Source: Chloroflexota bacterium
Lineage (GTDB): Bacteria > Chloroflexota > Limnocylindria > P2-11E
Direction: 5' to 3'
Length of the DNA stretch: 40,354 nucleotides
Assembly: GCA_005889075.1 (NCBI GenBank)
Contig: VBDQ01000081.1
Span: 1-40,354, forward strand
Shown here: positions 1 to 40,354 of the stretch, piece after piece
Layout of the letters: the number at the start of each line of letters is the position of its first letter
Position numbering within the stretch: the stretch's first letter is position 1
Program-made: the position numbers and the translations under genes
Notes under the pieces: model-generated
Told to the model about the DNA's origin: nothing
What the model saw: only the letters and a program-made list of their open reading frames with translations
The model's database searches: none

Positions 1-3000
1 TCTTTGCCGCCTGATGCAGCTTCGCGACGCGCACCGCCGCCGCCACCTGGTGCGACACGGCGGTGAGGAGATCCTCGTCGTCGCGCACGAACGCCCCGAC
101 GCGCGGGCTCTCGACGCCGAGCACGCCGATACGTTCGTCGCCCAGAAGGAGCGGCACGCAGAGCACCGAGCGGATCTCCGGGGGGCCGTAGAAGCGGGGA
201 TCGAGCTCTCCGTCGGCGACGTTCTGGAGCTGGCCATGCTCGATGACCCACCAGCTGATTCCCTGGCCCCGACCGAGACGCTGCCCGACGTATGAGCCTG
301 ACGGCCCGACCGCCGCGCGGATCACGAGGTTCTCGCCGGTCTCGTCCAGCGTCAGAAGGAAGCCGTTCTCGTAGCCCATCGCGTCGCAGACGATCCGGAT
401 GAGCCGCGTCGCGAGCTCGTCGATGTCGAGGACAGCGCTGATCTCGCTTGCGAGACGCTGAAGGATCGCGAGCCGCCGCCCGTGCGTGTGCGCGCTCGCC
501 GCGAACTGCTCGAGCAGGAGGCCCGGCCCGGGCACGTCCTCGATGTCCTCGTGCAGGATGCCGGCGATCCGCCGCAGCTGCGCCGCGCCCTGGGCCCGAT
601 CGCGCTCGAGCACGCGCAGGAACGCGTCGACTACTGCCGGATGGAACTGCGTGCTGCGGCACCGCAGCAGCTCGGTGCACGCATGCTCGACCGTCTGCGC
701 CTGCTTATACGAGCGGCGGCTCACGATGACCTCGAATGCATCCGCGGCCGCGACGATGTACGCCTCGACCGGGACGAGGTCGCCGCCGAGCTGGTCGGGG
801 TATCCGCTGCCGTCGTACCGCTCGTGATGCGCGCGGACGATCGGCGCGAGATCGCGCAACGGCTCGACCGCGTTGACGATGGAAGCCCCGAGCTCCGAGT
901 GCGTGCGCATGACCGTCCACTCCTCCCCGGTGAGGGCGGCCGGCTTGTTGAGGATCGCATCGGGCACGCCGATCTTGCCGATGTCGTGGAGCAGCGCACC
1001 CAGCTGCACCCGGCGGAGCTGATCGGTCCCGAGCTGCATCTCCTCGCCGATGCTCCGCGCGAGCGCGGCCACGCGCGCGGAGTGGCTGCGCGTGTACGGG
1101 TCGCGCGCGTCGACGGCGGCCGCGAGGGCGCGGACGGAAGCGAGGTACAGCTCGCGCATCCGCGTCAGCGCTTCGGCGTTCTCGAAGGCGGTCGCCACGA
1201 GGTTCGCGAGGGTCTGCAGAACGGCGACGTCCTCGTCGTCGAAGGCGTTCTCTGCTCGCGCCTCGCTCGCGAGCACGCCGAGCAGCTTGCCGCGGCTCTT
1301 GATCGGCACGAAGGCGCCGTGGGTCGTGCGGTGCGACTCCGTCGTGAGGACGACATGGCTCAGGGGATCGGTCCCTAGCGCGAGGCGCCCGGACCCCGGG
1401 CCGGCCTCGGCTCCCTGCGACCGCAGCACGACGTCGAGCTCCTGCGCAACCGGGTCGTACCGCGCCACGGTGAACGCGTCACGAGCAACCAGCAGAGCCG
1501 CCGCGTCGAAGGCGAGCTTGGCGATCGCGTACGGTTCGTTCACCGCCGCGAGCTGCCACGCCAGGACGTTCAGCGCCGCGAGCCGCCCGATCCGCCGTTC
1601 GCGCTCGCGCCGCTCGTTCGCCGCGCGGAGCGCACTTCCGGCGAGGTCGCCATACGCGGAAAGCTGCTGGCGCTCCACGCTGTCGAACGTCCGATACGGA
1701 TCGGTCGTCCCGATGACGAGAGCCGCGCGGACCTCGCCGGCGATGACGACAGGGGTCAGCATCGTCGCGTGGACCCCCAAGCCGTGCGCGAGGACGGTGA
1801 TCGGGCGATCGTCCTCCGGCGTACGGTCCCCGACATAGTCGCGAAGGACGGTGAGCTCCCGTCGTGAAACGACCTCGCGGAGGAGCGGTCCGATCGGAGA
1901 CCACGGCTCGCCGCGAAGCGGCGAGGCGAGTCCGAGCGCCGCGAGTGGACGCCCGGCGCCGTCCTTGATCTCCGTGATCATGACCCACTCGACGTCGAAC
2001 GCCGCCTTGATCTCCCCGGCGATCCGCTCGATCACATCCTCCGGCATCGCACCCGAGACCTCGCGCGAAAGCGCCTCGAGACGACGGCCGTGCTCGATGA
2101 TCCGTGCGTTCCGCAGGGCGATGGCGGCGTGGGACGCGAGCCCCTCGAGCGCGCGGCGGTCGTCGGCGTCGAACGGGCGCGGATCGAGCCGCGCGACGGT
2201 GATGGTCGCTGCGAACTGCCCGTGGAGAAAGATCGGAACCCCCACCACCGCGCGGACGCCCAGATCGCGGATCGCGGGGACGGCGGTGGGATCGGTGGCG
2301 TAGTCGGCGACGGCCACCGTCGATCGTGCTCGAAGCACCGCACCGACGATCCCCATATGCGACTGCGCGTGAACGCCGACGACACGCTCGCCGGTCCCCG
2401 CGCCCGCGGCCACGACGAACTCCTCGCCTCGCCGGATGTTCACCGTCGCGTGCTGCGCCTCGACGAGCGCCAGCGCGCCGCGCGCGATCGTCCGCAACAG
2501 CTGTTCTGGCTCGGTCTCGGCAGCGATCTCAGTCGCGACCCGCTCGAGGCTGCGTCCCAGACGTAGGGCGACCTCCGCGCGGGACTGCTCGGCGCGGTAG
2601 CTGTCGACCGTCGCCGCGAGGATGAGGACGGCGAGAGAAGTAACGATGATCTCGGCGAGGAGCTGCGGCGCCGGCGTTGGTTGCGCGAAGGCGATACGGA
2701 TCACCTCCATCCCGACACGCGCCACGAGGAAGGTGAACATCGTCGCGACGATCCCGGCGCGTCCGAGGCGGTACATCGCGAGTGCGCCGACGGCGACGAT
2801 GATGACGAAGGCGATGCTGCGCGGATTTGGCGCGGTGCCGATGGTCCACACGCCGGCCGTCACCAGATCCGCGACGACGATGCGCATCGGCATCTCCTGA
2901 AGCGGGGCAGCGCGACCGCGCTTGATGTCGAGCCACCAGACCATGCCGATCGTCGCCGCGAGGAACGCGAGGGCGAGCGCGGCCACCGGCACGATGGCTT

Positions 3001-3088
3001 GACCGCCGATAAACAGCCACATCCCAGCCCCTGCGAGCGCTCCGATGCGTCCGACGAGGAGCGGATCGCGTGGCACCACCCTCCTCAT
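1..3088 (-). CDS. Membrane-anchored multi-GAF HD-GYP domain protein (partial, 3' end beyond window edge)
   Basis: Minus-strand frame starting ATG at 3088 (MRRVVPRDPL..., then WWLDIKRGRAAPLQEMPMR with hydrophobic N-terminus). The same frame contains LLHDIGKIGVPD (~978-1000) and RAHHERYDGSGYP (~805-845), the HD-GYP signature, with GAF-like sequence upstream and downstream. Absent from the ORF track because no stop lies in the window. Confidence 0.85.
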   Translation of the reverse strand, partial: MRRVVPRDPLLVGRIGALAGAGMWLFIGGQAIVPVAALALAFLAATIGMVWWLDIKRGRAAPLQEMPMRIVVADLVTAGVWTIGTAPNPRSIAFVIIVAVGALAMYRLGRAGIVATMFTFLVARVGMEVIRIAFAQPTPAPQLLAEIIVTSLAVLILAATVDSYRAEQSRAEVALRLGRSLERVATEIAAETEPEQLLRTIARGALALVEAQHATVNIRRGEEFVVAAGAGTGERVVGVHAQSHMGIVGAVLRARSTVAVADYATDPTAVPAIRDLGVRAVVGVPIFLHGQFAATITVARLDPRPFDADDRRALEGLASHAAIALRNARIIEHGRRLEALSREVSGAMPEDVIERIAGEIKAAFDVEWVMITEIKDGAGRPLAALGLASPLRGEPWSPIGPLLREVVSRRELTVLRDYVGDRTPEDDRPITVLAHGLGVHATMLTPVVIAGEVRAALVIGTTDPYRTFDSVERQQLSAYGDLAGSALRAANERRERERRIGRLAALNVLAWQLAAVNEPYAIAKLAFDAAALLVARDAFTVARYDPVAQELDVVLRSQGAEAGPGSGRLALGTDPLSHVVLTTESHRTTHGAFVPIKSRGKLLGVLASEARAENAFDDEDVAVLQTLANLVATAFENAEALTRMRELYLASVRALAAAVDARDPYTRSHSARVAALARSIGEEMQLGTDQLRRVQLGALLHDIGKIGVPDAILNKPAALTGEEWTVMRTHSELGASIVNAVEPLRDLAPIVRAHHERYDGSGYPDQLGGDLVPVEAYIVAAADAFEVIVSRRSYKQAQTVEHACTELLRCRSTQFHPAVVDAFLRVLERDRAQGAAQLRRIAGILHEDIEDVPGPGLLLEQFAASAHTHGRRLAILQRLASEISAVLDIDELATRLIRIVCDAMGYENGFLLTLDETGENLVIRAAVGPSGSYVGQRLGRGQGISWWVIEHGQLQNVADGELDPRFYGPPEIRSVLCVPLLLGDERIGVLGVESPRVGAFVRDDEDLLTAVSHQVAAAVRVAKLHQAAK

Positions 3089-3340
3089 CCCTGACCGAAG
3101 ATAGAAGGCGTGCGTCCCAGCGCTGTATCAAAGCGACGTGTACGCGAGGCCGTTCCGCTGACCGTCGCCGGGTTGATTCTCGGCGCCGTGACGCTGTTGC
3201 GGCGCCGGTCCCGTGCTCTGGGGGCCGGAGTGATGGTCAGCTTCGGGCTCTGGTGGCTCTGGGCCTTTCGCCAGGCCGAGGAAGGCTGCGCGCGGTATCG
3301 GCTACGAGCTGCTGCGGCCGCGGCCCGCCGGACGCGAGCC

Positions 3341-3625
3341 CTAGGCGTGCCCGCGCGGAAGGTCGGTGCGCGGCGGAGCGAAGACCTGGACGACTTGGGT
3401 GGCCTCCTCGAACACGCGGACGCCGTGCGCGGTCTTCGCCGGCACGCGGTAGCTGTCGCCAGGCATCAGGATCCGCTGCTCCCCGGCGATGACCATCGCC
3501 AGCGATCCCTTGACGACCACACCGATCTGTTCGACCTCGTGTTTGTGCGTCTCGATCACCGTCTTGGCGGCGTACTCGTACACGATCACGGTCGCGTGGT
3601 CGGCGTTGACGACGCGGCCCTTCAC
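3341..3625 (-). CDS. Small cupin-domain protein
   Basis: ETHKHEVEQIGVVVKGSLAMVIAGEQRILMPGDSYRVPAKTAHGV matches the cupin pattern. The conserved-looking N-terminus extends upstream to about 3685 without an ATG/GTG/TTG. Confidence 0.8.
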   Translation of the reverse strand: MKGRVVNADHATVIVYEYAAKTVIETHKHEVEQIGVVVKGSLAMVIAGEQRILMPGDSYRVPAKTAHGVRVFEEATQVVQVFAPPRTDLPRGHA

Positions 3626-3691
3626 GCCGGGTGAAGGTTCGATGAGCGGCAGGTCACGCGGGCTCGCGTAAAAGAGCTTAGGCAGAGCGCG

Positions 3692-4965
<1,274 letters not shown>

Positions 4966-4966
<1 letters not shown>

Positions 4967-5619
4967 TAGCGGACGCCCACCGGCTCTCGGGTCGGCGGCT
5001 CTTCGGTTTTGGCGATCGAGATGAGGGATTCCTTGCCGACGAAGATCTCGTCGATGATCCCGTACTCGCGGGCTTCCTCGGCGCTCATGAAGCGATCGCG
5101 CTCGCTGTCGCGCTTCACCTTCTCGTGCGACTGGCCGCTGTGGTTGGCGAGGATCTTCGTGAGCTTGTCGACGAGGGTCTCGAGCTCCTTCACCTGGATC
5201 ATCACGTCGGGCGTGTTGCCGCGGAACCCACCGGCGCCCTGGTGGATCATCATCCGCGAGTTCGGGAGCGCGTACCGCTTGCCCTTCGCGCCCGCCGCGA
5301 GCAGAACGGCGGCCATCGAAGCGGCCTGGCCGATGCAGATCGTGTTCACCGGCGCCTTCAGGTACTGCATGGTGTCGTAGATCGCCAGGCCGGCCGTCAC
5401 GACCCCGCCTGGCGAGTTGATGTAGAGGTAGATGTCGCGCTCGGGATCCTCGGACTCGAGGAACAAGAGCTGCGCGATGATGAGGTTGGCCATCGTGTCC
5501 TCGATGGCGTCCCCGATGAAGATGATCCGTTCCTTGAGCAGACGCGAGAAGATGTCGTACGCGCGCTCACCGCGTCCGGACTGCTCGATGACCATCGGCA
5601 CGTAGTTCGTCGTGGTCAA
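4966..5619 (-). CDS. clpP: ATP-dependent Clp protease proteolytic subunit ClpP
   Basis: [62 protein letters not shown], containing catalytic Ser and His; stop overlaps the clpX GTG start. Confidence 0.98.
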
Positions 5620-5800
5620 AACGCCCTCCTCGCACGGGATGCCGCTCTGTCCAGAGTGTACGGCAGCGTCTTGGGCGCGATCGCCGTCTTTGCGAGTGAT
5701 TCATGTAGCCGTTCGGGATCAGCGACGTAGCGCAAGAGCCTGTTCGAGGCCCTGTTTACCGTGCAGGCGAGCCGGTACGATGCCGCCGAGGAGCGGGACG

Positions 5801-7867
5801 ATGAGAAAAATGCCGCGCTCGCTGCGGTTCTACGTGGCGGCATCGACCTTGTATGCGGCCGCGGTTTTCCTCGCCGTCCAGTACATCTACACGATCGAGC
5901 TCGCGGGGAGTGGGCTCGTCGTGGCGCGCCGGGACACGGGCGATGTCCTTGCGTCGATCCAGCTCGTGTCGTTCGTCGTCTGGCTGGGCATCAGCCTCAT
6001 CGCTGCCGTGATCATGCATCGGCTCGCGAGCGCGCTCGCCGGCGCGCGCAGCGCCGAGCGACAGAAGGACGACGAGCTCGGCGCGATCTTCGGCCTGTCC
6101 GCAGCGATCGCGGGTCCGCTCGATCTCGAGCAGATCGGCGCGTACTTCGTCACCGCGACGCGCAACGCGGTGCCGCTCGAGGTCACGATCGCGCTCATCG
6201 TCTACGACGACGTCCTCGAGGCCTTTCGCACGGTCGCCACGGGTGGCCCCGACGCCGGCGTCCTCGGCGGCGCGACCTATTCCACCGCCGCGCTGCCAGC
6301 GCTCATCCGCACGCGCGTGATCGACCATCACAACCCGCTCGTCCTCGCGGACACGCACGCGAACGCCGAGCCGTGGACGAAGGTGGCGCAGGAGATGCCG
6401 CAGGTCGCGAAGGCGCGCTCGTTCGCCGCACTGCCGCTCGTCTCGCGCGAACGGCTCGTCGGCGTCCTGCTGCTCGAGAGCGCGAAGCCAGGCGTCCTCA
6501 CACCCGACAACGTGCAGGTGCCCGTGATCATGGGGCAGTACGTCGCCGGGTCGATCCATAGCGCGCTCTCGGTGAAAGAGGCTGAGGCGCGGGCCGAGCG
6601 CGAGGCGCTCCTGAACCGGATCGCGCAGCGGGCGCGCGCCAGCCTCGATCCCGACGACATCCTCAGGGGCACCGTCGCCGAGCTCGCCCGGATCCTCGGC
6701 GTTTCCCGCGCCATCGTCGCCGTCGGCGAGTCGGAGGATGACTTGAGCGTTGCGTTCGAGTGGGACGCGCCAGGGGTCGCACCGATCGGTCGCAGCGCCG
6801 GCAGCATCCCGATCGCGAAGCTCGCGGGTCGGCTCGGCCGCACCGTCGCGGTCAATGACATCCGTGAGGATCGGCGCTTCGCCCAGGCCGAAAATGCGGA
6901 CGGGTCGGTTCAGCGCGGCATCGCCGTCGCCGCAACGCCGATCCGCGTCGGCGGCCAACTCGCGGGTGCCCTCGCGCTCTCCCAGATCGATCACGTTCGG
7001 GAATGGACGGCCGACGACGTCCGCCTCATCGAAGGCGTCGCGCAAGAGCTTCGCGTGGCCATCACCGCGGCTGAGGCGTTCGAGCAGCAGCGGCGCGCCG
7101 TGGGCGAGCTGGAACGGCTGAACCGCGCGAAGAGCGACTTCGTCTCCATCGTGAGCCACGAGTTCCGCACGCCGCTCACCGGGATCCAGGGGTTCTCGGA
7201 GATGATGAGCGAGGAGGAGCTGACGCCGGAGGAGATGCGCGAGTACGCCGGCGACATCAACAAGGATGCGCGCCGCCTGAATCGGATGATCAACGAGATG
7301 CTCGACCTCGACAAGATGGAGTCGGGCCGAATGCAATTACATCGGGAGCCTGTTGACGTCAACGCTGTCGTGACCGAGACGGCCGACCGGATCAGGCCGA
7401 ACGCGCCCTCTCACCCTATCCGTCTCACCCTCGATCCAGCCGTCGGCGACATCCAAGGGGACCGGGACAAGCTCACGCAGGTGATGACGAACCTGATGAA
7501 CAACGCCGTGAAGTATTCGCCGTCCGGCGGGGAGATCGTCGTCGCCACGCGCGCCGAAGGCGACGCGGTCCACGTTCTCGTCCGCGATCACGGGATGGGG
7601 ATCCCGAAGGAGGCTCTCGGGTCGATCTTCGAACGGTACGGCCGCGTGGAGTCGCCCGCGACGCGGCACATCCAAGGCACCGGCCTCGGCCTGCCGATCG
7701 TCCGTCAGATCGTGCAGCTCCACGGCGGCACGGTTTGGGCGGAGAGCACCGTCGGCGAGGGATCCAGCTCATTCAGGCCGCGCTTCGATCGACCGCGCAC
7801 GAGGTGCAATTCGCGGAGGACGGCGCGGCGTGTGTCGCACTCATCGAGAAGGTGCGGCCTGACGTAG
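5801..7867 (+). CDS. Membrane GAF-domain sensor histidine kinase; C-terminal tail out of frame
   Basis: TM N-terminus MRKMPRSLRFYVAASTLYAAAVFLAVQYIY, two GAF-like regions, HisKA SIVSHEFRTPLTGIQGF, HATPase N/G boxes (NLMNNAVKYSPSGG, DHGMGIP, GTGLGLPIV). After GTVWAESTVGEGS the frame reads an arginine-rich non-homologous tail. Confidence 0.92.
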   Translation: MRKMPRSLRFYVAASTLYAAAVFLAVQYIYTIELAGSGLVVARRDTGDVLASIQLVSFVVWLGISLIAAVIMHRLASALAGARSAERQKDDELGAIFGLSAAIAGPLDLEQIGAYFVTATRNAVPLEVTIALIVYDDVLEAFRTVATGGPDAGVLGGATYSTAALPALIRTRVIDHHNPLVLADTHANAEPWTKVAQEMPQVAKARSFAALPLVSRERLVGVLLLESAKPGVLTPDNVQVPVIMGQYVAGSIHSALSVKEAEARAEREALLNRIAQRARASLDPDDILRGTVAELARILGVSRAIVAVGESEDDLSVAFEWDAPGVAPIGRSAGSIPIAKLAGRLGRTVAVNDIREDRRFAQAENADGSVQRGIAVAATPIRVGGQLAGALALSQIDHVREWTADDVRLIEGVAQELRVAITAAEAFEQQRRAVGELERLNRAKSDFVSIVSHEFRTPLTGIQGFSEMMSEEELTPEEMREYAGDINKDARRLNRMINEMLDLDKMESGRMQLHREPVDVNAVVTETADRIRPNAPSHPIRLTLDPAVGDIQGDRDKLTQVMTNLMNNAVKYSPSGGEIVVATRAEGDAVHVLVRDHGMGIPKEALGSIFERYGRVESPATRHIQGTGLGLPIVRQIVQLHGGTVWAESTVGEGSSSFRPRFDRPRTRCNSRRTARRVSHSSRRCGLT

Positions 7868-8088
7868 TCTTCAGCGACGTTTCGATGCCGGAGATGGATG
7901 GATTCGAGGTTGCGGACGCGCTGCACGCCAGACCCGACATCGCTCACACGCCGATCGTCTTCATGACCGCTTCCGTGCAGCGCGATGAGGTCGAGGAATG
8001 CTTCCGGCACGGCGCGGCGGGTCATCTCGGGAAGCCCTTCAGCATGACCGAGTTCCGCGCCCGCATCGCGCAGTTCGCCAAGAGCTGA
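7735..8088 (+). pseudogene. Response-regulator receiver domain lacking its N-terminal acidic strand
   Basis: LIQAALRSTAHEVQFAEDGAACVALIEKVRPDVVFSDVSMPEMDGFEVADAL...FMTAS...GKPF is receiver sequence, but the beta1 / DD motif is missing and the ORF starts inside the kinase gene. Confidence 0.7.
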
Positions 8089-9233
8089 TGGCCGGCGAAC
8101 GCATCGTCTTCGTCGACGACGAGGAGCAGATCCGCAAGCTTCTGTCGACCTGGCTCTCCCGGCACGGGTACGAGGTGACGTTGGCGAACGACGGATGGGA
8201 GGCGCTCAAGGCGATCCGCGCGAAGATGCCCGACCTCGTCATCACCGACGTGAACATGCCGAACATGAACGGATTCGAGCTGACCCGCCGTCTCCGGGCT
8301 GACCACCGTACGGCCCGGATCCCGGTGGTCATGCTCTCGGCGCGCAAGCAGGCCGATGACGTCCTGACCGGTTACGCGGAGGGCGCCGACGAATACATAC
8401 CCAAGCCGGTCGAGATGGCCGTCCTGTCGGCGAAGATCGAGGTCCTGGTCAAGCGGTTCAGGGCGATCCACGGCGAGACGACCACGAAACGCGGCGGGAA
8501 CGTGATCCTCTTCGTGCACGGCAAGGGCGGCGTCGGCTGCACGACCCTGGCGGTGAACTCCGCGGTCGCCCTCGCGGCGACCACGATCTACCGCGTAACG
8601 CTCCTGGACCTGAACCTCGAGTTCGGCAACGTCCCGATGCTGATGAACCTCGCACCCGATCGGACGCTCGCCGACCTTGCGGAGGAAGCGCACACCGAGC
8701 TCGACGACGCGACCTTCGAGCGCTACCTCACGCAAGACCGCAGCGGCGTCAAGGTACTTGCCGGCTGCGATACGCCCGAGCGCGCGGAGCTCGTGACGGT
8801 GCCCGCGGTGCAGCAGGCCATCGATCACTTGCAGATGCAGTCCGATTACGTCGTGATCGACGCGCCGGCGAGCTTCTCGCAGCAAGTCCTCGCCGCGCTC
8901 GACGTGGCCGACGCCGTCATCATCGTCACCGCGGCGCACCTGCCCTCCCTCAAGGCGACGAAGGAGACGCTCGACGTCCTCGAGAAGCTCTCCTATCCGC
9001 GCGAGCGGAGCGTCCTCGTCGTCAATCGCACGAGCGGCTCGGGCGTGGAGATGGACCAGATCGCGCGCTTTTTCAACCGCAAGCCAGACATCGTGGTGCC
9101 GTTCACGCCGGCCTGCGACGACGCGGCCGATCGGGGCCGGCCGCTCACCGTGCTCCATCCCGACAGCGCCGCCGCGAAAGTCATGCGCGATCTCGCGGCG
9201 CAGATCGCGGTGGCGGCTCCCTCCGGTCGCTGA
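8088..9233 (+). CDS. Receiver domain fused to CpaE/TadZ/MinD-like P-loop ATPase
   Basis: Receiver IVFVDDEEQIRKLL...VITDVNMPNMNGFELTRRL...YIPKPVE; deviant Walker A HGKGGVGCTTLAVNSAVALA; stop/start overlap TGATG with preceding ORF. Confidence 0.88.
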   Translation: MAGERIVFVDDEEQIRKLLSTWLSRHGYEVTLANDGWEALKAIRAKMPDLVITDVNMPNMNGFELTRRLRADHRTARIPVVMLSARKQADDVLTGYAEGADEYIPKPVEMAVLSAKIEVLVKRFRAIHGETTTKRGGNVILFVHGKGGVGCTTLAVNSAVALAATTIYRVTLLDLNLEFGNVPMLMNLAPDRTLADLAEEAHTELDDATFERYLTQDRSGVKVLAGCDTPERAELVTVPAVQQAIDHLQMQSDYVVIDAPASFSQQVLAALDVADAVIIVTAAHLPSLKATKETLDVLEKLSYPRERSVLVVNRTSGSGVEMDQIARFFNRKPDIVVPFTPACDDAADRGRPLTVLHPDSAAAKVMRDLAAQIAVAAPSGR

Positions 9234-9315
9234 CGCTCCCGCCCGCTCCGCCGCGTGACCGATCCGCGGCGTGGCGGGCGCCGTATGGTACGTATCCGCA
9301 CCTCGGGAGGAACAG

Positions 9316-10311
9316 ATGGATGAGCTCAACGAGACCCAGCGGTACTTCATCGAGGAGCATGTCGAGGACTACCGCGACGGACTGATCGCGCGGCGGGAGC
9401 TCGTGCGGCGCGTCACGCTCATCGCCGGCAGCGCGGCGCTCGCGACGACCGTGCTCGCCGCGTGCGACCTCTCGCCGCGTGCGGCGCCGGCGACCTCGCC
9501 CACGGTGTACACGCCGTCGGCCTCCGCAGGACTCGTAGCGCAGCCATACGCGACTCCGCCGGCGAACCCAACGACCGACGGCATCACGGTGAAGGAGACC
9601 GACCCTCGCATCAGCGTGTCGCGGCCGGACGTGCGCGCCGCGGACGGAGCGTCGCTCATGGCGTACGTCGCCACGCCGGTCGCCGCGAGCGGACGCGTCC
9701 CGGGCGTCGTCGTCATCCACGAGAACCGCGGGCAGACCGAGCACATCCGCGACATCGTCCGTCGCGTCGCGACCGCGGGATTCGTCGGCATCAACATCGA
9801 CCTCTCGGCGCGCGACGGCGGCGCCGCGAAGCTCACCGACCAGGCGGCATACAACGCTGCGCTCGGGAAGCGCTCGACCGCAGACAAGCTGTCCGACCAC
9901 GATGCCACCATTGCCTACCTGTTGCCGCTGACGAGCGGGGCGGTCGGAGCCGTCGGCTTCTGCTTCGGAGGTGGCGAGGTCTGGAACATCCTCTCCGGCG
10001 CTCCACCTGCCGCCCTCAAGGCCGCCGTTCCCTTCTATGGCCCACAGCCATCGAACTACACCGAGCTCGCGAAAGTGAAGACGGCGGTGTTCGCGGTGTA
10101 CGCCGAGCAGGACACCCGCATCAGCGGTACGGCGCCGCAGATGGAGGAGCAGCTCAAGAAGGCCGGCGTCCCGTACCAGATCACGGTGTATCCCGGCGTG
10201 AACCACGCATTTCACAACGACACGAATGCGGCGGGCGACCGCTACAACGCGGCGCAAGCGCAGAAGGCATGGGTCGCGACGATCGAATGGTTCCGGCGGT
10301 ACCTCGCCTAG
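9316..10311 (+). CDS. Dienelactone hydrolase family protein with Tat/lipoprotein-like N-terminus
   Basis: GVVVIHENRGQTEHIRDIVRR, VGFCFGGG, YPGVNHAFHND; N-terminal RRVTLIAGSAALATTVLAAC (twin-Arg plus lipobox); SD GGGAGG before ATG 9316. Confidence 0.88.
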   Translation: MDELNETQRYFIEEHVEDYRDGLIARRELVRRVTLIAGSAALATTVLAACDLSPRAAPATSPTVYTPSASAGLVAQPYATPPANPTTDGITVKETDPRISVSRPDVRAADGASLMAYVATPVAASGRVPGVVVIHENRGQTEHIRDIVRRVATAGFVGINIDLSARDGGAAKLTDQAAYNAALGKRSTADKLSDHDATIAYLLPLTSGAVGAVGFCFGGGEVWNILSGAPPAALKAAVPFYGPQPSNYTELAKVKTAVFAVYAEQDTRISGTAPQMEEQLKKAGVPYQITVYPGVNHAFHNDTNAAGDRYNAAQAQKAWVATIEWFRRYLA

Positions 10312-10324
10312 CGCTCGGAGTCGA

Positions 10325-11776
10325 TCACTTCTTTTCGAGCATCGCGCGCAGCGCCTCTCGGCCCTCGAGCGTGGCGTTCGACCGCTCGGGGACGATGATC
10401 TTCGGCTCCTCCGCCTTCGGCTCGGCCGGCGCATGAAAGTCGACGTCCTCGCCTCCGGCCTTGCGGATCGCCTCGCGCTCGGCATCCGGCGAATCGAGTC
10501 CGATGAGCTTGTCGATCGTCTTCCGATTGCGGATGGACCGCGCGAGCGAGGCGAGCACCGCGGGCGAGCGAAGCGCCTGCGGGTCGACCTGCGCGAGCGG
10601 CGAGAGCGCGGCCTGAGAAGCGAGCTCGTTCCCCGAGACCGTGACTCCTTCCTTCCGCGCGATCGCGTCGATCACGAGCAGCGATTTCGCTCGGCGTTGC
10701 GCGATCGGCAGCCACTCGGTGCGGAGATCCTGCTCGGTCTTCCGAGTTTGCAGGAGGAACTTTTCGAAAGTGAGGCCTTGTTCTTTGACGCGTGCCTTGA
10801 GGTCCGCGATGAGATGGTCCAGCTCGTCCTGGACGAGGATGTCGGGAACCTCCACCTCCGCCGTCGCGAGCGCGTGCTCCATCGCCTTGTCGGCGGCCGC
10901 GTCCCGGGCCTCGTGGAACGCGGCGTGGGCGAGCTCGCTTCGCACCGCCTTACGAAGCGCCGCGAGATCGGCGACGCCGACCGTCTTCGCGAACTCATCG
11001 TCGAGCGGCGGCAAGACCTTCTCTGCGACCTGTGACGGTCGGATGCTGAACGTGCCCGTCTTGCCGGTGAGCTCGCCTTCGCTCGCGTCGTCGCGGAAGG
11101 TGAGATCGATCTTCTTCTCCTCGTTCGCCTTGAGACCGAGCAGCGCCTCACCCAGGCCGGTGATGCCGAGCTCCTTCCCCGCCTCGATATGCGCGTTCCG
11201 GGCGAAGGTCAGGGTGCGGCCATTCACCGCGGTGTCGATGTCGACGGTCAGCACGTCGCCAGCGGCCGCTGGACGATCCACCGGGCGGAGCTGGGCATGC
11301 TGCTCGCGCATGCCGGCGATGGTGCGATCGACCTCGTCGTCCTCGGGCGCGACAGGCTCGACGGTCGCTCCGTGAGCGTGGTAATCACCGAGACCCACCT
11401 CGGGGCGGATCACGACGCTCGCCGCGTAGACGAGCGGCTTGCCTTCCTCCGACTGCGTGATCTGCACCTGAGGCCGGTCGATCGGATCGATGTCCTCCGC
11501 GTCGACGATCTCCTTGTACGTCTCCTCGACGAGATCTTCGCCCGCTTCCTCCCAGAGGTGTTCCTTGCCGTACGCCCGCTCGTACATCGCGCGGGGTGCC
11601 TTGCCTGGCCGGAACCCGGGGATCTTCGCGTGCTGCGCGTGGCGCGTGAAGACCGCCTCGGCTCGGCGGGCTAGCCGATCGGCATCGACCGTGACCTCGA
11701 GCGTGACGCGCGAGCCCGCCTCGCGCCGGATGGTGTGATGGACCGACGCGGGGACAGCCTTGGCAGATTCCTGAAT
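10325..11776 (-). CDS. tig: Trigger factor (peptidyl-prolyl isomerase/chaperone); non-canonical start codon
   Basis: In-frame N-terminus (S)ISIQESAKAVPASVHHTIRREAGSRVTLEVTVDADRLARRAEAVFTRHAQHAKIPGFRPGKAP contains the ribosome-binding signature GFRPGK. In-frame TAG at 11794 with only ACT CGA AGC ATC TCC ATT between it and the conserved region. Confidence 0.9.
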   Translation of the reverse strand: MQESAKAVPASVHHTIRREAGSRVTLEVTVDADRLARRAEAVFTRHAQHAKIPGFRPGKAPRAMYERAYGKEHLWEEAGEDLVEETYKEIVDAEDIDPIDRPQVQITQSEEGKPLVYAASVVIRPEVGLGDYHAHGATVEPVAPEDDEVDRTIAGMREQHAQLRPVDRPAAAGDVLTVDIDTAVNGRTLTFARNAHIEAGKELGITGLGEALLGLKANEEKKIDLTFRDDASEGELTGKTGTFSIRPSQVAEKVLPPLDDEFAKTVGVADLAALRKAVRSELAHAAFHEARDAAADKAMEHALATAEVEVPDILVQDELDHLIADLKARVKEQGLTFEKFLLQTRKTEQDLRTEWLPIAQRRAKSLLVIDAIARKEGVTVSGNELASQAALSPLAQVDPQALRSPAVLASLARSIRNRKTIDKLIGLDSPDAEREAIRKAGGEDVDFHAPAEPKAEEPKIIVPERSNATLEGREALRAMLEKK

Positions 11777-11816
11777 GGAGATGCTTCGAGTCTAATGGGA
11801 TACGCTCGTCGGACCG

Positions 11817-12146
11817 ATGTTCTTCTACGAGATTCACGAGGGCGATGAGGAGCTCGGCACCGCGGTGCTCGTCGCGCACGAGCGAAAGTTCGATCCGCTC
11901 GAGTTCTTCGCGCTGGTGAAGAAGGCGCGGACCCTCTTGATGGACGCGTTCGAGGAGAACTCGCTCTCCGAAGCGATCGCGAACGAGCTTGCGCGTGCGC
12001 ACGGCTTCATCCATGTGACCGACGATCTGCTCGTTGCGTCGGTGAACGTCGACGAGACCGAGGAAGGCACGTTCCTCCTGAGCGAAGACGGAGGCGATCG
12101 AAGCGTCTTTCTCTCACGCGACGACATACCGGACAAAGACAACTAG
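11817..12146 (+). CDS. Small conserved acidic hypothetical protein
   Basis: Clean 109-aa ORF between tig (divergent) and the following dehydrogenase gene; no recognised domain. Confidence 0.65.
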   Translation: MFFYEIHEGDEELGTAVLVAHERKFDPLEFFALVKKARTLLMDAFEENSLSEAIANELARAHGFIHVTDDLLVASVNVDETEEGTFLLSEDGGDRSVFLSRDDIPDKDN

Positions 12147-12153
12147 TACGGCG

Positions 12154-13050
12154 GTGGAGCGGGTCGGCTTCGTCGGCCTGGGGATCATGGGCGCGCCGAT
12201 GGCGCGCAACGCGCTCAAGGCAGGTTTCCCCGTGACGGTCACCAACCGCACGGCGGACCGCGCGAAGCCATTCGGGGATGCGGGGGCGACCGTCGTCCCA
12301 ACCCCCCGGGAGGTGGCCGAGCGCTCGGACATCGTCGTGACGATGGTCACGAACACGCCTGACGTGGAGGCGGTGACCTTCGGCAAGGATGGCATCGCGT
12401 CGGGTGCGCACGCAGGGCTCCTCGCGGTGGACATGAGCACGATCAGCCCCGCTGCCTCGCGCGAGTTCGCCCAACGCGCCGCTGCGAATCATCCGCCGTT
12501 CCGAACGCTCGACGCCCCGGTGTCCGGCGGCGAGGTCGGCGCGATCGAGGCGCGCCTGGCGATCATGGTCGGCGGCGATGCCGCCGACGTACAGCGTGCG
12601 ATGCCGCTCTTCGAGGCCTTGGGCAAGACGATCGTGCACATCGGCGATCACGGCGCGGGACAGGCCTGCAAGCTCGCGAACCAGATCGCCGTCGCGATCA
12701 ACAATCTCGGCGTTTCGGAGGCCCTGGTCTTCGCGAAGGCTCAGGGTATCGACCTCGAGCGCACGCGATCGGTCATCGCCGGCGGCGCCGGCTCGTCCTG
12801 GGCGATGCAGAACTACGCGCCGAAGATGCTCGCCGGCGACTTCCGTCCGGGGTTCATGGTCGATCTACAGCAGAAGGACCTGCGACTCGTGCTCGACAAC
12901 GCCTACGCGGATCACCTGTCCCTTCCGGGAACGTCACTTGTCCACTCGCTGTACTCGGCCCTGCAGAAAGACGGCGGCGGCCGCGACGGCAACCACGCCC
13001 TCCTCAAAGTCATTGAGCGCCTCTCGGGGATCGAAGCCCGCCAGCGGTAA
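12154..13050 (+). CDS. NAD(P)-dependent oxidoreductase, 3-hydroxyisobutyrate dehydrogenase family
   Basis: VGFVGLGIMGAPMARNALKAG Rossmann motif, DAPVSGGEVGA, GAGQACKLANQI motif. Confidence 0.92.
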   Translation: MERVGFVGLGIMGAPMARNALKAGFPVTVTNRTADRAKPFGDAGATVVPTPREVAERSDIVVTMVTNTPDVEAVTFGKDGIASGAHAGLLAVDMSTISPAASREFAQRAAANHPPFRTLDAPVSGGEVGAIEARLAIMVGGDAADVQRAMPLFEALGKTIVHIGDHGAGQACKLANQIAVAINNLGVSEALVFAKAQGIDLERTRSVIAGGAGSSWAMQNYAPKMLAGDFRPGFMVDLQQKDLRLVLDNAYADHLSLPGTSLVHSLYSALQKDGGGRDGNHALLKVIERLSGIEARQR

Positions 13051-13160
13051 AGGCTGCTGACCAATTAACCGGCTGTTGACCTGGCGAGCGGAGAAGCAAT
13101 CACCACCCCCGGTACGCCTCTCCTATTGAGTGCGTCCGCGCGGAGGCCGACTCTTGCGCT

Positions 13161-13592
13161 GTGGGAGGCCGAGTCCTCCTGGTGGAGGACGACCCAGCCA
13201 CCCGCGTCGCGCTCCGAGAGCTGCTCGACGACGCGGGTTACGCCCCGACGGAGGCGGCCGATGGTGAGACCGCGCTCGAGGCGCTTTCGGCAGGCGCCTA
13301 CGACCTGCTCTTGCTGGACCTCGGCCTGCCTGGCATCTCCGGCGGGGCGGTGCGCGAGATCGTGCGGCGGGATCCTCGCACCCGCTTCCTGCCGACCGTG
13401 CTCCTGAGTGAGCCCGCTGTCCGGCCTTCCCGGGAACACGACGATCACCGAAGAGATCGAGGCGCGCCTTGCGCGCGGCGACGCGTTCGCGTTGCTCTAC
13501 GTCGACATCGATCACTTCAAGGAGTTCAACGACCACTACGGTTTCGCGCGCGGCGACCGGATGATCGCGCGTGTCGCCGAGATGCTGACTGA
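13161..13592 (+). pseudogene. Truncated response-regulator receiver domain
   Basis: RVLLVEDDPATRVALRELLDDAGYAPTEAADGETALEALSAGAYDLLLLDLGLPGISGG...LPTVLLS, then reads out of frame over the GGDEF coding region; conserved Lys strand absent. Confidence 0.65.
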
Positions 13593-13950
13593 GATCGCGC
13601 GGTGCGGCGGCGCGGATCGGTTCGTCGGGCACATCGGCGGCGACGACTTCGTGATGCTTGCCGACGCGGATGAGTCTGAGAGGCTCGCATCGGTGATCGC
13701 TCGGCGGTTCGATGAGATCGCCCCGACGCTCTACGACGAGGTGGATCAGCGGCGGGGCTGGATCGAAGCTCGCGACCGCCGGCGGCATCTGCGGCGGATG
13801 TCGTTCGCGACGATTTCGATCGGGATCGTGAACATCGCACCCGGTCGGTTCGACGGCGCCATCGCCGCGGCGCGTGCGGCGGCCGAGGTGAAGGAGCTCG
13901 CCAAGCGACGACCGGGATCGACCTGGGCAGTGGACCGCCGGAAGACCTAG
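13408..13950 (+). CDS. GGDEF-family (GGDDF) domain protein, probably originally the output domain of the preceding receiver
   Basis: PLSGLPGNTTITEEIEARLARGDAFALLYVDIDHFKEFNDHYGFARGDRMIARVAEML...IGGDDFVML. Confidence 0.8.
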   Translation: MSPLSGLPGNTTITEEIEARLARGDAFALLYVDIDHFKEFNDHYGFARGDRMIARVAEMLTEIARCGGADRFVGHIGGDDFVMLADADESERLASVIARRFDEIAPTLYDEVDQRRGWIEARDRRRHLRRMSFATISIGIVNIAPGRFDGAIAAARAAAEVKELAKRRPGSTWAVDRRKT

Positions 13951-13967
13951 CGCCTACGCTTATCGGC

Positions 13968-14050
13968 GGGCGTGTGGCGGAACGGTAGACGCGTCAGATT
14001 TAGGGTCTGATGCTCGAAAGAGCGTGAGGGTTCGAGTCCCTCCTCGCCCA
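13968..14050 (+). tRNA. tRNA-Leu (anticodon TAG)
   Basis: Class II tRNA: D-loop GGCGGAACGGTAGACGCG, anticodon arm CAGATTTAGGGTCTG, long variable arm TGCTCGAAAGAGCGT, T-arm GAGGGTTCGAGTCCCTC, 3' acceptor strand CTCGCCC. One T-T mismatch in the acceptor stem. Confidence 0.92.
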
Positions 14051-14054
14051 CCGT

Positions 14055-14384
14055 CTAGCGCCTCGCCGCGATCGCCTTGACGATCGAGCGAAGGCTCAGG
14101 AGCGCGACGATCGCGACGAGCTGACCCATCAGGATCGTGCGGTTGAGGTCCATCGCCGGCCGCCAGGTCGCCTCGCCGTCCTTGATCACCCACGCACCGG
14201 CGGGTCGCGCGCGGACCCCGAATCCGCCTCCGCCGTTGCCTTCGGTGTCTCCACCCGCGCCGCCGCCACCCATGACGTTGGCGGCCGGGATGATCGTGAG
14301 GCCGTCCTCCTGATATGGCTCGCCGTACACGCGTCGGACGTTGATCGTGTCCTTGGCCTGATTGACAAGCTCGATGGCGTTCAT
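14055..14384 (-). CDS. GerW/YtfJ-family sporulation-associated protein
   Basis: VYGEPYQEDGLTIIPAANVMGGGGAGGDTEGNGGGGFGVRARPAGAWVIKDGEATWRPAMD is characteristic of the GerW family. Confidence 0.8.
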   Translation of the reverse strand: MNAIELVNQAKDTINVRRVYGEPYQEDGLTIIPAANVMGGGGAGGDTEGNGGGGFGVRARPAGAWVIKDGEATWRPAMDLNRTILMGQLVAIVALLSLRSIVKAIAARR

Positions 14385-14416
14385 CGCTCACCTCCCCTGA
14401 TCGAGCGACGATACGC

Positions 14417-15250
14417 CTAGATCTCGAGCTCCAGGCCCTCGCGCGCGACGACGACCTCGATGCCTTTGGCGATCTCGTCCGTCTGCTTCTGCGCTTCCTT
14501 GGCGATCTGATCGAGCGCTTCGTCGCTTCGATCTGGATCGTGGTGGTAGAGGACGAGCCGCTTGACCTTCGCCTTCGTGGCGACGTCGATCGCGCTCGCG
14601 ATCGTCGAGTGCCCCCACGTCGGCTTGAAGTCACTTTCGACGTACTGCGCGTCGTGGATGAGCGTGTCCGCCTCCCGCGCCAGCGGGATCACGGGGTTTG
14701 CCCTTCCAGAAAAAGGGTCCTCGGTGTCGGTCGCGTAGACGAGCGAGCGCCCATCCGCTTCCACGCGGTATGCGAGCGCAGGCGAGGGATGGAAGATGCT
14801 AGCGGCGCGCACGCGGAACTTTCCGATGCGCTCGTCGCTCCCGTCGTCCATCTCGACGACCTCGAGCTGCGCGGGAAGCTCATCGAGGTCGACGGGGAAG
14901 AACGGATCGTCCATGCCCAGGCCAAGCAGCTCGCGCATCGTCCGGGCCTGCTTCGGCCCGCGGATGCGCAGCGAGGTCTTCGGGTCGTACGCCGGGCGGA
15001 AGAACGGAATGCCCTGAATGTGGTCCCAATGCAGGTGCGAGAGGAGCAGGTCGACGGAGAAAGGACGCGGCCCGGTGCCGTTTTTCACCAGCGCGGCGCC
15101 GAGCTCACGCAGGCCCGTCCCCGCGTCGAGGATCAAGAGCGAGCCCGAGCTGTCGCGCACCTCGATGCACGCGGTGTTGCCGCCGTAGCGGACGGTCGAC
15201 GGACCGGGCGTCGGGATCGAGCCGCGCGTGCCCCAGAAACGTACTTTCAC
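14417..15250 (-). CDS. MBL-fold metallohydrolase / putative phosphodiesterase
   Basis: MKVRFWGTRGSIPTPGPSTVRYGGNTACIEV, LLSHLHWDHIQGIPFF, YATDTE; GTG start overlaps the TGA of the upstream gene (GTGA). Confidence 0.88.
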   Translation of the reverse strand: MKVRFWGTRGSIPTPGPSTVRYGGNTACIEVRDSSGSLLILDAGTGLRELGAALVKNGTGPRPFSVDLLLSHLHWDHIQGIPFFRPAYDPKTSLRIRGPKQARTMRELLGLGMDDPFFPVDLDELPAQLEVVEMDDGSDERIGKFRVRAASIFHPSPALAYRVEADGRSLVYATDTEDPFSGRANPVIPLAREADTLIHDAQYVESDFKPTWGHSTIASAIDVATKAKVKRLVLYHHDPDRSDEALDQIAKEAQKQTDEIAKGIEVVVAREGLELEI

Positions 15251-16503
15251 GTTCCGGCGGCCTTCGCCGCGCGATCGCGCTCCGAGAGCTCGGCGTCCTG
15301 GAGGCTTCCCATGCCTTCGTCGCCAGGCTTGGGCCAGGTGTGCTTGAGCGACTCGAGCGTCCACTCGAGGTCTTTCATCGAGCGTCGCACCGCGGCGACG
15401 ACGGCCGGGTCGAGGTGGTCACCGGCCATCGTGTCCATGATCTCGAGTGTCTTCTCGAGCGAGTACGCGGGCTTGTAGTAGCGCGGCGCGGTGAGCGCGT
15501 CGAACACATCGGCTGCCGCCACGATGCGCGCTCCGAGGACGATGCGCTCAGCGGGCAGCCCCCGCGGGTAACCCTTGCCGTCCATGCGCTCGTGGTGCTG
15601 GGCCGCGATCACCGGCACGTCGCGCATGTCGTGCGGGAACTCGAGGTGTGCGAGGAACTCGCCGGTCCGCTCCGCGTGCGCCTTCATGTACTCGAACTCG
15701 ACGTCGTCGAGCTTGCCCGGCTTCTGGAGGAACCGGTCGCGCACCGCGATCTTGCCGTAGTCGTGGAGCAACGCGGCCGCCCGCAGCTTCTCTAGCTCCA
15801 GTCCCGAGAGACCCATCCCGCGACCAATCACCTCGGCGTAGCGCGTCACGCGCTGGCTGTGGCCGGCGGTCTGCTGGTCGCGCGCGTCGATGGTGACCGC
15901 GAGCGTCTCGATGAGCGTCTCCCACAGACGCTTCTGCTCCGCCAGGAGCTGCGCGTTCTCGACCGCGACCGCCGCCGATGCGCCGAGCGAGGAGAGCGTC
16001 TCCTCGTCGTCGGGGTTGAAGCTCTCGCGCCCTTTCTTGTTGACGGCTTGGAAGACCCCGATGACGCGGCCGTTCTGCCCGGTCATCGGGAAGGTCAGCA
16101 GGCTCCGCGTGCGATACCCGCTGCGCTTGTCCGGCTCGGGGTTGAAGCGCGGATCCGCGTACGCATCCGGGATGTTGACAGTCTCGCCCGTCGCGGCGAC
16201 CGTGCCCGCGATCCCCACACCGACCGGCTGACGGATCTCGCCGACGCCTGTGCCGAGCGCGACGCGGGACCAGATCTCGTTCTTCTCGCGATCGACGATG
16301 AAGATCGTCGCGCGGTCCGCATCGAGCAGCTGCGTCGTAGCCTGGGCCATGTCCCGCAGGAGCGCGTCGAGGTCGGTGATCGACATGAGCCGGCGCGTGA
16401 CGTCAAGGATGAGATCCAGCTTCGATCCGGTGGTGACCTTCTTGTCGCTCTTCCGACGGGGCGCCCCGCGACGTTCGCCCGCGGCGCGGCGTTCCGCCGG
16501 CAT
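15247..16503 (-). CDS. GAF domain + HD-GYP phosphodiesterase
   Basis: GAF DADRATIFIVDREKNEIWSRVALGTGVGEIRQPVGVGIAG; HD-GYP ALLHDYGKIAVRD and QHHERMDGKGYPRGL. Confidence 0.92.
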   Translation of the reverse strand: MPAERRAAGERRGAPRRKSDKKVTTGSKLDLILDVTRRLMSITDLDALLRDMAQATTQLLDADRATIFIVDREKNEIWSRVALGTGVGEIRQPVGVGIAGTVAATGETVNIPDAYADPRFNPEPDKRSGYRTRSLLTFPMTGQNGRVIGVFQAVNKKGRESFNPDDEETLSSLGASAAVAVENAQLLAEQKRLWETLIETLAVTIDARDQQTAGHSQRVTRYAEVIGRGMGLSGLELEKLRAAALLHDYGKIAVRDRFLQKPGKLDDVEFEYMKAHAERTGEFLAHLEFPHDMRDVPVIAAQHHERMDGKGYPRGLPAERIVLGARIVAAADVFDALTAPRYYKPAYSLEKTLEIMDTMAGDHLDPAVVAAVRRSMKDLEWTLESLKHTWPKPGDEGMGSLQDAELSERDRAAKAAGT

Positions 16504-16994
16504 CAGCCCTCGAGCGGGATGTGCTCAAGGACCGGTCCGACGGTGTCGCCGATCTGCTCGAGCAGCATCTGATCTCTCCTCTCGAAGGCGCCGTTCCGTT
16601 TGTTCAGCGCCTGGATCACGCCGACCACAGTGCGGTTGTCGCTGCCCCAGACGGGGACCACGAGCATGTTCAGCGTCCGGAAACCGGTGCGGAGGTCGAC
16701 GTTGCGGTCGAACCGCGCGTCCGCGTAGGCATCGGGCACGTTCACGGTCTCGCCAGTGAGCGCGGCGTGTCCGGCAAGGCCCTGCCCGAGCGGCAGCCGG
16801 ATCTCCGTCGCGGTGCGCTGCGCAACGCGCGCCCAGAGCTCCTTCTTCTTGTAGTTCACGATGTAGACCGTGCAGCGCTCGGCATCGACCGCCTGCGAGC
16901 AGAGGTCGACGAGCCCCCGCAGGTACGCCTCACGGTCCCTTTGCACGGCGAGGTGCCCCAGCTTCACCAGCACGAGCGCCACCTTGTCGTCCAC
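16503..16994 (-). CDS. Stand-alone GAF domain protein
   Basis: VDAERCTVYIVNYKKKELWARVAQRTATEIRLPLGQGLAGHAALTGETVNVPDAYADARFDRNVDLRTGF; GTG start at 16994 just after the cyclase stop. Confidence 0.8.
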   Translation of the reverse strand: MDDKVALVLVKLGHLAVQRDREAYLRGLVDLCSQAVDAERCTVYIVNYKKKELWARVAQRTATEIRLPLGQGLAGHAALTGETVNVPDAYADARFDRNVDLRTGFRTLNMLVVPVWGSDNRTVVGVIQALNKRNGAFERRDQMLLEQIGDTVGPVLEHIPLEG

Positions 16995-16998
16995 CGGT

Positions 16999-18951
16999 CT
17001 AGTGGTATCCCGCGACCGCGGCACGGCCGATCGGGATCTCGGGCGGCGGTGCAGGCTTCGGCGTGCGCAGCGCGCCGAGGCGGTTGATCTGCCAGCAGGG
17101 CACCGGCTCGGCGCGTCCTTTGACCAGCACCGCACCGAGGTCGACGACTTCGACGTCGTCGCCGAGCTCACCGAGGGTCTCGCCGGAACAGGCCACCTGG
17201 TCGCGCCGCGCGATGTCGCTCGAGGTGAGGCGCGACGCGACGTTGGCGGTGTCGCCGATGACCGTGTACTCCATGCGACCTTTCGCCCCGAGAAAGCCCG
17301 CGACCACCCCACCGGTGTTGATGCCGAAGCCGAACGAGATGTCGGGGCCGCCGCCCTTCTCACGCTCGGCGACGATCCAGCGCTGCATCTCGAGCGCGCA
17401 CTGGACCGCCTTGCGGGCCTGGTCCTTCAGCTCGAGCGGCGCACCCCAGAGCACCATGATGTTGTCGCCGTTGTATTTGTTCACGGTGCCCTCGTAACGG
17501 TTCACGATGTCCACCATACCGTCGAAGTATCGGTTCAGGTGATGGAGCAGCGTCGAGGGCATCATGCCCTCCGACATCGTGGTGAAGCCGCGAATGTCGC
17601 CGAAGAGAACGGTCACCCGCTTTTCCTCGCCACCGAGCGCGAGCTTGCCGGCTTCTTCCCGGTCCATGATCGTGCGCGCGACGGCGGGCGTGACGAAGCG
17701 TCCGAACGTGTTGCGCGTGCGCGCCAGCGCGACCTGCTCCTCGATCTGCAGATACCCGAGGAAGACCACCCACCAGAACCCCGCCGGGAGCACGTACGCG
17801 ATCGAGGGAACCTCGACCGGACCACTGCCGACGGTGCCGGCGGTCTGGAACGAGAACACGACGTACGCACCGACGACGTACGCGGTGAGGAGGCCAAGGG
17901 CGCCGAGGAACCCCCAGAGGCGCCAGCGCAGGACGAGCAGCATGCCGGCAAGGCTGACGATCAAGAGGACCGCGAGCGTTGTGTAGAAGCTCTGCTTCAG
18001 CACCGGGTAGCGGTTCGTGAAGATCGACTGCGCCGCGTTGGCCCAGATCTCGACGCCGAACATCTTGTGCCCGCTCGAGTTCGGCACCGGGTAGTCGTCC
18101 GGGACCGCCGACAGCGAGTGCGCGCCGATGAGGACGGCGTGTCCGACGATCAGGCTGCGCGGGGTCGTGCCGTTGACGATGTCCTTCATCGACACGACGC
18201 AGAACTCGGGACGGTCGGACGCCTTACAGGGATAACTCGGATCGTTGTACGTGACCGGCGCGGGCTCGGCCGCGTAATAGACCGACATTCCGCCGCGCCG
18301 GTCGAGCGGCATCGTCCGATCACCGAGCGGCGCGGGAACGACGAGCAGGTCGCCCTCGCGGCGCGCGCTCGCTAGATCGGCGCCGAGCTTCTTCGCAGCG
18401 GTGAGCAGCGGGAGCGACCAGTAGGTCGTACCGTCCTCGCCCTGGATCCGCAGCTGCGCGTCACGCACGCGTCCGTCGGGATCGGGATTGATGTTCACGG
18501 CGCCGAGACCGGCGGCGGCGTCGCGAAGGATCGGGATCGGCAGCTCGAGGTTCGCGTACGTCGTGGTGTGATCGCCAAGGTCTCCGTCGCCCGCGCCTTG
18601 CATCGCGAGTACAACGTTGCCCGCGTCTTTGATGGCGGCGGCGAAGGCGCGATCCTCATCGGGGTTCGCCGACGGGTCATAGAAGCCGACGTCGAACGCG
18701 ATGACGCTCGGCTGCATCGCCTTGAGCGCGCGCAGGAGGTCGGTATACGCCTGTCGGGGCAGCGGATAGCGGCCGTACTGCGAGATCGTGGGGTCGTCGA
18801 TCGCCACGATCGTGATCTGGTTGCGGACCTCGGCCGGCGAGATGGTTATCGCACGGTCGTAGACCACCGACTGCAGCGTCGTATCGAGCACCTCGCCGGC
18901 GAGGAGCGCCGCGCCGATCAGGACCGCGATAGAGGTCAGGAACGCGACCAC
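16999..18951 (-). CDS. CHASE2 domain class III adenylate/guanylate cyclase
   Basis: CHASE2-like extracytoplasmic region (QITIVAIDDPTISQYGRYPLPRQAYTDLLRAL...VIAFDVGFYDPS), TM helices, cyclase VTVLFGDIRGFTTMSEGM...FGFGINTGGVVAGFLGAKGRMEYTVIGDTANVASRL. Confidence 0.93.
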   Translation of the reverse strand: MVAFLTSIAVLIGAALLAGEVLDTTLQSVVYDRAITISPAEVRNQITIVAIDDPTISQYGRYPLPRQAYTDLLRALKAMQPSVIAFDVGFYDPSANPDEDRAFAAAIKDAGNVVLAMQGAGDGDLGDHTTTYANLELPIPILRDAAAGLGAVNINPDPDGRVRDAQLRIQGEDGTTYWSLPLLTAAKKLGADLASARREGDLLVVPAPLGDRTMPLDRRGGMSVYYAAEPAPVTYNDPSYPCKASDRPEFCVVSMKDIVNGTTPRSLIVGHAVLIGAHSLSAVPDDYPVPNSSGHKMFGVEIWANAAQSIFTNRYPVLKQSFYTTLAVLLIVSLAGMLLVLRWRLWGFLGALGLLTAYVVGAYVVFSFQTAGTVGSGPVEVPSIAYVLPAGFWWVVFLGYLQIEEQVALARTRNTFGRFVTPAVARTIMDREEAGKLALGGEEKRVTVLFGDIRGFTTMSEGMMPSTLLHHLNRYFDGMVDIVNRYEGTVNKYNGDNIMVLWGAPLELKDQARKAVQCALEMQRWIVAEREKGGGPDISFGFGINTGGVVAGFLGAKGRMEYTVIGDTANVASRLTSSDIARRDQVACSGETLGELGDDVEVVDLGAVLVKGRAEPVPCWQINRLGALRTPKPAPPPEIPIGRAAVAGYH

Positions 18952-19013
18952 GGCGAGTTGGCGCGTGTGCCGCTTGGTGAACAGCTACGCGCCTCCTTTG
19001 GGGCGGGTCGGCG

Positions 19014-20096
19014 TCAGATTATGCGGTCGGTCGCTCGGCGGAGCACCCCCTGTAGTACGGAAATCGCACGGACATAGTCCCCGAGAGGTAGTCGTTCGAT
19101 CGGGGTGTGGTCGTAACGGCTGTCGCCGGGACCGTAGGCAACCATCGGACAGCGCCAGGACGGCGCGAGCAGGTTCATGTCGCTCGTTCCGCTCTTCTCC
19201 TTGAAGGCTGCTTGACCACCTTCATCGGCGATCGCGCGGGCGAACGCTCGCGCGAGCGGTGTCGTTCGCGACGTGCGCACGGGCTGCTCCGCTGCGTCGA
19301 CGGTGATGTCGAGCACCGATCGCTCGCGTCCGGCGACGCCGGCGCGCACGAGCGTGAGAGCCTGCTCGGTGACGTCACGGTGGTCGATGCCCGGCGGGAG
19401 GCGATAGCCGACGCGCAGCTCGGCGCGCTCGGCAAGGCCATCCGGATCTTTGGTGCTCACCGCCTCGAGCCTGCAGTCGAGGCGGTCGAACGCCCGCGAG
19501 CTGGTCGCATGCCCGGCCGCGGCGACGCGAAGGCGCTCCCACAACGCGAGGCCCTCTTCCGCGACCGTGGGTCCGGGAGCGGCGCCATGACGCGCGTCGC
19601 GCGTCAACGCGATGCGAAGCACGAGACGGCCCTTGTACGCGACGGTGATCGCGTCCCATCCCGAGGGCTCGCCGATGACGCACCAATAAGGAGCGGCGAG
19701 GGTCGCGCGATAGCGCGCGCCCGCGCTGGTGGGCGATTCCTCCTCGACGGCGCCGACGACGATGACGCGGACGCCGTCGACGACCTTTGTCGCCGCGGCC
19801 ACGAACGCGGCGAGCGGTCCCTTCGCGTCGACGGCGCCCCGACCAATGAGCTCGTCGCCCTCGATGCGCACCGGGATCTCGCCCGGCACGGTGTCGATAT
19901 GACCGAGAAGCACGACCTCTTTCGGACCGGCGCCGATCTCCCCGACAGCATTGCCCGCGTCGTCGACGCTCGCACGGAAGCCACGCTCGCTCATGCGCGC
20001 GACGAGCCACTCGACGGCTTCGCCTTCGCGGCGTGACGTGCTCGGGATCTCGACGAGGCCGCGGAGGAGGGCGAGGTCCTCGGGGCTCGGCCTCAC
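19014..20096 (-). CDS. lysK: M20 peptidase family, LysW-lysine/ornithine hydrolase (LysK)
   Basis: [52 protein letters not shown]; adjacent to lysZ/Y/X/W. Confidence 0.88.
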
Positions 20097-20100
20097 GCGC

Positions 20101-20880
20101 TCAAGAGCGGATGACGGTCCGCACGGTCGGCACGCCGCTCGGGGAACGGATCACCACTTCGTCCACGCCGCCTTCGAGCGCTTCTCGGGCGGCGAGGATC
20201 TTCACCTTCATCCGTCCTTGCGCGAGAGCTTCCGCTTCACCGAGCGTCGTCTCGGCCACGAGCGAGGTTGGATCCTTCGGATCGCGCAGCAGACCCGGCA
20301 CGCTCGTGAGGATGATGAGCGCGTCGGCGTCGATGGCGACCGCGATCGCTGCCGCGACACGATCGCCGTCGACGTTGAGCGCCTCGTTCTCGGTCGAGAG
20401 GGCGAGCGGTGCGACGACTGGGACGCGTCCCGGTCCGATGAACTGCGTGAGCAGCGGCAGGTTCACCGCCTCGACCTTGCCGGTGTAGTCGTCGCGTAGC
20501 AGCAGCGTCTTGCCGTCCTTCACCGCGCGCACGTCCTTCTTTCTCGCAACGAGCAGCCGCCCGGAGATCCCCGAGAGCGCTACCGCGTCGACGCCCCGCT
20601 GCTGCAGCTTCTCGACGTAAAGGAAATTCTCGACCCCGAGCGCGGCCATGGCGAAGATCTCGAGCGTCCGGCGATCGGTGCGCCGGCTCGGATGCCCCGT
20701 GGGCGAGACGATGGTCTCCTGCGGATGGTCGAGCGCCACGGCCAAACGGTCTGTCTCGGCCGAAGCCCCGTGTACGAGCACGATCTCGTCGGCGCGCGCG
20801 ACCTCCGCGACGAGGTCGGCGACCGCGTCGCGGTCGACGCCCGCGCTGCCGCCCGCCTTGATGACCGCGCGAAGCGTCAT
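20101..20880 (-). CDS. lysZ: LysW-aminoadipate/glutamate kinase (LysZ/ArgB family)
   Basis: [55 protein letters not shown]; cluster context. Confidence 0.9.
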
Positions 20881-20885
20881 CGAGC

Positions 20886-20911
20886 TTGGGGGGCTCTGCC
20901 CCCCAGCCCCC
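20886..20911. repeat. Short palindromic (REP-like) element, copy R1
   Basis: GGGGGGC-TCT-GCCCCCC followed by AGCCCCC, in the lysY-lysZ gap; shares stem and 3' tail design with R2/R3. Confidence 0.6.
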
Positions 20912-21942
20912 TCATGGATGTAGCCCCACGAATTGCAGACCCGCTTCCTCGGGATAGCCGCAGGCGACGTTCATCGCCTGGATGCCGTTCCCCGCGGCGC
21001 CCTTCACGAGGTTGTCGATCGCGCAGAGGGTCACGACGCGGTCGCCGCGCACGTCGAGCGCGAACCCGACGTCGGCGAAGTTCGTGCCCGCGAGGAGCTT
21101 CGGCTCGGGGTACCGGTAGATGCCGCTGCGCTCCTTCACGATCCGCACGAAGGGCTCAATTCCATAGGCCTCGCGATAGATCTTCCAGAGCGTCTTCTCG
21201 TCGAGGCTCGCCTTCGTGTAGGTGTGCGCCGTCGCGAGGACCCCACGGACGAGCTCGACCGACGTCACAGACAGGTCCACGGTGACGGCGTCGCCGCCGA
21301 GCCGCAACTCCTGCTCGATCTCGGCGGTATGCCGGTGACCGACCGGGCGGTATGACCGCACCACGCCGGAACGTTCGGGATGGTGGCTGTCATCGCTCGG
21401 CTCGCGACCGCCCTCACTCGAGCCGACCTTGCATTCGATGACGACCGGACGCCGGCGATCGACGACGTCCGCGCGGAAGAGCGGCAGCAGCGCGAGGATC
21501 GACGCGGTCGCGTTGCAGCCCGCGCCGGTGATCCGTGTGGCGCCCTTGATCTCCCGCCGGTGAAGCTCCGGGATGCCATAGACGAAGCGATCGAGGCGGT
21601 CCGGACGAGGATGCGGCGAGCCGTACCAGCGGTCGTAGTCGGCGGCGTCCCGCAGACGGTGGTCGCTCGACAGATCGATGAGGACGCTGGCCCGATCCTC
21701 GAACTCGTGCGCTCGATGGGAGCCGTTTGGCAGGGAAAGGAAGAGCACGTCGCAGCGGCTCACGTCCTCGTAGTGGACGAATGTGAGGCTGGTCCGCTTG
21801 CGTAGATTTGGATGCGCCGCGGTGACCGGCTTTCCCGCGAGCGATTCGCTGCCCGCGACGATGTCATCGACTTCGGGATGCGCGAGGAGCAACCGCAGGA
21901 GCTCGCCGCCGGCATACCCGGCGGCCCCGATGACGCCGACCT

Positions 21943-21946
<4 letters not shown>
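20912..21946 (-). CDS. lysY: LysW-aminoadipyl/glutamyl phosphate reductase (LysY/ArgC family)
   Basis: [79 protein letters not shown]. Confidence 0.93.
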
Positions 21947-22814
<868 letters not shown>

Positions 22815-22815
<1 letters not shown>

Positions 22816-23021
22816 CACTCGCCCCAATCCTCTTCGGCTTCAGGCGCGAGCGCGAGGGCGAGCGGCCGCGTCTCCTTCACCTCGAGCTCCGCGCCGCAGT
22901 CCGGGCACGAGACGATCTCGCCCTTCACCGCGTCGGAGCCGACGGTCACCTCGGCATCGCATTCAGGGCACTTCGGCGATTGAGGGGGCGTTGCCCCCTC
23001 AGACCCCCTGCTCTCACGCAT
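22815..23021 (-). CDS. lysW: LysW amino-group carrier protein
   Basis: [32 protein letters not shown] and the diagnostic C-terminal EDWGE motif. Only in-frame ATG is upstream of a palindromic repeat that is translated as EGATPP. Confidence 0.92.
22981..23009 (+). repeat. Short palindromic (REP-like) element, copy R2, inside lysW N-terminal coding region
   Basis: TGAGGGGGC-GTT-GCCCCCTCA then GACCCCCTG; 9-bp perfect stem. Confidence 0.7.
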
Positions 23022-23030
23022 CGCAAAAGC

Positions 23031-24164
23031 CTAGCGGCTGGCGTTCGGCAGAGTCATCCTCGGGGCGACCGCGCGGTACGTCCTCGATCGGCCACCGCCT
23101 TCGACCCTCAGCACTCCTTGCGTGACCAATCTCTTGAGATCGGCCGCAGCCGTCGGCTGCGCGACGCGGCATTCCTCGGCGGCGCTGCGGCTTGTCCAAA
23201 TTGTTCCGCTCTCCGCCTCACGAGCGAGCAATGAGCGACGTGCTGCCGCATCCACGACTGTTGGACCGAGCGGTAGCTCTGCTTGCGTCGGCCGCTGGCC
23301 GAGTACTTGTGCATCGCGCTCATCGAGAGGAGTTCTGTTCTCGAGTCGGATGCTTGCCGCGAGCCAACGGTATGCCCAGTCCTCGGCGAGCCGCGGCGTC
23401 TCGGCGAACATCCACATAACCATGGGATGCGCGACCTGGATCGCCGCGAGCACATTCAGTACCCAGCCCGCTCTACGCTTGCCGTGCTCAGCAATCTTGA
23501 GGACATCGCTGAGACGACCTTCGATGACGACGGCCGCATGCGGCGCCTTTCCCAAGTCTGCGAGCGCCAGCATGAGTTGCCCGCTGATTGCGGCGGTCGC
23601 GAGATCTGCCGGGGTCTTGCGCTCGACGACCGCGCGGATCTCGTCGTCGCGCACGACGGCGTAGTCGCCAACCGGGAGTGCTCGTCGAGCAATCGTCGCG
23701 TCGTAAGTGCGGAACTGCCAGGGATACCTCTCGGCGACATCTGCGACGATCTCGATCGGTCGCTCGAGTCCGCGTGCCTCAGGGACACGAATCCCAGGAC
23801 GCGCCGCGCGCACGGAAGTCTGTGAACGCCAAAAGATGAGGGTCTTGCCCGCACGGTCTTTGGTCCAGACGAAGATCGAGCGTCTGCCGCGCGGTCGCCG
23901 GAGGGTCAGGTGCAAGCCGGTCCCGACCCGCCAAGCGGCTTCGACCGGAACCTCCTGGATGATTTCGGCGCCCTCCGGCCAGGCATCGAGCTGATAACAG
24001 AACACGTCCTTGCTTCGCGGCCATGACTCGATCGCAGCGAGGAAGATGCGACCCTCCCCAGGTATCGGTATCCGGAGAACGAATGGGAAGCGTTTGGACC
24101 CGGGATTCGTCCCTATCCAGAACGTCGCCACAGACTCGGTGTGGTTCGGCCTTACTGGTGTCAT
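23031..24164 (-). CDS. ERCC4/XPF-type nuclease domain protein with C-terminal winged-helix-like region
   Basis: RALPVGDYAVVRDDEIRAVVERKTPADLATAAISGQLMLALADLGKAPHAAVVIEG matches the ERCC4 nuclease GDY...ERKT..D pattern; C-terminal SAAEECRVAQPTAAADLKRLVTQGVLRVEGGGRSRTYRAV resembles an HTH. Alternative upstream start at 24224. Confidence 0.75.
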   Translation of the reverse strand: MTPVRPNHTESVATFWIGTNPGSKRFPFVLRIPIPGEGRIFLAAIESWPRSKDVFCYQLDAWPEGAEIIQEVPVEAAWRVGTGLHLTLRRPRGRRSIFVWTKDRAGKTLIFWRSQTSVRAARPGIRVPEARGLERPIEIVADVAERYPWQFRTYDATIARRALPVGDYAVVRDDEIRAVVERKTPADLATAAISGQLMLALADLGKAPHAAVVIEGRLSDVLKIAEHGKRRAGWVLNVLAAIQVAHPMVMWMFAETPRLAEDWAYRWLAASIRLENRTPLDERDAQVLGQRPTQAELPLGPTVVDAAARRSLLAREAESGTIWTSRSAAEECRVAQPTAAADLKRLVTQGVLRVEGGGRSRTYRAVAPRMTLPNASR

Positions 24165-24230
24165 TACGGGACCGCGAAGGGACCGCGACCCATCGACGGC
24201 GAGGCTACGACTTTTGCGGGACACGATTCA

Positions 24231-24258
24231 TGGGGTCTTGAGGGGCGAAGCCCCTCAA
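24231..24258 (-). repeat. Short palindromic (REP-like) element, copy R3
   Basis: TTGAGGGGC-GAA-GCCCCTCAA (9-bp stem) with GGGGTC on its left. On the minus strand: TTGAGGGGC TTC GCCCCTCAA GACCCC, matching R2. Confidence 0.7.
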
Positions 24259-24260
24259 CG

Positions 24261-26270
24261 TTAGTCGACGCTGGCGGCGGCGGTCGCTCGCGTCCGTGCG
24301 CGCGCCTTGTCCTCGTACATGCGGGCGTCCGCGGCGTTGATGAGCGCGTCCGCGTCCCGACCGTCCTGGGGGAACCAGGAGATTCCAAACGAGACGCGCG
24401 GCAGCGGGTTGGCGCGCCCGGCCCAGAGGTAATGCTCCTCGCGCAGCCGCGCCGAGATCCGGCCCACGAGCGCCTGCGCCGGGAGCGCCGCGGTCCGCGG
24501 CAGGAGGATCACGAATTCGTCCCCGCCGAATCGCGCCACAAGGTCTTCGGTGCGGGCGGTCTGGCGCATTGTTCGCGCCACGCTCCGCAGCACCTCGTTG
24601 CCGACGAGATGGCCTGCCGTGTCGTTCACGGCCTTGAGACCGTCCATGTCGCAGAGGACCACCGCGAAGATGTCGCCGTGGCGGGCCGCCTCGGCGATCT
24701 CGATGTCGAGGCGTTCGAGAAGGCTGCGGCGGTTGAGCACGCCGGTGAGGTCATCGTCGCGCGCCAGCCGTCGCGTCTCGGCCAGAAGATCGGCGTTCGC
24801 GATCGCGATCGCAGCCTGTGCCGTGTAGAGCCGCACGAGCCTGCAGGTCTCCTCGGTGAAGACGCGCGGCCGCCGCGCGTACGCGGTGAGCGTGCCGACG
24901 ACCTCGCCATGCGCGATGAGGGGCGCGGCGATGGCCGAGGCGATGAGGCTGTGCAGCGCCGGGTTGCTGTCGGCATGGAGGCGGTAGTCGCTCGCGACGA
25001 CAAGATCGCGCGTGCGGACAGCCTCGAGCGCGACGCCACGCAGCGTCTCACCGATCGCGAGGCGGAGCCCGAGCGCCGGCGCGTTGTGCTGCGCGCGCAC
25101 GACCAGGCCGCGGCCGCGCTCGGTGAGCGCGACCATCGCGCCGTCAGTCCGCGTGAGCGCGGTCGCCTCGCGGGCGACGAGGTTCGCGAGATCCCCGAGC
25201 GAGAGCTCGCCGGCCGTCGCGAGGCCGACGTCGTAGAGCACGGCGAGCTGCTCGGCGCGCCGGCGCTCCCGTTGCACGAGGCGCCAGTTCGCGAAGAGCG
25301 CCAGGCCCGCTCGGATGGCGAGCAGCAGGACCGTTACGGCGACCGCGGCGTCGATCCAGTTGGCGAAGCGCGCCGGCACTCCGCGTATGTCGGTGTAGAC
25401 GAGGAGGAACGCGCCGGCGGCGGTCACGAGCGCCGGGAGCGCCATCCGTGAGAGTTCGATGACCGTCGAGGAGAGCGCGCTGGCCCTCCCGTCCTCGTGG
25501 TTCTCGACCCACTGCGCGCCGGCGATACCGATCGCGCCAAGGCCAACGATCCAGAGCGCGTCGAGTGGGCTGCCGGCGGCGAACGTTCCGTCCAGGTTCG
25601 CGGGAAGGAAGAGCACGAAGGCAGCCGCGTTCAGGCCAAGGCCGAAGAAGAGCGAGATGAGCGCTCCGCGCGGCTCCGGCTGCGGCGTGCCCCAGACCGC
25701 GGACAGCGCGGCAGCCGTGGCCGCGACGTAGAGCACCGGATAGAGCAACGCGACGGCTGCCGCGTGGGCGTCCCACACGACATCGCGCGCGAGCGCCGTC
25801 GCGAGGAACAAGATCACCGCGCCGAGGAGCGTGAGCACGACCGCCCCCACGTCGAGCAGCAGCGCGTAGAGCGCGAACCGTTGCCCGTGCTGCCGAAGAT
25901 GCATGAAGAGCGCAATCGTCCAAAGTGGCGCGGCGGTCATGAAGCCGACATCGCTGACCAGTGAGGGCAGCGCCGCGCCGCCGACCTCTACGAGATCCCG
26001 GGCGAGCTGCCCAGTGAGCCACGAAAGCGACCCGGCACAGAATGCCAGCCAGACCAAACGATCGCTCCCGCGGGCGGCACGCACCGCTCGCGCGGTGCCG
26101 AAGATCGCGCCGATCGCCGCGGCGGTCCAAGCGAAATCCGCGACCGCGCAGCGCGCGTACGAATCAGGGAGGAGCTGCTCGAGCCCGAACACGACCGCAG
26201 CTCCGGCGAGTGCCGCGAGATAGCGGCCGGACGAGCCGCGATCGAGCGCTGGACGCCATGAGCGAATCAC
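24261..26270 (-). CDS. Multi-TM + GAF + GGDEF diguanylate cyclase
   Basis: Multiple hydrophobic segments, GAF region, DDDLTGVLNRRSLLERLDIEIAEAARHGDIFAVVLCDMDGLKAVND...VARFGGDEFVILLPR. Confidence 0.93.
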   Translation of the reverse strand: MIRSWRPALDRGSSGRYLAALAGAAVVFGLEQLLPDSYARCAVADFAWTAAAIGAIFGTARAVRAARGSDRLVWLAFCAGSLSWLTGQLARDLVEVGGAALPSLVSDVGFMTAAPLWTIALFMHLRQHGQRFALYALLLDVGAVVLTLLGAVILFLATALARDVVWDAHAAAVALLYPVLYVAATAAALSAVWGTPQPEPRGALISLFFGLGLNAAAFVLFLPANLDGTFAAGSPLDALWIVGLGAIGIAGAQWVENHEDGRASALSSTVIELSRMALPALVTAAGAFLLVYTDIRGVPARFANWIDAAVAVTVLLLAIRAGLALFANWRLVQRERRRAEQLAVLYDVGLATAGELSLGDLANLVAREATALTRTDGAMVALTERGRGLVVRAQHNAPALGLRLAIGETLRGVALEAVRTRDLVVASDYRLHADSNPALHSLIASAIAAPLIAHGEVVGTLTAYARRPRVFTEETCRLVRLYTAQAAIAIANADLLAETRRLARDDDLTGVLNRRSLLERLDIEIAEAARHGDIFAVVLCDMDGLKAVNDTAGHLVGNEVLRSVARTMRQTARTEDLVARFGGDEFVILLPRTAALPAQALVGRISARLREEHYLWAGRANPLPRVSFGISWFPQDGRDADALINAADARMYEDKARARTRATAAASVD

Positions 26271-26418
26271 GCGAGGAACGCTAGTGAGCGCGCCTTTTCG
26301 CAGGAATCCCGAGAACGTACCGCCGCGCGACGCGACGGGGGAAGCGAACGGGGGAACTTCCTCGCTGCGTCTCCCCCGATCGGCTGGGAGCCTGCCCCGA
26401 CTGGGCTAGCGTGACCTG

Positions 26419-27615
26419 GTGACACCCCCGCCCGCGCTCACCGTCGTCGACGTTTTGGTGTTCCTCGCCGTGGTCGTTCCCTTCGTCTCGCTCGTTCGGC
26501 ATCGGAGCGCGATCCCGCCGCTGCCGCCCGCGATCGGCACGGCGGAGCTGCCGGTTCTCTCCGTGATCGTGCCGGCCCGGGACGAGGCCGGCACGATCGA
26601 AGCCGCGCTTGGATCGCTCCTCGCACAGGACTATCCGGACCTTGAGATCGTGGTCGTTGACGATCGCTCGAGCGACGGCACCGGTGAGGCGGTCGCTCGG
26701 ATCGCAGCGCGCGACATGCGAGTGCGCCTTGTGCGGGTCGATGAGCTTCCTGCTGGCTGGCTCGGCAAGAATCACGCGCTCTGGCGGGGTGCCGACCGCG
26801 CCCGCGGGGAATGGCTGCTCTTCACTGATGCGGACGTGCACTTCGTCCAAAGCACACTCCGGCACGCGGTCGCGTACGCGACCTCGGAGAACCTCGATCA
26901 TCTGACGATGTCGCCGCGCCTGCGTGGACGCGGCCTGCTCCTTCGGGCGTTCCTCGCGTTCTTCGGCTACGCGTTCGTGACCCTCTGGGGCGCGTACCGT
27001 GCGAATGATCCGAAGAGCGGCCGCGGCGTCGGGATCGGCGCGTTCAATCTCGTGCGCCGCGGACCGTATGAGGCGATCGGCACGATGCGCGCGCTGTCGC
27101 TTCGCCCCGATGACGACATCCGGCTCGGCCGACGCCTGCGGGCCTTCGGCTTCCGTCAGCGGGTGCTGAACGGGCGCGATGCGCTCACCGTCGAGTGGTA
27201 TCCGTCGCTCGGCGCGGCGCTCACCGGGCTCGAGAAGAGCATGTACTCGAGCCTCGAGTACCGGATCGTCGATGCGCTCGGCGTGCTCGTGTTCATGGTC
27301 GCGACGATGGTCTGGCCGTATGTGGGCGTCTTCGTCCTGGGCGGCATCGACCGCGCGCTGCTCCTCGGCGTGGTCGCCTGCCTCAGTGTCGGGATCGCCG
27401 AGACCTACCGGCAAGCGATCGGCCCGCTCGACCGCTGGGCGATCGCCGCGACCGTGCTGCTTCCGATGTCGACGCTCTGCTTCGCATATGCGGTCGCGCG
27501 CTCGGTGTTCCTTGCCGAGCGCCGCGGCGTGCGCTGGCGGGGCACGACCTACCCGCTATCGCTCCTGCGCGGTCAATCCGGGCTCGAGGGCACCGCGGCG
27601 AAGCGAAGCAGGTAG
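26419..27615 (+). CDS. Family 2 glycosyltransferase
   Basis: LPVLSVIVPARDEAGTIEAALGSLLAQDYPDLEIVVVDDRSSDGTGE, ADRARGEWLLFTDADVHF, C-terminal TM helices. Confidence 0.9.
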   Translation: MTPPPALTVVDVLVFLAVVVPFVSLVRHRSAIPPLPPAIGTAELPVLSVIVPARDEAGTIEAALGSLLAQDYPDLEIVVVDDRSSDGTGEAVARIAARDMRVRLVRVDELPAGWLGKNHALWRGADRARGEWLLFTDADVHFVQSTLRHAVAYATSENLDHLTMSPRLRGRGLLLRAFLAFFGYAFVTLWGAYRANDPKSGRGVGIGAFNLVRRGPYEAIGTMRALSLRPDDDIRLGRRLRAFGFRQRVLNGRDALTVEWYPSLGAALTGLEKSMYSSLEYRIVDALGVLVFMVATMVWPYVGVFVLGGIDRALLLGVVACLSVGIAETYRQAIGPLDRWAIAATVLLPMSTLCFAYAVARSVFLAERRGVRWRGTTYPLSLLRGQSGLEGTAAKRSR

Positions 27616-28340
27616 CTCTCGAGGTCCTTGAGCTCCGCGTCGCTGATCCGGTCGGAACCGTACGCGGGCATGCCGCGCTCGCCGCGACGGACGATCTGCG
27701 TCTCGATGCGCCCACGGATGGACAGGCTGCCGGGCGCCTCACCGTTGGCGGCGTGGCAGAGCGCGCAACCCTGCGCGAAGTAGATCGCGGCCCCGCGGGC
27801 GAGGGCGTCGCCTCTCGGATCGGCGAGCGTCAGATCGTTCGCCGTCGCGGGCGCCACGTCGATGGCCGCCGTGCCGCCGCGCTGGAGAGCGCGGACATAG
27901 CTCACGAGCGACCAGATGTCCTGGTCCTTGTACACGTCGCCGAAGCCGGGCATCGCCGTGAACGAGAGGCCGTTCTTGATGATCCAGAAGAGCTCGGCGT
28001 CACTTTTCTCCTTCGTGATTGACAGCGTGAGATCGGTCGCGTCGGGATAGGTCGCCGGACCGAAGGCGCCCCGGCCATCGCCCTTCGCACCGTGGCAGAC
28101 CGCGCAAGAGCCGGTGTAAGCCTCACGCCCGGCATCGAGCGCGCGAGCATCGTTGGCGATGGGATTGGTCGCGCTGCCGGCGGCGAGCCGCGCGACGAGC
28201 GAGACGGCGAACGCGGCATAGCCGCGCTCCGCCGGAAGGTCCTTGCGATGCGTGAGCGCGACCGGAAGGCCGACGAGAAGGACGACCGCTCCTGTGATGA
28301 TGACGCCAACAACGATCCCGACCGCGAAGCGCCGGCTCAT
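27573..28340 (-). CDS. Membrane-anchored di-heme cytochrome c
   Basis: Two CXXCH motifs (GSCAVCHGAKGDGRG, GCALCHAANGEAPG) with distal Met candidates; N-terminal TM helix. Confidence 0.9.
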   Translation of the reverse strand: MSRRFAVGIVVGVIITGAVVLLVGLPVALTHRKDLPAERGYAAFAVSLVARLAAGSATNPIANDARALDAGREAYTGSCAVCHGAKGDGRGAFGPATYPDATDLTLSITKEKSDAELFWIIKNGLSFTAMPGFGDVYKDQDIWSLVSYVRALQRGGTAAIDVAPATANDLTLADPRGDALARGAAIYFAQGCALCHAANGEAPGSLSIRGRIETQIVRRGERGMPAYGSDRISDAELKDLESYLLRFAAVPSSPD

Positions 28341-28378
28341 GCTCCGAGTACGTCTCGTGGCGCGGGCCGGATGCGGTG

Positions 28379-28786
28379 CTAGCGGATGCGTTCCAGGACG
28401 ATCACCGGGATCTCGCGCTTCGTGCGTCTTTGGTACTCGGCGAACCCGGGCATCCGTGCCGCCTGCGCGTCGTAGAGACGGCGGCGCTCGGCGCCGCTCG
28501 TGATGCGCGCCTTCGCCTCGAAGCGCTCCGGCCCGATCTCCACGGTCACGCTCGGATGCTTGCGCAGGTTGTGGTACCAGTCGGGATTCTCAGGCGAGCC
28601 GCCCTTCGACGCGATGACCACGAAGTGGTCGCCGTCGCGCGTGTACGCGAGCGGGTTGGTCCGCGTCTGCCCCGTTCGCGCGCCTTTTGTCGTGAGCAGC
28701 AGGAGCGAGCGCCCGGTGAACGGGCCCTTTGTGATCTGTCCGCCGTGCGCGCGAAAGTCGGCGATGACGGCGTCGTTGAAGCCCAC
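28379..28786 (-). CDS. Nitroreductase/deazaflavin (F420)-dependent oxidoreductase family (Ddn-like)
   Basis: LLLTTKGARTGQTRTNPLAYTRDGDHFVVIASKGGSPENPDWYHNLRKHPSVTVEIG is typical of the family. Confidence 0.9.
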   Translation of the reverse strand: MGFNDAVIADFRAHGGQITKGPFTGRSLLLLTTKGARTGQTRTNPLAYTRDGDHFVVIASKGGSPENPDWYHNLRKHPSVTVEIGPERFEAKARITSGAERRRLYDAQAARMPGFAEYQRRTKREIPVIVLERIR

Positions 28787-28837
28787 GCTTATGCAACAGA
28801 GGGCATCGCACGAACTATTCCGCGGAATGCTTTCGGG

Positions 28838-28909
28838 TGAGCCAGGAGAGATTCGAACTCTCGGCCAAGGGATTAAGAGTCCCCTGCTCTACCGCTGAGC
28901 TACTGGCCC
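28838..28909 (-). tRNA. tRNA-Lys (anticodon CTT)
   Basis: Reverse complement GGGCCAGTAGCTCAGCGGTAGAGCAGGGGACTCTTAATCCCTTGGCCGAGAGTTCGAATCTCTCCTGGCTCA; complete cloverleaf with loop CTCTTAA. Confidence 0.95.
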
Positions 28910-28963
28910 ATCGAAATGGTACCGACGGGCCAGCAGCCGCATCAAGGCGAGTTGTCCACGAAT

Positions 28964-29245
28964 CTACCCGCGCGCGTGCGATGCGCGGCCGCTCGCCGGC
29001 TCGCTGATCTCCTTGATGGTCTCGCCGGTCTGCTTCGCTCCTTCGTTTCGCGCGATCTGCGCCGTGACGATGATCCCTACGAGCTTTCCGCCTTCGACGA
29101 CGGGAAGCCGGCGGATCTGACGCTCGCGCATCTGACGCTCGGCGTCGGCGACGTCGCCTTTGGATTCGACCGTGACCGGATCCGCGGACATCACCTCGCT
29201 GACCGGTGTGCTCTTGGGGTCCTTGCCGGCGGCGATCGCCCGCAC
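28964..29245 (-). pseudogene. CBS-domain protein, 5' part disrupted
   Basis: GRLVGIVTDRDIVVRAIAAGKDPKSTPVSEVMSADPVTVESKGDVADAERQMRERQIRRLPVVEGGKLVGIIV; upstream KEAAMKISETG lies in another frame. Confidence 0.75.
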
Positions 29246-29347
29246 GACGATGTCCCGGTCGGTAACGATCCCGACGAGGCGCCCGTCTCGCTGATCTTCA
29301 TGGCGGCCTCCTTGCGCGGTGATGCCGCCGCATGTGGCGTACCGGCG

Positions 29348-29491
29348 CTAGCTCGCGCCGATCTTGAAGATCTTCGTGCCGCACACCGGGCAGATCCCCT
29401 GGGTGGCAGGGCGCCCATTCTTCATCGTGATCTGCTGCGCGTCCTTGATCTCACGCGTGGCCTTGCACTTGACGCAGTAACCGGTGGCCAA
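29348..29491 (-). CDS. Small zinc-ribbon protein, DUF5679-like
   Basis: (L)ATGYCVKCKATREIKDAQQITMKNGRPATQGICPVCGTKIFKIGAS with two CxxC pairs; TTG start at 29491 preceded by SD GGGAGGTGC. Confidence 0.75.
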   Translation of the reverse strand: MATGYCVKCKATREIKDAQQITMKNGRPATQGICPVCGTKIFKIGAS

Positions 29492-29575
29492 CGCAGCACC
29501 TCCCGAACGCTTCGCCGAGGCCGCATCGTACCCTAGGCCTCTCGCGCGACCCGATTTGCCCCTAAGAGCCACAAA

Positions 29576-29597
29576 ACCCCGTCCATTTGGACGGGGT
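29576..29597 (-). terminator. Intrinsic terminator-like hairpin (minus-strand polarity)
   Basis: ACCCCGTCC-ATTT-GGACGGGGT, 9-bp perfect stem; on the minus strand followed by TTTGTGG. Confidence 0.6.
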
Positions 29598-29686
29598 CTC
29601 GTGGTGAGGAAGGGAAGGGTTGGGATTTCTTTGTTGTGCAGTCGATACGAGCAAGTTCAATGCCAGCAGAACGACCGAGCAGGCAA

Positions 29687-30802
29687 ATGAGGGCTGAGAT
29701 CCTCTCCGTCGGAACTGAGCTCCTGCTCGGCGAGATTATCGACACGAATTCGGCCTACCTTGCGGGCCGTCTTGCCGATCTCGGGATCGACTGTCTGCAC
29801 ATGCAGACCGTCGGTGACAACCTGGGTCGTTGCAAGGAGGCGTTCGAGCGAGCGCTTGCCCGGAGCGAGCTGGTCGTCGCGACCGGGGGCCTCGGACCGA
29901 CCGAGGACGACCTAACGCGAGAAGCGATCGCCGCAGCGCTCGGCGAGACGCCGGCCGTCGACGCCGCACTCGAGGCGGACCTTCGTGCGTGGTTTGCCGG
30001 ACGCGGTCTCACCATGCCCGAACGCAACACAAAGCAGGCCTGGCTCATCCCCTCAGCGCGCGCGCTGCCGAATCCACTCGGCACTGCGCCAGGCTGGGAC
30101 GTTCGCAAGGACGGCAAACGCATCGTCGCGATGCCCGGCGTTCCGCGTGAGATGACGCCGATGTGGGAAGGGCACGTGGAGCCGACGCTCTCTCGGCAGG
30201 CGACGCTTCGCCGTCGCACGCTCAAGCTGCTCGGCATCGGCGAGAGTGCAGTCGAGGAGCGTCTCGGTGATTTGGTGAGGTCGACCGCTCCGACAGTGGC
30301 GACGTACGCGAAGAACGACGGGGTGCATGTGCGCATCGCCGACAAGGCGACGTCTAGCGACGAGGCCGACGCGCGCATCGCGAAGATGGAACGTGAGGTG
30401 CGTGCGCGTCTGGGTGAGTACGTCTGGGGCGTCGATGGCGAAAGCCTCGGAGATGTCATCGGAACTGCACTCGCTTCGCGGCGATGGACGCTGGCTCTCG
30501 GGGAGTCCCTCTCCGCGGGCGATCTCGCGCGCGCACTATCCGACGCCCCGGCCGCGCGCGGTCAGCTCGCCGGCGCGGTGGTTCGCTTGGGCGCCGACGA
30601 AGGCTCGCTCGAGCGTGACGCGCGCTCCTTCGGCGCTGACGTTCTGTTGCTCACCCCTGATGGCGATGGGAAGGTCGAGCTTCGCGCGATCACGCCCGAG
30701 CGAAGCCGTCAGGCGACGATCCATTTCCGCTCGCCCGCGGACGGTCGTCGTCGTGCTCTTCTAAGCGGCCTGGATCTCCTGCGGCGCGCGCTCTTGGATT
30801 AG
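29687..30802 (+). CDS. cinA: CinA-family protein (MoaB/MptN-like domain plus diverged C-terminal domain)
   Basis: MRAEILSVGTELLLGEIIDTNSAYLAGRLADLGID, VVATGGLGPTEDDLTREAIA, GTAPGW, MPGVPREM. Confidence 0.93.
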   Translation: MRAEILSVGTELLLGEIIDTNSAYLAGRLADLGIDCLHMQTVGDNLGRCKEAFERALARSELVVATGGLGPTEDDLTREAIAAALGETPAVDAALEADLRAWFAGRGLTMPERNTKQAWLIPSARALPNPLGTAPGWDVRKDGKRIVAMPGVPREMTPMWEGHVEPTLSRQATLRRRTLKLLGIGESAVEERLGDLVRSTAPTVATYAKNDGVHVRIADKATSSDEADARIAKMEREVRARLGEYVWGVDGESLGDVIGTALASRRWTLALGESLSAGDLARALSDAPAARGQLAGAVVRLGADEGSLERDARSFGADVLLLTPDGDGKVELRAITPERSRQATIHFRSPADGRRRALLSGLDLLRRALLD

Positions 30803-30821
30803 GACGCGATGCGATAGAGCG

Positions 30822-31883
30822 TTAGGGGTGATGGGGGGTCGGCGTCGGTGTGCGGCGGCTTCCTTCTTTTGCCTTCTTTGCGGCGGCTTTCGCTTCATCG
30901 GCGGCCTTCCGCGCGCTCTCAGCGGCGCGCTCTCCACGCGAGCGCTCGTTCGTTGTGGCCCTTGGTGCTTCGGTGTGATGGGCGGGCGCCGTCGGCCGCG
31001 TCGTCGCGGCCGCAGGTCGCGTGGCGGCCGGGGGTATCGCGGCCGCGCTTGTCGCGACCGGCGTGACCTTGCGTTCGGCGACGTTCGCGATCTGATCGGT
31101 GGCGGTCGCGGCCTGCGCCGCGATCGCGGCCGCTGGACTCAGGTCGGAGGCCGCCGGATCGGCCGGCGCCGCGACCACCGCGAGCACCTGCGCGGCCGAA
31201 GCGGTGCTCGGGCTATCGGCGAGGCGGGCGACGGTCGCAGCCGCGACCGCGCGGTGCGTGTCGATCTTCTGCTGCAGCTGTACCACGAGGCCTTGCGCGT
31301 CCGGCGTGAGCGTCTCCACCTGAGCCAGCTCGGCCGCAGCGTTCGCAAGGTGCTCGCCGTACTCGCTCGTCGCCACGATGGCATCGTCGTCGTTGCCCTG
31401 CGTCGCGAGCTCGGTGGCTTCGGCGAGGCGATGCTCGGCGATCGTGAGCTCGACCATCGCGCGATCCTCTGGTGTGGTCGCGAGCGCGAGCCGCGCCTGC
31501 TCCGAGGCGAGCTTCACGCTGTAGAGCGCATCATCGGAAACGGAGCCCGAGCTCACGACGCTCGTGCTCGCCGCAATGGTCAGGACGATCGCGGCGACCG
31601 CGAACGCGCGCATCACGTAAGGCGCCGGCTTCGCGAGGATCTCGAACGCGATGGTTACGCGATCGGCGACCGTCGCGCCGTGCGGCCGCAAGCTCGCCAA
31701 CACGCGAGACCGAATTCGGGAGCGGGTCCGCGCATCTGGCGCGGTGAACGGATCCTTGTGCAGCCGGAGCGCGAGCCGCACGGTCTCGCGAAGCTCAGGG
31801 TCCTTGATCTCTTCGAGGAGTCGCTCGCCGCGGGCGACCTCTTCGATCAGCCGAGCCGTGTCCTTGGCGGTCCGACGTGCCAC
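30822..31883 (-). CDS. DUF5667-like single-pass membrane protein with Ala/Thr/Pro- and Lys-rich C-terminus
   Basis: DDALYSVKLASEQARLALATTPEDRAMVELTIAEHRLAEATELATQGN resembles the DUF5667 motif; upstream TM helix; low-complexity tail. Confidence 0.75.
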   Translation of the reverse strand: MARRTAKDTARLIEEVARGERLLEEIKDPELRETVRLALRLHKDPFTAPDARTRSRIRSRVLASLRPHGATVADRVTIAFEILAKPAPYVMRAFAVAAIVLTIAASTSVVSSGSVSDDALYSVKLASEQARLALATTPEDRAMVELTIAEHRLAEATELATQGNDDDAIVATSEYGEHLANAAAELAQVETLTPDAQGLVVQLQQKIDTHRAVAAATVARLADSPSTASAAQVLAVVAAPADPAASDLSPAAAIAAQAATATDQIANVAERKVTPVATSAAAIPPAATRPAAATTRPTAPAHHTEAPRATTNERSRGERAAESARKAADEAKAAAKKAKEGSRRTPTPTPHHP

Positions 31884-31930
31884 CTCACGCTTTAACGGCT
31901 CGCCATCTTGCCTGTTATCTCAACGGCTTT

Positions 31931-32137
31931 CAGGCGGGTCTCGGGCGCTTTCGTGCGCGACAGCCCCGCCTGTAGGCCGAGCGCGCCCCGGGTCCTGTCC
32001 CCGGTTCGAGGCTGCGCGCTCGCCTACCGGTCCGCTCCATCGCTGTGGGTTCGTGCGGCGCGGTGGCGCGGCCGGCCTGACGGCTCGCGCGCAACCCGCT
32101 CACCGGTGCCACCCGTGGCGCGCTCAGAACCGTCAGG
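31931..32137. ncRNA. Candidate structured non-coding element, strand unknown
   Basis: Three strong stems: CAGGCGGG/CCCGCCTG (31931-38 / 31965-72); GTAGGC(c)GAGCGCG/CGCGCTCGCCTAC (31972-85 / 32015-27) enclosing CCGGG/CCCGG; CCTGACGG/CCGTCAGG (32076-83 / 32130-37). No credible CDS. Confidence 0.4.
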
Positions 32138-32181
32138 CGGATCACCGACGAATGCGCGCCCGCGCAACCGAATGCGTTGAG

Positions 32182-34002
32182 CTAAGGCTGTGCTGGCTTG
32201 GAAGGAAGCGGGCCGCCCCAGACGGGCGCGTAGTGACTCGCGAATGTGTCCTGATGAATGATCGCGCCGCTCGCGTCGTAAACGGTTCGCGTCCGCCACA
32301 CGTCGCGGCCATCCACTGACACGCCTGCGGGAAACGCGGGATCAGCGAGCTGGTCCGCCGCGGGGTGGACGAAGTTGCGCTGAACGGGATCGCTGATCGC
32401 GACAGTGCGCCCCGTCGGAATCCCCCAGACGTCGATCGTCAACGACGTGGCGCCGCTCCACGAGTAGATAAAGACAGGATTCGCCGTGTCATTGCGCCAC
32501 TTGAAGTCGACGCCTGGCGAGAACACGGCCGCGTCGTAGCCGATGGGATAACGATCGATGTAGTAACCGTGCGCGTGACGCTCCACGACCTCGTAGCCCT
32601 GGCGTGAGATCGCGTTGAAGATCGTCGTGGAAACCTGGCAGAGCCCGCCACCGATCACGCTCTCGTCACTGCGGTTGTTGATGATCGCGCCGGCGTACGC
32701 GTAGCCACGCTCCACCGTCACCGGGCCGAGCAGGTCCCAGAAGGAGAACGTCTCACCCGGCATGATCACCACGCCGTCGAACTGCGAAGCGCCCATCGAG
32801 ATATTGGCGTGCCGGGCCGCGCTGGGCGGATACGAAGTCGTGAACGTCGACGTCCGCGAGATCTTCGGTGCGAGGTCATTCGCCTGCTGGGTCGTGAACG
32901 CTGGAATGTCGACGGCAGCGGGCGCCGCGATCTGCCGCGTGCCGCCGAGGGCAGGCGTTGTCAGCTGGTCCAGGAAGAGCGCGTTCAGCTTCTCCTGGTC
33001 GATGCGCACTCCGCTCTCCGATGCGACGACCGAGAGCGCGCCTTCGGAGCTCACGACGTACCTGGCGCTCTTGCCCGGATGGTCGAGAAGATTTGCGAGC
33101 GCGGTGGTCCATGAGGCGATCCGTTCGCCGTCGAGCGTGACCGCATACCGATAGCGCGCGGTCGGCGCGATCGCTTCGGCGGGGATCGCGGGAAGGTCGC
33201 CGGGCTTCGCGAGAAGGCGTTCGACGTGAAGGAGGGTCGCGAGACCGGCTTCGCTCTCGTCCCACGAGCGATCCTCGACGTGGACTGTGAGCGGAGTGGT
33301 CACCGCGACCGCGCGCGCGTAGGCCTCGTCAAATCCCGACGCGTCGAGCTCGGGATAGGTCGTGCGCAGCCGCAAGGCAACCTCGCGATCGCCGAGCGAG
33401 TCCGCGGAAAGCAGCGCGGCGATCGTCTCCGTCCGATCGACGGAGCGTCCGAGTACGGGTTGCGTCGCCTCGACGCCTTTTGTTCCGACGCGGATCTCAC
33501 CCGAAACGGGAGTGCGATCGACATCGTGTGATACCTGCGTGACCCAGCTATCGAGCGCGGTGCCCTGCGCGCGCATCGCGAACGGCAGGTTCGCTTCGCC
33601 GCGCACCGCGTCGAACCACGCGCCCAGCCGATCGATGATCTTTCCACTCTTGCCATACGCGAGCGCGTCCGTGGTCGCTTGCTCGAGATCCGGGGCGATG
33701 CCAAGCTGCCCGTTGCTCGCGCGCCAGGTCTGTCTGCCATCGACGAGGACGACGCTGGCGTTTGCCCAAGGCTCCGCGAGCTGCTGGGCGAGCTGCTCGC
33801 GGATCGCGTCGCGCTCGAGCGAGCCCACGGCAACGCCCCCGACCATCACGCCGGGAAGCGCGCGGGTCGCGAAGGCCTGTTGCGCGCTCGCACCCGCGCC
33901 GAGGGCGACGGCCACGAAGATGAGTGGCGTGAGGATCAGCTTGCGGGGGAACCGCCGCGCGGAGCGAAGCTCGCGTGGTTCGCTTCGCGCGATGACCGCC
34001 AT
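32182..34002 (-). CDS. VanW-family / YoaR-like cell-wall-associated protein
   Basis: C-terminal VanW region: GVVIMPGETFSFWDLLGPVTVERGYAYAGAIINNRSDESVIGGGLCQVSTTIFNAISRQGYEVVERHAHGYYIDRYPIGYDAAVFSPGVDFKWRND; N-terminal TM helix; SD GGGGAGG upstream of ATG 34002. Confidence 0.92.
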   Translation of the reverse strand: MAVIARSEPRELRSARRFPRKLILTPLIFVAVALGAGASAQQAFATRALPGVMVGGVAVGSLERDAIREQLAQQLAEPWANASVVLVDGRQTWRASNGQLGIAPDLEQATTDALAYGKSGKIIDRLGAWFDAVRGEANLPFAMRAQGTALDSWVTQVSHDVDRTPVSGEIRVGTKGVEATQPVLGRSVDRTETIAALLSADSLGDREVALRLRTTYPELDASGFDEAYARAVAVTTPLTVHVEDRSWDESEAGLATLLHVERLLAKPGDLPAIPAEAIAPTARYRYAVTLDGERIASWTTALANLLDHPGKSARYVVSSEGALSVVASESGVRIDQEKLNALFLDQLTTPALGGTRQIAAPAAVDIPAFTTQQANDLAPKISRTSTFTTSYPPSAARHANISMGASQFDGVVIMPGETFSFWDLLGPVTVERGYAYAGAIINNRSDESVIGGGLCQVSTTIFNAISRQGYEVVERHAHGYYIDRYPIGYDAAVFSPGVDFKWRNDTANPVFIYSWSGATSLTIDVWGIPTGRTVAISDPVQRNFVHPAADQLADPAFPAGVSVDGRDVWRTRTVYDASGAIIHQDTFASHYAPVWGGPLPSKPAQP

Positions 34003-34209
34003 CTTTGTTCGTGCCTCCCCGAGCGATGCCTCGCTCACCCACACACTCGAGCAAGGTGCGTGCCGGACAGGGCTCGCACGTTCGCTCGGCATGACTCTCT
34101 CTACATCACTAGACGTTGCAAGTGTCAGCAGCGTTCCGAACCGACGCGACTGATTTGAGACGTCGCTAACTCGTACGTCTGTGTCGCACATGACGCTAGC
34201 CGTGCTGTG

Positions 34210-34253
34210 TTGTCCACAAATTGATTACTACAAGCATTTGACTTTGTGGATTC
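34210..34253. promoter_or_regulatory. AT-rich inverted repeat with DnaA-box-like sequence
   Basis: TTGTCCACA (34210-34218); TCCACAAA (34213-20) and TTTGTGGA (34243-50) form a perfect 8-bp inverted repeat in a locally AT-rich stretch. Confidence 0.35.
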
Positions 34254-34287
34254 GCTGCGCGTCGCATGCAATCGCGGGGGCGGACGC

Positions 34288-34439
34288 GTGCAGCGGGTGG
34301 CCCGGCGAATCCGGTCTCGTACGAGGCGCGGGCCCAGGGACCCGCCCGTCAATCAGTCAGTGTCGAACTCGTGGGATGAGGGCGGGAAAAGGGTGCGCCG
34401 AGGGAGAGACCGGACTCGCCGGGACAGGACCCGCTGCAC
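34288..34439. ncRNA. Candidate long-hairpin RNA or cis-regulatory leader
   Basis: Nested stems: GTGCAGCGGGT/ACCCGCTGCAC; CCCGGCGAATCCGGTCTC/GAGACCGGACTCGCCGGG (17 of 18 paired); GGCGC/GCGCC; CCCGCCC/GGGCGGG around a 32-nt loop. Confidence 0.5.
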
Positions 34440-34508
34440 GGACGCCCACCGAAGCGACGTTCGCGTGAGACACCTGCGAGGCACTGAGCGCACTGGATCG
34501 CAAAGAGA

Positions 34509-34544
34509 GGCCCGGCACCCCAGGGGAGCAGGGAGTGCCGGGCC
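34509..34544 (-). terminator. Intrinsic terminator for nrdJ
   Basis: GGCCCGGCAC...GTGCCGGGCC perfect 10-bp stem; minus-strand 3' side reads TCTCTTTG; located 50 bp past the nrdJ stop. Confidence 0.75.
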
Positions 34545-34594
34545 GTTAGGCGAAACTGGCCGACGGGCGGGTCGACCAGGGCCTGACGAAGGAG

Positions 34595-37321
34595 TTAGCT
34601 ACATCCGGTCGTGTCTCCGCAGTTCTCGCACTTGTGGCAGGTGCCACTCCTGACGGTCAGCCAGCCGCACCGCGGGCACGGTGGCGCGTCGGGTGTCGAA
34701 TTGAGCCGCCGATACGTCGATGGCGCGGTCAGATCGCTCGCGGCCGCCCGCGCGATCGCGTGGCCGTTGCCGTTCGTCGGCGCCGGCTCCGGCGAAGCGA
34801 GAGGAAGGACGCGGTCGATGAGCTCCTGTTGGGCTGGCGGATCGGCGACCTCGGTCGTCCGGACCAGGCCGAGCGCGGCGCGATCTTGCTCGGACAGGAA
34901 ACGATTCCCCAGCCAGCGGAAGACGTAGTCGACGATCGACTTCGCGAACCCGATCTCGGAATTGCCTGTCCATCCCGATGGCTCGAAGCGCATGTGGCCG
35001 AACTTCTCGACGAGGTGCGCGAGCGGGACGCCGTACTGGAAGAGCAGCGACACGCTCGTCGCGAACGCGTCCATCATCCCGGAGAGCGTCGACCCTTCCT
35101 TCGCCATCGTGACGAACAGCTCGCCGGGCGTTCCGTCCTCGAAAAGACCGACGGTGATGTATCCCTCGTGGCCTTCGATCGAGAACTTGTGCGTGAGCGA
35201 CGCGCGCGTGTCCGCGAGCCGCCGGCGCTGGGGCCGCGTGACTTCCACGACCCGTTCGACGACGCGCTCGACCGTCGTCTCGGTCGCCTTCGCGTTGATG
35301 TTCTTGTCGGTCGTCGAGAGAGGTTGTGTCTTCTTCGACCCGTCGCGATAGATCGCGATCGACTTGAGCCCGTGCTTCCAGGCCTGGACGTAGGCGTTCA
35401 TGACGTCGTCAACCGTCGCGGTCTCCGGCAGATTGACGGTCTTGGAGATCGCGCCAGAGAGGAACGGCTGGACCGCACCCATCATCTTGATGTGTCCCAT
35501 GTACTCGATCGACCGCGCGCCGTTGGCCGGCTTGAACGCGCAATCGAAGACCGCAAGGTGCTCATCGCGCAAGCCAGGAGCACCCTCGATCGTGCCCCGC
35601 TCCTCGACGTAGGTGGTGATCGTGCCTGCCTCGGTCTCCGTGTACCCGAGTCGTCGCAGCGCGGCCGGAACGGTCCCGTTGACGAGCTTCAGCATCCCGC
35701 CGCCCACGAGCTTCTTGTACTTCACGAGCGCGATGTCCGGCTCGACGCCGGTCGTGTCGCAATCCATCATGAAGCTGATCGTGCCGGTCTCGTCGCGGAT
35801 CCGGTAGGCGAACTGGCGATGCATGTAGATGACGCGGTCGTGCGGATCCTTGTTCCGCGCGTACGCGTCGTACGGACCCAAGGTCGCCGCGATCCTCGCT
35901 GACTGCGCGTAGGCCTCTCCGGTGAGGAGTGCCGTGACGGCGGCGGCGTAGCCCCTCCCCTCGTCGGAGTCGTACGGCACGCCGCGGTACATGAGCAAGG
36001 CACCGAGGTTCGCGTAGCCGATGCCGAGCTCGCGGTTCGCGCGCGCATTGGTCGTGATCTGGTCCGTCGGGTAGTCGGCGTACCCGACCAGGATCTCCTG
36101 TGCCGTGATGAGTGTGCGCACCGCGTTTACGAAGCTACCGGTGTCGAAGTCGCCGGCCCGATCGACGAAGCGCATGAGGTTGAGGCTCGCGAGGTTGCAC
36201 GCGGTGTTGTCGAGGCTCACGAATTCCGAGCAGGGATTCGTCGCGTAGTTGCGGTCGGTGTTCGCTCGGGTGTGCCACTCGTTGCACGCGGTGTCGAACT
36301 GCATGCCCGGGTCGCCGCATTGCCACGTCGCCTCCGCGATCTCGCGCAGAAGATCGTGTGCGCTGACCGTCTCGAGCACGCGGCCATCCGTGCGCGCGGT
36401 GAGGTCCCAGGATTCTTCCGCGACCGCTTTCCGCATGAACTCGTCCGTTACCCGGACCGAGTTGTTGGCGTTCTGGAACTGGATCGAGTGCCAGGCCTCG
36501 CCGTTCAGGCTCATGTCGTAGCCCATCTCGCCGAGGGCCCAGGCCTTCTTCTCTTCTTTCGCCTTGCACCAGATGAACTCGCGGACATCGGGGTGATCGG
36601 CGTTCAGCACGACCATCTTGGCCGCCCGACGTGTCGTGCCACCGGACTTGATCGATCCCGCGACACTGTCGGCCCCGCGCATGAATGACACCGGGCCGGA
36701 GGCGTAGCCGCCGCCGGACAGCTGCTCCTTTTGAGAGCGGATCTTGGAGACGTTCACACCGGAACCGGAGCCGCCCTTGAAGATGACGCCTTCGTTGCTG
36801 AACCAGTCGAGGATCGAGCGCATCTCGTCCTCGACGGAGAGGATGAAACACGCGCTCGGCTGTTGAGGCACGCCTGGGACGCCGATGTTGAACCACACCG
36901 GAGAGTTGAACGAGGCGTACTGCCGCACCATCAGGTACTTGAGCTCGTCGGAAAACGCGTCGCGGTCGGCCTCGCTGGCGAAGTAACCCGCCCCGAGACC
37001 CGCGCGCGCGATGGTGTCGACGACGCGGTCGACCATCTGCTTGACGCTCGACTCGCGCGCGGGCGTGCCGAGCTTGCCGCGGAAGTACTTGGAGGCAACC
37101 ACGTTCGTAGCCGTCTGCGACCAGAACTTAGGCACCTCGACTCCGCTCTGGGCGAAGACGTTGCCGCCCTCGCCGGGGATGACCGCCTCCCGAACTTCCC
37201 ACTCGATCTCGTCGTAGGGGTGGATCCCCGGGTGCGTGAAGTGCCGCTTCACGCGAAGGCCCTGCCGTGCCGAAGCGTCGGCGTGTGGGACGGATTCCTG
37301 CCCGATCTCTGCGATTGCCAC
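34595..37321 (-). CDS. nrdJ: Class II (adenosylcobalamin-dependent) ribonucleoside-diphosphate reductase NrdJ, apparently with an internal in-frame loss
   Basis: YASFNSPVWFNIG, ACFILSVEDEM, GSGSGVNVSKIRS, NPCSEF...LDNTACNLASLNL, TGTISFMMDCDTTGVEPDIALVKYKKLVGGG, C-terminal CPRCGWLTVRSGTCHKCENCGDTTGC. Confidence 0.95.
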   Translation of the reverse strand: MAIAEIGQESVPHADASARQGLRVKRHFTHPGIHPYDEIEWEVREAVIPGEGGNVFAQSGVEVPKFWSQTATNVVASKYFRGKLGTPARESSVKQMVDRVVDTIARAGLGAGYFASEADRDAFSDELKYLMVRQYASFNSPVWFNIGVPGVPQQPSACFILSVEDEMRSILDWFSNEGVIFKGGSGSGVNVSKIRSQKEQLSGGGYASGPVSFMRGADSVAGSIKSGGTTRRAAKMVVLNADHPDVREFIWCKAKEEKKAWALGEMGYDMSLNGEAWHSIQFQNANNSVRVTDEFMRKAVAEESWDLTARTDGRVLETVSAHDLLREIAEATWQCGDPGMQFDTACNEWHTRANTDRNYATNPCSEFVSLDNTACNLASLNLMRFVDRAGDFDTGSFVNAVRTLITAQEILVGYADYPTDQITTNARANRELGIGYANLGALLMYRGVPYDSDEGRGYAAAVTALLTGEAYAQSARIAATLGPYDAYARNKDPHDRVIYMHRQFAYRIRDETGTISFMMDCDTTGVEPDIALVKYKKLVGGGMLKLVNGTVPAALRRLGYTETEAGTITTYVEERGTIEGAPGLRDEHLAVFDCAFKPANGARSIEYMGHIKMMGAVQPFLSGAISKTVNLPETATVDDVMNAYVQAWKHGLKSIAIYRDGSKKTQPLSTTDKNINAKATETTVERVVERVVEVTRPQRRRLADTRASLTHKFSIEGHEGYITVGLFEDGTPGELFVTMAKEGSTLSGMMDAFATSVSLLFQYGVPLAHLVEKFGHMRFEPSGWTGNSEIGFAKSIVDYVFRWLGNRFLSEQDRAALGLVRTTEVADPPAQQELIDRVLPLASPEPAPTNGNGHAIARAAASDLTAPSTYRRLNSTPDAPPCPRCGWLTVRSGTCHKCENCGDTTGCS

Positions 37322-37331
37322 TTCGTGCCCC

Positions 37332-37430
37332 CTAGAAAGCGCTGATGGAGCCGGCCGTCATGACCGCCCGTAGAAGAAGGAGGAGAAGCCTCGCTGCGCG
37401 AGTGACAGAAGCCGACGGCCGACGGGTCAT
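37332..37430 (-). CDS. Candidate 32-aa leader uORF upstream of nrdJ
   Basis: ATG at 37430 preceded by GGAGG 5 nt upstream; MTRRPSASVTRAARLLLLLLRAVMTAGSISAF-stop (37332); stop lies 10 nt before the nrdJ GTG. Confidence 0.4.
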   Translation of the reverse strand: MTRRPSASVTRAARLLLLLLRAVMTAGSISAF

Positions 37431-37460
37431 ATCACCCTCCTTCTCTCTCACACACTGCCG

Positions 37461-37507
37461 CCACTACATCTTGGCTCGACCACCCTTCTCGACCCAACAT
37501 CTAGTCA
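37461..37507 (-). promoter_or_regulatory. Two NrdR-box-like sites
   Basis: Minus-strand TGACTAGATGTTGGGT (37507-37492) and AGCCAAGATGTAGTGG (37476-37461), 31 bp apart, each about 11 of 16 to consensus acaCwAtATaTwGtgt. Confidence 0.5.
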
Positions 37508-37521
37508 ACGCGCAGAGCCGG

Positions 37522-37550
37522 ACCGTATGCCGCCGGGGGCGCGATGTCAA
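37522..37550 (-). promoter_or_regulatory. Sigma70-like promoter of nrdJ
   Basis: TTGACA - 17 nt - TACGGT on the minus strand, just upstream of the NrdR-like boxes. Confidence 0.5.
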
Positions 37551-37640
37551 GAACTAGGGGTCATCACTCTTCCTGGCCCCATATCTGGTAGCAGGATGCA
37601 TGCCGCGACGCACCGCATCCAGAACGGGTCGCGCCGAACG

Positions 37641-38921
37641 CTACGCCGGCGCCCCCACCAGGATCGACCGTGCGGCTTCCACGAACACGCGCATGCCTTT
37701 GCGGAGGTCGTCTTCTTTGATGTTCAGCGCGGGAATGAAACGCACGACCTGGTCGTGGAACCCGCAGGTGATAAGAAGGACGTCGCGCTCGAGAGCCGCC
37801 CCGATCGCGGCCTTGGCGACGGTCTTGTTGTCGAACTCGGCGGCGACCATCGCGCCGAACTGACGGATCTCGCGGAGGCGAGGATGCGAGCGCAGCGGCG
37901 CGAGCTCCTCGACCATGAGGTTGCCGAGCGTCTCGGCGCGTTCGACGAGGCCTTCGTCGCGGATGACCTCGAGTGTGGCGAGGCCCGCCGCGCATGAGAC
38001 CGGATTGCCGCCGAAGGTCGACCCATGCGTCCCTGTGCGCCAGCGCTCCATACGCTCGCGTGTGGCGATCACGGCTCCCAGCGGCAGTCCACCCCCGAGC
38101 GCCTTCGCCGCCGTGATCACGTCCGGGACGACCCCGAAGCGCTGCGCCGCGAACCAGGCGCCAGTCCGGCCCATGCCGGTCTGCACCTCGTCGAAGATCA
38201 AAAGGGCGCCGATCTTCGTCGCGAGCTCGCGCAACCGCTGAATGAACGACGCTGGGGCTGCGGCGTAACCGCCTTCGCCGAGGACGGGCTCGATCACGAT
38301 CGCCGCAACGTGCTCCGGCGGCACTTCGTGCTCGAGCATCGCCTCTAGCTCGGCGAAACAGTGGCTCGCGCAAGCCTCGCCGTCGTGCGGATCCGGCAAC
38401 GCGCACGCGAGCAGATACGGATAGGGCGCGATGTAGACCTCGGGAAGCAGCGCACCGTAACCGCGTCGGTATTGCGCCTTGGACGTCGTGAGCGTCGCCG
38501 CCCCGACGGTGCGCCCGTGAAACCCGCCGCGGAAGGCGATGATCGCCTCGCGTCCGGTGGTCTGGCGCGAGAGCTTGATGGCGCCTTCGACGGCCTCGGC
38601 GCCGCTGTTGCCGAAGAACACGGTGTCGAGGCCACTGGGCGTGATCGTGGCCAGCGCCTCCGCGAGCGCGACGTTGGACTCGTATTTCGCGACGCCCGCG
38701 GAGATGTGCATGAGCCTCGCGGCCTGCTCGGTCACGGCCTTGACCACACGTGGATGCGCATGGCCGACGACAGTGACCGCGATGCCGCACGTGAGGTCGA
38801 GGATGCGTCGACCGCCGGTCGTGTGCAGCCAGCTTCCCTGCCCCCGCTCGATCGAAAGCCAGGTGTAGTGACCGAGGACCGGCGGCAGAACCTTGCGCGC
38901 GCGCGTTTCGAGATCGCTCAT
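37641..38921 (-). CDS. Class III PLP-dependent aminotransferase (4-aminobutyrate/acetylornithine aminotransferase family)
   Basis: FGNSGAEAVEGAIKLSRQTTGREAIIAFRGGFHGRT, LLIFDEVQTGMGRTGAWFA, ITAAKALGGGLPLGAV, HGSTFGGNPVSCAAG. Confidence 0.93.
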   Translation of the reverse strand: MSDLETRARKVLPPVLGHYTWLSIERGQGSWLHTTGGRRILDLTCGIAVTVVGHAHPRVVKAVTEQAARLMHISAGVAKYESNVALAEALATITPSGLDTVFFGNSGAEAVEGAIKLSRQTTGREAIIAFRGGFHGRTVGAATLTTSKAQYRRGYGALLPEVYIAPYPYLLACALPDPHDGEACASHCFAELEAMLEHEVPPEHVAAIVIEPVLGEGGYAAAPASFIQRLRELATKIGALLIFDEVQTGMGRTGAWFAAQRFGVVPDVITAAKALGGGLPLGAVIATRERMERWRTGTHGSTFGGNPVSCAAGLATLEVIRDEGLVERAETLGNLMVEELAPLRSHPRLREIRQFGAMVAAEFDNKTVAKAAIGAALERDVLLITCGFHDQVVRFIPALNIKEDDLRKGMRVFVEAARSILVGAPA

Positions 38922-38941
38922 CGCGTCCACTCTATCCATAT

Positions 38942-39511
38942 CTATCCGGGACGCCGGTCGTCTCCCTCCGAGGTCACGAGGATCTGAAGCGTCGCTCGGT
39001 CCTCGCCGATGACTCGCACGCGATAACCCGGTACGCCCGCGCGGAGCGCAGCGGCAAGCCGTCCTTCGCCCTGATAGGTCACGCGCACTTTGAGCACGCC
39101 GTGACGGTAGTACTCGGTACGCAGCTGGCCCACTCCTTTGATCTTCCGGAGCGCGAGCTCGAACCGGTGCCAATCGTCGGGCGTTGGGAGCGGGGTCGCC
39201 ACCAGGTCGATCTCGCCGGGGCCCGGCGCACCGCGCGGCGACGGGATCGCCACCGGCGGCGTCGCGGTCTCCTCGATGAGGGCCTTCCGGATCAGCGCGC
39301 CCTGGTCGCGGTCTTCGCGCGTCGGAATGAGCCTCGGTTTTGGCGCGGCCGGGATCGGCGCGTCAAACCGCGCGGGCGGCGACGGCGGCCCTGCCGGCGG
39401 CGGCTCTTCCTTCTTCTTCGTGTCCTCCGCCTCGCGGCGCGCTCCGATGCGCGAGGCGAGATCGACCACGTCGTCGCGCTTGCGCTTCTTTTTCTCGTCG
39501 TCCTTGGCCAT
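38942..39511 (-). CDS. Conserved hypothetical protein with charged, proline-rich N-terminus and a small alpha/beta C-terminal domain
   Basis: Clean ORF MAKDDEKKKRKRDDVVDLASRIG...; C-terminus FELALRKIKGVGQLRTEYYRHGVLKVRVTYQGEGRLAAALRAGVPGYRVRVIGEDRATLQILV. Confidence 0.65.
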   Translation of the reverse strand: MAKDDEKKKRKRDDVVDLASRIGARREAEDTKKKEEPPPAGPPSPPARFDAPIPAAPKPRLIPTREDRDQGALIRKALIEETATPPVAIPSPRGAPGPGEIDLVATPLPTPDDWHRFELALRKIKGVGQLRTEYYRHGVLKVRVTYQGEGRLAAALRAGVPGYRVRVIGEDRATLQILVTSEGDDRRPG

Positions 39512-39513
39512 GG

Positions 39514-40008
39514 CTATCCCTGACCTCGTACGAGAGCCACTGCAAAGATCGCGATCACGACCAGCAAGACGAGCCCGGCAACGACCAAGGGGAACAGCCG
39601 GCCGGCGATCGGTCGACCGGCGAGGACGCCATCGACCGCGTCACGCAGATCGGTCGCGGTCGCGTCCTTGCGTAGCCATGTCCGGCCGTCCGGGACCCGC
39701 GCGAGCAGCCGAGTTCCGTCGGCTTCGTTTCCCGACAGGACGATGGCCGGCACCGGGAGCGCGGCCACGCTGGTCGACCCGAGCAACGCGCCGTCGACGA
39801 CCGCCACGTCCGGCGTCCATTCGTTCCGGTCAACTGCGGAGTCCGCGAGCGACTGCACGCGCCTCACCTCGTATCGGTCGTCGATGCGCAGCAGAGTCTC
39901 GAGCGCCGAGCCGACGCTGGGATGCCCCACGATGAGCAGCACTTTCGGCCGCGTGATGCGCGAATTCTGCCTTTCCTTGCCGCGTTCGTATACGCTTTTC
40001 GCGCGCAC
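39514..40008 (-). CDS. Receiver-like (pseudo-receiver) protein with C-terminal TM anchor
   Basis: PKVLLIVGHPSVGSALETLLRIDDRYEVRRVQSLADSAVDRNEWTPDVAVVDGALL...WLRKDATATDLRDAVDGVL, then LFPLVVAGLVLLVVIAIFAVALV. Confidence 0.6.
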   Translation of the reverse strand: MRAKSVYERGKERQNSRITRPKVLLIVGHPSVGSALETLLRIDDRYEVRRVQSLADSAVDRNEWTPDVAVVDGALLGSTSVAALPVPAIVLSGNEADGTRLLARVPDGRTWLRKDATATDLRDAVDGVLAGRPIAGRLFPLVVAGLVLLVVIAIFAVALVRGQG

Positions 40009-40042
40009 GCGGGGAGTTGGGCCGGGAAGAGAGGGTGACCGC

Positions 40043-40354
40043 GTGTCCGACGAGCCACAACGTCTAGGCGCGTCCGGCGACATCATTGGCGCGCTTTCCG
40101 ACAGAGTCACCGAGCTGACCAAGCGCGCCGCGTCGTTGGAGTCCGACCTCGACTCCGCCCGCAAGCGCATCGCCGTCTACGAAGAGTTCGACGCCACGGT
40201 CCGCGAGGCCATGGCCGGCACGCTGCGGGCCGCTCACCAGATCCGGACGCGCGCTGAAGGCGCCGCGCAGCAAATCCTCGAGCAGGCGCGAGAAGAGCGG
40301 AAGATGCTGCTCAAGGAGATTGATCGCCTCCGTGACGAACGCGACGGCCTCGTC
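40043..40354 (+). CDS. DivIVA-like/coiled-coil protein (partial, runs off window)
   Basis: GTG start after SD-like AGAGGGTG: MSDEPQRLGASGDIIGALSDRVTELTKRAASLESDLDSARKRIAVYEEFDATVREAMAGTLRAAHQIRTRAEGAAQQILEQAREERKMLLKEIDRLRDERDGLV. Confidence 0.65.
   Translation, partial: MSDEPQRLGASGDIIGALSDRVTELTKRAASLESDLDSARKRIAVYEEFDATVREAMAGTLRAAHQIRTRAEGAAQQILEQAREERKMLLKEIDRLRDERDGLV

Follow-up and report, generated by a model that had tools for sequence, protein, structure and literature searches.

A conserved leader ORF with a leucine-codon run upstream of nrdJ in uncultured soil Chloroflexota: a candidate translational link between protein synthesis and ribonucleotide reductase

Introduction

Ribonucleotide reductase (RNR) sets the dNTP supply, and the known bacterial controls of this enzyme (NrdR, B12 riboswitches and allostery) read nucleotides or the cofactor. 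Leucine is neither a substrate nor a product of NrdJ, the adenosylcobalamin-dependent class II enzyme. Bacterial leader genes that lie 10-13 bp before a gene, most markedly those with UAG stops, have been proposed to act as reinitiation leaders, in which a ribosome stalled at regulatory codons would make reinitiation less frequent (Korolev et al., 2016, PMC4833913). The same survey found no general codon pattern and contained too few Chloroflexi to judge this phylum (PMC4833913). In attenuation leaders, codon bias tunes the sensitivity to amino acid supply, with the leu leaders as the textbook case (PMC1183508). The boxes in the NrdR-DNA structure carry a conserved C and G 9 apart and are spaced by 31 nt (PMC9110341).

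Here, we describe a short leader ORF (uORF) upstream of nrdJ in a window of 40,354 nucleotides, the whole stretch of DNA that was analyzed (contig VBDQ01000081.1 of the Chloroflexota assembly GCA_005889075.1). In our reading, which we consider rather probable, it is a conserved leader-peptide gene that is translationally coupled to nrdJ by termination-reinitiation, with a run of Leu codons as metering element and under the control of NrdR. The initial annotation of the window had called such a layout not usually reported for class II RNR genes. Among the open-access papers searched, we found none that deals with both a uORF and nrdJ and, judged by titles and abstracts, no bacterial RNR leader peptide.

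Results

Layout of the leader ORF

The downstream gene was identified by profile searches, in which NrdJ scored above the cut-offs of NF005122 (1330.9 bits) and TIGR02504 NrdJ_Z (527.5 bits). It is the sole RNR large subunit found in the source assembly, which is 87% complete. The uORF precedes it on the same strand (Table 1). Its ATG at 37430 follows the GGAGG motif with a 5-nt spacer, and its TAG at 37334-37332 is followed by 10 nt and the nrdJ GTG at 37321, the G of the TAG being the first G of the nrdJ Shine-Dalgarno sequence (SD) GGGGG. The elements on which the initial annotation was built, namely a 32-aa uORF with a strong SD at 5-nt spacing, six consecutive Leu codons and a stop 10 nt before the nrdJ start with the nrdJ SD adjoining it, can all be read at this place on the minus strand. 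No Pfam family was found for the leader peptide. The same window also carries a tRNA-Leu gene (anticodon tag; 13968-14052, plus strand).

Table 1. Features of the nrdJ leader region in the window.
Feature	Position	Strand	Basis or remark
nrdJ, adenosylcobalamin-dependent (class II) ribonucleotide reductase, GTG start	34595..37321	minus	profile matches
TAGGGGG, uORF stop merging into the nrdJ SD	37328..37334	minus	columns invariant in the genus
uORF, 32 aa MTRRPSASVTRAARLLLLLLRAVMTAGSISAF, stop TAG	37332..37430	minus	sequence; counterpart in 18/18 g1, g3 and g7 genomes with nrdJ
Six-codon Leu run CTT CTC CTC CTT CTT CTA	37371..37388	minus	only uORF part with codon-position constraint
CTCGC-GCA-GCGAG inverted repeat	37390..37402	minus	present here, not conserved; outside the explanation
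CGGCCGTC (37421-37414) / GACGGCCG (37359-37352) pairing	span 37352..37421	minus	not conserved; outside the explanation
uORF SD GGAGG	37436..37440	minus	AGGAGGG columns invariant in the genus alignment; 16S-tail duplex stronger than that of the nrdJ SD
NrdR box 2, CAAGATGTAG, 31 nt from box 1	37464..37473	minus	predicted; 31-nt spacing in most of the family
NrdR box 1, CTAGATGTTG	37495..37504	minus	predicted; pattern search and family comparison
Probable -10 element TACGGT, 17-nt spacer	37522..37527	minus	inferred; below the strict promoter scan threshold
-35 element TTGACA	37545..37550	minus	TTGAC kept in 24/25 family leaders; the other contig is too short

Conservation and origin

Leaders were collected by searching 81 genomes of the genus, family, order and class with the NrdJ N-terminus. 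Three genera, here called g1 (the source genus, 11 genomes), g3 (2 genomes) and g7 (5 genomes with nrdJ), make up a set of 18 genomes from uncultured soil Chloroflexota. An SD-led leader ORF of 31-38 codons is present upstream of nrdJ in every one of them (11/11, 2/2 and 5/5), starting with ATG in 17 cases and with GTG in one. All 18 carry a run of 3-6 consecutive Leu codons, preceded by 13-17 and followed by 11-17 codons, with the frame kept throughout. The distance from the uORF stop to the nrdJ start is 10-13 nt in 17 genomes and 1 nt in the remaining one (G012). In this genome (locus L014), TCG stands where its congener G018 has the TAG, and a TGA 1 base before the nrdJ ATG closes the uORF, still near nrdJ. 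The genus leader alignment is marked by invariant islands, which comprise AGGAGGG, ATGACC, most of the Leu run and TAGGGGG. As frame and SD are both kept in every one of the 18 genomes, across three genera, the relatives bear out the initial annotation on this point and, judged by this conservation, the uORF is confirmed as a real element beyond chance.

The uORF is absent from the sister genera g5, g6 and g8 and from the few other-family members examined. On a tree of trimmed NrdJ sequences, its bearers form one group (support 98/93), pointing to a single origin of the uORF, at a site between nrdJ and a promoter/NrdR-box pair shared across the family. In a sample of 78 nrdJ loci from many phyla, a uORF with a Leu run was found in only two, both of this family; among the remaining 76 loci of other lineages, an SD-led ORF ending near nrdJ occurs in two (unrelated) and a Leu run in none.

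Trimming was applied to the tree because inteins distort the tree of untrimmed NrdJ. Several relatives have nrdJ genes with apparent inteins at two sites, one at about NrdJ residue 363 (L004, L007, L021, L022 and L026) and one at about residue 157 (L024 and L027). Pfam Intein_splicing and LAGLIDADG_3 match L004 and L024, with splicing matches just below or below the curated cut-off. For the other five, alignment breaks with long open frames suggest putative inteins.

Promoter and predicted NrdR operator

Both the only conserved promoter and the NrdR boxes precede the uORF start at 37430, and from this position the mRNA is predicted to start near 37515 and to include the uORF. A transcription start downstream of 37430, named in the initial annotation as a refutation of the leader, is thus not what the sequence predicts. 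The pair of CTAGATGTTG and CAAGATGTAG, with C and G nine apart and a 31-nt spacing, matches the boxes of the NrdR-DNA structure and represents a predicted NrdR operator whose two sites are about three helix turns apart. A search pattern built on these and the relatives' boxes gave one match in the window and 0 in 100 shuffles, and nrdR scored over the cut-off in 10 of the 11 genus genomes. Another NrdR-like pair, weaker than the first, consists of CCAGATATGG and CTAGTTCTTG at a spacing of 31 nt (37548-37588, minus strand), with CTAGTTCTTG overlapping the -35 element; most genus members have similar pairs, 30-31 nt apart.

In relatives that lack the uORF, TTGACA and the NrdR boxes are located about 120 and 80 nt before nrdJ. 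The corresponding distances are about 230 and 185 nt in the bearers. In the bearers, promoter and boxes are thus displaced upstream by about one uORF length, with the uORF inserted between operator and gene as an extra stretch of roughly 105 nt.

Codon choice and coding constraint

Parsimony changes at codon positions 1/2/3, with the inferred changes treated as independent, amount to 125/115/118 outside the Leu run and 12/9/23 inside it (Fisher p=0.018); for g1 alone, the changes inside the run are 4/1/8 (p=0.066). A third-position excess, the kind of synonymous signal to which the initial annotation had pointed, is therefore confined to the run, with the rest being even. Outside the run, the uORF is without visible coding constraint. 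Within the genus, pairwise dN/dS has a median of about 0.6. Since all 18 genomes have a further reading frame free of stops, openness alone is little proof of coding. Constraint found only in the run therefore leaves the peptide free to vary except for its Leu residues, as a leader with regulatory codons and boundaries would be.

The run avoids CTG and is enriched in CTT: its 92 Leu codons comprise 45 CTT, 32 CTC, 10 CTA, 3 TTA, 2 TTG and no CTG, compared to 9 CTC, 9 CTG and 1 CTT among the 19 Leu codons elsewhere in the same uORFs. For the genes of the window, the shares are CTC 57%, CTG 23%, CTT 11%, CTA 3% and TTA 0.5%, which are rough figures from about 28 putative genes picked from the window ORFs by codon-position GC, with some wrong frames included. 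Within the run, CTA is replaced by TTA in three related genomes and CTT and CTC interchange, all of these changes being synonymous. Sensing of Leu-tRNA by such a run is plausible.

Leucine elsewhere in the genus

In the genus, no second conserved Leu-run leader was detected and only the one at nrdJ recurs; other matches to the Leu-run pattern are single and mostly contain CTG, and reversed-pattern controls gave similar or higher numbers. Leu metering would thus be confined to nrdJ, and this is either what is most interesting about the system or an argument for a role of the run in RNA pairing. Among the loci examined, there was also no Leu-run leader before leuA or ilvB. This counts against sensing, because such leaders might be expected if Leu supply were sensed. 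Leu auxotrophy as a reason for the run was not supported, leuC being present in 11 of 11 genus genomes. A strong bacterial LeuA match (about 490 bits) was obtained only in two of these 11 (G000 and G001); the others may have a divergent LeuA.

Proposed mechanism

We infer that the uORF is translated, that it is coupled to nrdJ, as its layout suggests, and that the run responds to Leu-tRNA in the direction given here. NrdR would repress transcription from a promoter that precedes the uORF by about 85-120 nt. Ribosomes would load at the strong uORF SD and translate about 32 codons, including the 3-6 consecutive Leu codons, to terminate at the UAG merged with the nrdJ SD, 10-13 nt before the nrdJ start, where the terminating ribosome (or its 30S subunit) would reinitiate on nrdJ. 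The CTG-avoiding Leu run would serve as the metering element: scarce charged tRNA-Leu would mean less transit and less reinitiation, and NrdJ synthesis would fall along with protein-synthesis capacity.

The layout fits a coupled leader, as the SD-led ORF ends within about 15 nt of the gene and distance and order are kept in 18 of 18 genomes. Of the two options raised by the initial annotation, attenuation or translational coupling, the coupling layout is conserved, whereas transcription attenuation finds no terminator-like site. The mean SD/16S-tail duplex energy is -11.2 kcal/mol for the uORF and -9.0 kcal/mol for nrdJ, with the uORF SD being stronger in most genomes, which is consistent with ribosomes loading mainly at the uORF. 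A weakened nrdJ SD in the uORF clade was rejected: compared to relatives without the uORF, it is not significantly weaker (p=0.67), and independent initiation at nrdJ is therefore possible. A uORF serving as NrdJ N-terminus via stop readthrough was discarded as a general explanation, as the 10-13 nt gap does not give one frame in all genomes.

RNA structure and alternative explanations

Two structures had been named in the initial annotation, a CTCGC-GCA-GCGAG hairpin and a pairing between CGGCCGTC and GACGGCCG. Both exist in this sequence, but each is complete only here; in the genus, only 39% and 50% of the cells are paired, respectively, and both were rejected as conserved structures. A GGGTC/GACCC mini-hairpin at about 37422-37440 (minus strand; genus alignment columns 98-115), whose loop contains or adjoins the uORF start codon, is paired in 94.5% of the cells in the genus. 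Apart from a chance-level miRNA, Rfam gave no match in the leader, and a B12 riboswitch was found neither in the window, with the gathering threshold as cut-off, nor in the leader when E values up to 5 were allowed.

The genus consensus fold looks different: here, the Leu run is divided between the two SDs, its 5' half pairing with that of the uORF and its 3' half with that of nrdJ, and these pairs are kept in 94-100% of the cells. This fold gives rise to the first alternative, which we judge unlikely but worth weighing, that the CTY tract acts as RNA. The uORF SD would be bound by the 5' half of the tract (AGAAGGAG/CUCCUUCU) and the nrdJ SD by its 3' half, ribosomes translating the uORF would melt the pairing, and the Leu residues would be a by-product. 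In most g1 and g7 genomes, not in g3, the duplex of the uORF SD and the run is indeed stronger than the mean of codon-permuted runs, and the folding model leaves hardly any of the uORF SD unpaired in the free RNA (mean unpaired 0.07). Against this reading, no covariation beyond shuffles was detected for the run/SD pairs in the genus alignment, the columns of which hardly vary. The nrdJ-SD/run duplex shows no consistent excess and, in most cases, does not exceed the strength obtained with random Leu codons; its helix is invariant in the genus, which speaks neither for nor against sequestration of the nrdJ SD. Furthermore, a translational attenuator of the erm type would release the SD of its gene upon stalling in the leader, but in a thermodynamic model a ribosome placed on the run leaves the nrdJ SD no more accessible (mean accessibility 0.33 free and 0.31 stalled), and in g3 the pyrimidine tract is interrupted by TTG and CTA and Leu is nonetheless kept. 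According to these models, a pairing role of the tract with the uORF's own SD is possible and one for the nrdJ SD is unsupported.

Nascent-peptide arrest, in which an RLLLLLLR-type peptide would stall the ribosome on a ligand (e.g. cobalamin or a nucleotide) or a translation inhibitor, appears improbable to us. Leu identity is the sole conserved feature of the peptide, and other bacterial uORFs sense stress via stalling (PMC12121999). However, no C-terminal motif is common to the three genera, the run length varies from 3 to 6, and a CTG-free run is unexpected if the peptide alone mattered.

Transcription attenuation of the classical, ribosome-mediated kind known from leu or trp leaders, which relies on a terminator and an antiterminator hairpin, is in our view very improbable. 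The uORF does have a run of one regulatory codon family (3-6 Leu) with a codon bias resembling that of leu leaders (PMC1183508), but no terminator-like site was found before nrdJ, and with the stop 10-13 nt from nrdJ there is no room for a terminator outside the ribosome (following the argument of PMC4833913). In addition, the downstream gene encodes a ribonucleotide reductase, of which Leu is not a product. A functionless chance ORF is just as hard to credit: GC-rich sequence is often open, as illustrated by the two frames open in all 18 genomes, but SD, start, run and stop position are kept in these genomes despite divergent remaining sequence, and the combination of such an ORF with a Leu run is missing from all 76 loci of other lineages. 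Least credible of all is a Rho gate, in which the C-rich, G-poor Leu tract would be a Rho-loading site exposed when the uORF is untranslated; G occurs in only 2 of the 92 run codons, both in g3, but the C-over-G excess over 78 nt around the run is unexceptional in three of four genomes, with 5-11% of window positions as high.

Discussion

Taken one step further, the leader would be leucyl-tRNA-sensitive and couple RNR synthesis to translation capacity, as a codon meter on a Leu-unrelated gene that is placed atop NrdR control. We put this more specific reading forward tentatively, at somewhat less than even confidence. If true, a codon-metering leader would provide a direct translational link from the status of protein synthesis to DNA precursor synthesis, and Leu-run leaders would extend beyond the genes of branched-chain amino acids. 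For annotators, the uORF is a conserved small ORF that is likely missed by standard gene callers. Regulatory leader ORFs are of a known kind; to our knowledge, the nrdJ target, the pathway-unrelated homopolymeric run and the combination with NrdR are new.

The closest relatives by layout are the proposed reinitiation leaders of Korolev et al. (2016), which share with the nrdJ uORF a short ORF, a stop (here mostly UAG) 10-13 nt before the gene and the proposed feeding of ribosomes to it; in contrast to these, the nrdJ uORF has a conserved homopolymeric run of Leu codons (PMC4833913). Consecutive Leu codons of biased choice in a short leader ORF are also the hallmark of leuL, the leader of the enteric leu operon (PMC1183508), whereas the nrdJ leader is without terminator and antiterminator, has an RNR gene downstream and uses CTT and CTC as main codons rather than CUA. 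Similarly, the uORF of Corynebacterium ilvB-II is conserved, varies in length in multiples of three, is rich in branched-chain codons and occurs once per genome, but it precedes branched-chain biosynthesis and a terminator, neither of which applies to the nrdJ uORF (PMC10272879).

In Mycobacterium tuberculosis, the gene downstream of uORF-ppe2 depends on uORF translation by termination-reinitiation, which is only proposed for nrdJ; the nrdJ leader differs in having no B12 riboswitch match and in its non-overlapping stop and start (PMC11260477). Finally, the NrdR regulon of RNR genes shows two boxes with C and G 9 apart, 31 nt apart and near the promoter, as found here, and compared to this regulon the uORF would form an extra layer between the predicted NrdR operator and nrdJ (PMC9110341).
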